Source: Prorocentrum cordatum
Taxonomy: Eukaryota > Sar > Dinophyceae > Prorocentrales > Prorocentraceae
Direction: 5' to 3'
Length of the DNA: 64,000 nucleotides
Assembly: GCA_963575745.1 (NCBI GenBank)
Contig: CAUYUJ010016138.1
Location: 1-64,000, forward strand
The stretch's first letter is position 1, and each line of letters begins with the position of its first letter. The position numbers were made by a program, and so were the translations under genes. This document shows positions 1 through 64,000 of this stretch, piece by piece. The notes beneath the pieces were generated by a model. That model worked only from the letters and a program-made list of their open reading frames with translations. It had not been told where the DNA came from and searched no databases.

Positions 1-215
1 CGCGCTTGAAGCTGGTAGGCTCTTGCATGCAACGGGCAAGGGGCCCTGGCATGCAGCCTCTGCAGGGGTTGCTCAGCGCAGCTGTAACCAGTGAGCTGAT
101 GTCGTTTGCCTGCAACCACGTGGCGTGCGAGCAATGTTTGGTGAACCAAATGGCTGTGCTGTGGACCTCAGACACGGTAGAACCCTGTCACATGGTGCCT
201 GTGTGTCATAAAATG

Positions 216-556
216 ACCGTTGACCTACCGTTGACCTACCGTTGACCTACATATTACCTACATCCACGCCGGAAAACAACCACCGAACTACCGTTGACCT
301 ACCGTTGACCTACCGTTGACCTGGGACCGTTGACCTACCGTTGACCTACCGTTGACCTGGCCCTCAAACCCTGTTATTTTACAGGGATGGACCGTTGACC
401 TACCGTTGACCTGGGACCGTTGACCTACCGTTGACCTACCGTTGACCTACCGTTGACCTACCGTTGACCTCCAATTCAGTAGATTTAGGCCAACCTATGT
501 AACATTTACCTACCGTTGACCTACCGTTGACCTACCGTTGACCTACCGTTGACCTG
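216..556. repeat. 12-bp satellite, unit CCGTTGACCTAC
   Basis: Roughly 25 copies of CCGTTGACCTAC occur in four blocks (about 216-251, 291-360, 392-475 and 511-556). Unique spacers of 30-45 bp and short GGGA interruptions separate them. Units are almost identical, which implies recent expansion. The reverse complement contains AGGTCAACG, which is also the core of the 12-bp arrays near 5850 and 6673 on the opposite strand. Confidence 0.95.
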
Positions 557-975
557 CCTATATGCTTCCAAGTGCCACATTGCAGGCAAACTGTGACATC
601 ATTTTTTGAGATGAGCTGGCGGTCACCGTGTGCCCCACTGGCGCACGGCATGGCTGCGCGCCTCGGCGCGCGCAGTACACGGGTACTGCCATCGCACGGT
701 GGCGAGTTGCGCGCGGGGGATCGGTCAGACATGTCGGGTTCCTGATGCGTGTGTCCCAGTTGGTTGTCAGCCCCCCCCCCCTCTGGAATGAACGTTCAGG
801 GAATCTAGCTCGCAACCTCTCGCCTGTGCCCTCTCCCCCTCAGCCGTCAGCCACCGCCCTTTCATCGGCCTCTCCCGTGGGTGGAGTCTCGCGTGCTGAG
901 GTCCAAGAGTGTCAGGCGTCACCTGAATAGATACATAGCCGCACTGGCTCTGGACGTGAGCCCGTGCTTTTAACG
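557..975. other. Stretch without a supported gene
   Basis: Only short overlapping open frames on both strands and a poly-C run near 771-781. Nothing here resembles a conserved protein. It could hold 5' sequence of the transposase-like gene that starts at 976. Confidence 0.5.
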
Positions 976-1800
976 ATGCCCAAGAGAAGGAGGGCCAACG
1001 GCCCGCGATGGATCCCAGGGGGGAATGCTCGCTTGCGGCAGGCACAGCGAGATGCAGGATCTGAACTTCTTAAACACATTTTAAGTTTGTATTCGTGTGG
1101 AAAATTATCTGCATACGACGTGTGTGTGATGTGCTATCGGTGTCATACGGCATCCGTCCCTGGAGGATCCTTCGGCACGTACGCTCAGGAACCTGGTAAG
1201 CAGAGTGGCTCGTATCAACGGCACTTGGACACGGTGCTCCCAGGTGCTGGCGATTTGTATTTTGTCCCCACACCATGTAATTTGAGGAGATCGGCTAGGC
1301 GCACGATTCGAGACATACCCTTCCGACCAGCCTGGGTAAGTATCGCAGAAGAGTTGACCACGGACCCCTCTAGCTTGGATATCCTGCAGCAGGACCCACC
1401 GACCAGAGACGAAAACATCATAGACCTCCCGTGCTACATGACCAACCCTGATGTAATCAAAGCAGTATCAAACAATGATGTCAAACCAGTGCCATTGGGA
1501 TTGTATGTAGATGGGGTACGGTACACATCGGGAGTCGGGGGTAGAGCAGACAGCATCCTTGGATTTTGGATTATAAACCTCATGACGGGGAAACGACACG
1601 TCACTAGCGTTCTCTTGGGGTCCGACAAATGCCAGTGCGGTTGCAAAGGCTGGTGCTCGCTTTGGCCGACCCTTCAAGCACTTTCGTGGGTGCTGGAGGC
1701 ACTCATATCGGGTCGGTCGCCGCCTAGGCGACACGATGACTCAGACTGGGACCCAGCTGACCCGTTGGCCGTGCGACAAACATTCCCGAAGTGTTGCTTC

Positions 1801-2149
1801 CTGTGGATAGGTGTTGCTGTCGCTGTATCCGCCCGCCCCACAGCGTGTCACTGTACAAGTCAATGCAATGCCACTGCACCGTCGATGCAACATACACGTG
1901 GACTACACTCACCGTCAACGCATATGTCACTGGAATGGTGGCAATGTAATATCAAACGCATGGCGTTGCATAGTATAGCAATAATATGACGATATATACA
2001 TATATATATATATATATTCACATGCGTATCGTTGTTTAGACAACCGTTAAGATGTCAGCATGTCATCATTGCATAACCGATGTCGTGGCGCACGAACATA
2101 CATGACGTCTGCATGTCGGCTACATAACAATTGGCACGCTGTTTGCAAC
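1801..2149 (+). other. Probable intron or insertion inside the transposase-like gene
   Basis: Between the coding-looking parts lie diverged GTCAATGCAA-type units (about 1857-1930) and a TA-rich tract (1984-2017). A possible acceptor, GCAACAG, ends at 2150. No donor gives an unambiguous in-frame join. Confidence 0.45.
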
Positions 2150-3218
2150 AGTCGTGGCATGCGGATTAAGGGAGACTGGGCAGAGCACAGCAAAACTCTC
2201 GGGCTTGCATCATGGGCGAGCAAGTTTTCGCCATGCCAGTATTGCAGCTTGCCAAAATGCGATCTCCATATGCACAATTGCTCGATCGAGTCGGACGTTG
2301 TACCGTTTCCTCTGCGGGCTGCGTGTGAGTACGAGCAGGCGTGTCAGACGTGTGAGCGGCATGTGACGATCCATAACGAGGGCCAGCGGGATGCTGTGGT
2401 CAGGGCTCTAACATGGTTAAATCGGGCAAAACAATTGGAGGTCGAATTGTGTCGTGTGCAGTTGTCATTTCGGGGGTGAGTTTAGAACCTGGGGATCGCG
2501 TGGAGCCATCGACTAGTCTTCCCGACATTGGAGCTATAGAAGTAACAGGCGTACCATTTATACTTACGTTTCGGAGGCCTCGGAAAACGGGACAATCAGT
2601 TATATATCCAATAATGCACAGATGTCCATTGTTCTGCGCTGCGCTTTCAAGCAGTCCTGCCACCGCGTTGGCTATCGATTCACTACACACGATATATTAT
2701 GGCCCTGTCCAGAGGTGGACGTGCAGCGCGTTCTGGCGTTTGATTCTCTCGAACCCGTGGGGGTGCCCAGGGAGCTCGGCTGAACAAAAAGAGTTGGCCC
2801 TTCGGAGGTTAGTTGCTGAGTTGAGGGCCTGGGAGGTGGATCAGAATATTCCCCCTAATCGGATAATTTCAATTTTAACGTGGGGCATGCTGGGCAGCGC
2901 TGAAAGATGTACGGCAACGAATATTCGGCATCCTGGGGGTGGGCTCAAGGCCAAAGCAGGGGAAATGAGCGTGTTGTTGAACTTTGCTGTCCATGAGCTG
3001 CTCGTGCACGGCGGTGCAGACGTTTTCACGGATGCATTCGTCACGGCAGGTAGTACAATGGTGCAGTTTCTGGATACGATCCGAGGCATGGGGGTCGTCG
3101 TGCGACCAGAGGAGCGCGAGGCACTCGTAGGGTTATCGGGCATATTCCTGCGTGCATGTGAGGCATCTGGTGTTTCGCACGTTCCCAAGCACCATCTTGT
3201 TGTGCATCTTGCGGACAG

Positions 3219-3661
3219 GACCTCGGGAATATCAATCCCGCGCTATGCGCGGCGGGGCAGGGGCGGGGGTTGGAGCTGTGTCGCGGCCAGGGCCCAGGAG
3301 AGCTGTCCAATTCTAGGGGGTGTGACTGTTGACTGCCATCGCGCGTGCCGTGAGTGTGAGAGCTACGTGCACGGGTGGACGTACATCGATCTAGACATGA
3401 GGCGACGTCGCAATCACATGTGACCCATTTGCGCACCGAGCGCCCAGCATACCTTACAAGATAAGCATACGCGCGCATGCACGGCCAGACACATCCACAC
3501 GTAGGCACGCACGAGCGCACGCACGTACACGCACATGTCCACGATCAGTGGACGCACTGAATGAACCACACTCACACAATAACAGCGTTGGCGGGCACAG
3601 TCGCACCCTGGCATGTGTGGATGACACCTGCCCCTAGACATGTTGCCCCCGATAACGCGAG
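3219..3661 (+). other. 443-bp intron flanked by AGGAC direct repeats
   Basis: AGGAC occurs at 3217-3221 and again at 3660-3664. Splicing AG|GAC to AG|GAC joins HLADR to TLFHGSPKLYTTF with no frame change and no stop, as the family pattern expects. The intron would start with GA rather than GT. Non-GT donors and repeated AGG boundaries are known features of dinoflagellate introns. Confidence 0.75.
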
Positions 3662-3875
3662 GACATTGTTCCACGGCTCGCCGAAATTATACACTACGTT
3701 CACTGACGAAGGGTTAAACGTCATTCTGCGTGATCTCGCGCAAGTTGCGCATCGTGCTACACTTGAACGGAGAATATTTGCCATGTTCAACATGATCGGT
3801 CTGCTGCATTTGAGCACCTACATTTTTGGTGCATCCGCGGGTACACTTCCGCTTCTGCCAGGGCGCTAGGCGGCC

Positions 3876-5117
3876 ATGGCTGGCTTTCGGCCTGGCGCGG
3901 ACGTCTGGAGGGCTGCGATGGTGAACGCGGCAGCCTACCCAATGGATTATGATGATATTCGGCGGGCAGATATTGCCTGCAAGGCGGAGATTGAGATTGA
4001 GTGTGCAATAGGGACGTCGACCTTGTGCGCTGGTGACAGCGTCGACTTCAAGGTGTTCAGCGCTGTAACGCAGAAGATCGATGACCTCAGCCGTGACATG
4101 CCTCGCACGCTGTCGTTCGTAGAGGTATTCGCTGGCCAGGCATGAGCTAGCAGGAAGCTGCGAGACGCAGGCGTTCGAGCGGTTGCAGTAGAGCGCACAT
4201 CGCAGAGGGTGTGGGACGATGTGACGAGGGCGTCTGGTTTCATATACGTTGCACTGTCGATCTCGATGCTGCACATTGGTGCTACTGCGTGGTTCCCACC
4301 GCAATGCTCGACATGGGTTAACTGCGCACGAGGACATACAACGCGGTCAACGTCTTCTGCATGGGGCGACACCGACAGGGACGACGTGCGCGAGGCCAAC
4401 TGCTTGGCCGTCATATTGTTGGGGGGGGGGGGGGGGCTTCGAGAACAGCTGGGAGAGGACGCGTGGCCAAGTCGGCCCAGCAGACACGGGTGGGCCGTCA
4501 TTGTGGAGCGTGGCACTCGTCATGTATAGTGCGAGGGTTTCACGCTCACTCCCCTTCCTCCTTGCCTTCAGCGTCCTATCCATCCCCTTCGGGCTCGCTC
4601 TTACCACCGTCTGCCAACTTGCTCCGCAACATCGGCCCACCCATGTCTCGCCATACGGGTTGTCGGGAGGTCGTGGCTCATGGCGCTGTGTACATTGAGA
4701 GGTGCGTTCTTCTGCGTCGAGCAACCGATCTCGTCGCTGTTCTTCCACTTCGTGCCGATGCTGGAGTCCATTCGGATCAACAAGGCCACCCGTCGTGTGA
4801 CATATGGGGGCGCATTCGGCGCAGGCAGTCGGAATCCGTACGAGATCTGGTCCACTTGGCCTGACGCATTGTGGAAGCACTTGCATGCAACCCGAGATCA
4901 TGTTGACAAGTGCCTGCAGGATGCGATCAGTGTCAAACTTGGTTTGCTTAGCCAGCGCGTACAATCACATGGTCGTGCGATTCGTCGGACCGTGGAGCTC
5001 AACAGAACGGCACGTGCACGCGCGCTGGAGAGGCATGTTCGAGCCGAGGCACGTGACCATGTGATTTTGTGCCAGCTGAGCAAACCATCAAGCCGACGGT
5101 TTAGACCATCGGCTTGA
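3876..5117 (+). pseudogene. C5-methyltransferase-like domain (FAG...CSTW...EQP), broken
   Basis: Frame 3876 gives SFVEVFAGQA then TGA at 4143. The same frame continues ASRKLRDAGVRAVAVE, then GATAWFPPQCSTWVNCARG and ends near a 17-G run at 4420-4436. A later segment in the same frame (4680-5117) gives FFCVEQPISSLF and YGGAFGAGSRNP. FAG, PCxxW and E-N/Q-V/P follow the order of cytosine-5 methyltransferase-like folds; here the second motif reads PPQCSTW. Dinoflagellates have many such FAG/PPCSTW proteins, and some retroelements carry methyltransferases. The gap 4440-4680 may be an intron. The TGA sits where a Cys or Trp codon would fit. It starts 6 bp after the transposase-like stop, so the two may belong to one element. 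Catalytic activity is doubtful. Confidence 0.55.
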
Positions 5118-5120
5118 TGG
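5085..5120. repeat. Hairpin, 16-bp arms, 4-nt loop
   Basis: Arms 5085-5100 and 5105-5120 pair at 15 of 16 positions around loop TTAG. It lies at the very end of the methyltransferase-like frame, so it may be a terminator-like or element-end structure. Both roles are inference. Confidence 0.8.
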
Positions 5121-5849
5121 CGACTGCCAATCAACATTCATGTGGTCGTCCGTTCGATTGCCACCGCATTGGCAGATTAGATGAGTTTCGTCGGAAACGT
5201 GCACCCGTGTCGTCGTTTATCCCACTTATGCGTGTATGCGTATGTGTTGTAGTGCCTCCCCAGAGGACGGGCGCGAGACCACGCCTTTGCACAATGTGAC
5301 GCCCAAGAGCGAGACCAAGTCCGCTGACGAGGCTGGGACTGGATGGTTGAAGTCAGGATGGGTGTCTGGATCCAAGCACCAGAGGGGCTCCTCCGCTTGC
5401 AAAGATGAACTTGTGGCTGCGATTTGTGCTGCTGTCGTCGATGGCCTCGACTACGTGCACGAGGTCAGAGCTGGCTTCAACATTGATTAGGTTACACCAT
5501 GCAGATGCTGGCCGCTTGCCTCCCTTCGCCGCAATCGTCTCTGCACTTGCTCGCAATTCACACTCACAGGGTGTGCACACATTGCAGCGCTGGTTGAGCG
5601 CTGCTGGCCGCGATGCGGACCTCTTTCAAGCAGTCACGCACAATGGCCCTGGTGCAGTTTCAAGTCCAGATTGCAGCGTGCGGTGTGAGCGCTGGCCCGT
5701 TTATGATTTGTGTTCACGATGACTCGGTGTCGATCGGGGGGGGGGCGCAGTTGGGGCAATGTAGTTAGCCATGAACACACGTGGGCACACTTAGCCAACG
5801 CGTGTACTATACCACTACACGGCCAGTGTAATGCCAATCGTGCAAGGCG
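5121..5849. other. Unassigned stretch with short open frames
   Basis: Open frames of 75-105 codons occur (for example 5236-5490 and 5405-5722, +), but they overlap in several frames and show no recognisable motif. A G9 run lies at 5738-5746. No gene is supported. Confidence 0.4.
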
Positions 5850-5945
5850 GGGAGTGCAAGGTCAATGCAAGGTCAATGCAAGGTCAACGCAAAGTCAACG
5901 CAAAGCCAACGCAAAATCAATGCAACGCCAATGCAACCACACCCG
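5850..5945. repeat. 12-bp array, unit GCAAGGTCAATG
   Basis: About eight units with changes such as AACG for AATG and AAAGTC for AAGGTC. A shorter array of the same unit is at 6673-6728 and scattered units are near 1857-1930. The AGGTCAACG core is the reverse complement of the 216-556 satellite. Confidence 0.85.
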
Positions 5946-7906
5946 CAATACCGATGCAATATCAGCGTAGAGGTTCGTCACACAGCTTATACCTAACATC
6001 ACATACGCTCACATGAGGAGGGAGGATGAGGTATGACACGGATAGGGGGGTCAGGGGTCGATATGGAGGGGGTCAGGGGTGACAGATGGGGAAAGTGTTG
6101 GGGCTACTGAGCACCCTAATTTTGGAAGAAAGGAGGGGGGGTGCGCGCGTGTGGCCGCAGGCCCCCCCCCCCCCCCAAGGGGAACGCTGCGCTCTCGTTT
6201 GTGGAAAAATCTCGGCGGACCGTTTGTGCTGCGGTTTTTGTCGCCCAACCACCCCTCCACCACGAAGCGGGGCGAGGGCGGTATGAGGATGGCAGTGGGG
6301 GGGGGGGGGGTGGGGGGGGCATGGCGAGGGGCGAGGAAAGACCACTAAACGATTAGGATGTGCGGGAGCGGGACACGTGACGATTGGGGGGGGGGGGGGG
6401 GGCGACGATTGGGCATGGATGACGGGGGAGGCGGATGAGGGGGGTGTCCACCGCGCCCTTCATCCGCCTCCTTATGCCCGCCTCCTGTTCCGCATCTCGG
6501 GTTCCGCGCTCCTCTCCCTCAATTTCCACGCTGCGCCCGCGTGCATGCCCCCTTGCCGAGGCCCCTCCGCCTCCACCACCCATCTCGTCCGCAAGTCCCT
6601 CACCGGGTCCGCTTCGGGAGGCGGCCGCATCGCCGCCGCGCGGCGTGCGAGCGATGCGCAGCTCAGCACGTGCAAGGTCAATGCAATTTCAATGTGCGGC
6701 CCATGCAATGTCAATGCAAGGTCAATGCGGCTTCTGATGCTGTCGCTCAGTCATCCCTGGTGCGCTCGGGCGCCCGAGGGAGACACGGCGGAGAGATGAG
6801 AGCGATGCCCAGACGCCCCAGACTGCCCGCGTTCGCGGCGCCGTGGTCGCCTCGCAAGGCGACGCCCTCCGCCGAGCTCGATCGTGGGTCTGCGTTTCCC
6901 CCATCCACTTCCCTTCCCCGTCTCTACCTCCTCGAGCTTCCAAACCTCATCACCTGCAATTTCCGAAAGCGTGTGATGCCTCACGCCCACAATGCGTGAA
7001 CCAATCGAGTTAGAAGCCCAGTTCAACCGAGACATTGTAGATGCGAGGCGGCGGGTTCGCAGAGAGTAGAGCAGAGATGTCGCATTCGGCGCGCCTGAAA
7101 CAACACAAAACACAGAAAACCACAACGGACCATTTATAGTTCACACGAACCCCCCCCAGAAAATAACTTTATAAACCCCATCCCTATATCGGGGCGGCCA
7201 GGTACCCGCCGCACCTTTTTGTTTTACTAGTTATTTTTCGCCCTTTCTCCCTACTTTTTATTTTTGTTGTCTTATTCCCTTTTTCTTCATTATTTTTTTG
7301 TTTTTTAATTAATCTCCCTATTATGGAAGTACCCGTTCCTCTCTAACGTTTTAAGTCATTCCTTCAATTCCACATACATCCTACCTAACCCCCACCCCTC
7401 CTCCTCCCCCTCCTTAGTCCTCCTACTTCCTACGCCGTCCCCCTCCTTTCTCCTCCTCCTCCTCCTCCCCCAAATCCGCCCTTTCTCCTCACTTCATCTT
7501 CCAACTCCTTCTCCCCTTCGTCGCCCGCCTCACCGCCTCATCCCTCCGCCTCCCCCCTTCCTTCCCTCCTCATCATCCGCTTCCTCCTCCTCACCTCCCT
7601 ATCCTCCTCCTCCTCCTCCTCCCCCTCCCCCTCCTGCTCCCCCGATACTCCGCCTCCTCCTCCTCCTCCTCCTCCCTCCTCCCTCATCCCTCCTCCTCCC
7701 CCTCCTCCTCCTCGTTCTCCAACTACCGATCCTCGTGCCCACCCTCTCCCTCATGCCCGTCCTCCTCTCGCCCCTCCTCCATCGCAACTCCTGTCGGTGG
7801 CGGTCCTGCTCTGTATGAGGCTGCGGTCCCTGCCCATCGTGTGCAAACACTACAGGGACGTTGATATCGACCATTTTGTAGATGCATACTTTGCACAGAC
7901 GGTACG
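5946..7906. other. Low-complexity, homopolymer-rich DNA without a supported gene
   Basis: Runs of C (about 6163-6177) and G (about 6298-6320 and 6386-6402), a 12-bp array at 6673-6728, an AT-rich patch (about 7225-7330), and a pyrimidine tract of CCT-type units from about 7380 to 7790. Open frames are simple translations of these runs (poly-Gly, poly-Pro, poly-Arg). Confidence 0.7.
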
Positions 7907-8034
7907 ACACTGAAAACTTACAGCGCCGCCCCCACATCTGATTGATTCGACCCCCTCTTCCCCCCGTCCTCTCCGTGGGCGGCGGGCGGGGGAATCGGAT
8001 TAGATGTGGAGGTGGCGCTGTGAATTTTCAATGT
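7907..8034. mobile_element. Foldback (MITE-like) element, arms of about 45 bp
   Basis: The left arm starts ACACTGAAAACTTACAGCGC at 7907. The right arm ends at 8034, and its reverse complement starts ACATTGAAAATTCACAGCGC. Similarity continues through CCACATCT...CCCCC, with roughly 80% identity over about 45 bp. A C/G-rich spacer of about 35 bp separates the arms. No coding capacity. Confidence 0.7.
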
Positions 8035-8836
8035 TCCCACGGGTGGCGAATGCTAAAGTAACGTTGGATATCGCGTGAGTGAGCCACGCGTCGGCCTCAT
8101 GAATGGTGCCACTTTGTTTCGTGGACCGTCGCGAATTTCAGCGGCGCACCTGGCATAACTTTAGATCGAGATGAGGCCGCCCGAAACAGTCCTGTCGATG
8201 ATGACGAGATCGATTGGGCTGTCGAACTTCTTGGGTGCTAACATATCCCCCATTAACTTCTGTCCGTGCTCCTAAAGTTGAGTCATGTGTCGGCTCCCTC
8301 GAAATTGCAGTTGTTGTCAAATATATGTAGCGCTGGGCGCTGGTATCCGACTGCGCCCCGATGTATACTGTGAAAGTGTAGCTGCGTAGGTACGGGCCGA
8401 GGAGGAGGACCATCAATCAATGAGGAGGGGCCCTCCAAACGAGAGGGGGGGGGGGAGAAGGGTGGCGGGGGTGGAGGACGGGCGGCGAGAGGGGACAGCA
8501 GGAAGACAACACAAAATGATGTGATATAAGGAAAGAAACAACATATGGATCAAACCAAGAATCCCGCTGCCATTTTGGCTAATGGCCAAATTCCAATCCG
8601 CGCGGCCCAAGCCGCGTGGACGTGCGCGCACGCGCGTTCATCGTGAAATAGCGCGGTGTTTGCGCTAGTCTTAGCACCCGTTTACGCTGATCAGTCGAGT
8701 CGGCATCGTCTTTACAATGAATTTCGTTGCACCTGTTACCATATGTGCACTGTTCTGCGTTTCGGCGTTTATTTCGCTGGCCGTTCTTTTTAAATGCCAA
8801 GACTTGGCGTTTAAAACAAATGCCAACGCACCTCAG
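8035..8836. other. Unassigned sequence upstream of the recombinase gene
   Basis: No supported gene. It includes CCATTTTGGCT at about 8570, which resembles the middle of the dinoflagellate spliced leader (about 17 of 22 over the whole), but it also forms a small palindrome with the adjacent GGCCAAA, so chance is possible. A short frame from ATG 8717 encodes a hydrophobic stretch (VAPVTICALFCVSAFISLAV) and ends at about 8929. It might be a 5' exon with a signal-like segment, but this is not supported further. Confidence 0.4.
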
Positions 8837-11512
8837 GGTTCGTCGTGCTGGACGGACCCCTGGACCAGGATCTGGGAGAAGCCCGCGAGGTCTTGCAGGA
8901 GGGTGGGTACGACACTGCGGAAAGCGTAGTGCACACCCACCTCCTTGGGGACCGGTGCGCGAGGTCGCGCCGCCTCCTCCTTGCCTGGAGAGACGGGGGG
9001 AACTGGGGGAGCGCCGCACTCGCACTCCTGCGGCGGGGCGAGCGATTGGCCCCACTGAACCTCAGTAGCGCCCTGTTGACGCCCGAGGCGGCCCCTCCGG
9101 AGCTCTGCGTGCAGGAGGAGGAGGGGGGGGCCCACTGGCGCCACTTCAAGGTCCCTGAGAGGGCCGACCGCGGGGAGGGAGGGCGCCCCACCGCCCTCCA
9201 GGCGGCCGGGACCTGGAAGAGCACCCGGGAGTCGGAGGGAGACGTCAGGGTCATCCTTAGCCCGATGAGCAGCGGGCCTGACTACCCACTCTGGCACCCT
9301 GACGAGGTCTCTGGGCACTACCCCGTGCTATTGGAAGACACGCGGGGGGATGGCACCCCTCGGGTGAGGCGCTTCGATCCCAAGGAGGCCCGGCAGATTT
9401 CCGGGGGCCTCCTTCACGATTGGCGGGAGGGAACCCGCGCGGGGGTACCTGGGGAGGTGCTCCTCATGGGTGCCGCCCGCTCCATGCCGCCCGTCTCCGC
9501 GCACCACGCGCTGTGGGCAGCGGCCAGCGCGAGGGAGGGCCTCCTCGCAAAGGGGGCCCGGACAGGGGTGTGCCGAGACCCTGATGACTTCATGGCCGCG
9601 GCCAACGCGACGTGGTTCAGCGCCTGGAAGGCTAACCCCGAGGACTCCCGGACTGCTTACGAGCGGTGGCTCCGAGAGGCCCGCGGGGCCCGGGCTGGAG
9701 GGCCACCCGGAGGGGCCCCGCAGAGCGGAGGTGCAGGCCTGCTGGGCGGCCCCCACTCGGCGGGGCCCGCTCCCCCTTTGCTGGGGCCCCGGGCGCGGGG
9801 GATTGGGCATTCCTTCGCCCCCTCCAGCACCGCCCCCCCGACGGGGGCGACGTGGGCCGAGAGGGGGGAAAGGGGCCCGCGCCTGAGGCGCCTCGCCCAG
9901 GAGGAGGAGGAGGAGGTCATGGGGACGCTCACGGCGGCGCCTCGCGGCCGGAAACCCCAGGCCCAGGCGGAGCCCCAGTGCCCTCTGCTGACGGCGGAGG
10001 GGGAGCAACCTCAGATTGGGCGAGGCCACCTGGCGGACGAGAGGGAGCGCCTACGGGACAGCCTCATCTTCGGGAACCTCGCAAAGGGGGCGCGCACCTC
10101 CTACGCCGTGGCGCGGAGGCAGTGGCGCCTTTTCCTCAAAGCCCGGGGGGGGAGCCCGCTCCTCACGGGGCTGGGGAGGGAGGGCCGGCGGCAGGATGAG
10201 GACGTGCTCCTGGACTGGATCGTCCACCTGGCCCATGTCCAGCATCGCTCGGAGGGGGCGATCCGGGGAAAGCTGATGGCGGTCCGCCACTACCATATCG
10301 CGGCGGGATACCCGGACCCTCTGGAGCTGGCCCCCAGGCTCGCGCTGGCGCTGGGGGGACTACGGAGGATGGGCGCCAAGCAGAACCGGAAGTACCCTGT
10401 CACCATTGAGATGATGCGCTGGCTAAGGGGGAAGTTGGACACCGGGGGGGTAGAAGACGCGGCCGCCTGGGCCGCCCTCGCCACCGCCTTCTTCTTTATG
10501 TTGCGCGACTCCGAGTACCTCGCCGACACCTCCGGGGGTAGGGATTGGGCGGCGGAGCGGGTCCTCTTCGGGGGGGATGTCACCCCGAGGAGGGGGGGCG
10601 CGGTCTGCCCCACCTTCGCGTCCGCGCACGAGGTGGTTAACCCTTGGAAGCAATCAGTAAACCCCCCTCCCCCCCCCCCCCTTCCCCCCTTTATCAGAGG
10701 AAATTATAACGCTTCCGGCACCGGGGCCGGGGCGGAAGCGATATCCCCCGCAGGTCACCAGAGGTCCGCGGCAAGCGTTCGCGCGCATTGGTTCTTTAGG
10801 TAGTCGGCTCGCGTTGCCGCCAGCTTCGGGCCCGGGGGGGGGGGGGGAATTCATTAATTATCTAATTTTATTTTTTTATGTGCTAGCGATATCGCCGGTG
10901 GGCGCCGCCCAAAATAATTATTTATTTTAGTTGCTGTGCTAGCGATATCGCCGGGGGGTTTACTGTTTGCTTCGTAGGGTTATCTACATCAAGGGGGGCA
11001 GGACCGACCAGTGCAATTTCGGATGCTGCCGCAACCACTACGCCACGGGCAACCCCCTTTGCCCTGTCGGAGCCCTCGCCGAGCTGGAGAGGTTGGCGCC
11101 CCAGCGGTGGACCTCGGAGGGAGACCCCCCTCTCTTCCGAGACGGGGATGGGAACCCCATCCGGCGGAAAGACATCACCGACCTCTTGGGCCAGGCGGCG
11201 AAGGCGGTGGGGATGCACCCCTCGCACATCGGGAGCCACTCCCTGAGGATCGGAGGCGCCGCGGCTATGTACCACGCCATGCCAGACCTGGGGCGGCTCA
11301 AGCGGTTCGGGAGGTGGAGGTCGGGCGCCTTCCACGCGTACCTCTGGGAGGCGCACGAACCCTAGAAAGGCCTCTCGGAGGCGATGTCCGCCCATAACTA
11401 CAACCTCACCTCGGGAAGCTCGAACCGCCTGGGGCAGACCCCACCCGAGAAGGAAGGGAGGCGGGTCAAGTTCCGGGAGGAGCCCCCGGAAGAATACCAC
11501 GCGCGCGGCTGA
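8837..11512 (+). pseudogene. Tyrosine recombinase gene, interrupted by a TIR element and one stop
   Basis: The open frame begins after CAG at 8836 (FVVLDGPLDQD), so an upstream exon is likely. The first 390 or so residues are unrecognised. A core-binding-like domain follows (SYAVARRQWRLFLKARG ... YPVTIEMMRWLRGKL). The catalytic set is complete: Arg in MLRDSEYL (10504), Lys in YIKGGRTDQ (10991), His and Arg in HSLR (11237, 11246), Trp in GRWRSG (11315) and the Tyr nucleophile in FHAYLW (11339). Expected role: strand exchange by site-specific recombination, as in DIRS-like or Crypton-like elements, of which dinoflagellate genomes hold many. No reverse transcriptase is visible nearby. The element at 10640-10980 shifts the frame, and removing it gives HEVVIYIKGG. 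An in-frame TAG at 11363 is followed by 48 more open codons to TGA 11510, so the copy is probably damaged unless the element is spliced and the stop is an error. Confidence 0.75.
10640..10980. mobile_element. 341-bp TIR element at a TA site inside the recombinase gene
   Basis: Terminal inverted repeats of 28 bp start ACCCT and end GTAAACCCCCC, with 25 of 28 matching. TA flanks both ends (10638-10639 and 10981-10982). Deleting the element with one TA gives GAG GTG GTT ATC TAC, restoring the recombinase frame exactly. There is no coding capacity. The interior has poly-C and poly-G ends, AT-rich patches and a repeated GTGCTAGCGATATCGCCGG. The TA duplication suggests Tc1/mariner-like mobilisation in trans. 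It could be spliced as an intron. Confidence 0.9.
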
Positions 11513-12200
11513 CCCGGAGGAGCCCCGGCGGGAGCAGCGTTGCCCCCCTGCCGCGCGAGCCCCCTTCCAGCCCCACCCGGTGGCGGGACGGAAAGCTGGG
11601 GAGGGGGGATGCCCGTGGAAGCCATGGCTGGCTGGCCGTAGCATGAGTAAGCGGAGGGGTGTTACCCCCTCACCGTATGCCTGTTTTTCCCGCAAGCAGC
11701 CGGCACCAAGCTTGCGGCCTTGCGAACCCCTCGGGCTCCAATCTGGGGGAGCCCGCTGTTTTTGACGGCGCCCAGTTGATGTAACCCGTGGAAGGCCCCC
11801 CTCCGGGGAGCGGAAGAGCTGCGGTGGGGGCGGTTGGTGCGGTGCTGGATCCGGCGCGCCGCAGTGGTGACCCTGTGCGCCCGGGGAGTTGGCCTTCCGC
11901 AGCCCCGCCCCGCAGTGCCCCCGGAGGGGCGGATTCTGTTTTCCGCAATACTGTTTCTAGTATTCGCGTTACCCTTCTGCAGCTGCAGCTAGTTGCGGTG
12001 CCGCGCTACCGTGATTAGTGCGCTTGGCACCCAGGGTCTTGCGCGGGGTGATGGCGGGCCCGCCTCTCTTTCTCCTCTTCGGCTCCCTGCCCCTCGCCCC
12101 TCCTCTGTCTCATTGGCGGACCCCTAGGGCCATCTTTGTTTGGAGGGAGGGTGGGCGCCGTTAGGGCGATCCCCCTGGGGAGCGGCCCGGGACGGGCGTG
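11513..12200. other. GC-rich 3' flank of the recombinase gene
   Basis: No supported gene. The stretch may be the non-coding end of the recombinase-bearing element; the direct repeats at 12201-12530 follow it. Confidence 0.4.
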
Positions 12201-12530
12201 GGCGGAGAGCCTGCGGCTGTGCTCGCGGTCGTCGCCAAAAATTTGGCTCTCCCTCCTTCTGTTCAGTTAACGGGGCTAGGAGGGGAATATGGTATCGTTT
12301 GGCATGCGCCTAAACGATTTTATTCCCCCTGGCCGTAGTGCTCCGTCGCCCCTCCTCCTCCCTGCTCCCGCAGCTGTTTAGGCTAAGCAGCGCTTTTTCC
12401 ACCTCCCACCCCACAACTCTGTTCTCCCGTCTTTTGGACGGGGCGGAGAGCCTGCGGCTGCGCTCGCGGTCGTCGCCAAAAATTTGGCTCTCCCTCCTTC
12501 TGTTCAGTTAACGGGGCTAGGGGGGGAATA
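12201..12530. repeat. Pair of 89-bp direct repeats, 241 bp apart
   Basis: Copies at 12201-12289 and 12442-12530 are nearly identical: they start GGCGGAGAGCCTGCGGCTG, pass through CCAAAAATTTGGCTCTCCC and end GGGGAATA. Each contains GGAGAGCC and GGCTCTCC, an 8-bp inverted pair. Their place about 700 bp after the recombinase suggests terminal or subterminal repeats of its element, which is inference. Confidence 0.9.
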
Positions 12531-12944
12531 GAACCTTTTGTGGTTCCCACGAAGTGTTTTTAGAACGTTTCTGGGGGAATCCGTCTCGGTTTCAAACATC
12601 AGGTTTACGTTATAAGAACATGGTCTGTGTTCTTAGAACATCTTTGGGTTCTAAAAACATATCGCGGTAGGACTATAGGAATGCCGGGACGGTCGACACC
12701 TGCTCAAAAGTTACCGGATGTGTGTCGGGGGCAGCGAAGAGGGGGTGATGACTAGGGGGGTGGATCTCATGGCGTGGGCCGTGATATTTCTTCAAAGTTC
12801 ATGGCGCCTCTTCCTTCATTGCGTCCCTGGCCCCCCCTTTGAGCCGCACACGTGTTGCTGGCCATGATTTGCGCCCCCCCCTCGTGGACGCCCCCCTTTT
12901 GGCTGCCCCCGAGTGTGGCAAACGCAGCAATGAGCGTCAGCGTC
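12531..12944. other. Unassigned stretch with repeated TTCTTAGAACA-type motifs
   Basis: Several short inverted motifs (TAAGAACA...TGTTCTTA at about 12616-12638, GTTCTAAAAAC) but no gene. Confidence 0.4.
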
Positions 12945-13226
12945 GCGTTGCCGAGCACGCCGTTGCATCGCGCTGATGGTGGTGCCGCCCTCCCCACCTG
13001 CGCGCCCTTAAGTCGGGCGTGTCCTTCTACAGGAGGAATCTTCGAAAGTAGTCAAAGAATAGTATGGGGGGACGAATTTTCTAATATCTCTTGACCGGTT
13101 TTGGATATTGTTTGGCTGTTTTATATTCGTCGTCCAAAATCCGCCCGTAGGGGGCATGCCCGACCGAAGTATCGCGTTGCCGAGCACGCCGTCGCATCGC
13201 GCTGATGGTGGTGGTGCCGCCCTCCC
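12945..13226. repeat. Pair of direct repeats of about 50 bp
   Basis: GCGTTGCCGAGCACGCCGT occurs at 12945 and 13174 and similarity continues to GCCGCCCTCCCC in both (to about 12995 and 13226). The copies differ by a GGT insertion and single changes. Sequence between and after (to 13738) has no supported gene. Confidence 0.85.
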
Positions 13227-13738
13227 CTCCTGCTCGCCCGTTTTCTTCATTTATAGTTATTCAGGAGGTTTGCGCCAGTCCGCCGACCCCCCAGACGAGG
13301 CGGGGATCGGGGGTGGACAGAACCCCCCTTCCAGACACGTCGATTGTTGAATTGTCCGTTTTCGGTTTTCCACATGGCGCCAGGCCTGTCATTCCCCAAG
13401 CTTGCGCCCGCCAGGTTTGGGCCCGAGGTCGTTTTCACTAAAGCATGTTTTGCTAAAAGGGTTTCTGTCCATTCCCGAGGGGAGTCCACGGTTGAGGCGT
13501 CGTGGGTTTCTTGGGCGCCAGGTGGGGACTTTTGCATCTTGGACGCTGTCTGGGGTCCCGGCGAAGCCTCTTGGCGGCAGTGTGAAAACACTCGCCCTGT
13601 CGCTTGCTTTACTGCCCTCGACCATGCATGCTTCCCCCCCCGTCCTCCTCTTCCCCTTGCGTGACCACTCGCGTCCCTCCATCCCCTTCCCCTTCCCTCA
13701 TCCCCCCTGTGCAGCAACTCTCTCAATTCTTTTTTTCG

Positions 13739-13856
<118 letters not shown>

Positions 13857-13994
13857 CCTCTCTACAATTACTCAATATGAATACTACTCTCCCTCTTCCC
13901 CCGATGGCGGCCTGAAAGTAGCCGACGCCCCCCGCGTCCTGCTTTTTTTACACAGGATTCCCGGGAATTGGGTGTTCGCCTGCATTTTCTTTCA

Positions 13995-14190
13995 AAATGC
14001 TGCTCTCGCCGAGGCGCCGGCTTCGTTTTCGGGCCCCGCTCGTTCCGAATCGCGTTCCCGCTGCAGCGCTGGCCTCATTTCCGTGCTTCCGCTCGTTCCG
14101 AATCGTGCTCCCGCTGCAGCGTTGGCCTCATTTCCGCGCTTCCGCCCGTTTCGACTCGTGCTCCCGCTGCAGCGTTGGCGTCATTTCCCG
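13995..14190. repeat. 53-bp tandem repeat, about three copies
   Basis: CCCGCTGCAGCG recurs at 14057, 14110 and 14163, each followed by TGGCCTCATTTCC and CTCGTTCCGAATCG variants. A partial unit precedes them. Confidence 0.9.
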
Positions 14191-14205
14191 TGCCATGCCA
14201 CAGCA

Positions 14206-14403
14206 CACGCGCACACACGCACACACACACCACCACCACCACCACCACCACAACCACCACCACCACCACCACCACCACCACCACCACCACCACAAGCACC
14301 ACCACCAGTACCAGCACCAGCACCAGCACCACCAGCACCACCACCACCACCACCACCACAACCGCGCACACACGCGCGCACGCACGCACGCGCACCACCA
14401 CCC
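14206..14403. repeat. CA and CAC microsatellite
   Basis: CACA and CCA units with AGCACC variants. The reading frames are poly-His, poly-Thr or poly-Val artefacts. Confidence 0.95.
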
Positions 14404-14599
14404 ACTAGTCCGCGGATAGAGAAAAGCAGCGCCATGGTAAGGGGTGGGAGGGAGGGGTAGGACGTCAGATATGACGCGCGCGCGCACCTAGCTTGCCCTC
14501 TCCCCCTCTCCCTCTCCCCCCCTCTCTCTTCACACTTGTATACATATAATGGTGCACCAGGACCAGGGCACCCGGGGCCGCGACCTCTACCACAAATGT

Positions 14600-14866
14600 G
14601 GGTATGCAGGCGCTTGGGCGGCCCCAGAGGCCCACAAGGCGCCACCAGAAAGCGCCAAGAGGGCCCGAAGACGCTCCAAGAGAGACCCGAGACGCCCACA
14701 GGCCGCTGCAAGCATATTGATTGTTTTCGCTGTCGTACCGTTTTTGACGACCTCAGCGCTCCAGAGGGCCCCAAGACGGCCCAAGAGGGCCCCAAGACGG
14801 TCCAAGAAGCGCCCAAGACGGCCCAAACGGGCCCCCAAAGGGGCCCAAGAGGAACCCAAGACGGGG
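14600..14866 (+). repeat. CCAAGACGGCCCAAGAGG-type repeat, forward
   Basis: Degenerate units of 10-20 bp built from GGCCCCAAGA, CGGCCCAAGA and CGCCCAAGA. The same family covers about 56990-58340 (forward) and about 61090-61700 (reverse). Open frames on both strands are by-products of the unit length. Confidence 0.85.
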
Positions 14867-14903
14867 TCCGTAGCCATTTTGGCTCGAGCCATTTTGGCTC
14901 CAG
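14867..14903 (+). other. Tandem relic of the dinoflagellate trans-spliced leader
   Basis: 14867-14888 matches the 22-nt leader (D)CCGTAGCCATTTTGGCTC(AAG) at 21 positions; the only change is GAG for AAG at the end. 14889-14903 is CCATTTTGGCTCCAG, a second copy without its first seven bases. The truncation is what results when the AG inside CCGTAG of an old relic is used as the acceptor for a new leader. The sequence therefore records at least two rounds of trans-splicing and re-integration of a cDNA. Confidence 0.93.
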
Positions 14904-15110
14904 TTCGCGCTACCTGGCCCGGGAGACCCCTGCCGTCCTTCCCGCTCGACCCGGCCCCCCCCCTTCGCCGCGCTGCCTCCTTGCCGGCCAACTCCCGCCG
15001 CGGATGGCGGCCTTTGGCTCCCCCGCGTCCGCGGCGTTCGCCGCCGCGCGGCCGTCTGCCCTGGCGCGTGTTAAAACCCGTCGTCCTCACTATTTTTAAC
15101 AAAAAGACGA
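14904..15110 (+). pseudogene. Probable retroposed cDNA downstream of the leader relic
   Basis: Sequence following the leader relic should be the 5' part of a processed transcript. The first ATG is at 15004 (MAAFGSPASAAFAAARP) and the frame runs 32 codons to a TAA at 15097-15099. The end, GTGTTAAAACCCG...CCTCACTATTT, recurs in inverted orientation at about 55247-55274. The gene of origin is not recognised, and no poly-A tract marks the 3' end. Confidence 0.45.
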
Positions 15111-15745
15111 AACTTTGCGGGGTGGGCGGCGGGCTGGTCGTGGGTGGGTCGCGGCGCGCGGTCGCGGGAAGGGGCGTCCGTTGGTCAGCGCGAACCCGCA
15201 CCTGGCGGCGGAGATGGGGGGAAGCAAGAAGAGAGGGCCGAGAAAGGGAGAAAACCATGAGCGAAGGAGGAAAAGGGAGAGGAACGGGCCGAGTCGGGAA
15301 CCAGGAAAGGGGCGGAGGCAAGAAGGGAAAGGAGGGGCAGAGGAACACAGGGGCGAGAACTGTGCGAAGTGGGGCGCGGGGATGGGGCCGAGGAGCGGGC
15401 CTCCCCGAGTCGGGGGGGGGCAGGAAAGGGCGGGGGGGATAGTGGTAAGGACGGGGGGGAAGTAGGAGGCGAGCAATGGGCGAGGGGCGGAACAAGCGCT
15501 GTGGCGAACGAATTGGCTGTTCTGGCCACGGCGGGCCTGGGCCCTGGGCCACGGGCAGGTTCCACCGCGTATATCTAAGGAGCGGCCCTTATTTCAGCGT
15601 CTTGACTGCGCGCGCGGGCCATTTCCCTTGGTCAGCGCCGCGCTGACTCCACAGCTCCAAGCAAATATTACCTTCGCGCGACAGCGCGCGATGCCCTTGC
15701 TCGCACAACGGGGGCGGCGGGCCGCAAGGGGAGGAGGGGAAGGAT
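15111..15745. other. Purine-rich stretch without a gene
   Basis: G-rich DNA to about 15480, then mixed sequence. TTCTGGCCACGGCGGGCC (about 15520) recurs near 20134, so a small dispersed repeat is present. Long antisense frames of Pro/Arg composition are not credible. Confidence 0.5.
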
Positions 15746-15931
15746 GGGGAGGAAAAACAAGATAGAACGGAGGAGGATGACAAGGAGGATAACGAGGATG
15801 AGGAGGATGAGGAGGAGGTGGAGGAGGAGGAGGAGGTGGAGGAGGGAAAGGATGATGATGATGGTGATGATGAGGAGGAGGAGGAGGAGGAGGAGGAGGG
15901 ATGGTGATGATGCTGATGATGTTGATGCTGG

Positions 15932-15975
<44 letters not shown>

Positions 15976-16342
15976 CTGATGCTGATGCTGATGATGATGA
16001 TGATGCTGATGATGATGATGATGAGGAGGAGGAGGAGGAGGAGGAGGAGGAGAAGGAAGATGAGGAGGAGGATGAGTAGGAGGAAGAAGGGGGGGTGGCG
16101 ACCGAGAGTCCACCAACCCGTCGGGCGGGAACGCCTGCAACCCCCCTGCCCCCAAGGCCCAGACCTTGGAGGGCGGGGCCCGCAGCCGTCCGCTCTACAG
16201 GGCCCAAGCCTAAGGGTGAGAGGGCTTGTAAACGCAAAGGGAGGGGGGGGGGGGATGACGAGGAGACCAAATCGCCCCCGCGGCCCGCGCGAGCGCAGGC
16301 ACTGCCCTAGCTTGCCGCTCGCCGCCCGAGACGGGCGCGGAG

Positions 16343-16418
<76 letters not shown>

Positions 16419-16616
16419 GGGGGGCGACGCGGGCGATGGGGAAACGGATAACGGCGATGGCATTGGCGCACATCCAACATGAGGGGGACGAGCACGAAAA
16501 CGAATGTTGGGGGAACGGACTAGCATGAGGATGAGCATGCGGACGAAGATGAGGACGATGACGATAATGATGACGAGGATGAGGATGAGGACGAGGGCGA
16601 GGATGAGGATGAGGGC
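15746..16616. repeat. GAG, GAT and GA microsatellites
   Basis: GGA/GAT units run from about 15746 to 16080, a pure GA run lies at about 16348-16414, and GATGAG units lie at about 16525-16616. Between them is unassigned GC-rich sequence. The start near 16620-16770 is the 3' flank of gene A. Confidence 0.92.
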
Positions 16617-16774
16617 CGCCCCGCGGGGGCCCGCGACTCGCCCACGCCGCCTTCCCAACATCCCTCCCCCATCCCCACCCACCTGCCACCCGTCGCCCTG
16701 ATCACCGCGCGCTCCTCGCGCCCTCCATCCTCCAGCCCGCCAGGCCGGCGGGCGCGCCGACCCCCTCATTGTGC

Positions 16775-18999
16775 TCAGCTGCCGAAGCCCAGCTTCTTCT
16801 GGCCCTTGGCCTCGCCCGCCTTCTTCAGCGCCTTCTGCTTGGGTCCAGCTTTGGCCTTTTCGTCGGGAGGGCGCTTCTTCGCCTCCTCAGCCTGCTTGGC
16901 CTTGCGCCCCTCCTCAGCCTGCTTGGCCTGGCGCTCTTCATCCTCAGCCTGCTTGGCCAGGCGCTCCTCATCCTCAGCCTGCTTGGCCTGGCGCTCCTCC
17001 TCAGCCTGCTTGGCCAGGCGCTCCTCCTCAGCCTTCCTGGCCTGGCGCTCCTCTTCGGCCTGCTTGGCCAGGCGCTTCTCCTCCGCAGCCTGCTTGGCCT
17101 TGCGCTCCTCCTCAGCTTGCTTGGCCTGGCGCTCCTCCTCAGCCTGCTCGGCCTGGCGCTCCTCCTCCTCAGCCTGCTTGGCCTGGCGCTGCTCCTCCTC
17201 AGCCTGCTTGGCCTGGCGCTCCTCCTCGGCCTGCTTGGCCAGGCGCTCCGCCTCAGCCTGCTTGGCCTGACGCTCCTCTTCAGCCTGCTTGACCTGACGT
17301 TCTGCCTCCATCGGCTCGGCCGCGCGCGTCTCCTCATCCTCGGCTTGCTTGGTTTGGCGCGCCTCCTCAGCCTGCTCGGCCTGGCGCTCCCCATCGTCGC
17401 GCTTCTCGTCCTCAGCCTGCTTGGCCAATCGCTCCTCCTCAGCCTGCTTGGCCTGGCGCGACCCCTCCTCAGCCTGCTTGGCCTGGCGCTCCTCCTCAGC
17501 CTGCTTGGCCTGGCGCTCCTCATCAGCCTGCTTGCCCTGGCGCTCCTCCTCATCAGCTTGCTTGGCCTGGCGCTCCTCCTCAGCCTGCTTGGCCTGGCGC
17601 GCCTCCTCCGCAGCCTGCTTGGCCAGGCGCTCCTCCTCAGCCTGCTTGGCCTGGCGCTCCTCCTCCTCAGCCTGCTTGGCTAAGCGCGTCTCTTCAGCCT
17701 GCTTGGCCTGGCGCTCCTCCTCAGCCTGCTTGGCCTGGCGCTCCTCCTCAGCCTGCTTGGCCTGGCGCTCCTCCTCAGCCTGCTTGGCCTGGCGCTCTTC
17801 CTCCTCAGCATGCTTGGCCTGGCGCTCCTCCTCAGCCTGCTTGGCCAGGCGCTCCTCCTCAGCCTGCTTGGCCAGGCGCTTCTCCTCAGCCTGCGTGGCC
17901 TGGCGCTCCTCCTCAGCCTGCTTGGCCTGGCGCTCCTCCTCAGCCTGCTTGGCCTTGCGCTCCTCCTCAGCTTGCTTGGCCTGGCGCTCCTCCGCAGCCT
18001 GCTTGGCCTGGCGCTCCTCCTCAGCCTGCCTGGCCTGGCGCTGCTCCTCAGCCTGCCTGGCCTGGCGCTCCTCCTCAGCCTGCTTGGCCAGGCGCTCCTC
18101 CTCGGCCTGCTTGGCCTGGCGCTCCTCCTCAGCCTGCTTGGCCTGGCGCTCCTCCTCAGCCTGCTTGGCCAGGCGCTCCTCCTCAGCCCGCTTGGCCTGG
18201 CGCTCCTCCTCAGCCTGCTTGGCCTGGCGCTCCTCCTCAGCCTCATTGGCCAGGCTCAGCAGCTCTCCTCCTACCTGCTTGGCCAGGCGCTCCTCCTCAG
18301 CCTGCTTGCCTGGCGCTTCTCCTCCTCTGCCTGCTTGGCCTGGCGCTCCTCCTCAGCCTGCTTGGCCTTGCGCTCCTCCACAGCTTGATTGGACTGGCGC
18401 TCCTCATCGGCTTGCTTGGCCTGGCGCTCCGCCTCAGCCTGCTTGGCCTTTCGCGTCTTCTCTTCCTCATCCTGCTTGGCCTGGCGCTCTGCATCCTCAG
18501 CCTGCTTGGCCAGGCGCTCCTCCTCAGCCTGCTTGGCCTGGCGCTCTTCATCCTCAGCTTGCTTGGCCTTTCGCGTCTTCTCTTCCTCATCCTGCTTGGC
18601 CTGGCGCTCTGCATCCTCAGCCTGCTTGGCCAGGCGCTCCTCCTCAGCCTGCTTGGCCTGGCGCTCTTCATCCTCAGCCTGCTTGGCCTGGCGCTCCTCC
18701 CCAGCCTGCTTCCCCTGGTCCTTCTCCTCGGCATTCTTCCCTGCGTGCTCCTGATCCTTCTTGCCGTCGCCCAGCGCGAGCATGGTCGCCGCGGTGTTGG
18801 TGTCCAGGTCAATCTGGTTGCGCTCGTGATGGTTCGGCGCCCTTGCGAGCTTGGCAGCGACCGCGCGCCGCAACGCCTGCAAGTGCGACGCCTCGGCCAC
18901 CTCTGACGGGCCGAGCGTGACAGCGAGCACGCGGTGTCTATGCAATCCTTGGAACACAGTGACGCCGTGCACGCGCGGCGCACCGCGCAGGACCACGAA
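16775..18999 (-). CDS. Gene A, last exon: long coiled-coil repeat protein end
   Basis: Read on the minus strand, the exon starts after CGTAG at 18999 (FVVLRGAPRVHGVTVFQGLH), passes LDTNTAATMLALGDGKK and enters an array of about 65-70 nine-residue units of the type KQAEEERQA. It ends PKQKALKKAGEAKGQKKLGFGS and stop at 16775. Such Glu/Arg/Lys/Gln units predict one long charged alpha-helix or coiled coil, perhaps a spacer or scaffold. A single G is missing at about 18308 (CTGCTTGCC for CTGCTTGGCC); upstream the good frame is phase 0 and downstream phase 1, and both are open. The repeat is therefore coding on the minus strand, and the plus-strand Leu/Ala/Trp frames are shadows. Function is unknown. 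Confidence 0.75.
18446..18686 (-). repeat. 120-bp higher-order repeat within the coiled-coil array
   Basis: Blocks starting GCCTTTCGCGTCTTCTCTTCC at about 18446 and 18566 are nearly identical over 120 bp. They encode four nine-residue units plus one ten-residue unit (EEEKTRKAKQ). Recent block duplication inside the array is the simplest explanation. Confidence 0.88.
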
Positions 19000-19251
19000 C
19001 TACGAATGCAAACGCACTGCGCAACGCCAGAACCATAATGTCAGAATGTGGCGGGTGTTCGAACAGGTGACGCACGTCGAGTGCCGAGGGTGAGATTCGG
19101 GACGCGGGGGGGAGGGGGGGGGGCGTTGTTTACAAGGGGGGTTCGGCGGAGGGGGAATGATTCGGCGGCAGGCGCCATGGGACGGATACAGCGGCACATA
19201 GTGGAACGGGGAGGGTCGAGAGGCAGGGGCGGCGAGGGGAGGGGGGACGCC

Positions 19252-19355
19252 AGAACCCTGCGCGCCTCGGGGATCTTCACGATCACCTCAAGGGTCGACA
19301 AGAGGTGCACCAGCGGCGCCCCAACCCTGATGTTGCCGATCGACTGCCTCGCAGC
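19252..19355 (-). CDS. Gene A internal exon
   Basis: The minus strand reads RQSIGNIRVGAPLVHLLSTL then EVIVKIPEAR with strong G/C at third positions. AG precedes it (CTGCGAG). The end at CGCAG is a likely donor. The phase join to the 18999 exon is not resolved. Function unknown. Confidence 0.6.
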
Positions 19356-19379
19356 GCGCCCCCCTCTCTCCAGCTCTCG

Positions 19380-19400
19380 CTGTCTATATCTATCTCTCGC

Positions 19401-19449
<49 letters not shown>

Positions 19450-19665
19450 ATATCTATCTGAATATATATATATATGTGTGTATCTCTCTCTCTCTTTCCC
19501 TTCTTCTCTCTTCTGTCTCCATCTCTCTCTACCGCTCTCTGTCTCTATCGGTTGTTGAGTCTCCTTTTCCCTCCCTCTCTCCCCCACTCTCTCACACTCT
19601 CGCTCTCTCTCTCTCTCTCGCTCTCTCTATCCCCCCCTTGCGCCCCTCTAAAACAAACCACTGGT
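19380..19665. repeat. TATC, TA and TC microsatellites in a gene A intron
   Basis: A (TATC)n run at about 19396-19448, a short TA tract, then TC-rich sequence to about 19630. Confidence 0.95.
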
Positions 19666-19882
19666 CACTCGAAATGCATCGCCACAACGCTGGCAAGGGC
19701 GATCGACGTGGCGTCGGACAGGCCGCTTTCGATCGAACCGCCGTCAACCTGAGCCCATGTGATCTCGCACGCACCCGCGCATAATAAAACATGCGTCCTG
19801 ATGCCGTAGCAGTCGCTCTGAGCCTTCTCGGCGATCAGGAACCCACAGGGCACGTGCATCACCTTGTCGGAAGGGGGGGGGG
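19666..19882 (-). CDS. Gene A internal exon(s)
   Basis: After CGACAAG the minus strand reads VMHVPCGFLIAEKAQSDCYG, then IRTHVLLCAGACEITW and VDGGSIESGLSDATSIALAS, ending MHFE near a TGA. The VPCGFLIAEK...YGIR pattern resembles a short domain seen, from memory, in large multi-copy dinoflagellate proteins. No function is known. A small intron inside is possible. Confidence 0.6.
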
Positions 19883-20825
19883 GGCGGGCGGGCGAGCATG
19901 GTCCACATCGACGACCCCCAAACCAAACATTAACCAGATGTGTTACGACAACTCGGGGCTCGGGACCTAAGGAGCACCTGGCAGCTGTCGCACCGCCCAC
20001 CCCCAACTCCTGTGCCTGCGCAATTCGGGGGCGAGCGATGGCCCATGGGGTCCACGGTGCCACGCGCTAGGTCGAGCTTGCAACCGTCGTGCTACCATGG
20101 TGAACGCAACAACACATAACTAAGGGAACATCTATTCTGGCCACGGCGGGCCCAAGACACGAACGGGCCGCCCGAGCCTTTCTTGAGATGAGAGGGGCTC
20201 TGAGCTCAGCTGCATGGTTGCAACGCGGCACACGATGCGTCCCAAGGAGGGGCCCGAGGACCACAGAGTGAGCAACACGATGGTAGATTGATGCCATCTA
20301 CCCGTATCAAGCCCGACATCGTTCATTATTTCTCTCTCTCTCTCTCTCGCGCTCTCTATCTCTCTCTCTGTTCCTCTCTCCCCCTCTCGCCTTTTCTCTC
20401 CCCCCCATCGCTGTGTGCGTGGTTAGCTCAATACCCCTCTCTCGCTCTTTCCCCCAGCATGCTCTCCCTCTCGCTCTCTCCCCAGCCCGTTCGCATCGCT
20501 CTCTCGCTCTCTCTCGTTATGCCTCTTTCTCTCTACATCGTTCTTCCCACTCCATATATATCTATGTATATATCGTTGCTCTCTCTCTCTCTCTCTATCT
20601 CTTTATCACCCTTTTTCGATCGTACTCTCGGTCGGGCCATCCCGTTCACTGGTTATTCTTATCCCCCCTCTCGCTGTCCCTCTCGAACTCTCTCTCTCTC
20701 TCTCTCTCTTTCGCTCCCTCACTCCTCGTTCTCTCTCGTTCCCGTTTGCCCTCTACCGCTCTCTCTCTCGCTCTCTCTCTCGCTCTATCCCCCTCTCCCT
20801 CCACCGATCTTTATGCATGTGCGTG

Positions 20826-20866
<41 letters not shown>

Positions 20867-21363
20867 CGCTCTCTATCTCTCGTTCTCTCTTCCCCCCCCC
20901 CCCGCTCTCCCTGGTCCAAGGCGGGAACGTCATGTGGGAGGGGCAGACGCGTCGATGGAGGGCATATTGATGGGGGACGTGCCATGTGGAAACTAGGGGA
21001 CCGAATGGGCGAAACAGCTCGCCGCGACGTCTGCCGACCAACGCTGACGAGACCTTGGAGTTGGCATGGACAATCGAACGGCCACCGTCTTCGAGGACTG
21101 CCACCAGCAGCGCCAACCATCTCAGAATAGATGCACATAATGGTGGGCCTCGATATCTATAGACATAAATACATGTAATGTAGTAATGCAAGTATGCCCA
21201 AACGGCACCTGGACACACACGCACACACATATATATATACCTCTCTCTCTCTCTCTCCCCCCCTCTCCCCCTACTCCCCCCTCTCCCAATCAGCCGCGAG
21301 GAACGAAAGGGGGCGCCGAGCGATGACGCCCGCCCAGCCGCCCTGCCCGACCGACGATGGTGG
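19883..21363. other. Gene A intron with TC-rich and TA microsatellites
   Basis: Mostly TC-rich sequence (about 20330-20905 and 21240-21290) and small TA tracts. The Ser/Leu frames over it are artefacts. The TTCTGGCCACGGCGGGCC copy near 20134 matches 15520. Confidence 0.7.
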
Positions 21364-21498
21364 CTGAACGCAGTGGTAGACAGGGAAATCGAACACGGCG
21401 GAGTCGAAGTCCTCGATTGCCTTGAACATGTCTATGAGCTGGGCCATGGTCCTCGGAGTGTCGCCTGGGCCGTGCTTGCCGACGAAGTTCGCCCAATC
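21364..21498 (-). CDS. Gene A internal exon
   Basis: Acceptor GCGAG|GATTGG at 21498. The minus strand reads DWANFVGKHGPGDTPRTMAQ then LIDMFKAIEDFDSAVFDFPV and YHCVQ. Codon use is biased to G/C at third positions, unlike the other frames. Function unknown. Confidence 0.65.
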
Positions 21499-21744
21499 CT
21501 CGCATGGGGCGCGGGGGGAGGAGGGGGGGGCGGGCTGCGAGTCGGGGAAGGGCGCCAGGGAGAGGGTGCACGAAATCTGTCGGCGCAATCGGGGTGCAAA
21601 CCAGCATTGTTTTACAATGTGCGACGATCGCGCGGCGCGACGATGCATGCGCCTGCACGGCACGAGTGCAATGCAACAACGCACCTGACGCATCACCTGT
21701 GCCCTTGCTTGCCCCCCTACTACGAGAGAAAAGCGAGCGTCCTC

Positions 21745-22035
21745 AGCCCTGAACAAGAACATCTCGCGGGAGCCCGCGGCCTGATACCTCGTAGTCGGCA
21801 GCATCGCTTGCTCGTGGCCTCCGTATACGTTCCCCGAGCTGCAGAAGTACAGGTACACATTGGACACCAGGGTCTGCAGCGGCTTCGGCGCATCTAGGGG
21901 GGCGATGGGTCGCGCGGGCGGCAACGTCGCAGCAACTATCATCTGGCCACCGCTGCCATCTCCTTGCTTTATCCCCCACGCAAACAACCGAACCTGCGAC
22001 TGAACGCCCGCGTGGGCAAGCGACACTGGCATGGC
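21745..22035 (-). CDS. Gene A internal exon
   Basis: The minus strand reads SQVRLFAWGIKQGDGSGGQM, IVAATLPPARPIAP and LVSNVYLYFCSSGNVYGGHE, then MFLFRAED. The limits are uncertain. The beta-rich composition suggests a globular domain, not recognised. Confidence 0.5.
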
Positions 22036-22306
22036 TGTGATCGACGACCGACGCACGAATCTACAACGCACACTCTACCCGCCACTCGGACGACGCGCGT
22101 GGAAACGTCGAGGAAGTCATACAAAACATATTGGGTTCGGGCCCGCCCAGAGAACGACACAACGCAACATCAAGCATCAAGTGCAGTATTGGAGTAGGAA
22201 TGCGCTTGGCCTAGACTGGGGTCTGGGCATCCAGAAACACGTGCTTTCATCAACTAGCGCGCACCCGTTGGGACCGACCCCCCCCCTCCCCAGTCCCCGA
22301 GGCTGC

Positions 22307-22508
22307 CTGCAACCCATTCGTCGGCCCAGCCGACGAAGGACTTGAATATGTCGGCGAGCTCCGTCGCCGCTGCCTCCCGCGCCACGTGGTATTGCACGCG
22401 CCCGATCCCGAGCTGCTCCTTTTTCTGGCCCTGCCACGCCCTCAAGAGCTTCGGACCTTCCTCACCAGAGATCCTGCCGATGATGCTGCCGCTGGTGTCC
22501 TGCCGCTG
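22307..22508 (-). CDS. Gene A internal exon, GC donor
   Basis: It starts after CCCCAG (QRQDTSGSIIGRISGEEGPK), contains LLRAWQGQKKEQLGIGRVQY and ELADIFKSFVGWADEWVAG, and ends GGGTTGCAG|GCAGCC. The donor would be GC, a common dinoflagellate form, again with CAG on both sides. Confidence 0.68.
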
Positions 22509-22848
22509 CTGGGGCAAGGATTATTGCTGAGATACGTGGCAGCGTGCAAAATGCTGCTGCTGGGGGGAGCGCGGGCGAGAGGGTTAAGTGGGGTGAGAAT
22601 GGGTGCCTGGTGAAGGTGATGAGGTGCGCCATGAGAACGGCGGAGGTGGTCCAGCCGCACCCTGTCTTCGCCCATGCCCGCATTAGCCAAACCACCTCCG
22701 CCGACCTCCTCTCCCCTCCTTGCGCCCATCCCTCCCAACTCTCTCATCCCCCTCACCCCGCTGCCCCCCCCCGCCTAGCCGCAGCCCCCGCGCTGCAGCC
22801 CCCTCCGACATCCATCCTGTGAGCGGGGGCAGGCTAGAAAGACCGATC

Positions 22849-23007
22849 CTTGATCACGAACGGCTTGTCCTGGCCAAGCAGCGCCACCAACGATTGCTCA
22901 GAGTCGGCCAAGACCTCGATGACCCGCGTCGCGGCGCCCAGCGGGGTCTGGAAGGCGCGGGCGATGCCAGGCACAGCTGACGACTTTCCCGCCGCCCTCG
23001 CCAGATC
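22849..23007 (-). CDS. Gene A internal exon
   Basis: It starts after GACAG (DLARAAGKSSAVPGIARAFQ), continues TPLGAATRVIEVLADSEQSL and VALLGQDKPFVIK, and ends AAG|GATC. The following TAG is in the intron. Helical, unrecognised. The donor would be GA. Confidence 0.7.
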
Positions 23008-23654
23008 CTGTCAAGGGCCAGGCTCAACAACTGCGGCGAAGACGGCCTGCACGCAGAACTGCACACAAAACAACAGGCCAGCGCCCGCTACTCGAGACTG
23101 CCCCCATCCCCCATCCCGAAAGTCAGCGCCGACCTCAGGGACGATGGAGCGCTGGCCCCATGGATGATGGCGTGCTGGCCATGAGATGAAGGGCGGGGTG
23201 GAGGAGGCGGGGAGGGGGGATGCTGGGGCGGTGGGGTGGGTGGGTGGCGGGGTCGTGAGGGTGAGGGGGGGTGGGGGTGGTCGGTGGCGGTGGTGGTGGC
23301 GGGGTGGGTGGGGCGTTGTGGTTGGCGCTGGGGAAGGAGGGCGGGTGGGTAGAGGGTGGGTGGGGGCGGTGGGGAGAGGGGGGGGGGGGGGCTGGGGGTG
23401 TGTGATTGCGTTTTGGGGATGGGCGTTTGTGCTATGCGATTGCAGGCGCAACGCAATGGCCCCGATAGGGGCACTCCGACGAAAGGGGCGCCCTCTCGAA
23501 CCAAATGGGCACGTGTCCCTCGGCTCTCCCGCCCAAGAGGAAGACGCCTGCTCCAGCAACATCGGCGACCATGCTTCTGGTGCAAGTGCCATCCCGCAAC
23601 AGCCGCGCAGCCCCGCGCCCCGACGGGTGAGCAACGAACAGGCGGGCGGCAATC

Positions 23655-23852
23655 CTTCACGAACTGCTTCATCTTCTGCGCCCCCTTCTGCGCGACCGAC
23701 CTCTGCGAAGACTTCCTTGCCTGAAGTTCCTGCTTGACGCTCGAGACCACCCCCCCGATCGCCTTCTTGAAGCCCTTGCTGAAGCTGCTGATGGCGTCAT
23801 CGGCCCTGTTCTGCATGACCTCCAGCTGCTCGAAGAGCTTCTTCGAGGACAC
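23655..23852 (-). CDS. Gene A internal exon
   Basis: It starts after CCCGAG (VSSKKLFEQLEVMQNRADDA), continues ISSFSKGFKKAIGGVVSSVK and QKGAQKMKQFVK, and ends GTGAAG|GATT, a GA donor. Amphipathic and probably helical. A different open frame continues beyond the end (AARLFVAHPSGRG), so a later donor or a frameshift cannot be ruled out. Confidence 0.68.
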
Positions 23853-24159
23853 CTCGGGGGCGGGGGGCGGGCGCACTGGCGAGGGGAAGCAGTCGACGGC
23901 GAGGGCGGGGGGAGCGCGGCGTTCGGAGGCGGGTGGGCAGGGGGGGGAGCGGGGAGTGGGGAAGGGCGGCGACAGAGAGGGGGGTCGCGTGCGTGGAAAG
24001 GGCGAAGGGAGGAAACCCGAGCGAGGGCCGATGCAAGTCAGACAAGTCAGCACACGCAGCGCCGAATGCAAAGTGAAGCAGCCACCCCCATCAAATGATG
24101 CAACGAAGCCGAAGACACGCCAACCGCAGACCGCGTCATACTTCACACACATACTTCAC

Positions 24160-24307
24160 ACACATGGCAAGCGCCTCCGCGGCCGCCAGCTGCGCCGTCA
24201 CCATGGAGTCGCTGATCGGGCGGAGGTACTGGGCATTCATGGGCAACTGCTTCTTGTTCGCAGCGCACCACTTGAAGAACTTGTCAATGCTACACTCGCG
24301 CGCCTCC
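24160..24307 (-). CDS. Gene A internal exon
   Basis: It starts after GGGCAG. Reads REARECSIDKFFKWCAANKK, QLPMNAQYLRPISDSMVTAQ and LAAAEALAMCVK. A tandem CATACTTCACACA pair (+ strand) lies at its 3' boundary, so the exact donor is ambiguous. Function unknown. Confidence 0.68.
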
Positions 24308-24334
24308 CTGCCCATATATTATGCATAACAAGAA

Positions 24335-24777
24335 TTGACAATCGTTGTACGTGCAATATTGTCTCTCTTCTCTGTCGGTACACCTCTGTATGTATATAGA
24401 TATACGCATGTATTCATGTTTATCACTCGTTTCCCTCTTTCTCTTCAACGTTATACCTATCTCTATGTACCTCCCTCTCGCTCGTCTCCTCATCTGCATC
24501 TCCCTCTCTCTCTCTCGCTCTCCCTCTCGCTCTTCCTGTCCACGTCCAGGCATGTAGTTGCGCACATCTAAGCACATGCATGCGCATGTAATGTGAACGA
24601 CTGTGCATCGTTGTGTACCTCTCCCTCTCTCTGTGCTGAGCTTCTCTCCATATCCATGTACGAACGCGCATGTATTTGCGAACCGTACGCGTATGTAAAT
24701 GAGTGTATGGGTGTATGGCCCATGGCTATGCATAGTACATGCGCTCGGTCCTGGTCTGAGTCCCCGCTTCGCGCCCT

Positions 24778-24825
<48 letters not shown>

Positions 24826-25390
24826 ATCTCTTTCTCTCTATCTCTCTCTCTCCCTCCCGCTCTCACTCTCTTCTCCCTCTATCTCTCTCTCTCGCTCTGC
24901 CCCTCGGCCATTCCCCATGGCCAGCGCTCCTACATGAGCATAACCTTGCGCGTGCGCACATAAGCCACGCGCTCGCGCGCGTGCACGGCCGGATTGGCCG
25001 TCCCGAGCCCGCGAGCATATTGGCCCAATTCTGGTGTCACCAAGGCATCGGGCGACCAACTACAGGGGCTGAAGTGAAGGGAACGGCCCCCGCACCGAGG
25101 AGCGATGGAGTGAACGGGGGGGCAGGCGATGAGGATGACATAATGGAATGATGACGGTTATGGTGATGGTGATTACGATGATGATGATGATGGTAATGAT
25201 GATGATGATGCTGATGATGGTGGTGATGATGATGAAGATGACGATGATGATGTTGATGATGATGATGCTGACGACGATGCTGATGACGGTGACGACGATG
25301 ATGATGCTGATGGTGATGATACTGATGATGATGATGGTGATGATGATGATGATGCTGATGCTGATGATGATGATGATGATAACGGTGTCG
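24335..25390. repeat. TC, and GAT microsatellites in a gene A intron
   Basis: TC runs at about 24505-24540 and 24780-24900, and GATGAT units from about 25150 to 25385. Intervening sequence (24560-24770, 24910-25130) has no supported exon. Confidence 0.9.
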
Positions 25391-25623
25391 ATGGCGATGG
25401 GGATGTTGCACGGCGCCCCTAAACATCTCTGCATGTATGTTTGAATGTACGTATATATTTGTGTATACACATATGTATGTGCATACCTCACATCTACAAC
25501 ACACCACTACCCACCCAACATCTACAAGCGCATCCACCATGCACCACCCACCCACCCCCACAGCCACCAACAACCCCTTCCCCGCGATCCCGCCTTCTGG
25601 AGGCGTCCAGGGTCTCTGGCTAG

Positions 25624-25698
25624 CTGCTCGTCGCCGTACGCCTCGTCGATGAACTTTGCGTTCTTGTAGTCGACGCTCTTGCTGCCATCCATGCACTC
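25624..25698 (-). CDS. Gene A internal exon
   Basis: It starts after CCCCAG. Reads ECMDGSKSVDYKNAKFIDEA then YGDEQ, possibly a little further. Short but with a clear coding pattern. Confidence 0.6.
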
Positions 25699-25834
25699 CT
25701 GGGGCGCCGCGCGGGGGCGGGAGGGGGGGAGCGGGAGGTGATGATGCCACAGGGTGGGCCCGATCGTGGCAGGCTGCTTGCGCAGCAGGGCGAATAGACA
25801 GGGACTGTGACGGGCGACAGTGGGGGGGCAGGGG

Positions 25835-26110
25835 GGGGCGAGCTGAAGAGAGGGAGAGAGGCAGACAGGGAGATAGCAAAAGCGAGAGCGAGAGCGAGAG
25901 AGGGAGAGAGAGAGCGAGAGCGATGGAGAGAGAGAGGGGGGGGGGGGGGGAAACAGAGAAATACGGAGGGAGGGAGAGCGAGGGAGAGAGGGGAAAAGGA
26001 CGAGCGAGCGGGAGAGAGACAGCGAGAGAGAGAGGGCGAGAGGAAGAGAGAAAGAGGGATGGGGGAGAGTGAGAGATAATGGGAGGGGGGAGTGAGAGGG
26101 GTGATGAGGG
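25835..26110. repeat. GA-rich microsatellite in a gene A intron
   Basis: GAGAGA with GAGC and GAGG variants and a G12-13 run. Long frames on the minus strand (Ser/Leu/Pro) are artefacts. Confidence 0.92.
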
Positions 26111-26152
26111 GGGAGACACGACAAATGGGGAGAGGGGAAATTGCGAGATGCG

Positions 26153-26780
26153 CTGCCCATCGGGTACTCCAGCGTCGGCAAGAACGCCTGGCTAGGTGAG
26201 CACAACCTCTGGGCAACCACTCCTTTGAGCACGGCGTGATCGATCAGCACGGCGATCCCGCTCGGCAGTTCCCCCCCGCCAAGTGAAGGGACGGACTCGG
26301 TCAGCGCCACCTTCAAATGGGCGAGGTTGCCCTGCAGCTCCTTGTCCAACTTGCCCATCCTGCGCTGCCACTTCGTGAACGAGGCCGTCGCATGACCGAA
26401 GAACTCGCCGCTCGGCGCTGCATCCTCGGACTGGGCGGAGTCGTCCCCACCCGCGCCGTCGTCAGACGCGCTGGCCATATCGACATCGCTGTCGGCCAGC
26501 TGCGGCGACTGGCGTGGCGACGGGCGCGGGTCGCGCCGCTCGGGCGGCCTGCGATCCGACGCGCCAGAGCCGCGGGACACAATCGACTGCGCTGGCGACC
26601 TGGCCCGCGCCGAGGAGGACGCAGCGCCGCGCGGGGACCTGGACCTGGACCGACCTTGGCGCCCCCGCTTGCCCACCAACGCGTGCAGGTTCGCATCGAA
26701 CGTGGACCCGTCGTCGCCATCGGCGTCATCCACCTCGTCTTCCATCGCCCTCAAGTCGCTCTCCTCACTGGAACTACACC
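26153..26780 (-). CDS. Gene A large internal exon with RS-like and acidic region
   Basis: The minus strand reads SSEESDLRAMEDEVDDADGD, then GRQGRSRSRSPRGAASSSAR, an acidic DVDMASASDDGAGGDD part, and a globular-looking GEFFGHATASFTKWQRRMGK followed by LDKELQGNLAHLKVALTES and ends EYPMGS. The first half is predicted disordered; an SR-type stretch often marks nuclear proteins. The upstream limit is uncertain because a GAT/CAT microsatellite (to 27190) follows. Confidence 0.65.
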
Positions 26781-26799
26781 AGGCGCAACACGCACCATT

Positions 26800-27190
26800 C
26801 GCGTCTGAAGTATCCTCACCAGCATACTCACCATCTACATCAGCACCATCATCATCAACACCACCATCATCATAGTCATCGTCATCATCGTCAACATCGT
26901 CATCATCGCCATCATCGTCACATTCCACAGCCCCCTACCATCATCATCGTCGTCGTCATCATCAGCCCTGTCACCATCAACATCAGCACTATCATCATCA
27001 CCAATATCATCATCGTCAGCAGCATCAGCATCATGACCATCACCAGTACCATCATCACCATTACCATCACATCATCATCAGCATCATCATCATCATCATC
27101 ATTATCATCATCAGCATCATCATCATCAGCATCAGCAGCAGCATCAACATCACCCTATTCGCCCCCACCACCCCCATCACCATCACCATC
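26800..27190. repeat. CAT/CATCAC microsatellite in a gene A intron
   Basis: Units of ATC and ACC over about 390 bp. The plus-strand His/Ile/Ser frames are artefacts. Confidence 0.92.
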
Positions 27191-27499
27191 ACCACAACAA
27201 CCTGCACTCATGCACCCGCCCCGCCACCGTTGACACCCCTGCACCCCCGTTTCCTTGAGTTTGTTGTTGTTTTGTGTGTGGGGGGAGCGTGGGCTCGAGA
27301 AACCACGGGCGTCGTTTGGGGTCCCGCTTCTGCCCCGCAGAACGGTGGAACGGGGGCCAGGCGGCCAACTGCGGGCTGGCGGAGGTCGATGAAGCGAGAG
27401 TGGGGAGTCGAGGGGGGGGGGAGGGGGGTGAGGTGGAGGGAGGGGGGGGGCGGTTCATGGCACTGGGGTTAGTGAGACGGCGCGGGCAAAGGGGTCCCG

Positions 27500-27705
27500 A
27501 CGTCCTTGGGCTTCCTCTTGGCATCGTCGCCCATCGTCGCCTGGCGCCCGATCTCGGCCTGGTCCATCCATAGGACGAAGTCCTCGATGCCCACCAAGAC
27601 CCTCGTAGGCTCCGAGGCGGGGCCCTTCTGGTCAGTCTCGCACTTCGAGCTGGGGGACGTGTCGGCAGCCCACTTCCCGAGGGCCTCGCCGACGGGCGCG
27701 GGCGG
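27500..27705 (-). CDS. Gene A internal exon
   Basis: The minus strand reads PAPVGEALGKWAADTSPSSK, CETDQKGPASEPTRVLVGIE and DFVLWMDQAEIGRQATMGDD, then KRKPKDVGT. Boundaries are approximate. Unrecognised. Confidence 0.6.
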
Positions 27706-28019
27706 GCGGGCACGGAGAGACGCAAACACCACGATCTACATACACATGTTTATATAAAAGGGGTGGCGATACGGACAGGGGTGTAGAGAGAACGGTAGAA
27801 AGAGGGAGCGTGTGTGAGAGAGAGGGCGATATTGACGGGGACGGTAGTGGTCGAGAGGTGTATGGATATGGTTTCCACCTGGACACGTGCATAGAGCGGG
27901 GGCGGGTGGGAGGACAGAGCGCATGAGCCATGTGCGAGCACCTTTGCATGCCTGTATACATATATACACATACGTGCGTGCACAATGGGGGGGCAACGTA
28001 TTTGCGTGTGCACATATGT

Positions 28020-28640
28020 GTAACCATTTATACATACATACATGCATATACACATACATACATACATGCATACATACATGCATGCATGAATACATACATA
28101 CATACATACATTCACATACATACACATCCATACATACACACAAACATACATACATACATACATACATGCATACACACATACACACATACACACATACATA
28201 CACACATACATACATACATGTACACACATACGTACACACATGCATACACACATACATACACACACATACATGCATGCATACATACATGCATACACACCTA
28301 CACGCATACATACATACATACGTACACACACATACATATATACATACATACATACATACATACATACATACATACATACACACATACATACACACACATA
28401 CATACATACATACATACATACATACATACATACGTACGTACGTACAAACGTACGTACATACATACACACAAACATACATACATGCATGCATGCATGCATG
28501 CATGCATACATACACACATACACACATCCATCCATCCATCCATCCATCCATCCATCCATCCATCCATCCAACCATCCATACATACATACATACATACATA
28601 CATACATACACACACATACATACATACATATGTGCGCATG
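28020..28640. repeat. TACA/CATC microsatellite
   Basis: ACATAC units with ACATGC variants, and a CATC block at about 28527-28569. Every frame gives Tyr/Thr/His or Cys/Val/Met repeats. These are not genes. Confidence 0.97.
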
Positions 28641-28729
28641 GTGGCAGTGCTTGCAGAGGGGCCGACCTATTAAGACAACTGCGTCGGGCATGTACCTGCC
28701 AGAGCAACGAAGGAACGGGGGGGGGCTGG

Positions 28730-28890
28730 CCAGAACGGGTTGAAGCGCCCCCGTGTCATGCGCCCCTTGGTGGCCCACAGTCGGGCGCGGCGCGGGCGGC
28801 GCCATGCCTCGCGCCCCACGGAAGGAACGCGAACCCAGGTGGGCCAGCCAGGCCCTGCGACACTTACCATAAAACTTGCAACCGCTGGGA
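28730..28890 (-). CDS. Possible gene A exon
   Basis: The minus strand reads [18 protein letters not shown] then [19 protein letters not shown]. It is one of two open frames here, and the choice is weak. Confidence 0.3.
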
Positions 28891-29018
28891 AGGGAAGGGG
28901 GGAGATGAGCGGACGGGGGGCCCAACCCTCTACATGTGCAGCTTCATGATTCGCCGCCACGCCGCCATCGCCATCATAGCTACCATCATCATCGCCATTG
29001 CCATCATCACCACCACGC

Positions 29019-29135
29019 CTGAACGATCCCACTGGTGCTCCACCGCGTAGAACACGGAGAAACGCCCGCAGCCGACGCGGGAATACGCGGCGAACTTGGG
29101 GGCCACGCGGATGACATAGTTCTGACCCGCACGAT
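29019..29135 (-). CDS. Gene A internal exon downstream of the hairpin intron
   Basis: Reads DRAGQNYVIRVAPKFAAYSR then VGCGRFSVFYAVEHQWDRS, ending TTCAG|GCGTGG (GC donor). Strong G/C third-position bias. The first codon is split with the exon ending at 29196. Confidence 0.75.
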
Positions 29136-29195
29136 CTTATCGGATGGCGGCAGCGCGCAACGGCCACTCCGTGGCCGTTGTGCGTTGCCGCCGTC
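29136..29195 (-). other. 60-bp intron that is almost wholly a hairpin
   Basis: Arms 29141-29167 and 29171-29197 (27 nt each, 3-nt loop) pair at 24 of 27 positions. On the minus strand the preceding exon ends ...ETPKL plus G, and the next starts AT then CGTGCGGGT, giving KLDRAGQNYV. Unspliced, both frames meet a stop. The intron starts GA and ends AAG. This fits a hairpin element acting as an intron. Confidence 0.75.
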
Positions 29196-29284
29196 CGAGT
29201 TTCGGGGTTTCAATCGCCCACGGCGACCCGTCGGGCCAAATGAGAAGCAGCACGCTGCCCAGGGCCACGAGCTCAAACGCTGGG
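29196..29284 (-). CDS. Gene A internal exon upstream of the hairpin intron
   Basis: It starts after CCGCAG. Reads PAFELVALGSVLLLIWPDGS then PWAIETPKL. The hydrophobic strand plus WPDG turn suggests a globular domain. Confidence 0.65.
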
Positions 29285-29837
29285 CTGCGGACGCCAAGCG
29301 CCGACACCCAGCCCACGGGGTGCGGGGCCGCTGGAACGCGCCAGCGGCCGCTGCAGCCCCCGCCAGGTCCCAGCGGGAGCTGCGCCACCTCGGGCACCCA
29401 CCAGGCAGCCCTCCACTCGGACACTCCGAGGCGACTGCGGACGCAGCATTGCCACGGGCGCTGCACGACATCCCACCCCGCGGGCGGGGGTGGCGCGCGC
29501 GGAAAACCAACCATGTTTGGCTGCACCATTGCGAGTCCGAACTCGCGCGGTGGCACCATCGCTGCTGCCAACACCACCACCGCCTACACCGCCAGCCCAC
29601 ACCCGAGAATTGCATGGCGAAGCACCGACCCTTCCCCCGCCACTGACCATGCCCGCTGTCAGCGCCACTCACATACATTCACCCACACGCACACATAACC
29701 ACGCACACATACGCAACGTAGACACCACCACCCCAACCACCATCGCCACACCACCCCACCACAACCAACACCACCCCACAACCACCAACCACCCCAGCAC
29801 CCCTCCCACCACCCAGCGCATCACCCATGACAGCGCC

Positions 29838-29945
29838 CCTTCAGCAGACGACCCTGGGAGCCTCTCGCCACCACCTGCGGCAACACTTGCTTAGTGTTTC
29901 TCAGGTGGCCACCGCGGGCATCGATCGACGTCCACTGGCTCATCC
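29838..29945 (-). CDS. Possible gene A exon
   Basis: The minus strand reads SQWTSIDARGGHLRNTKQVL then PQVVARGSQGRLLKGRC. Plausible codon pattern, boundaries unresolved. Confidence 0.35.
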
Positions 29946-30056
29946 AATGCCCCGCTGCACACAGTGGCACCCAGCAGTGCGAACAAGCGACCGCGGACCA
30001 CTGTAGGCACGGGACAGCAGCAGCACTAAGTGTCAACAACAAGGACCCCAGGGTAG

Positions 30057-30222
30057 TACAGTGCCGTTTTTAATACATGCTCCGCGTGCGGACCGTGCAT
30101 TAGAAATAAAGGGTTGATTAACCCATACAAGGACGAGCGTATGTGCTAATTCACTCATACATTAATCGTGCATGAAAAATCCGATATGATTAAAACTCCG
30201 ATGTATTAAAAACTGCACTGTA
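30057..30222. mobile_element. 166-bp MITE with Tc1-like ends (TA-CAGTG)
   Basis: The left end TACAGTGCCGTTTTTAATAC (30057-30078, 22 nt) is matched by the reverse complement of 30201-30222 at 21 positions. TA plus CAGTG at both tips is the pattern of Tc1/mariner-type elements with TA target duplication. The interior is AT-rich against GC-rich flanks and non-coding. It sits between likely gene A exons, so probably in an intron. Confidence 0.85.
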
Positions 30223-30309
30223 GTCTGAACACCGCCTCTCCCATTCCTCTCCCCCTCCTCCCCTACCCCGCGCCCGCCACCGCCGCCGCGCGCTCGGGGG
30301 AAGCACGCG

Positions 30310-30437
30310 GCAGCTGGCGACGATTGCCTCCATCTCGCTGAGCCCGTGCTCCTTCTTGAAATGCTCGATGTAGCGCCACTTCGTCATCATGATGCCTTTG
30401 TGCCCGCGCTGGGTGACCTCCGCGCGGCAGAGCTGCG
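30310..30437 (-). CDS. Gene A internal exon
   Basis: It starts after TTCGCAG. Reads LCRAEVTQRGHKGIMMTKWR then YIEHFKKEHGLSEMEAIVAS and CRV. It resembles, from memory, a helical region following a Cys/His motif in large dinoflagellate multi-copy proteins. Confidence 0.68.
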
Positions 30438-30779
30438 AAACGTGGAAACGCAGATTCAAGGGGTGCTCTTCTGCCTACCCCGCCCTTATCGTGCAGTCAT
30501 CCGCCCCCCCCCCGTCCATCATCTCACCGATGTCCCCCCCCCCAACACCGCCGCCACCCCTCCCAAACTACATGTACCCATCCCTCATCGCATTGCCACT
30601 TCCTCATCTTACCTAAACCCCACCCCCGTCAGCGCCATCATCGCCTTCCCTCTGCGGAACGACCCGCCCTCCTACCCACAACATCGCCGACTGAGCAGGC
30701 GCGCGTGAGCGCAATTGTGCAGTGGGCGCGCGCACCATGCGACAACTGCAAAGCTGCTGCATGCAACGCAATCTGCGCG

Positions 30780-30885
30780 GCGCGGTCGGGCCTGGGAGCG
30801 CTTGTAGATCCTGTCGAACCTGCAGTAGTCGAAACTTCCCCGTGCGAAGCCTCGTCCTTTGGCCTGCCCCGCCCACCATTGCGAA
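30780..30885 (-). CDS. Gene A internal exon
   Basis: It starts after GGGCAG. Reads AKGRGFARGSFDYCRFDRIY then KRSQARP. It falls between the Cys/His exon and the 30437 exon, in the order expected for this family. Confidence 0.58.
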
Positions 30886-31439
30886 CGCTGAGAGAGCGCG
30901 AGGCGCGACGAACGCGAACCGCAAAGAGGCGGCGGGGGAGGAGGGACCGAGGGAGGAGGGAGGGCGTACACGGTGCCCGTGTGGCCCTTGGGCCCTCCCG
31001 CCAGTCGCGCCCAATTCCCGCCACGGGCCCAGTCGGGCCCTCGCAACCAGTCGAGCCCCTTCCCCTTGAGCGCCCGAGCTGGGCGAGGACAAACGGGCAC
31101 GACGTCCAACACCAAATGTGATCCACCGACGGTGACCGCTGTCGGGCGGGCGGCGATCTATCGCACGCGGGCAACGTCTGCGGCGACACCGACTGAGAGC
31201 TATGTTCCGCATCGGCATGCACTACAATTGCATTCCGCACCCATCCGTGCCGTGTAAATGTCGTCCGATTGTGCTTGTTCACAGGCGCAGTCCGCCCCCC
31301 CCCCCGCCTTCCTCGCCATTGCGCTCTACCACCACCCTCCCCCTGTTCACACCTCCGCGCTCCTCCACCCCCACCCCGCAGCTTCCCCCGTCCCAGTCCC
31401 TTCGCGTGCATTCGCGTGTGCAGCGCTGCCCCAGCCCGC

Positions 31440-31850
31440 CCCCGCCTTGCAGTCCTGGGCGTAGCGCTGCAGCAAGGCGTACCACTCATCCCCGCCTTTG
31501 CGCTGCAGCTCGCCGAACTTCTTCTCCTGCGTGCCCCCCTGCCTCTTGCTGTCGGTCCTGGCGCACCTGACCATGGTCGTGTGGGCCCTGCAGAACTTCT
31601 CGTTGTCGACCTTGGAGCTGCCGCAGTCGGGGAAGCAGCGCGCCCGTGGCTGGGCGGGTGGCGCCCGCTTCTGCTGGCTTTTTTCCTTCAGAGGAGTGGG
31701 GGTGGCGTCGCTCTTCGAAGCAACCTCGCCGTCAAACTCACTGCTGTGCCCCTGGCCCAGGCGAGACTCGAGCGCTCGACCTCCCGCGCGACCGCCCGCC
31801 TGGGTCGCGGCAACACCGAACGACCAGGTCGCGGTCTCAAGGCACATGGT
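31440..31850 (-). CDS. Gene A exon with Cys/His motif
   Basis: The minus strand reads ATQAGGRAGGRALESRLGQG, a Lys/Pro-rich linker, then ARCFPDCGSSKVDNEKFCRA H and QEKKFGELQRKGGDEWYALL followed by QRYAQDC. The spacing C-x3-C-x10-C-x2-H could bind a metal ion. Similar CF..CG....FC..H modules occur, from memory, in many Symbiodiniaceae predicted proteins. Function unknown. This is the best-supported exon in the upstream half of gene A. Confidence 0.72.
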
Positions 31851-32089
31851 TCGATGGGGGATGGGTGCGGGGGGTGGGGAGGGGGAGGGGCGCGGGGCAC
31901 GACAGTGGCGCGACGCCGCCCGCGAACCCCACTCGAGGAAACCACATGCCCCGAGCCCGTGCCTCGGTTGTTATGCAGTGCCCAGTTCGCGCCTTGGTGC
32001 GCGGAAGCGGAGGCAGCGGCGGCGGCGGCAGCGGGTCAACACCGCCGCCGTCGGAGGTGACCGCGAACATGGCAGGAAGGCACCTCCCG

Positions 32090-32230
32090 TGCCCCCACCC
32101 CCACCACCTCCTCTCCTCCCAAACCCCCATCCTCGACGGCGTCACCCTCGCCGTTGTTTCCGTCGGCCTCATCAGCCTCATCGGACTCTGCGTTGGCACC
32201 CTCCGCCTCCTCCTCCTCGCCCACCCTCCC
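32090..32230 (-). CDS. Probable acidic N-terminal exon of gene A
   Basis: The minus strand reads GEEEEAEGANAESDEADEAD then GNNGEGDAVEDGG. Low complexity, so coding status is less certain. Another acidic frame (ETGPTEEEKEEKDEDEDGG) lies at about 34295-34395. Confidence 0.42.
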
Positions 32231-33135
32231 CCCTCCTTTCATCCCCCCGTTGTTCCCCCCCATTGCTCCTCACAATCTCCGTCTCGCCTCGTCTTTGGAC
32301 CTCTCGCATGCGCCTGCGCCGCCCCCCCATCGCCGCCCACCCATCCACCATCCCCATTATTACTACCCATCCACCGCCCCACGGAAATGGCGTCGGGTCG
32401 GCTGGAGCCGCTCCAACTGCGCGCCCCCTCCCCGCCCCCCTCGGCACCAGGCGGTTCGCTGCAGGGACTCGTGAAGCAGATCTGAACGCGGAGCGTCTGA
32501 GCGGTCTCGGGCCAGCTAGCTGTGGATGCTGCAATCTTTGGTTAGCGCCCTGGCCCTGGCTCAAGCGACCCCTGGGACATCCTGGAGGCTCGCGGGGGTC
32601 TCGGGGCTTGGGGAGGCCGCCAAACATCCCAGACAAATCCCAGACTGGCAAGGTGCCGCGTCTGGGATTATTCTACGATTTTAGTGCCCCCCCCTACCCC
32701 ACGACATCCCCTCCTGGGCACAACGCAACCAGCATTTGAAAGCCTTGATTGCACGGCGCGCCAGGCGCGCGGGGGATGGGGGGATGTGGCGGTGAGCGAA
32801 AGCGCACCAACGGCGAGGCACTGACGGCGGGGGAACGTCTGCCCCCCTGCGGGGTGGCCGGAACGCCACTCGCAAGATCCGAACACCGCTCATCATCAAC
32901 ATCCTTACCCCCTCCTCACCCTTCTCATCCGTCTCCTGTTCCTCGCCGTTGCTGGCCCAGTCCTCCGCCCCCATCCCCTGCAGCGCGTGGCCAGTGCAGC
33001 GGTGATCGCCAGTCTGCCAGGGCCACCCTGGGCGCGCAACAGAGATCCGAGAAGACGCAAGATTCCAGAACCCCAACTGGAAAGGCAGTGGGCCCGCGTG
33101 CCCTGAACCCTGCAGGGCCGACGGGCCGACCCAGA
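32231..33135. other. Unassigned; possible small gene A exons
   Basis: Minus-strand fragments such as CTGHALQGMGAEDWASNGEE near 32970 may be coding. Nothing firm. Confidence 0.35.
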
Positions 33136-33292
33136 CGAGGAGGATAGGATAGGATAGGACAGGATAGGACAGGACAGGGCAGGACAGGATAGGATAGGAT
33201 AGGATGTAATAAGATAGGATAAGATAGGCTAATCTCGGATAGGATAGGATTGGATGGGATAGGATAGGACAGGATAGAACATGATAGGACTC
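33136..33292. repeat. AGGAT/AGGAC pentanucleotide microsatellite
   Basis: About 30 units of GGATA and GGACA with scattered changes. Confidence 0.95.
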
Positions 33293-33296
33293 GGCC

Positions 33297-33506
33297 TTGC
33301 GCGCGAGGCTCGAAGGAGCTCCTGCCTTCTTAAACGCGGGAAAGGCGGGGCCGAACCACTCAGAGAGTGGCGAAGAGAGGCAGCGAATACGCGTCCGAGA
33401 GGTGCACCATTACCATGCCCAGCGGGAGCAGGAGGCCAAGGAACAAGGGGTTACACTCAATCAACCTGTAGTCTGCACCCGCGGAGGTCAGCTGGAACGC
33501 ATCTGA
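33297..33506 (+). CDS. Small unassigned open frame
   Basis: 69 codons with a charged stretch (REVHHYHAQREQEAKEQG). It could be an exon fragment of a plus-strand gene or chance. No homology recognised. Confidence 0.2.
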   Translation: MRARLEGAPAFLNAGKAGPNHSESGEERQRIRVREVHHYHAQREQEAKEQGVTLNQPVVCTRGGQLERI

Positions 33507-33582
33507 GAGCACGCGCTGCCGATCAATGAAGCACACGGGGCAATCGAACTCCCCGAGACAACAGGCAAACTATGGCGACGGT

Positions 33583-33730
33583 GAACCTGGCAGCCGCGAT
33601 GGCGCACCAGGATTTTGCGATCTAGCGCCAATGAACCTGGTAGCCGCAATGGCACACCAGGATTTTGCACTCTAACGCCAGTACCTGGTAGCCGCAATGG
33701 CACACCAGGATTTTGCGTTCTAACGCCGAG
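33583..33730. repeat. Tandem repeat, three units of 48-50 bp
   Basis: ACCTGGTAGCCGCAATGGC followed by ACACCAGGATTTTGC and a TCTAACGCC tail, starting at about 33585, 33635 and 33683. Each unit contains CCTGG...CCAGG, a short inverted pair. Confidence 0.92.
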
Positions 33731-34290
33731 AATGCCCCATGCCTGCCAGCAGCCTGCCAGCAGCCTGTCTCCCCGTTGTCACCGTCGCTGCATCACCTGG
33801 CTGGCGGCGGGCAGGGGGGATGGGGAGAGGACAATGGAGCGCTGCGAAGGGGCGCAGTGCAGCGGGTGGAGCTGAGCGGGGAGGTGCGGCGGTGGTGAGG
33901 GAGAGGTGTGGCTGCGCACATAATGTCCAAGTGCCAGTGTGCAAACTGCGCGCGTAACCTGTGCGAGCGCGAGCCACATGAGCGCGCGAAACGCAGTCGG
34001 CGCCCGCAACGCGTGCATCCATGCAGCCAACGGACATCATGCGGGAAACGTCGCGGCAGGAACTAACCATCCGTGTCTTGTGCGGTTGCAATGGGCTTTG
34101 GCGCGCGCTGCATATCCAAACTTGCGCGCGCGCGTTTGCCCAGGAACGCCCTTGGCAACGAAGCCACGCTGGCTTAGGAACACACGCGGGCGACACGCGT
34201 CACCACGGAAACTGACTGGTGAAAACGAATTGTTCCACTTGCATTCTGGGCCCAGCATTGGACGAGACACCATGGACCACTGAACGCGAT
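33731..34290. other. Unassigned GC-rich stretch
   Basis: Only overlapping short frames. No supported feature. Confidence 0.4.
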
Positions 34291-34535
34291 GAGGCGGGAC
34301 CTCCTCCTCTCCCCCCTCCTCCTCCCCACCCCCATCCTCATCTTCATCCTTTTCCTCCTTCTCCTCTTCTGTCGGCCCCGTCTCATCGCCACCATCCTTC
34401 CTCACCACCTTATTCTCCTCCTGACTCCTCCTCCTCCTCCTCCTCCTCCTCCCCCTCGTCCTCCTCCCTCCTCCTCCTCCCCCTCCTCCTCCTCCTCCTC
34501 CCCCTCCTCCTCATCCTCCTCCTCTTGGAAGGAAT
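34291..34535. repeat. CCT-type microsatellite
   Basis: CCTCCT and CCCCTCCT units, interrupted near 34370-34420. It may overlap a minus-strand acidic exon (Glu-rich frame), which cannot be told from repeat translation. Confidence 0.85.
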
Positions 34536-34588
34536 TGCATATGTTACTTTGCAGGGGCCGTGCAGTAACATGTCCCGCTCTGTTTCAG

Positions 34589-34615
34589 GGAGGGCGCGCA
34601 CAGCGCGCGCCCTCC
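34589..34615. repeat. Perfect hairpin, 11-bp arms
   Basis: GGAGGGCGCGC and GCGCGCCCTCC around loop ACAGC. Confidence 0.85.
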
Positions 34616-35680
34616 ATGGTGGGCAGAGCTGTTGCCCCTTCGGCCCCGCCGCACAATTCGCAAAGGAAACAACATCTCCCCTCCTCATCTTTCTGTCCCT
34701 CCTTCCCATCCTCCTCCAAGGCCCATCTGGATGCAAACGCACGCGGCGTTTCCACGGCGCGCGTGCGCATCGAGTTAAACATCTACCCACTGTGGCCACC
34801 TAGCCAAACGCGCGCATAGCACCCGCGGTAGTTTTGCCAAGGCCGACCCAAGGCCTGGCGCAACCCGCAATGCCCCTCGGCCCCGCGGGCCTGCAACGTG
34901 GCGCAGTGCACAGGGCGAGCTGAAGCGAGCGGCAGCTCGCCTCTGGCGCCGAGAAGTGCAGTGCGCTTTGCGATCGGCGCCACGGTACAGCGGCCAGTGG
35001 CCGCGGTTTGCTAAAAGGCCAGGTCACTTTGTTGCCCCCAGGCGATACTTGGGCAGCTGGCCAAGTGCTTAGGGTTGCGCCCCAAACCCAGCAGCACGAG
35101 GCCCCAGATCCACCAAGCCACGCGTGTGGCTAGATGAGCCCGCCGACTAGGGCCCGCTGCCTGCTGCTCAAAGCGCAATGTTGCCTGGGGCGCAAGGGGG
35201 CACGCCTGCGCCCTAAGAGGCCTTGAGTTCTTGGCCAGGTGGCGCTCGCCTAAATAATGCTTGCTCAGGCGCCCCAGGGGCGCCGAGGGCGCAGGAACGC
35301 GCGGCGTGCCCTAAGGGGCAGCTCGCTGCACCTGTGGCAGGTTCTGGCAGTTCTGGCATTGGCGCAAGCACGCGGCATCCCCGCTGCAATCCCTACAGGC
35401 GCGCCTAGGGCACACCTAGGCACCTGCGTGGGCCCAGGCAGCGGCGCGGCTGGGGTTGGAGGGTGTGCTCCCATTCTAGCGCAGGCCCAGCATAGAGCCT
35501 ACCTTAGGCCTTAGGGGTGCACAAGGGAGTCTCCCCCCCCCAAGAGGAACGCCTAGGGCGAGCCCTGCTGGAAGTTGGACGCGCAGTGGCAAAGGCCGAA
35601 TGCCCAGGCCTTCGGAATCTGCGCTGCGAACCCGCCCGCGGGCCAGCCCCCCGCCCGCCGCGCGACCGAACCCAGGCGAA
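34616..35680. other. Stretch without a supported gene
   Basis: GC-rich sequence rich in GGCGC and AGGCC words. Short frames overlap on both strands and none is convincing. Confidence 0.5.
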
Positions 35681-36445
35681 ACGAACAAAAAAATAAGCAA
35701 AACGGGAAAATCAATGACAATTTAAGAAAAACCATGAAAAAAAATAAAAATCACAGAAAAATCAACCGATTCGGAAAAAAATACGAAAATCAATGAAAAA
35801 AACAAAAAAAAATCAGCGACACCACAAACAAAACGCGCTCGGCGAGCCCGCGCGCGGGAGATGTACTGGAGGAGTACTGGAGAAGTACTGGAGAAGTACT
35901 GGAGAAGTACTGGAGAAGTACTGGAGAAGTACTGGAGAAGTACTGGAGAAGTACTGGAGAAGTACTGGAGAAGTACTGGAGAAGTACTGGAGAAGTACTG
36001 GAGAAGTACTGGGGCTCGCGCCGCCCTGTCCGCCATGGAAAATCTTCGAAAACACCGGAAATCTTTGAGAAATCATAAAAAACCCCAGAAAATCACAAAA
36101 CAAACACAAAAACTCAAAAAAAACAGAAAATCATTGAAATCCCAGAAAAAAAATGAAAATCGCTGGAAAAATTAAAAAAAAACACCGAAAACCTCAAAAC
36201 AAAAAAAAATCGTGGAAATATCAGAAAAAAATAAAAATCAATGGAAAACTTTTTTTTGTTTGAAAAAAATCAAGAAATCACCAAAACGCAATGGAAATAC
36301 GCAACAATCCGCCAACAAACCATAGGAGCCACAAAAAAAAACAGAAACGCAGGAACACCGCAGGAAACCACACCGCAAACAGCACCCCCCTCAAAAAAAA
36401 AAAAAACACCAACCGCATCACGACCTCGCAGGGAAACCATTGACA
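35681..36445 (+). other. A-rich island with one-strand GAAAATC words
   Basis: About 750 bp in which the plus strand is dominated by A (AAAAATC, GAAAAT and CAGAAAA words repeated irregularly), in sharp contrast to the GC-rich flanks. It is split by the 11-bp array at 35866-36014. No gene. Confidence 0.85.
35866..36014. repeat. 11-bp tandem array, unit GTACTGGAGAA
   Basis: About 13-14 near-identical copies of AGTACTGGAGA. The minus-strand Ser-Pro-Val-Leu-Leu-Gln frame is a translation artefact. Confidence 0.96.
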
Positions 36446-36619
36446 CCCCTAAAAACGAAAAACAACCAAGCGAAAGGGCATACCAAACACCAGAAAAACG
36501 GCGCTAATGGCGCAAACGCTCGCTGCACAACGGTTTGCGGCGCGCAACTGCGCGCGCGGGGGGGGGGGAGGCGCAGCTCGCCAGAAACCGCCGTTTGCAA
36601 AACGAGAGCGGCGTGGCGG

Positions 36620-37025
<406 letters not shown>

Positions 37026-37071
37026 GGAAGGGCGGGGCGGGGGGGCGGGGCGACGCGTCGGTTGCCCCAGT

Positions 37072-37247
37072 GGGCTGCCGAGGGCTCCCACATCGAACCA
37101 TCAGGTGAGATGTCCATCGTTGGCCCCTGAACCCAAGCTGGTCATGGAGCTGGCTGGTAATGATGCGTGGGTCGGAATGGGCCCCAACGTGATGCGAGTG
37201 GCCATCTGCCCCCATCGCAGTGGCCCCCGTCGCCATCACCCTGCATG
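37072..37247 (-). CDS. Possible exon of unknown gene
   Basis: The minus strand, after a CAG, reads [40 protein letters not shown] and [18 protein letters not shown]. It is open with a sensible codon pattern but isolated. Confidence 0.4.
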
Positions 37248-37254
37248 AGTCGAC

Positions 37255-38285
37255 GCGCCTGACTTGGAACGGGGTCAGGCGCCCGCGAAACATGTGAAAG
37301 CCGCTGCACCGACAATTGAACTGATTATCTACACCGCTGCACCGACAATTGAATCTGATTATCTACACTGAATGGGCGACCACACCCCACATCCCCCACC
37401 AGCCCACCTACCCCATGCCACCCTCACCGATCCCCCCCCAGAACTGACGCTGGGATCTTCGGCGCGCATGGGTGGGAACGTCGCCGCACAGACCGTAGGT
37501 GGCACGATGCCCTTGATATATTTCTGCGCACCTGAGTGGGAACGGCTGCACCCGCACTGACCAATGCTGTTTCGGCGCGCCTGGGTGGGAACAGAGTCAG
37601 GCGCGTCGCCCCATCACCGCCCTAGCTTGGCGCCCCTCATCGTTCTCCCCCCCCGCCGCCCCCACGGCGCATCGCATGTGATCTCCGATCCGTTGCAGCG
37701 ACGGGCGTATTGATGTGCGACCATTCATGGGCGACCAAGGACCCCCTCCCCATGTCTCTCCACCCCACCCCGCAGATCGTCCTCATAGATGTCATCCCAG
37801 AACTGACCCTGAATATGTCGGTGCGCCTGAGTGGGAACGGCTGCCAAGCTGGCCCTATATGTTTCGGCGCGCCTGGGCGGATACCTCGCCATCGCTCGGA
37901 CGTCCATTCCCCGTGCGTTGCTCGGTTTCGTGAGCGCTCTTGCTTCGCAAGATGATCCAAGCTGCTCTTCGATGGCCCTCGCCGAAAAGACAATGGCCGA
38001 TTCACACGTCCGAGCGATGCCGAGATACGTCGGTGCCTTTGGGCGGGAACGGTGGCTGTGATGGCACTGACTTTGTCGGCGCGCCTGTGGGAAACTGTGA
38101 TGGCCGTATCGCCCCGCCCTTGCCCCCTCGTCATCCCGCCCCCGAACGCCCGAAACACAGACCGATGGCGCCCTCGGACGCCGCCAACCGCGCACCGCAA
38201 AAGCACACTGACCATATGAGAAATCCGAATGCGCACAGAAGACGCCCTGGTCTCAGACGTTTCGGCTCGCTTAGTTGGGAGCAGG
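37255..38285 (+). repeat. Dispersed repeat: CGGCGCGCCTG-x-GTGGGAACG
   Basis: About nine diverged copies, for example near 37459, 37525, 37572, 37819, 37863, 38030, 38078 and 38262. Two carry a longer shared lead-in (CCAGAACTGACGCTG at about 37439; CCAGAACTGACCCTG at about 37798). A tandem pair of a 34-bp unit containing GCTGCACCGACAATTGAA lies at about 37301-37368. No gene in this interval is supported. Confidence 0.8.
37891..38018. mobile_element. MITE family copy 1, ends ATCGCTCGG...CCGAGCGAT
   Basis: It starts ATCGCTCGGACGT and ends ACGTCCGAGCGAT, an exact 13-bp inverted pair. It shares the interior (TTCGGTTTCGTG-like, GATGATCCAAGCTGCTC) with 49861-49980. No coding capacity. Length 128 bp. 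Confidence 0.82.
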
Positions 38286-38305
38286 GGGGGGCATGATCAG
38301 CAAGG

Positions 38306-38445
38306 ATGGGACGCCCGCTGGTCCCCGTCGACCCCGCTGAGCTGGCTCCCGTTGTCGGCGCTCCCGCCTATAAGCTCTGCCATGTACCCGAGGTCGGCGG
38401 CGCTGCCGATGAGCTCAGCGTGGCGCGTGGCGCCGACGTCCTAGC
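38306..38445 (-). CDS. Possible exon with short ELIG repeats
   Basis: After an in-frame TAG (perhaps the acceptor) the minus strand reads DVGATRHAELIGSAADLGYM then AELIGGSADNGSQLSG. The ELIG unit is repeated, and a further unit (GYLTELIG) lies before the stop. It may be coding or a small repeat. Confidence 0.3.
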
Positions 38446-38699
38446 CGATAAGCTCTGTCAGATACCCGACGTCGGGGAGAGCCTCGCGCGTGCAACCGCT
38501 GAAAGGGAGGGGCAGGATCGATGGGGCGATGGGGCAGCGCCACAAGTGGTGCGCGAGCGGTGGGGCGAGGGGCGAATGGGGGAGGGACGGACGGTGCGAC
38601 TACAGAAAGACAGCTGCAATAAAGAACGCAAACTGAATAATGACCCAACGCCACGCGAACGGCGATGCTGATTCACGGTGGCGCTTGGAATCTAGCGCT

Positions 38700-38840
38700 T
38701 GCGACGCCGAACTCGGGACAATAAAAGCGCAGGGGCACACGTGCAACGCTGTCCTACAAATTTGATTGGCCACGAAACAACCCGTCAACAATGCCGAAAC
38801 TTGCGCCGCCGTTATCTGCATCGCCGTTCGCGCGTCTACG
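38700..38840. repeat. Dispersed repeat shared with 46625-46740
   Basis: The segment ending GCCGTTATCTGCATCGCCGT TCGCGCGTCTACGG matches 46681-46720 (GCCGTTACCTGCATCGCCAT, CCGCGCGTCTACGG), with weaker similarity upstream (ACAATGCCGAAAC / ACAATGACACCAC). Frames differ between copies, so it is probably a non-coding repeat. Confidence 0.7.
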
Positions 38841-39177
38841 GACGAAGCCCCTGTTCGGCGACAGCAGCAATTGCGTGCACGACGAAGGGCACAACACCAA
38901 CCACCGAATGATCTAAGGAACAGGGGGGCCCTGCCGAACACGCGGCTGACCTAATTCCAGCGTCTTGGTTGTGCAATCCCAGCGATGTCGCCGACGACGG
39001 CGCAGACGCGCCCTGCCCTGCCCCCATAGCATCGGGCAGCGGCTGGCCGCCCCACCCAATGCTACCCCCTACCCCCACGCCGTCCATCCACCCATGCCAC
39101 CCCCACGCCCCCCCCCCCCCACCTCATATTCACAATCCCCTCCCATCCCCACTTGACATCACCATTCCCGCCCCCCC

Positions 39178-39224
39178 TCAATTACGTCGCCCGTCCCTGC
39201 GCCTCCGCACTGACGCATCAGTCG

Positions 39225-39261
<37 letters not shown>

Positions 39262-40170
39262 GCTGGGCGCCGCTGCCGCGTGCGCAGGCGACAACGCAGT
39301 TGCCGCTGCGTTGCGCAGCTCATCCCTGACTGCGTTCGGGGGCAGGGTCGCGTTCTGCCAAGATACCTGCGACTCGTGCGAGAGCCCTCCAGGGGGCAAT
39401 GCTGACTCGAGCTGTGCAATCGTATATGTCCCGACAGGCGGCAAGCTCTCGGGCTCGAGCTGGCCATGCTCGCTCTTCCTATGGGACAGGCCGTACCCAG
39501 CGATGCACCAGGCCTGCAAGGCCAAGCGGATTTGTTCCATGTTCCCGCCGCCAGCGCTGAGATTACGGGTCTTTGTGCACATCGTGCTCAAGGGCTCGCC
39601 ATCATCCCTGTGGAACTTGCACGTCGCCTGCAGCCGCATCGAGCCATCTTTCTTCAACACTGAACATGTGATCCTGAACGGGCCGAATGGCCCCGACGCT
39701 GGGTTCCGAGAATGGCGCCTTGCTGCCGCTGCATCCGACGCGCCAGCTGGCTGCTCTGGGGGCGGCGGCGGCATCTGCTGTTCCAGCTCGGGTTCGGGTG
39801 GCAGCGGCGGCTCTGGGTGCACTGGCGGCCCAAGTGGCGCGCCTGGCTGTTCGGGTGTAAACCCAGGTAGCTGCAGCTCTGGTGACCCTGAGCCTGGGGG
39901 CATCGCCGATTCTGGCTGCGGCTGGGCTGGGGGTGGGGCTGATGGTGTCAGAGGCCCTGGCGATCCTGGTGGCGTCGGGCAGTCTGAGGGCGTCGGGCAG
40001 TCTGGAGACACCGTCGCTCCAGGCATCGGCTGAACGGGGCTTGGTGCAGACGGCGATGCATCTGGCAACGCGGGGTGCGGGTCGGTCTCGCATTGACGGG
40101 CTGGCCCAGGCGACGCAAGCGCTGGCGATCGAGCCCACGACTGGCAGGAGGCGTCGGAGTCAGCGCCCAC
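39178..40170 (-). CDS. Gene B, last exon
   Basis: Acceptor GCTCGAG|GTGGGC at 40170. A Pro/Ser-rich linker is followed by a compact domain: PASGPFGPFRITCSVLKKDG, QATCKFHRDDGEPLSTMCTK and QIRLALQAWCIAGYG. The C-terminus has Ala-rich sequence, about 13 Ser from an AGC run, and RRRRDGRRN with stop at 39178. The CxxH...C pattern with a following tryptophan helix recalls a module that ends a large dinoflagellate multi-copy family. Function unknown. It joins exon 41227-40864 in frame (PLPLE then VGADSD). Confidence 0.78.
39219..39262. repeat. (CTG)n trinucleotide run within gene B
   Basis: About 13 CTG units, AGC on the coding strand, encoding poly-Ser. Confidence 0.95.
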
Positions 40171-40244
40171 CTCGAGCGGCGAAACTTGCTAAACGATGCA
40201 CGTGCAACCAACTCCACACCCTACAGCCCTGCTTGGAGTCAAGA

Positions 40245-40301
40245 ACATTAGACGCTACGAATACGGCCTTCAGTGAAGGCCGTATTCGTAGCGTCTAATG
40301 T
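40245..40301. repeat. Perfect hairpin, 28-bp arms, 1-nt loop
   Basis: The arm from ACATTAGACGCTACGAATAC (40245-40272) pairs perfectly with 40274-40301 around a single G. Confidence 0.97.
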
Positions 40302-40306
40302 CCCTT

Positions 40307-40333
40307 CTTGGGGTGAAGGCCCTTCACCCCAAG
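40307..40333. repeat. Perfect hairpin, 13-bp arms, 1-nt loop
   Basis: CTTGGGGTGAAGG and CCTTCACCCCAAG around a single C, five bases after the 28-bp hairpin. Confidence 0.96.
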
Positions 40334-40863
40334 CAGCTCCTTACACCGCCATCCAAATCCAGGCTGGCATGGGAACCTAAATGCATGATTTTCTTAAAAC
40401 GGGACCTGAGGCCCATAAAAGCAGCCGCGATGTTCGTTAAGTATGATGGGCGTGCTAGCCCACCGTCACCCCGCAAAAGAAACATCCGGACACTAAGTGC
40501 GTCAAACACTCCATGGACCCCGAGTCTGGCCCCCATGGGCCACACCAAAAAATCGATACATCGGTTGCACACGCAACGTGTGTTGGTCCTGACACCTCAT
40601 CCCCGCTCGAATTGCCGCCGCCCCTGCTGCCCCCGCGGTCGCTGCCGCCGCCACCGCCAAGGCCCGAGGCAGCGTCCTGTGGGCGAACGAAGGGGGGCGA
40701 ACCCCAACTGATACCTGCGGGGTCAGAGGTGCGAACATGCGGGTGGAGTTACACAGTGGTCGGTCGAACGGCCTTGTCATCCCCCAACGGGGAGTGGCCA
40801 AATGCAGTCCCCCACACGTCACATAGCACTGAGCAACAACACGCCCATTTGGGCCCCGTGGTC

Positions 40864-41227
40864 CTCGAGGGGCAGCGGCGCGGCAGCCTTCCGCTGCCGT
40901 TTCGGCGCCCTCGGGCGCGGGCACCCAGTGTCGTCCTGGATGGCCAGGCGCTTAGGACGGGCGGTGCCCAACAACACGGCGTAGTCCTTGTCGGCCAACG
41001 CGTGGGCGACGACCGACTTGCCCGCAAGCAGGCAGCGCAAGTAATTGGTGGAAATGGTCTTCTTGGCGGCCTGGAAGTACCAGGCCTTCTCGCTAGCAGC
41101 ACTGTTCGGGTCATATGGCTGCGGCGTCTCGGCCTTCTCCCCCTTCCCGTGCGGCAGCAACTTGCCTGTCCAGCCCGCCGCTTGCAAGTCCAGGAGCAAT
41201 TCAAATGCGTCCTTGTCCTGGCGTGGG
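40864..41227 (-). CDS. Gene B internal exon
   Basis: Reads DKDAFELLLDLQAAGWTGKL, LPHGKGEKAETPQPYDPNSA, EKAWYFQAAKKTISTNYLRC and LAIQDDTGCPRPRAPKRQRK, ending PLPLE. Both boundaries have direct repeats and join neighbouring exons in frame. The basic end may be a nuclear localisation signal (PKRQRK). Function unknown. Confidence 0.82.
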
Positions 41228-41296
41228 GGCATGGTGGATTAAACACAATAAAAATATAGGTAACGTATTTAAAAATTTCAGCCCGCGGTCCTTGTC
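41228..41296 (-). other. 69-bp AT-rich intron flanked by CAGGACAAGGAC repeats
   Basis: The 12-mer CAGGACAAGGAC is present at both ends (41288-41299 and 41219-41230). Splicing CAG|GACAAGGAC at the first to CAG|GACAAGGAC at the second gives GVQ-DKDAFELLL in frame. The intron begins GA and ends CAG. Confidence 0.85.
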
Positions 41297-43323
41297 CTGC
41301 ACGCCAATCCTGGATCTCAGGGCTGGCGCTGGCTGCTGGAGCTTCTCAAAGGCAGCGGTGTCCCGCATGCAAGCGAGGCTCATGTTCCAGCAGACGAGCT
41401 CGTCGCCCGCGTCGCCCGCCGCACGCCGATCCACGAGGCCAGCCTGTTCCAGGATCTCAAGCGTGCGGGGCGGCTGGGCGACCAAGGAACTCTCTGCGCC
41501 TGGAAAAGCGCCAGAGATGACCATGTCCGTGAGGATTTCGGACGCGAGCCCGTACTCCTCCCTGGGCACGTCCGCTGGCCACCGCTTCGGCTGGTAGAAG
41601 AGCTGCCCCTCTGGCTGCCACTCGAGGAGGTCAAGGTGTAAGCGCGGGAGCGCCTCCAAATGACACCTGTGGAGCAACCGCGTCGACCCGACGTCAATCG
41701 CGACGTCGGCGTCGGCGTCGCCATCCAGCGGCGCGGCAGCATCCCCAAACCGCACGCCAGACAACGCCACGAGAAGCTCAGTGGAGCCGCCTGGTCTGTC
41801 GTACCCGACTACGTCGTGCACGCTCACGGCCACGTCATCAGTGGTAAGGTTGGAATCCCGCGGCTTGATGATGTGCCGCATTGCTGGCTTCGCGTGAACC
41901 ACCCTGAAAATACAGTGCTCGTGTGGCTCCAGCGCTGGGGGGACGCCGTCTGGCGGCCCCAGGTCCAGGCCGCCGTCCGCAGGCGCGGGCGCCGCCGCAG
42001 GCAGCATGAGAGGAGGCGTGTACTGTGCGTCTGTGAGAGGCAACAGTCCAGGGACGCCGAAGCTCCTCGACCCAGAGAATGCCGATTCCATCTCAGGCAA
42101 GGAGTCACGCGGCAAAGCAATCGAATAGAAAGCCTCCCGCTTGAACGTTTTCCTGAGATGCTGCAGGGCTGCCGCCGATGCGATCTTGAGCCCGTGGTTC
42201 AGGGAATCGGGCACGTGCCCCCCTCCTCCGCTGTCAGTCTTGCCCTTCGGGAAGGCGGCCTTCAACGCTGCGTGCTGCTTCTGCTGCGTCTCACTGTCAA
42301 GTCTGTACAGCACGCTCGTGGCCGTAGATTGCTTGATGCGCCCAGTCTTTGCGAATTCCGAGAACACCGTCGGGTGCGCGTGCAACCCAAAAGCCTGCAG
42401 CAAACGCTCGGACGACGTCCTGATGCGGCCCATGTCGGCGGCCACATGCTCGAGGAGGCCTGGGTCGGCAGCCAGCCGCCGCTTGAAATCTGGCAGTTTC
42501 AGGTGGACGTTGACGAAGCCTCCCCCCGCGTGGGGGGCCCGAGACGAAGCTAGCTTGTTCAAGCGGTGCTTCGCCTCGATGGACCGCTCTGCAACGGGGA
42601 CGCCTAGGACCATGCCTGCTACTTGCCTGAGGCCAGGGAGGCTCTTGAGAGAAACCCCCTGCTCCACGAAGGCAGCCACCTCGTCGCGCAGCGGGGGCGA
42701 GGGCGCCAGCACGCTGGCAGCCAACGGCCACAAACTGCTGCGCTTGGACTCGTCGAGCAAGGCGTACTCGCGCAAGCACGCTTGCAGCCCGAATCGCGCA
42801 GTGGCCTCTGAGGTTCCACACTTGTCAATGGCACCCAGCACGCAAAACTTGTGCGGCAAGTACGCCCAATGTGCATACTTGATCTGGACCACTTCCATGA
42901 TCACTGCACGAGCGCACTCCCAATCACGCACGACCATGTCACGGTCCATCTGGGTCAGCTCCTCGCACCTGACCAGCAGGCGGCCCAAGGATTGGGTCAC
43001 GAGTTCAGCCAAGTACTCCTTGTGCTTCCCTGCGGCCAAGTCTGGGGCGCGACGGCCCCTCATCGGGCAGGTCGAGTGCTTGAGGCCAGCTTCGCCGATG
43101 AACTCCGCCCGCCTTCTGAAGTACGGGCGGCCTGCGGCAAATCCATCCTTCTCGCGGCAGTCCACTGCGTGGCATGGGCAAGATTCCATATAGTTCTGAA
43201 GCTCGTAGAGGCAGCCGTGCACAGCACATAATATTGCATGGCCGTACACCCAGAACTTCGGATCGCGCACCGCCTTGGCGGGCTCCGAAGAAATCGCAAA
43301 CGCACTGCCGTCGAGGTAAAACA
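41297..43323 (-). CDS. Gene B large internal exon
   Basis: About 675 codons open on the minus strand. Starts VFYLDGSAFAISSEPAKAVR with FWVYGHAILCAVHGCLYELQ. Further on are MDRDMVVRDWECARAVIMEV, GMVLGVPVAERSIEAKHRLN, PHAGGGFVNVHLKLPDFKRR, a linker rich in Pro/Ala, and IFRVVHAKPAMRHIIKPRDS. It ends CMRDTAAFEKLQ and the GVQ codons. ERSIEAKHR...PHAG...LR/LP is, from memory, a recurrent block in a large dinoflagellate-specific multi-copy family that may derive from a transposon. No catalytic motif is certain. The frame is intact across 2 kb, so this copy may be functional. Confidence 0.82.
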
Positions 43324-44316
43324 CTGGCCGCCCGCCCCGCCAAGACTAAACAAGAACAACCCGATGCATTGGATGCGCGAACGTGTGACTACCCCGCTAA
43401 CCACGGGCCGAAGCGCCGCGCGCCCCAAGCGGGGAACGCAGGAGGAGGAGGAGGCGGAGGAGGAGGACGACGACGAGACCGACGACGAAGAGGATGAGGA
43501 GGTGGAGGGAGAAGGAAGAGGGGAGGGGAGAAGAGAAGGAGGACGCGACGGGGGGGAGGAAGAGGAGGAGGAATAGGAGGAGGAGGAATAGGAGGAGGAG
43601 GAATAGGAGGAGGAGGAGGAGGAGGAGGAGGAGGAGAAGGAGGAGGAGGAGGAGGAGAAGGGGAGGAGAAGAGGAGGAGGGGGAGAAGAAAAGGAGGAGG
43701 ACGATGAGGAGGAGAGAGAAGGAAGAGGAGCGAAAAGGAGATGGGGAGTGGGGAAGAGAAGGAGGACGACGACACGGGGAGGAGGAGGAGGAGAGGAGGA
43801 GGAGGAGGAGGAGGAGGAGGAGGAGGAGGAACAAGGGGGGAAACGAGGTGCCCCCTCCGGCCCTCCGGCGACGCCTGCAGCCTTCTGCTGCGCGAGCTCC
43901 AAAGCCCCCGCGCGGGGTCCTCGGCTGGCGTGTGCTATGGTCTGAGGACCCCTGCGCGGCAGTATGTTTTCCCAACGGGGGCTGGAGCTGGAGCGTGCAG
44001 AAGGAGAAGGAGGGGACTGAGAGGAAGGCGGACGATCGACGACGACGGCGACGACGACAAGGGCGATGGCGATGGCGGGGGAGAGGCGGGGATAATGATA
44101 TGATAATGATATGATGGTATGATGATGTGGCATGGTGCAGGCGTTTCGCACTGGACTATCTCAACAATCGTGACCGAAAGACCCGGCGTTTCGCACGAGA
44201 ACATCCAACAATTTGCTTCGGCCTGTCAAGCCTCCATCATCTAGCCTGCGCGCGCTCAGGCGCAGGCCCCGTCGAGCGGCCAATGCTCACTTTACCCCGA
44301 CAAGCGTTTGCAATCC
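43324..44316 (-). other. Gene B intron of about 990 bp with GGA microsatellite
   Basis: Flanked by CCAG at both sides (GGCCCAG| and GGCCAG|). Splicing gives EATGP-VFYLDGS in frame. GGA/GAG units fill about 43430-43840, and a GATAAT/GATGAT run lies at 44090-44130. The exact splice point within the CCAG repeat is ambiguous. Confidence 0.7.
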
Positions 44317-46561
44317 CTGGGCCCGTTGCCTCGTCGATCAGGTGCAGGTCGGCCTCCGCGACATCTCCGCCATCTTCGGCGGGTGGCCGCTGCGCCCTGC
44401 TCTCGCCCATGTCCGCGTCCAGCCGCGCGGGGCGGTTGTCCCCTGGGCGCACATTGTACTTGCGCAGGTCCCAGTGCGCCCTCATCCCAGCCTCAATGAA
44501 CTGCATCTGCTGCAGCGCTGGCACCCAGGACCCGAAGCGCCACTCCGTTGGCTTCGTCCGCATCTCCCTCAAGGCCTTCTGGTGGCCCTCGGCCTCGGGG
44601 GCCTTGAAGCAGCGCTCGATTAACCGCTCCTTGGTGAAACGGTCGCAGAGCAGAAGGATCAGCGGCTTCGCCCGTTTCAAATACCACTCCATGTGCGTGA
44701 AAGCCTTAAGGGCATCTTGGAGGGCATTGTTGGTGATGTGTAAAACACCAGCCACTTGTAGGGACCCGTGGAAAAACGCACGATCACGCGTAGTTCCTGC
44801 GCCTGGCGCGCCCCCACGGGGGTCTGCGACCTTGGGCGCGTCCACATGAGCGATGTCCAAGGTCGCGCCGCCGCCGCCGTCTGGTTCCACTACGAATGCC
44901 GTCGGTGCATCACCTTCTCCGCCCGCGTGCGTCTCGGGCCCAGCTGTGGCTGCGTCGGCGGCCGCCGTGCCGTCGTCGCGAACGACGGCGAAAGCCGCGC
45001 CGCCACTGCCCACATCGGCGGGCCCGCGCGGCACGGCGCCGTCGTCGCACGTGGTGCCAAATGCCACGCCCCCAATGTCGGTGTGATCGGGGGACGCGCG
45101 GCCGTCGTCCACTGTAATCTCGAAAGCTGGCGTTGCAGTTGGACAGCCTTCCTGGTAGACGTCCATGGCCTCGCCCCCCCCGCCATCAGGGACCACATTA
45201 AAATCAAACCAATGGGGAAACACATCCATCATGTCGACTGCTCGGGCGCTGCTCAACCCCGCTTCCGTCCCCATGTCGGTGGTCACGGACAGGATTCTCT
45301 GGGCCCTCTGCTGACACGATAACATGGTGCGTGAGCTCAGCCGAAACGAGTGGACGATCGCGTGCATCTTGTCCATCACACCCGTGGCCTGAGACCCCAA
45401 GCCGACGGCAGTCAGCATGTTGTGGCCCCATATCGCGGCCAGCTCTTGCGACAAAGCCCGAACCTTGCGGGCCGCCGCGTCGTAGTGCTGGAAGTCTTCA
45501 GGGTCCATCTCGTCTGGCTGCAAGTCCCCGCTCAACGACAGCCTCGCGTCGCCCCGATGGTACATCAACTGTTGGGTAATCTCCCACGCCCTTCCAGGAT
45601 CACTGCACTCGAACGTCTCCGTCAGCAGCCAGTCTGTGCCCAACAGGGGGCTGGAGTCCGACAGCATGTATTCAGCGGGCGGCGGGTTAGTTGCAAATCG
45701 CATCTGGTCGGCCAGCAGCAAAGCAGCATCGAACACCACGAAGTAGCGCTGTATGGTAGAAGATGACACCAAACCTCCCGACTTGAGGTTCTCCAAGATA
45801 GGGTCCGCAATGGATTTGTGAAGGCAATACCTGATGGACTCTCTTAGCACACCTTCCAAATGAGCAGAACCGTGCAAGCGTGTTGCGATCATTACTGCAT
45901 TCAAGATCTTGGATGCGGCATGGATCCTGGTGCCATCCAGCTGGTTTTTCCCCGTGGGTCCGCAGTGCGTCAGAGGCGTGCCCCAGGAAGCGCAGCGACG
46001 CAAGCACTTCCTCTCGGTGTTGTTGCTGTCCATGCTCTGGGAGGGCGTTGTAGCAGGCGCTGACCGTCGCTGCCACCATGTCAATGGCGGTCGATCGCAG
46101 CTCCAACTGTGGCGAACCCCGAACGTCGAATGCAGACGGCGCGGCGGGATGCACTGGTGCAACGGCGGCCGCCTCGCGCATCCCGAAGGCCTCCCTGAAA
46201 AGCACGGCGTCCGTCTCCCTGCAGGCGCCTTCCCACAGGTAAACTGACCGAAACACGCCTCTGATCAGCAAGGCGCTCATCGGCCACTGGGGCACGTGCG
46301 CCCACGTGCACCCGCTGCGGACGTCCACCTGGAACCCCTCAGCGCGCAACTCCTGCACTGCACTGGCAATGCAATCCAAAGCGAACAAGGACCGAACGCT
46401 GTCAGCGCCAAGGAGGGTGAATGGCTTCCGTGCTGAAGCATCCCTGAAACCAATAACGTCGGCTGCTGGGATGTACGGCAGGGCCTCTTGAAAGCCGCGC
46501 CGATGGCGATGTTGGGCAACGGCTGTGTTGGCATTGTCGCGATTTCTTCGATTGCGACGCT
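44317..46561 (-). CDS. Gene B large exon, with one frameshift
   Basis: Starts after GACTTTAG at 46561; upstream Arg/Asn codons lead into GFQEALPYIPAADVIGFRDA, PFTLLGADSVRSLFALDCIA and VRSGCTWAHVPQWPMSALLI. After TTTTTCCCC (45945-45953) the good frame shifts by one base and continues KNQLDGTRIHAASKILNAVM, DPILENLKSGGLVSSSTIQR, ILSVTTDMGTEAGLSSARAV and VAGVLHITNNALQDALKAF, and it ends DEATGP. SDMGTE followed by HI.HN matches, from memory, the core of a dinoflagellate multi-copy family, possibly transposase-derived with an acidic catalytic pocket; this is not proven. The middle carries degenerate Asp/Gly/Ala repeats (VVRDDGTAAAD, VPDGGGGEA). The homopolymer frameshift may be an assembly error. 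Confidence 0.75.
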
Positions 46562-47500
46562 AAAGTCGCGCAAGAGAAACCGTGGGAACCCGCGAACACA
46601 TCACACAAACCTGGGCAACGCATTTGAAACATCGCTTCGGCAACGAACCAGCTTCACAGACAATGACACCACCTACACTGCCGTTACCTGCATCGCCATC
46701 CGCGCGTCTACGGGCCTTGACGGCCACGACGCTGCTCGACCACAACAGCCTGCCGTCTGCGCCGAAGCTCCGCACCGCGCACCGCGTCTCGGGGTCGCCA
46801 GCCCCGAACCCCACGTTGACGGGCGACGGTGGGACCCGTAGGAGGAGCAGCCCAGTCACGGCAGCGGCGGCGGGGCCCGCCAGACACCCGCCAGCCGCGG
46901 AGGCGCCGCCTGATGGATCGACGTTGCTCGGGGGAGGGTGGCGCGCGTGCGCGCGTGGAAGGGGATAAGGGAGTCGCGGGCGCGCATGCGCGCGGGAACG
47001 CAGCGGCTTACGCTTGTCTCGGAACCTTACGCGGTAGCGCGCGTGCACTGATGCCCCCCCTCCCCCCCCCCTCCGGCTTCAAGACACAAGGCCTCAGGCC
47101 CCCCGTCGCGCCAGGGAAAGGGGGGGGAGCGGAAGGGTGCAAGGGGGTAATTTATGGGAGGTGTTCGAACACAGCGGGCCTACGTCAGCGATCCAAGCCG
47201 AGTCCGCAGGAGACACGATGAACGTGTCGCGGGCCTGCCAAGCGGGCGTCGCCCGCGACACTAAGAAAACAAGCACGACTCGGTCCATCCTCTGGAGCGG
47301 TGGGCTGGGGCGGGCGCGAGGAGGGAGGCTGCAAAAGCGGTGCGTGCGCGAGGCGGGTGGGGTTGGGACTGGGGGGTGGGGGGAGAGGGGTGGGCGCGCG
47401 TGCATGCGTGCATGCGTGCGCGGGGGAGCGGTGGGGTCGAGGCGGCGGCGCGCGGGGTGCTCAAGGTGGAGGGGGGGAGGGGCCGTGGGGCCGCGGCCAC
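46562..47500. other. Gene B intron(s) with a dispersed repeat and a hairpin
   Basis: It contains the repeat shared with 38700-38840 (46625-46740) and an 11-bp-arm hairpin (47224-47234 with 47251-47261, GTGTCGCGGGC). A minus-strand frame at about 47160-47290 (DTFIVSPADSAWIADV) may be an exon but overlaps the hairpin. C and G runs at 47054-47070. Confidence 0.45.
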
Positions 47501-47640
47501 GTTGTCTCGAGGCGCTGCGGCTTCAGCGCATGCCCTTCATGGCTGCATCTCCATCTCAAACATGCGTGGGCCCCAGCAGGGGCCAACACCGTGTACTGAG
47601 GTGCGCCCATGCCCATCTGTCGGAAGAGGTATGTAGAAAC
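47501..47640 (-). CDS. Possible gene B exon
   Basis: The minus strand reads MGAPQYTVLAPAGAHACLRW then CSHEGHALKPQRLETTW. A second frame (VGPCWGPRMFEMEMQP) is also open, so the choice is uncertain. Confidence 0.35.
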
Positions 47641-47789
47641 ACGAAGTAGGAAGCTTGTGGCAATATATTGGGTTATGTCGGCACCCTTGGGAGGGCGGAA
47701 AATGCGACGCCACTCGGCCCTTGAAGTGGGACAAGGTAGATTGGAACCTGCGAATCCAAGAATACAGACTTTCAACGACCGATGGGCAG

Positions 47790-48565
47790 GCAGGCGTCAT
47801 CCGCGCTACGTGCCACTGCCGCTGCCGAGAGGTGATTCCAATGCTCTTGCGGCTCACGTTCGCCAGACGCGCTGGGAGCTCAGGGTACTGGGCGCGGGCA
47901 CAAGCGGTGGGCGCGCGGGCCGGGCGGGGCGAATGCTGCGCGAGGGCGGGAGGTCAGAGGGGCAGTTGCGCGGGGGCGTGCGAATGGGCGGAGTGACACC
48001 GCAACCGCGCACGTGAAAACCACTCGGGCATTGGCGCACGTGCGGGGGGGGTGGGGATGGAGGGGGGCGGGGGTGAGGTGGGCGAGGGCACGGCAGCTCC
48101 TGGCACAAGATCGGCCACAGGTTGAAGGAGTAGACACGGTAATAGACCAACTGCTCCTGGCGAAGTTGCGATGGCGATGAAAGGGGGGGTGCGCGAAATG
48201 GGCGTGCGGAGAGTGCGGGAAGGAAGTGGGCGTAGGACCGTAGCAATGCTGGCTCACTGCTGCCCGTCCGTAATCCAGCGTCGATCGCGCTGCGTGCCGC
48301 GGCCGCTGCCGAGAGTTGATCCAGCGCTCCAATGGTTCACGTTTGCCCGACGCGGTGGGCTTGGGAAAGGGACGCGGGCGCGCGGGATGGGTACGGACTG
48401 GCATTGTGCGCGCGCGGGAGGGCACTGGCACGCGGGCGAGTGGGGTTGGCGAGTGGAAGGGATGGGGAGGAGGAGGGCGAGAAGCTGGCAGCTCCTGGAG
48501 CAGGATCGGCCAAAGGTTGAAGGAGTAGATGTGGTACAAGACCAGCAGCGCCTGGCGCAGCGGCG
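47790..48565 (-). repeat. Tandem duplication of an exon pair in gene B
   Basis: Segment x: 47791-47885 matches 48281-48362 (both CGTCGATCC/CGTCATCC, GCGCT.CGTGCC, GCCGCTGCCGAGAG). Segment y: 48094-48165 matches 48489-48560 (CAGCTCCTGG, GATCGGCCA, AGGTTGAAGGAGTAGA). On the minus strand y encodes LYHIYSFNLWPILLQEL in one copy and YYRVYSFNLWPILCQEL in the other, each after CGCCAG. A third, weaker y is at about 49181-49222. Conserved amino acids with changed third positions suggest both copies were or are coding exons. Confidence 0.72.
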
Positions 48566-48595
48566 GCGGCGGTGGGACGGAGGGCGGGGGAGGGG

Positions 48596-48950
48596 CGTGC
48601 GTGCGTGCGTGCGTGAGTGTGTGCGCGCGAGTGCGTGCGTGCGTGCGTGCGCGCGTGCGTGCGTGCGCGCGTGTGTGTGTGTGTGTGGTTGTGTATGTGC
48701 TTGTGTGTGTGTGTGTCGGTGTGTGTGTGTGTGTGTGCGTGGGTGTGTGGGTGTGCGTCTGTGTCAGTGTGTGTTTGTGCCTGTCTTTGGGTGTGGTTGT
48801 CTGTATGTCTGGGTGTCGGTGTGTCTGTGTGTGTGCGTGCGTGCGCGCGTGCGTGCGAGTGCGCGTGCGTGCGTGCATGCGTGCGTGCGTGCGTGTGTGC
48901 GTGTGTGTGTGTGTGTGGGTGTGTGTGTGTGTGTGCGTCTGAGTGTTGTC
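48596..48950. repeat. TGCG and GT microsatellite
   Basis: Alternating TGCG blocks and GT runs, similar in style to 36722-37020. It lies in a gene B intron if the exon model is right. Confidence 0.95.
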
Positions 48951-49180
48951 CTCCGTTCGCGTTGCTGGATGTGTTGGGGCGGGAGCGGGTGGGAGGAGGG
49001 AGTGGGCGGCATGGCGGGGGGGGGGGCGGGGCACGATTCAACGGCGGTGGTGGTTGGTAGGGTGACGCAGAGAACTGGCGGTGCACGCGAGGGCGGGGAA
49101 ATCTGAAAAGGGTCACTAACGAAAGCCAGCACGCGGGATGGCGCGCGATGCGGCTGCAACCCCAACACACCGCGGGGGAT

Positions 49181-49860
49181 GGGGGCGTAGAGGGCCACGG
49201 TGTAAGACCACTGCTGCTAGGCAAACAATCGCATCAAACGCTTCCCAGGCGCGTGTTCACATGCTCACTGGCGATGGGATGGGGGAGAGTAGAGGGTGGG
49301 GGCGACGGGCGGGGGAGCGCGTGGCCTGCAGCTGGCCTCATTGGAGCCTCGGGGGCATCGACATTGCCAGGGATGTCCCATTGGACTCTGCGTGAGGCGC
49401 CCGAGATGTCGCATGTGCAGAGGCACAGGGGAGCCCAGAATTGGATCGAGTCGGGTCGGCGATCGATTATCAAGATGGTCGGCACGGATCGGTAGCCACA
49501 TCGGAGCCGTCGAATCAGCGGAAATGTGTATGCTAAATGAAGCCCCGTTGAGAATTCTGAACCGACGTCGGCCCCGAAGTCGCATCGGATCGGAATCGGA
49601 CTCGTTGAACTCCGATCGAGTCGAATCAGAGGGGCTGGGATGGGCTTTCCCTTGCGGCCCTGGTGGGTGCATGTCGACGGCCTCTAGGGGTGCCCCTGGC
49701 TTCGCGCGCGCGACGTGAGGCACCCGAGGATCAAGACAACGGCAATAACCCCCTCAAGAAAGCACTGGCGAACGGGCGGTCGGTCACAAGTCTGGCTCGC
49801 GCAACGGCCAATGAGCCGAACTACTACACCGCGATACAGTGCGAACTGGAGCTACTGGCA
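49181..49860. other. Possible gene B exon(s), otherwise unassigned
   Basis: Minus-strand fragments WSYTVALYAPIPRGVLG (about 49165-49215) and CDISGASRRVQWDIPGN (about 49355-49420) look partly coding. ATCG-rich words (GATCGAGTCG, TCGGATCGG) recur at 49440-49620. Confidence 0.35.
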
Positions 49861-49980
49861 ATCGCTCGGGCGTGCATTCCCTGTGTTCGGTTCGGTTTCG
49901 TGCGTATCTTTTTACGCAGGGTGATCCAGGATGCTCCTTAAGAACCCCCGTCGAGAAGAAAATGCACACGTCCGAGCGAT
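49861..49980. mobile_element. MITE family copy 2, ends ATCGCTCGG...CCGAGCGAT
   Basis: It begins ATCGCTCGGGCGTGCATT and ends AATGCACACGTCCGAGCGAT, imperfect inverted termini of about 18 bp. The interior matches copy 1 at 37891-38018 (TCGGTTTCGTG, GTGATCCAGGATGCTC). Length 120 bp. It lies in a gene B intron under the exon model. Confidence 0.84.
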
Positions 49981-50177
49981 ACCACGGCTAAGCGCAGCGC
50001 AACTGATCGAACATGCTGATGGGGGAGGCTGAACGGTGTGCAGCAGGCGCGGCGACTGCATGGAACGAGCGGGTGGAGGGCTGAGCGGCAACGGCTACTA
50101 TAGCAAGCCTTAGCTGGATGGCTGCAGCCTATTGCGGGGCAGCGGCGATGTCCATGCAAGGGTCTGAAAGAGAACTC

Positions 50178-50652
50178 ACCAGCACGCTGGGCGGGCTCTC
50201 GACGCAGTCGGGCAGTGAACTGTCCGAGCTGCTGGTGGTTGGCAGCACCACGACGCCGAAGTCTGGCTGCACGCGGTCGGCGAGCGCGGCGCGCAGCCCT
50301 GATGGTTGCGGCCTGTTCAAATCGATGTGCTCGAAATCGCGAAGGGGCTCGGGCTCGCCGTCGGGGATCGCCTCGAACACTCTGTCTGAGCCCATGCTGT
50401 CGAGCTGGCTGTCGGGCTGGCTGTCGGGCTCGGGTTCAGCCGACTCAGTCGCGGAAACAATGCTGTCGGAACCGTCGGGCGCTGCGTCGGACTTCGCGTC
50501 GGCGATGCTGTCGGACTCAATGGGGGGCTCGTCGGACTGGGCGGAGCCGTCGGACTTCGCGTCGGGCTCGTCGTCGGGCGCTGCCTCCGACTCGGGCGAG
50601 GCGTCCGTGAAGGAGGACGCGCCCTCAGGCCATGCCCGAATGCACGTCATTC
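50178..50652 (-). CDS. Gene B acidic exon with canonical donor
   Basis: The minus strand reads TCIRAWPEGASSFTDASPES, then many DSQPDSQLDSMGSD-type acidic/Ser units, then FEHIDLNRPQPSGLRAALAD and ADRVQPDFGVVVLPTTSSSD and ends ESPPSVL before GTGAGT at about 50178. Largely disordered with a short hydrophobic motif. One of few GT-type donors seen here. The plus-strand frame over it is a shadow. Confidence 0.68.
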
Positions 50653-51084
50653 CCTCCCCCCTCCCCCGATGCCTCCTCCGCCTTCAGCCTCCGCCTCCGA
50701 CGTCCTCCCATCCCCCGCCCTCCGCCCCCCCCCGCCCCACCCCAATGCGACTCGCTTCGCGCCATCACGCCGCCGCCCTGGGCGGGGCGCCATCATCTGG
50801 CCCAGGCCGCGGACAGCGGCGCGTCCTCGCGACCCCTCCGCCCGTTGGGGTACCCAGCCAGTTACACATCCCCCAGCATCGGCCTCGATGCCACAGACGC
50901 TGTGCCACGTGCTCGCAAGCGAGAGCGAGCTGGCGGCAGAGCCCTCGGTGCAGAGGGGGGACAGGGATGTGGGCGGCGTGGGGTGGCGGGGGCAAGCTAT
51001 GGACGTCGAGCGCCCGCCTCTACTCCGCGCCACCCCCCGCTCCCCCTATCACCCGTCCACCCTTCTACACCTGCACTCCCACCC

Positions 51085-51158
51085 AAAAACTGGCAACCAA
51101 CAGCCTCGTCCGCGTCGGCGGCGGGTCGCCGCGGTGATCTGCTGCGGTCCGAGCCCAT
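51085..51158 (-). CDS. Probable first coding exon of gene B
   Basis: ATG at 51158 on the minus strand gives MGSDRSRSPRRPAADADEAV. The Ser/Arg-rich start fits a nuclear protein. The donor is not fixed (after DEAV or VGCQ). That it belongs to gene B rather than a separate gene is inference from order and strand. Confidence 0.5.
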
Positions 51159-51461
51159 GGCAAGCAGGGCGGACGCCCGTGGCCGTCGGAGCTCGGAACG
51201 GGCCTGGGATTGGGGCAAGGCTGCGGACGTCAGACTCCAGCCATCGCGCGACCACTTCTTGACAACCAGGACGCTGAAATGGGGAACGTTTTGGGTTCGG
51301 AACGGGGAAAGGGGCCCGATCTTCCTTCGGAAATTCCGCTGTTGTTCCTCAAGCCGTTCTCGCGCACCAAGGCGCTGCTGATTCACGAGGGCCAAAGGGG
51401 GGCCTCGGTCCGCATCGGGCGTCCCACATTTCAGCCGCCTGCCTGCGCACCCCAAGCCACT

Positions 51462-51526
51462 CGTAACAGTACGCCGCTTCACCGATGTTGTCCAGGCCAA
51501 CATCGATGACAGGGCGCGCTGTTACG
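51462..51526. repeat. Nested inverted repeat
   Basis: Outer pair CGTAACAG (51462-51469) with CTGTTACG (51519-51526), inner pair CGATGTTG (51483-51490) with CAACATCG (51498-51505). Confidence 0.8.
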
Positions 51527-51553
51527 GACAGCCCAATGGCCCCCAGGGCCTGG

Positions 51554-51608
51554 GCTCGGCCCCATGATTCAGGGCTTCGAGTCGAAGCCCTGGATCATGG
51601 GGCCGAGC
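51554..51608. repeat. Hairpin, 27-bp arms, 1-nt loop
   Basis: GCTCGGCCCCATGATTCAGG... (51554-51580) pairs with 51582-51608 at 26 of 27 positions around one G. Confidence 0.95.
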
Positions 51609-51667
51609 AGGATTCGGCCATGAATCAAGGTTTCGGCCAGCAGTGGCCAGACATGCATAGGGCGACG

Positions 51668-51707
<40 letters not shown>

Positions 51708-51736
51708 CTCTTTCTATATATATATATATATGTGTA

Positions 51737-51789
51737 TCCACTGCTCCTGGCTAGGCCCATCCTGGGCCCATCCTGCCAGGAGCAGTGGA
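51737..51789. repeat. Perfect hairpin, 15-bp arms
   Basis: TCCACTGCTCCTGGC (51737-51751) and its exact complement (51775-51789). The loop holds a direct pair of GGCCCATCCT. TC and TA microsatellites precede it (51670-51730). Confidence 0.94.
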
Positions 51790-51984
51790 CATGCATCGAC
51801 CTCGTCGCCCTAGGACTAGCCCAATTGTGCGAACGAAAGAATCCACGACGACGAGTTCTGGCCGCGGGCACGCGCGTCGACCGTCGAGGCTCGAGTACGC
51901 TGGCGCTGGCTGCGCTGGCAGGGCTGATGGCAGCCGCGAGCCGAGCTGCGCAGGATTGCGTCCTTCAAAATGGTTTTGGAGTCC

Positions 51985-52195
51985 CGAAACGGTGCGGTGA
52001 CATACCGCGCGGTGACCGTGACTCAGAACCCCAAGAGACCTCGCTGCACGGTCCGTCACCGCACGGTCTTGGTACCCTGGAGGCCCCTGTCGCCCGAGAC
52101 ATCCTCTGAGAGGGACTCGAGTCCCAAAACCGTGCGGTGACCCCGAATCCTCACCGACTCACCGCACGGTGAGGTCACCACACCGTTTGGGGGCC
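51985..52195. repeat. Cluster of direct and inverted CACCGCACGG motifs
   Basis: CGGTGCGGTGA, CGCGCGGTGA and CCGTGCGGTGA in one orientation and TCACCGCACGG twice in the other. GAGTCCC precedes two of them (about 51979 and 52118). Several hairpin pairings are possible. Confidence 0.85.
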
Positions 52196-52614
52196 CCCGA
52201 ATGGTGGCCAGCGGCCCAATGGCCAGGGGCCGTGCCGGAACGTGAGGGCGGGGAGGGAGGGGGTAGAGGGATGGTGGAGTGAACGAACGATTCGGGCAGT
52301 GCATAGCGCAGAGGGCGGAGGTGAAGGGGGGAAGTTGGCCTGCTGCGGCCCTCACTTGCTGACTGGCCCTGCTGCGGCAGAGGCGGGCGTCCAACCGATC
52401 TGAATTACAGTCGAGGTGGATTGAAGAGGACGCGCGAGAGGAAGCAAGACTCTTCCGAGGGCCACATTGCCATATGAATGTGGAAGCACTGGCCGCGAGG
52501 CACAAGACACATGGGTACCCTTGACTTGGCGGGGTCGACCTGCTAATCAGCCTCGGCTGCAGTTGCCAAGCGGTTGTCGGCCTGCCGCTGCTGCAGCTGC
52601 ACTGCTCGCTGCAC
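52196..52614. other. Unassigned stretch
   Basis: No supported feature beyond overlapping minus-strand frames. Confidence 0.4.
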
Positions 52615-52735
52615 TCACTTCCTCTGCTGCTTGCGGAGGCGTGCGGCCATGTTGTCCGCGGTCTTGGCCACGGCACCCAGCGCCCTGGGCGACGCAAAAC
52701 AACTGATCGTGCGGCTGGCCGATTTGCCACCACCA
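52615..52735 (-). CDS. Possible gene C exon
   Basis: The minus strand reads ASRTISCFASPRALGAVAKT then ADNMAARLRKQQRK before TGA 52617. The end also reads GGAA|GTGAGT, a canonical donor. Confidence 0.4.
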
Positions 52736-52982
52736 CCACCATAGGTAGGAGAGGGGGGAAGGAGGAGGTTGAGGAGGAGGGGGGGGATGATGAGGAAGAC
52801 CTCCCCATCCCCCCGTCTCCCCCGCCCTACTTATGGTAATGTTGGTGGAAAAGTGACCAATCGATACTGACCTTACGCTGCGGCTCACGCTGGCCACCCG
52901 CAGCCCGCGCGGCGCGCCACGTTGAGAACCAAAGCGCAAGCGCGCGACCTTGCGCGGGCAACTTACGCGACGACAAGGGCGA

Positions 52983-53218
52983 CTAGTTGTTTCGTCGCTG
53001 TGGGCGCCGATTCTTGGCGCGGAGCTCTTTGCGCAGCTCTGCGATGGTGGCCTTCTGGGTCGCCACGATCTCGACGTAGAGGTCCAGTGACTTCTGGCTG
53101 TGCTCCAGACCCTTCTTGAGGGTCTTGACTGCTTTTTTTGTGGCTCTTCAGCTCGTCCTCGACCGTGACTTTGCACAGGGGCGTCATGCGGTTTGATGGG
53201 CAAACATTCCAATGCCAC
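52983..53218 (-). CDS. Gene C, probable last exon, coiled coil
   Basis: After TATGGTAG the minus strand reads WHWNVCPSNRMTPLCKVTVE then DELKSHKK. After a run of seven A (53133-53139) the good frame shifts by one and reads AVKTLKKGLEHSQKSLDLYV, EIVATQKATIAELRKELRAK and NRRPQRRNN with TAG at 52983. The heptad-like pattern predicts a coiled coil with a basic tail. Dropping one A restores a single frame. Function unknown. Confidence 0.6.
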
Positions 53219-53368
53219 TACCATAGGTACGACTGGGGAGAACGGAGGATGGAGAGGTCCTCCTCCTCCTCCTCCTCCTCCTCCTCCTCCTGCTGACTCC
53301 TCCTCATCATCCTCCTCATCATCCTCCTCATCCTCCTCCTCCCTCTCCTACCTATGGTAGTGGTGGTA
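53213..53368. repeat. Inverted CCACTACCATAGGTA pair around a CCT microsatellite
   Basis: The motif is forward at about 53213-53227 and reversed at about 53352-53368, with CTCCTC repeats between. A third forward copy is at about 52731-52747 (CCACCACCATAGGTA). Confidence 0.75.
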
Positions 53369-53506
53369 GGGAATCTGCCCATCAAGGTTGGCTTCGCCGC
53401 ACAAGACAGGAAAGGATGGGGATGAACATGCCAGCCCCGAACGCATCCCCACCCCTGAGATCGGCGAGCCCCCAGGGGTGGTTTGGCGGGCGGTGAATTT
53501 GGGGAT

Positions 53507-53572
<66 letters not shown>

Positions 53573-53620
53573 GGGGGGGGGGGGGGGGGGGGGGGTGGGG
53601 GGGGGGGGGGGTGGGGGGGG
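53507..53620 (+). repeat. Poly-G tract: 65, 23, 15 and 8 G with single T breaks
   Basis: Uninterrupted G from 53507 to 53571, then T-separated runs to 53620. Very likely to form G-quadruplexes. The length may be wrong because such runs assemble poorly. Confidence 0.9.
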
Positions 53621-53759
53621 CGGGGACGCGTACGAGGCTGAGGAAACTCCTCGGCAGCCACCCTCGGTGGCGGCGGCCTTGATGCCCTGATGGGCAAACG
53701 GCTGCGGACGGAGGAGAGTGGAGTGGACGGAGGAGAGTGGAGTGGAGTGGAGAGGCCGA

Positions 53760-53817
53760 TCACCCGTTAAACAACTATCTCGTGACCAAGTGTCACGGGA
53801 TAGTTTTTTACGGGTGA
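53760..53817. repeat. Near-perfect hairpin, 26-27-bp arms, 5-nt loop
   Basis: Arms from TCACCCGTTAAACAACTATC (53760-53786) and 53792-53817, matching except for an indel and two changes. Loop CAAGT. Confidence 0.92.
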
Positions 53818-53844
53818 GTGCCGCCATGATTGCAGTAGCTACAT

Positions 53845-54040
53845 TGCTCCTACAGTCGGACCTAGGACAGAAGAACACCCCTCAAGAACATGAGACCCTC
53901 CGTCGGCCAAAACAAACAGAACACCCAAGGGTACCCTCCCCAGGATACACAGGAGCATCCAACAAGCGCGAAGAACACAAGGGCACCCTCCCCGAACCGC
54001 ACTCGATCTTATACCTCGGTCCGACTGTATACATTGTCCG
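53845..54040. repeat. Segment bounded by TACAGTCGGACC inverted pair
   Basis: TACAGTCGGACC (about 53850) and GGTCCGACTGTA (about 54018) bound about 190 bp that contains two AAGGG.ACCCTCCCC units. Possibly another small inverted-repeat element. Confidence 0.7.
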
Positions 54041-54053
54041 AGCTGGATCGAAT

Positions 54054-54110
54054 TGTCATGGATGGTCATTTGCACTTAGCACTGCTAAGTGCCAATGACC
54101 ATCCATGACA
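54054..54110. repeat. Hairpin, 28-bp arms, 1-nt loop
   Basis: TGTCATGGATGGTCATTTGC... (54054-54081) pairs with 54083-54110 at 27 of 28 positions around one C. Confidence 0.96.
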
Positions 54111-54289
54111 GGCCGCAGGCCGATCCCCCTGTTCCCGCCGCCGCCCCCTCCTCCCTCATTTCCTCGACCCCCCGCGCGGGGGCGGCGCCTCGGGTCGCCG
54201 CCGAGGACGCCGTGGGCGGGCAGGGGGGCGCCACCCCCGCGCGGCCCAGTGACTGCTCGAGCCAGCGGCGCGGGTGGGGCGAGCGCGGG

Positions 54290-55115
54290 GGTTCCCCCCT
54301 CCTCTTCCCCCCCCTCTCCCCTTCTCCTCTCCTCTCCTCTCTCTCCTCCTCTCTCGCTCCTCTCCTCTCCTCTCTCTCCTCCCTTCTCCTTCCTCCCCTT
54401 CTCCTTTCTCCCCTCTCCTCTCTCCCCTCTCCTCTCCTCCTCCTCTCTCGTCGTTATTCCCTCCTCCCCCCTCCTCTCCTTCCCCTCCTCTCCTCTCCTC
54501 ATCTCCTCTCCTCTCCTCCCCCGTCCTCCCCTCCCATGTCCTCTCTTCTCGTCTCCTCCCCTCCCCTCCTTAGCCCCCCCCTTCCGCGCCCTCCTCTCCT
54601 CTCCTCTCCTCTCCTCTCCAATTCTCTCGCTCCTCATCTCCTGGTTTCCTCCTCCTCCTCCTCCTCCCTCCTCCTCCTCCTCCTCCTCCTCCTCCTCCTC
54701 CTCCTCCTCCTCCTCCTCCTCCTCCTCCCCTCCTCCTCCTCCTCCTCCTCCTCCTCCTCCTCCCTCCTCGTCCTCCTCCTCCTCTTCCCCTCTCCCCTCC
54801 TCTCCTCTCTTCCTCCTTCTCCTCCTCCGCCTGCTCCCGTCCTGCCCGTCCTCCTCCTCCTCCTCCTCCTCCTCCTCCTCCTCCTCCTCCTCCTCCTCCT
54901 CCGCTTCCCCTCTCCTCTCCTCTCCACTCCCTCTCCTCTCCTCTCCTCTCCCTCTCCTCCGCCGCCGCTCGGGCCAGCGGCACGGCGCGGGGCGAGCGCG
55001 AGCGCGGAGGGTCCTCCCCCTCCCCTCCTCTCCCCCTCCCCTCCTCTCCCCCTCCCCTCCCCTCCCCCTCTCCCCTCTCCTCTCCTCTTCCCCTCCTCGC
55101 TCCTCGCCTCTCCTC
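54290..55115. repeat. CT-rich microsatellite block
   Basis: CTCCTCTCC and CCTCCT units over about 800 bp, with a short GC-rich break near 54960-55010. All long frames here are artefacts. It forms the 5' flank of the methyltransferase gene. Confidence 0.95.
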
Positions 55116-55425
55116 CCCCGGCGCGGGGGGGGCGGGCGCGGCGGGCGGGGGGGCCGAAAAAGAAGGGGAAGGGGCGGTGGAGGGGCGGGCGGGCGCGGCG
55201 GGGTGGGCGGAGGCGGCGGAGGATGATTTCAGGGGTGTCCCAGGGAAATAGTGAGGAACGCGGGTTTTAACACTGGCGCGGTCGCAGCGCGCAGGGCCGC
55301 CCCCCGCGCAGGCCTCCGCGCGGGGCGCCCACCGCGAGAAGCCGCCGGCCGCGCCCGCGGTGCTGCTCGGTGCGGCGGCGTGCGCCGCCGCCAGCATCGC
55401 GCGGCCGCGCACGCGGCGAACGCGC

Positions 55426-56451
55426 ATGCGACTGGCACCCCGCGCGGAGATGGAGGCGCATGCCATGGCGAACGCCACGGACCGGTCCGAGGCGAATCCT
55501 GGGAAGGTGGTGCAGATGGCACAAGATGTTGGCCTGAAGCTCGACGTTAAGCCCTGGGAGTTCCTCTCCTCAATCGCGAAGGACGCAGCGCGCAGCTGGT
55601 TCATCAAGCGAGCGGAGGATCGCGGTATCCAGTGGACTGAGAGCGTGCAGCTGAAGAGCAGTCGCCAGGCGGAGCTGGACCGCCTGTTCGAGCAGGTGCG
55701 CGATCCCGAGCTGCAGTACCCGGCCTACTACACCCAGCCTTTCCACGGCTACGACGACGGCAACCTCAGCTGGAAGGCCGCGCACGAGCTGGAGGCCGCC
55801 ACGCAATCGATGTGCCTCGGCTATTACCAGGCCGAGACGACGTGGGAGGAGGCACAGGAGAGGTTCCGCGGCTCCGCTCGCGTGGCAATCGCGGACAGGT
55901 GGCGCCAGGCACAGGGCGTGGCGGAAGCAGTTTCGGCACCGCCGCCCACGAGGCTCCTCGACGTAGGCTGCAGCGGCGGCTTCTCGACGCGGCAGATGGC
56001 GGACACGTTTCCGGGCGTTCGGGCCACGGGGCTCGACCTGAGCCCTTACTATCTGGCCACGGCAAAGAGCACGTACCCAGATCTGGAGTTTACCCACGGC
56101 CTCGCGGAGGCCACAGGGTTTGAGAGTGGACTGTTTGACATGGTGACGTTCAACTTCCTCTTACACGAGCTACCTCGCGAGGTCAGCATCGAGGCTCTCA
56201 GGGAAGCATACCGGGTGCTCGCGCCAGGTGGGGTGATTGCGGTGTTGGATGTCGACCCGATGAGGCTGCTGGAGCTGCCACCATTCCGCCGCTGGGCCTT
56301 CCAAGTGACGGAGCCGTGGTGCAAAGACGGCGAGTATTATGCTCTTAATGTTGGTGAGGAGTTGCAGAAGCTGGGGTTCGTCGATGTGGTTTCCACCTCG
56401 AACGATCCAGTGAACTCCCTCGTGCTCGCGACGAAGACGAAAGTCTCGTGA
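55426..56451 (+). CDS. SAM-dependent class I methyltransferase
   Basis: First in-frame ATG at 55426 gives 341 residues; the frame is open from 55254, and the upstream codons (VLLGAAACAAASIARPRTRR) could be a targeting sequence, so the true start may lie in an earlier exon. The N-terminal part (PWEFLSSIAKDAARSWFIKR ... YPAYYTQPFHGYDDGNLSW) resembles cyanobacterial and algal proteins of this class. The Rossmann core has motif I LLDVGCSGGFST (from residue 177), the acidic ribose-binding loop TGLDLS (Asp204), FDMVTFNFLLHEL (from 237) and LAPGGVIAVLDVDP (from about 265). Stop TGA at 56449. No frame break: the one clearly intact enzyme gene in the window. Substrate unknown; a plastid location is possible but unproven. 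Confidence 0.9.
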   Translation: MRLAPRAEMEAHAMANATDRSEANPGKVVQMAQDVGLKLDVKPWEFLSSIAKDAARSWFIKRAEDRGIQWTESVQLKSSRQAELDRLFEQVRDPELQYPAYYTQPFHGYDDGNLSWKAAHELEAATQSMCLGYYQAETTWEEAQERFRGSARVAIADRWRQAQGVAEAVSAPPPTRLLDVGCSGGFSTRQMADTFPGVRATGLDLSPYYLATAKSTYPDLEFTHGLAEATGFESGLFDMVTFNFLLHELPREVSIEALREAYRVLAPGGVIAVLDVDPMRLLELPPFRRWAFQVTEPWCKDGEYYALNVGEELQKLGFVDVVSTSNDPVNSLVLATKTKVS

Positions 56452-56985
56452 TCGAGCTGACGGCAGAGCTGCAGGTGGAACTACATTCGGGATCTTTACC
56501 CAGTTCGAAGCCTTCAATCGAAGAATTGCTAAGGTTTGAACTCATGTCTGCGTGAGGTTTTGCTGACTTACAGTAAGTGAAGCATCCTCATTCATGTACA
56601 CATTCTTCGACCAAGAGGTCGTATTACTTCTGGCCCAGCGTATTTAATTTGCTTATGGGTAGTTTACAGTTTTAAATACACCCAGTAGGGTCGCACGCGC
56701 AAGTGACATTAGAGGGTTGCCCGCTTAAGTGGGGGCAGCCCAGTTCCGTATGACACAGTTGACCGTGTTGCATGGTTTTGTCGGCATTTGCCGCTCAACG
56801 CAGTAGTTCGACAGTGACGATTTCGCGCTGCGTGCAATTTTGACGCAGTCTGGCCGAACTTCATCAAGTTTTCGAGCTCGACCATGGTTTTTTTGGTGAG
56901 CTTCTGTACAAATTGTCGCGGATCGCTCAGCGCGTACAGACACGCGATATTCGCAGCCTTCGGCTGGAACAAAAAAAAGAGAGGA
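56452..56985 (+). other. 3' flank of the methyltransferase gene
   Basis: AT-richer sequence likely to hold the 3' UTR. Dinoflagellates lack the AATAAA signal, so the end cannot be placed. No further gene is seen. Confidence 0.45.
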
Positions 56986-58345
56986 ACCCAAGATGGGGAA
57001 ATCCAACTGACATTTCGAGCCCCCCGCCCCAAGAGGACCCCCGAGGCCCGCAAGAGGCCCCCAAGAAGCCCCCAAGAGGCCCCAATAGGCCCGCAAGATG
57101 CCGAAAGAGGGAGCCCCGAGGAGCAAAAATCGTCCCATCCCCTTCGGAAAACGAAGAATTCTGTGAATATTCCCCTGATTCGCCTTCACAGCGTCCAAGA
57201 CGGCCCCAGAGGTCCCCAAGAGAGTTCCAAGACGTCCCAAGAAGCGCCCAAACCCCCAAGAGGCCACCAAGACCGCTCCCAGCGGGGGTCTCGGACGAAG
57301 GCTCCGAATGGATTTTGCCGCGCTTGCGCTGGAGAGGCCCCCAGGAAGCTCAAGGAAGTCCCCAAGAGGCCCCTCAGAGGTTTCCGGAGACCCCCAAGAG
57401 ACCCCAAGACAGTCCAAGAAGCGTCAAGGCGCCCCAAGAGGCCTCCAGAACGCCCCCTGAGGGAGCCCCAAGGGCCAAAAATCGCACAATTCCTTTAGGC
57501 AGTATTTTATGTTCGCATGTTCGCCCGATTCGCCTTCCCAGCGTCCAAGACGGCCCCAGAGGTTTCCGAAAAACGCCCCAGAGGTCCCCCAAAAGCGTCC
57601 CAAGCCGCGCCTCGCACGCTAGACGGCTGCTTGGGGAGGGTTCGGGGAGGGGAAAGTCGTTTAATTCCAATAGTAAAATTGCACACGTTCAGTACATGTG
57701 AGGTTTCTGTTTTCCGATGCTCCAAGACGGCCCAAGAGACTTGCAAGTCTGCCTCCACACGGCGGCAAAAGACCTGCTAAAGATCCGCCGGGTGGACCAA
57801 GAGGTCTCCAAGACGGGCCAGGAGGCGTCCAGAACGATCAAGGAGAGCCCCAAGACGGCTCCAAGAGGGGGAGGCCAAACGAACAAGTCGAACCTTCCGC
57901 CCCAAGATGCCCTCAAGAACTCGCAACAGGCTCCCAAGAGGCCCCCGAGAGGCCCCCAAAAGCTCCCCACGACGCGCCTCGCACGCTAGACGGCCGCTAA
58001 GGGAGGGCTACGGGAGAGGAACATCGTCAAATCCCGATGGAAAACGTGCAGTTCCAACATGCACAATTTGTCTCCTTCCGAGACGGCTGAAGATGCCCCC
58101 CGAGACAGCCGTCAAACGGCCCACGAGATCCCGCAAGAGAGGCCCCAGGCGGCCCAAGAGGGCTTCAAGACGGCCCTGAAGGCGCCCAAGAAGGCCGAGG
58201 AGACGCCGAAGACGGTTCCAAAAGGGGCAGGCCAAACGGACAGTCCGTTTCTTCCGCACCAAAATGCCATCAAGAGCTCCCAAGAGACCCCGAGAAGCCC
58301 CGAAGAGCCCTCCAAGACGCGCCTCGCACGGGAACAACGACAACG
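56986..58345 (+). repeat. CCAAGAGG-type repeat in 340-370-bp blocks, forward
   Basis: Dense CCCCAAGAGG/CCAAGACGG units arranged in blocks. CCTCGCACGCTAGACGGC recurs at about 57611 and 57979, a related CCTCGCACG at about 58321, and GATTCGCCTTC.CAGCGTCC at about 57178 and 57527. The final block runs into GACGAC repeats (to about 58490). Open frames on both strands are artefacts. Confidence 0.88.
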
Positions 58346-58490
58346 ATGGACGACGGCGAGGACGAGAGACGACGCCGACGACACGGTCGAAAGACGACGA
58401 CGACGGCGACGACGATTGACGTTCGACGACGAAGATGAAGAAGAACGACGACGGCGACGACCACAACGACGACGACGACGCCTGGTATCG

Positions 58491-59300
58491 GAGTTCCGTA
58501 GCAGTTTTCCACGTGGTTCTCCCAGACAAGCTTTGTGGACAGGTTTGGTTGGGTCAGGTCAGGTGTTCACGCTCGCCGTTGCGCTCCTCGTCGAGTCCTT
58601 GCACTGCGACTTCCGTGGCCAAGACTATATAAACGTATACACATATTAGTCATCATAATTACGTCCTGTGGTTAATTCGCCTCCGAAAGTTCTGCGGTTC
58701 GGTTGGACTCGTGGATCTAATGGTACCCAGAGTTCTTGTTCATCGTTTGCGGCATGTCGTGTGTTGACACTCCACAGGCCGTAGTCTGGAAGTTGTGGGT
58801 CCAGACGACTTGTGGTTTAGTTGTCTCCCGTTGTCTTCCACGATGTCCGTCATGTGGTGTTGTTCGGTTCGGATGTTTCTCCAAACATTTCGTAGTTTCG
58901 TGCCCGCACAGTGCGTATCGTCGTAGATGGGTTTCCAGGCGGCGTGTGGGGCATCCATAGCGGGATGTTATGTGGCATGGCATCCATCCCACAGGCCATG
59001 TTTTAGAACCGTGTATCCAGACGGCTTGTGGCATATTTCTCTCCCGACGTCCTGCTGCGAATGTGCCTTCCAACGTGCTGGACTAGGTATTCCGCAGGAC
59101 GTCATGTGGTGCATGTGCCGTCTCACAGTCTCTGTGGCATACTTGTTTCACAAGCACCGCTGGTGCAGTAACCGGCCATATTGCATGTCGTATATGTTCA
59201 TATTGGGGTCTTGCGGTACACGCGCGGTGGTTGAAGAGTGTCCATGCGTTATGTGGTATAGTTGTTCCCGAACGGCATGAGGGACAGTATCTCACATAAC
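58491..59300. repeat. Diverged tandem duplication, unit about 220-250 bp
   Basis: CCACAGGCC...CCAGACG(A/G)CTTGTGG...TCTCCCG occurs at about 58773 and 58993, and CGTCATGTGGTG at about 58846 and 59099. Many GTGGCAT words. No gene is supported. Confidence 0.7.
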
Positions 59301-60560
59301 ACAATTTGGCCTTTGAATCTACATATACGTCCTTCGGTGTTTCTGTCTCGAGCTGGGGAGGGAAATAATGTATGGGAGAGACAGAGTATGGAATGGGAGC
59401 GGTGAGGGAAGGACATAAGGTTCTAGGAACATTGTGGGTCGGGGAGGGATGAGGACTTTTCGGAGGAGGGGGAGGAGCGATACGGGGGAAGGAAGGTTTG
59501 GAGGGGAGGGCATGCCATCAGAAAGGAGGGAGTGAGACGGGAAATGCGCAAAGACTAGAGGAGCCGAGGGAGAGGGTAAGCTAGGAGAATATGGGATACC
59601 AAAGAAGGAGTAGAGGAGAGATGGGAGGAGGCAAGCTATGTACGCGCGCCATATCTGACACCCTACCCCTCCCACCCATCCTCTTGCCAGCTGTTGTTGC
59701 CGTTTATATCTTACGATGGGTCGCTCAGCCGTCCTGAATTCCCGAAACGTCCCTATCGTGCGATGTTAAATCAGAGAGGGGAGATTTGTACATAGACTGG
59801 GGAGGTGAGAATGATAATGAGGAGATGAGTAGGATGAGGAATGAGGGTCAGGAGGAACAGGAGCAGGAGCAACAGGATCGGGAGGAACACCAGGACCAGC
59901 GGAAGGCGAAGGAAGGGAGAGGAGAGAAAGAGAACGACGTGAAAGGAATCGGCTCCAGAATTATGGCCCCGCGTTGGGTCGAGAGCCTTATTCTCAACGA
60001 TGGGAGCAACGCGCCGATCATGGAATGAGGCTAACGCTGCAGCGAGAGCATCGTTTCAAAACACACAAACTCTCCGATTCGCAAAGCGTGCATACAACAC
60101 CACATGATAAGACCGTGCTCGCTATACACGGGTTTGTGGGAGGAGCGGCGCTCCGCTCGCGCATTTGTGCTCATCTGGAGTGGTTGAATACGGGGGATCT
60201 GGAGATGAGGAGAGTAGGAGAGGAGAGCTCCTCCTGATTCTCCTCTCGATCCTTCTGGCTATGCCGACCTCGTCGGTGGCCTTTTTGTCTATTGCTTGAC
60301 CTCGTGCTCCTTTGCGGGCGGGCGCGGGACCAGGCTAGGGCTTGATGTCTGTGTTTTTTCCATCTCTCCTGCTCTCTGCCTCGACCTTCGCCTGTGCTCT
60401 CCCCTCGTTCCTCCACCCCGGCTCGTCCTTTTTTCCCTGCCCTCGCAGGTCCTGATGGGTGGAGGTATGCTTGGCAGCTTGCTCGGAGGAGGCTCCACGC
60501 CGCCGGTCAGCCAGTCCGCCACCTCCTCTCGTTGTCCTCCTCGTCTTGTTCGTCCTCGGG
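59301..60560. other. Purine-rich and mixed sequence without a supported gene
   Basis: GGGAGG-rich DNA to about 59660. A Glu/Gln-rich frame at 59786-60028 (EEQEQEQQDREEHQDQRK) could be an exon but has low complexity. The rest is unassigned. Confidence 0.4.
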
Positions 60561-60797
60561 GTCGTCCTCGCCGTCGTGGTCCTCCTCCCCCATCTTCCTC
60601 ACCTTTTCGTCTTCATCTACCTCCCCCTCAACCCTCGCACCTCCCCTTCATTCTCGTCCGTCCGCCTCATTCCTCGTCAAGTATCCTCGCCTGGGTCCTC
60701 TCCCCGGCTGGGTCAATTCTGGATCGCCCAGCAAAGCCCTCTCCTCCACTTTCCCCCCTTCTCCTCCCCCTTCATCCTTGTCCTCACCCACTCTCTT

Positions 60798-60830
<33 letters not shown>

Positions 60831-61020
60831 CTGCGCCTCCCTCTCCCTCTCTCTCTTTCTGTCTCTGTCATCCTGGCTCTCCCTCTTTCTCTTTCCCTTT
60901 TTTCTCTATCTTTATATTTGTTCACACATATATACACATATATCGGTGCAGCTGTACACATCGATATGTACAAACACACACACACACATCTATAGATATC
61001 TATATATATACACACACCTA
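60561..61020. repeat. CT-rich, TC and TA/CA microsatellites
   Basis: CCT-rich sequence, a TC run at about 60790-60870, then TA and CA units at 60930-61020. Confidence 0.9.
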
Positions 61021-61089
61021 CACAAATCTAATGGTAATCGGCCCATCCCGCCACCGTGCCTGGGCTGGGGGTCGGAGGCGTCGTTGACG

Positions 61090-61720
61090 TTCGTTGGGGT
61101 CTCGTGCGAGGCCTCCTGGGGGATGACGCATCTGGGAGTCGTTCTGGGGCCCCGTTGAGCCTCTTGGGGCCTCTTGGGACTTTGGGGGAGCGTTTTAGGG
61201 CCTCTTGGGGGCCTCTTGAGGGCCTCTTCGGGCCTCTTGGGGCCCCCTTGGTGCCTCCTGGTGCCCTCTCGGGGCGGAAAGCTTGAAATTTCGGTTCGTG
61301 GTCCCCTTGCTGAACCTCTCTTGGGACCGTCTTGGGGCTCTCCTGGGCCGTATTTGGCGCCTCTTCGGCCGTCTGGGGGCCGTCTTGCGGCCGTCTTTGC
61401 AACTTTTTGGGGCCGTCTTGGAGCGATATTGGGGGCCTTTAGGGTGTCTTCGAGCGTCGGAAATCCGAAAAGGTGAGAAGACTAATAACCTTCAAAGACC
61501 AAAGGGAACTCAATATTTTCGGCTTTGGGGGGCTCTCTTCGGGAGATTTGTTGACGCCTCTTGGGTCTTCCAGGACGCCTCTTGGACCGCATTTCGGGCG
61601 ACTGGAGCGATCTCTAGGCGTCTCGAAGCTCTCTTGGACCATCTTGGGAGCCTCTTGGAGCCCTCTTGGCCCGTCTTGGGGCCCTCTTGGACCCGAACAC
61701 ATAATTCGACAAGACGCGCC
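61090..61720 (-). repeat. CCAAGAGG-type repeat, reverse orientation
   Basis: GGCCTCTTGGGG, CCGTCTTGG and CTCTTGGG units, the complement of the 56986-58345 family. Frames on either strand (Leu-Gly-Ala-Ser-Trp type) are artefacts. Confidence 0.88.
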
Positions 61721-61879
61721 TGAGCTCAGGGGAGCCGCGCCAAGCCCTGGGAGGTTTGGCAATTGGGGCTACGGACCCCTGAAAGACCCCCAGGAGCGAG
61801 GCTTAGAGGATTAGACAGAGGACCTGAGGACACGCCCGCTCCGTGCCCAGCGCCCTGGTGGCGGATACACATTGGAGGG

Positions 61880-62330
61880 GATGTTGTGTCCAGTGTCTGT
61901 TCAGGCTGCTGCAGTCAAAATTGGTTCTTCACTTGACCATGATTCGCTTCGGTCGCGGCTGTTCCCAACGGTCGCGGGGAAGAAACAGTGCAGTAGTATG
62001 TTGGGGATTAGGTGACATCAAGTTCAAGTTTTGTTCAAACATGCGACCGGCCTCCTGTCGGACTGCAAGTGAACGGTCAGCGAGCAACGGGCTGCTAGCA
62101 TTCCAGCGCGCACCTCCTGGAATGGGAGCGGCGAGCGCATTAGCCGAGCCCCTTCTTCCGTCGACGTCCGTTCAACGACGGCAATCCCGGCGCCAATCCA
62201 GCATACCCATATCACAGATAATTGGCGGCGTTGCAAATCTTGAGCCAAGATGGCAGCCAAAACGTGTCAGCATTGCCAAGAGTACTGTGACAGAACAATT
62301 GAACGCGCGATGGCTATCATCTATTGGTTT
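61880..62330 (+). pseudogene. Decayed paralogue of the 63280-63600 segment
   Basis: CCTCCTGTCGGACTGCAAG and following sequence to about 62225 match 63400-63560 loosely. In the frame that is open downstream at 63 kb, this copy has stops. A different frame is open for 212 codons (61843-62481) but has no recognised domain. Confidence 0.45.
62239..62254 (-). other. Possible spliced-leader remnant
   Basis: The minus strand reads GCCATCTTGGCTCAAG, 15 of 16 with the leader 3' part. The 5' third does not match. It could be a relic or chance. Confidence 0.35.
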
Positions 62331-62773
62331 TTCATGTTCCCATTCTCGTTCAACCGTGTCGATCTTCTACTACTTTCCACCTGCCAATATCAGAAGCAGA
62401 ACGTGTGAATACCTGTTGGACACCAGTTATCGTGGCATGCTGGATAACGGTTCCCAAGCATACGATTTGAAACCAACTTAAATTTCAAGTTGCAATTATA
62501 TGTTACATGCTGCATCAAGTGTTATACGGTTGAATACGTACGTTTCATCTTAATTTACCGAATACACATTGCAAAACATAAAGTTCAGTTATGTCAATAA
62601 GGGCGGTGAAAGACATTCCGGGCGGAACGAAATTGTGTATGTCAGGTACGTCCTGGGGCGGGATTCTGCCAGCCTGCCCGTGCGATTTGGGGGGGAGGGA
62701 CGCTGGTCTGCCCCTGCGGCCGCGTTCGAGCCCGCGGGAGCCCCTGGCCCAGACTGCGGAACAAAAATAGATC

Positions 62774-62974
62774 GGGGGAGCGTAAGACCCGGGTTTGCGA
62801 GGACTCGGGTTCGCCATCGTTTTTTGACGACCGCGACTCGGATTTTGACGAGTAGTAGTTTCGTGGGATGTCTGCAGCGGGAGGCCTCGTCAAAATGCAG
62901 GCTCGGCCTCGTCATTTTGTTGACGACCTCGTCGGGGATTTCCGAGTCCCCTGTACCCGGGTCTTACGTCCCCC
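62774..62974. mobile_element. 201-bp foldback element, ends GGGGG-CGTAAGACCCGGGT
   Basis: The left end GGGGGAGCGTAAGACCCGGG and the right end (reverse complement GGGGGACGTAAGACCCGGGT) differ by one indel. GGACTCGG follows inside both arms. The interior has repeated TTTTGACGA and CCTCGTC words. No coding capacity. Confidence 0.85.
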
Positions 62975-63084
62975 TGAATATAGAAAGAGAGAGGGGGATA
63001 GAGTTAGAAAGAGGGGATGCAGCGCACGAAGAAAGAAATAACGCGAGGGATAAAATGAGAGGGGGGAAGAACGGGAGATAGCGG

Positions 63085-63215
63085 GATTGGCGCATACGCA
63101 TGCCCACATACACACATATATGTATATATACATCTATATATATATATATATTCATATATACATATATACATATATACATATATCCATATACACATATATC
63201 TATATGCATTCATGC
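63085..63215. repeat. TA-rich microsatellite
   Basis: ATAT, CATATA and ACATAT units. Confidence 0.95.
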
Positions 63216-63269
63216 GTGCGTATCATGGAAGGTTTCTTGACGCCGCCCCTAGAATGCAACGCGAATGCG

Positions 63270-63641
63270 ATCCCACTTGGGCCAGGTTCGCGCTGGGCGC
63301 GCCCGCCCCTTTTCCCCGCCATCGGACAGAAAAGCACGACTGTCGTGTTTTGTGGATCTGACGGCATGAAATCAAAGGTTGCTCAGAAGCGCGACAAGAC
63401 TCCTGTCGGACTGCAAGCGAACAGGTGGCGGCCGGCGCGCATCGCCTGGAAGAGGAGTGGCGGGCACATGCGCCAAGTCCCTTTTTCCATTGACGCTCGC
63501 TCGCCGACGGCAAACCCACCGTCAACCCAGCAGACCCAGACCCCCGTGAATCAAGATTGGTGCATGATGCTCGTTCTGTATGGTTTTTTTGGGAGGCCTT
63601 CACCTTTGCGTTTCACGGTGCATTGTTATTGTGTATTGTAG
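63270..63641 (+). CDS. Open segment, paralogue of 61880-62330
   Basis: The plus frame reads STTVVFCGSDGMKSKVAQKR, DKTPVGLQANRWRPARIAWK and SIDARSPTANPPSTQQTQT and stops at 63639. It is the better preserved of the two copies. Domain not recognised; it may be an exon or an element fragment. Confidence 0.35.
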   Translation: MPLGPGSRWARPPLFPAIGQKSTTVVFCGSDGMKSKVAQKRDKTPVGLQANRWRPARIAWKRSGGHMRQVPFSIDARSPTANPPSTQQTQTPVNQDWCMMLVLYGFFGRPSPLRFTVHCYCVL

Positions 63642-64000
63642 TAACAAATGTTTTGGCTCTCTTTGGTTGATTGCGCGTGGCAGCGTCGGCGATTCCAGGG
63701 GAGAGCTGAGGAGGGGAGGGTAATTCTCAGAAGGCTCGGCAGTCCACCGGCCTCCTGGAAAGTTTCCTAAGCCTTCCTCGAAGACGCAGAAAGAACATCT
63801 CAGATGGCCAGGCCGCTTTTGAGAAGCCCCGCCGCCTTTGAGGAGAAGGCCTTCTCCATCTCACTCCCCCCTCTCGCTCGCCGCCGCCGATGAGTCCTCG
63901 AAAGGGGGGGAAGGGAAAGGGGGGTTACCAAATGTGCTGCATGCAGCTGGTGTCCGCCCCGCCGCCGGGCCCATCTCTCGATACGTTGGTGCCTCCTGGC
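63642..64000. other. Window end without a supported feature
   Basis: Mixed sequence with AGAAGGC and CCTTCTC words. Nothing recognised. Confidence 0.4.

What the first reader, a model, noticed from the sequence alone, without database searches (positions are those of the whole stretch)
10638..10982. TIR element splits a recombinase gene and its removal restores the frame exactly
28-bp TIRs, TA on both sides, and perfect codon restoration (GAG GTG GTT ATC TAC) show a single clean insertion. The host gene is otherwise open on both sides, so either the insertion is very recent or the element is spliced out as an intron. It would then be an intron-making transposon caught in a selfish host.
Basis: partly seen in the sequence, partly recalled or inferred. 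Interest (0 to 1): 0.87.

Follow-up and report, generated by a model that had tools for sequence, protein, structure and literature searches.

The report
Recent small transposon in dead retroelement
A short, hitch-hiking DNA transposon landed recently in one damaged copy of a much-repeated, probably retrotransposon-type element of a marine alga; this looks like ordinary transposon nesting, with nothing found to show that it behaves as an intron.

Summary
A 341-bp element (10640-10980) with 28-bp terminal inverted repeats (25/28) and TA on both sides splits a probable tyrosine-recombinase frame; leaving out 343 bp restores the frame. The organism's assembly (4.13 Gb dinoflagellate, very probably Prorocentrum cordatum) shows what it is. 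The element is an internally deleted form of a high-copy, non-autonomous TIR/TA family (140 exact matches to an end pattern; 20 of 28 paired members about 1.5 or 1.73 kb); the 341-bp junction was found at two places. The host is one of 40 scored copies (69 candidates) 96-98% alike; 39 of 39 others lack the element, 38 with exactly one TA. The window's host copy is damaged: cut off at 8839 where six of six long relatives run on, with a nonsense codon shared by one relative, and with 16 replacement to 4 silent private changes. None of the six excisions that give back the empty site uses a GT/GC/GA-AG pair, though 36 other in-frame canonical pairs exist. So: a clean, recent insertion of a TA-type miniature transposon. 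The intron reading has no positive support, but no transcripts could be examined.

The parts
10640..10980 (+). 341-bp non-autonomous TIR element, an internal-deletion form of a family with many members of about 1.5 and 1.73 kb
10638..10639 (.). TA target site, left copy
   Evidence: empty sites
10981..10982 (.). TA target site, right copy
   Evidence: empty sites
10640..10667 (+). left terminal inverted repeat (25 of 28 matching)
10953..10980 (-). right terminal inverted repeat
10770..10771 (.). internal deletion junction: longer family members carry further sequence here; whole junction found at two places (40 scored of 318 candidates)
8839..10639 (+). host element, part before the insertion; homology to six of six long relatives starts at 8839 (5' end missing)
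10983..11512 (+). host recombinase frame after the insertion, with a sub-threshold Phage_integrase match; TGA at 11510-11512 is also present in 26 of 29 relatives
11363..11365 (+). TAG nonsense codon; in 29 relatives CAG 26, TAG 1 (L060), AAG 1, NNN 1
12200..12289 (+). 90-bp direct repeat near the 3' end of the host element, first copy
12441..12530 (+). 90-bp direct repeat, second copy; homology to relatives reaches 12530 in L074 and L076

Best explanation
A miniature, non-autonomous DNA transposon of a TA-target family was moved by a transposase made elsewhere in the genome into a TA inside one copy of a high-copy element that encodes a probable tyrosine recombinase and is probably a retroelement. 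The TA was duplicated. The frame is restored on paper because removing an element plus one target copy always gives back the empty site. Shown: element ends, family, TA target, empty sites, host family, missing 5' end, nonsense codon. Inferred: cut-and-paste by a Tc1/mariner-type transposase, the retroelement nature of the host, and that the insert is simply retained in any transcript. Not known: whether the 5' end was lost before or after the insertion.
For: 28 of 36 family members have TA on the left, 32 of 40 on the right, 24 of 36 on both. 140 exact matches to a pattern of the ends with its TA in the assembly, 0 for the reversed control pattern. 39 of 39 host relatives lack the element: 29 of 29 and 10 of 10; 38 have a single TA. 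The host copy starts at 8839 while 6 of 6 long relatives go on upstream. TAG at 11363 against CAG in 26 of 29. Private changes 16 replacement, 4 silent, no sign of constraint (counts printed before that script stopped on an error). In relative L072 a single frame of 1624 codons runs from the upstream polyprotein through this site without an intron.
Against: No transposase was found: the one 2.38-kb member scanned (L087) has no Pfam match, so the superfamily rests on the TA target alone. The other 341-bp copy (L002) has no TA at its ends. The window copy has no frameshift in the compared stretch, while 25 of 29 relatives have at least one indel that is not a multiple of three, so by that measure it is among the least decayed. 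The nonsense codon sits after the likely catalytic tyrosine (motif recalled), so it need not destroy activity. The element has 14 private changes in 329 compared bases, proportionally more than the host stretch, so most must predate this landing or mutation is uneven.
Confidence: 0.92

Rival explanations
1. Introner: the element is removed from transcripts by the spliceosome, using the AG|GG at its right end (10976-10977) and a donor co-opted from the target, as reported for Symbiodinium introners.
For: The right TIR ends in TTTGCTTCGTAG|GG, and 79.7% of P. cordatum acceptors are AGG. P. cordatum introns are reported to be enriched in elements with inverted repeats at both ends. Symbiodinium introners carry the 3' site and co-opt the 5' site from the target copy. 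36 in-frame GT/GC/GA-AG pairs exist in the tested range, 20 of them with AGG, and all 36 keep the local frame open; among them GC-AG|G 10626/10977 would cost 3 residues and GA-AG|G 10647/10977 would add 4; one pair (GC 10600, AG 10942) even removes exactly 343 bases, though it swaps host codons for element sequence.
Against: None of the six excisions that give back the empty site (starts 10635-10640) is GT/GC/GA with AG; nearest are GG-AG and GT-GG. In 24 family members the bases at -5/-4 are GT, GC or GA in 7 (4.5 if all bases were equally likely; not tested further), and frames across the joined flanks are not in clear excess (16 of 24 against 14.5 expected). The host copy is damaged. A spliced intron would be lost whenever a retroelement copied itself through RNA (established principle, not tested).
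Confidence: 0.05
2. Amoebophrya-like non-canonical intron: the 5-base direct repeat GGTTA and the 28-base inverted repeat form a hairpin that brings the exons together, and splicing is precise without canonical sites.
For: The geometry (inverted repeats near the ends, direct repeat of 3-5 bases at the borders) meets the published pattern (the same search pattern was used for P. cordatum). The RNA strand folds strongly, z = -7.16.
Against: A TIR transposon with a target duplication has this geometry anyway and would be expected to fold. Three of the five repeated bases (GGT) come from a match of the target with the element end. No transcript evidence; the host copy is damaged.
Confidence: 0.02
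3. piggyBac-type element with a TTAA target (the left side reads TTAA|CCCT).
For: Left junction TTAACCCT and a TIR beginning CCCT; the piggyBac target and TIR start are recalled, from no call.
Against: The right side and 38 of 39 empty sites read TTAT, and other family members have varied bases outside TA.
Confidence: 0.01

Closest known systems
Miniature inverted-repeat elements of the Tc1/mariner (TA-target) kind, such as Submariner (PMC4495683; passages seen)
   Same: Short, no evident coding capacity, TIRs, TA target duplication, paralogous empty sites, presence inside coding frames
   Different: No transposase-bearing partner identified here, so the superfamily is not proven; the host is an element of an alga instead of a giant virus
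Introners of dinoflagellates (PMC9860276, PMC10666404, PMC11453091; passages and one section seen)
   Same: Non-autonomous TIR elements in dinoflagellates; TIR ending in AG|GG
   Different: No evidence of splicing here; no GT/GC/GA-AG pair gives back the empty site; the host copy is not an intact gene
Amoebophrya introner elements (PMC7789003; passages seen)
   Same: Inverted repeats at the ends plus a short direct repeat at the borders
   Different: Those were defined on RNA-seq-supported introns; here none is known
DIRS-type tyrosine-recombinase retroelements of dinoflagellates (PMC5890265; passages seen), for the host
   Same: RT-like motifs (recalled) upstream of a Phage_integrase-like domain; dispersed copies; open frames without introns
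   Different: Recombinase match is below Pfam's cut-off, no Pfam match for the RT-like part; the recombinase appears to share one long frame with the upstream part instead of having its own ORF

Membership tests
TA-target miniature transposon (Tc1/mariner-like MITE) | terminal inverted repeats | tested here: met
   25 of 28 bases; same ends in the family
TA-target miniature transposon (Tc1/mariner-like MITE) | TA target duplication | tested here: met
   Empty sites in 38 of 39 relatives show one TA; TA on both sides in 24 of 36 family members
TA-target miniature transposon (Tc1/mariner-like MITE) | short and without coding capacity | tested here: met
   341 bp; of frames of at least 80 codons one lies wholly inside the element, 89 codons
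TA-target miniature transposon (Tc1/mariner-like MITE) | mobilised by a DDE/D transposase of a partner with the same ends | tested here: inconclusive
   One longer member (2.38 kb, L087) scanned in one strand and frame with stops as X, no Pfam match; no genome search for a transposase was made
Introner | spliced as an intron in transcripts | not testable with these tools
   No RNA data held
Introner | canonical sites whose use gives back the empty-site sequence (the common case in the literature) | tested here: not met
   No GT/GC/GA-AG pair among the six positions that restore it; other in-frame canonical pairs exist
Introner | many copies in introns of genes | tested here: inconclusive
   No annotation at hand; frame-continuity proxy 16 of 24 against 14.5 expected, up to 19 in 200 re-pairings
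Amoebophrya-type introner element | inverted repeats 8-20 nt and direct repeats 3-5 nt at the borders of a confirmed intron | tested here: inconclusive
   Repeats present; intron status not testable
piggyBac | TTAA target (recalled) | tested here: not met
   Empty sites read TTAT
DIRS-type retroelement (host) | tyrosine recombinase | tested here: inconclusive
   PF00589 E = 0.0024, 18.1 bits against a cut-off of 27.1; 15.8 bits in relative L047
DIRS-type retroelement (host) | reverse transcriptase and RNase H in the same element | tested here: inconclusive
   Motifs seen by eye in P0003 (motifs recalled); no Pfam or PDB match
DIRS-type retroelement (host) | split or inverted terminal repeats | tested here: inconclusive
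   Only a pair of 90-bp direct repeats near the 3' end was seen; full ends were not delimited

The most novel reading that the evidence does not exclude
The element is removed from RNA precisely, through the GGTTA repeat and the TIR hairpin, by a non-canonical route such as proposed for Amoebophrya, so that even damaged copies of the host element give transcripts without it. The host family would then show insertion, splicing and, in relative L069 (an extra TA exactly at the same site), possibly DNA excision of a family member.
Probability: 0.03. Interest if true: 0.6.

Novelty: new member of a known kind. Interest (0 to 1): 0.15.

Why it matters
Mostly as a caution: frame restoration at a TIR insertion is geometry and says nothing about splicing. 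The case also offers a good natural control set, dozens of 96-98% identical copies with the empty site in one genome. If splicing were shown here, it would be an intron-forming element inside another selfish element and would make the Amoebophrya-type mechanism testable in a cultured alga.

Tried and rejected
Splicing: enumerated donor-acceptor pairs, folded the RNA, looked at the bases before the element and at frame continuity in 24 members. Nothing clearly favours it; the 36 in-frame canonical pairs leave it open.

piggyBac: rejected by the empty sites. A TTA target (Harbinger-like, recalled) is possible on the window alone but makes the ends asymmetric; TA fits the family better.

Published gene models as evidence for splicing: rejected. 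The P. cordatum proteins P0001 and P0002 leave out stretches that are open in the window. P0002 is listed on a contig of 142,396 bases, the length of C20393, the contig of L060; one stretch that P0002 leaves out covers a 5-base insertion in L060, so the model appears to bridge a frameshift.

Structure prediction of P0003 (2 sequences): mean pLDDT 30, not used. No Pfam match for P0001, P0002 or P0003 or for the L072 frame, no PDB match for P0002, P0003, the L072 frame or the downstream window piece. A viral-contig scan with the TIR pattern found nothing; the tool says that records of the window's own genome may be left out there. The seven paper searches were about introners, tyrosine recombinases, MITEs and splicing of transposons; I did not look for this family by name in any repeat library, so I make no claim that it is unpublished.

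Dropped rows: six of 29 relatives (L043, L044, L052, L054, L058, L063) were left out because they align along only part of the stretch; L044 and L058 were left out of the indel list (27 of 29 used), 16 of 40 copies were left out of the target and frame tests (left end not in view, or no TA on both sides); only 25 of 27 members had their frames listed.

Odds: after re-checking against the report (one canonical pair of exactly 343 bases had been overlooked) I moved the best explanation from 0.93 to 0.92 and the introner rival from 0.04 to 0.05.

Full report
Observation. The element is 10640-10980, 341 bp, flanked by TA on both sides. Its ends match as inverted repeats at 25 of the first 28 bases. 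A pattern made from these ends occurs in the window only there, with 0.00 expected by shuffling. Leaving out 343 bp restores the frame of the interrupted gene exactly. The frame has a stop after the insertion, at 11363-11365.

Organism. The annotated relatives of the host gene that were found, P0001 to P0003, are from Prorocentrum cordatum. The window lies in an assembly of 4.13 Gb and 21,875 contigs. One contig fetched from it, C20393, is 142,396 bases long, the length given for the contig that encodes P0002. I take the organism to be P. cordatum; this is inference.

The element's family. A genome search with the element gave 41 matches from 40 scored of 486 candidates: itself, one other near-full copy (C19332, 92%), 38 right-hand ends (from position 131 on) and one left-hand end. 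Flanks were read for 40 copies (loci); 36 show the left end; 28 of 36 have TA on the left, 32 of 40 on the right, 24 of 36 on both. An end pattern with its TA has 140 exact matches in the assembly and 0 for the reversed control; the first 100 places are listed. Among these 100, 28 facing pairs have lengths from 151 to 2,383 bp, 20 of them 1,485-1,506 or 1,713-1,734 bp. The 341-bp form lacks about 1.15 kb of the middle of a 1.5-kb member. A query across that junction (91 bases, 40 scored of 318 candidates) finds it whole at two places, the window and C19332; the next matches cover 42 bases. Of 27 members of 1.4-1.8 kb, 25 had their frames listed; the longest is 167 codons. So this is a non-autonomous TA-target family, and the window holds a miniature of it. 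The other 341-bp copy has no TA at its ends.

The host. The 340 bases before the insertion match 40 scored of 69 candidates, the window itself and 39 others at 96-98%. Of these 39, 29 of 29 and 10 of 10 lack the element. 38 have exactly one TA there; L069 has one extra TA. This is direct evidence of an insertion at TA in this copy.

The host copy is damaged. In 6 of 6 relatives read over about 10 kb, similarity to the window starts at 8839 and the relatives continue upstream in a sequence that the window does not have; 5 of the 6 carry matches over the full length of P0003 there, L076 only its end. P0003 bears reverse transcriptase and RNase H motifs as I recall them, but no Pfam or PDB match supports this. 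Residues 1-915 of P0002 have no significant counterpart in the window. Whether the 5' end was lost before or after the insertion is not known. The codon at 11363 is CAG in 26 of 29 relatives, TAG in L060, AAG in one and NNN in one. L060 is 100% identical to the window at 11200-11514 but 96-99% before, so the shared nonsense codon may be inherited or exchanged, and the order of nonsense and insertion is not fixed. Changes private to the window copy, counted at positions where at least 90% of 22 relatives agree, with L060 set apart (6 of 29 dropped), are 16 replacement, 4 silent, 0 nonsense; L060's own are 14 and 8; shared by the two only are 4 replacement and the nonsense. I read this as lack of constraint; no formal test was made. 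Against this, the window copy has no frameshift in the stretch, while 25 of 29 relatives have at least one indel that is not a multiple of three.

Age. 20 private changes over 2,331 bases of unfiltered length suggest, roughly, under 1% of change on the host copy's own branch. The element has 14 private changes in 329 compared bases, L002 has 6; most of the 14 must be older than this insertion, or mutation is uneven.

Splicing. P. cordatum introns are annotated with donors GC 51.4%, GT 24.7%, GA 23.8% and with AGG acceptors in 79.7% (passages). Six excision positions (starts 10635-10640) give back the empty site; none has GT/GC/GA with AG, and GG-AG (10635-10977) and GT-GG (10636-10978) come nearest. 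In the tested range 36 in-frame canonical pairs exist, 20 with AGG, and all keep the local frame open but change the protein; one of them (10600/10942) removes exactly 343 bases while swapping host codons for element sequence, and GC-AG|G 10626/10977 would cost three residues. Such pairs are to be expected with three permitted donors, but no control was run for their number. In 24 family members the bases at -5/-4 are GT, GC or GA in 7; joined flanks keep a frame of at least 120 codons in 16 of 24, against 14.5 expected when flanks are re-paired, with a maximum of 19 in 200 re-pairings. In relative L072 one frame of 1624 codons runs from the upstream polyprotein through the site, with no intron; it continues about 265 bases beyond, in a shifted frame because of the extra TA. 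An intron in an element that copies itself through RNA would be lost at the next copy; this is established principle, not tested. None of this excludes splicing; no transcripts were available.

Comparison. In geometry the insertion also meets the published search pattern for introner elements, inverted repeats of 8-20 and direct repeats of 3-5 bases near the borders, but a TIR transposon that duplicates its target can meet that pattern too, and it was applied there to known introns. It matches a TA-target miniature transposon such as Submariner in the features tested and met above; the transposase is unknown.

Verdict. A recent, ordinary nested insertion; the frame restoration is geometric. 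The intron reading remains possible at a few percent.

Noticed in passing
L069 (G000:C19011:642199-642538, minus): One relative of the host has an extra TA exactly at the insertion site (GGTTA-TA-TCTAC). It could be an excision footprint of a family member or a chance 2-base duplication; 37 distinct small indels were seen over about 2.3 kb in 27 relatives, so a chance hit at this very place is of the order of 2%.
   Followed up: partly
window 30057-30222: A second short inverted-repeat pair (21 of 23) beginning TACAGTGCC, which could be another TA-target miniature element.
   Followed up: no
window 37882-38027, 37245-37614, 62775-62974: Further imperfect inverted-repeat pairs with arms of 24, 23 and 22 bases; the longest control arm is 22.
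   Followed up: no
P0001, P0002 (annotated P. cordatum proteins): Gene models of host relatives leave out stretches that are open in the window; in P0002 one such stretch covers a 5-base insertion in L060, so some annotated introns in this species may be bridges over frameshifts in damaged elements.
   Followed up: partly
L088 (G000:C9879:364730-364884): A 151-bp member of the element family with TA on both sides, another and even shorter deletion form.
   Followed up: no
window 10879-10954: A 20-base direct repeat (TGTGCTAGCGATATCGCCGG) inside the right part of the element, at 10879 and 10935.
   Followed up: no
window 55255-56451: Frame with a clear methyltransferase domain (Methyltransf_25, E = 1.3e-17).
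   Followed up: no
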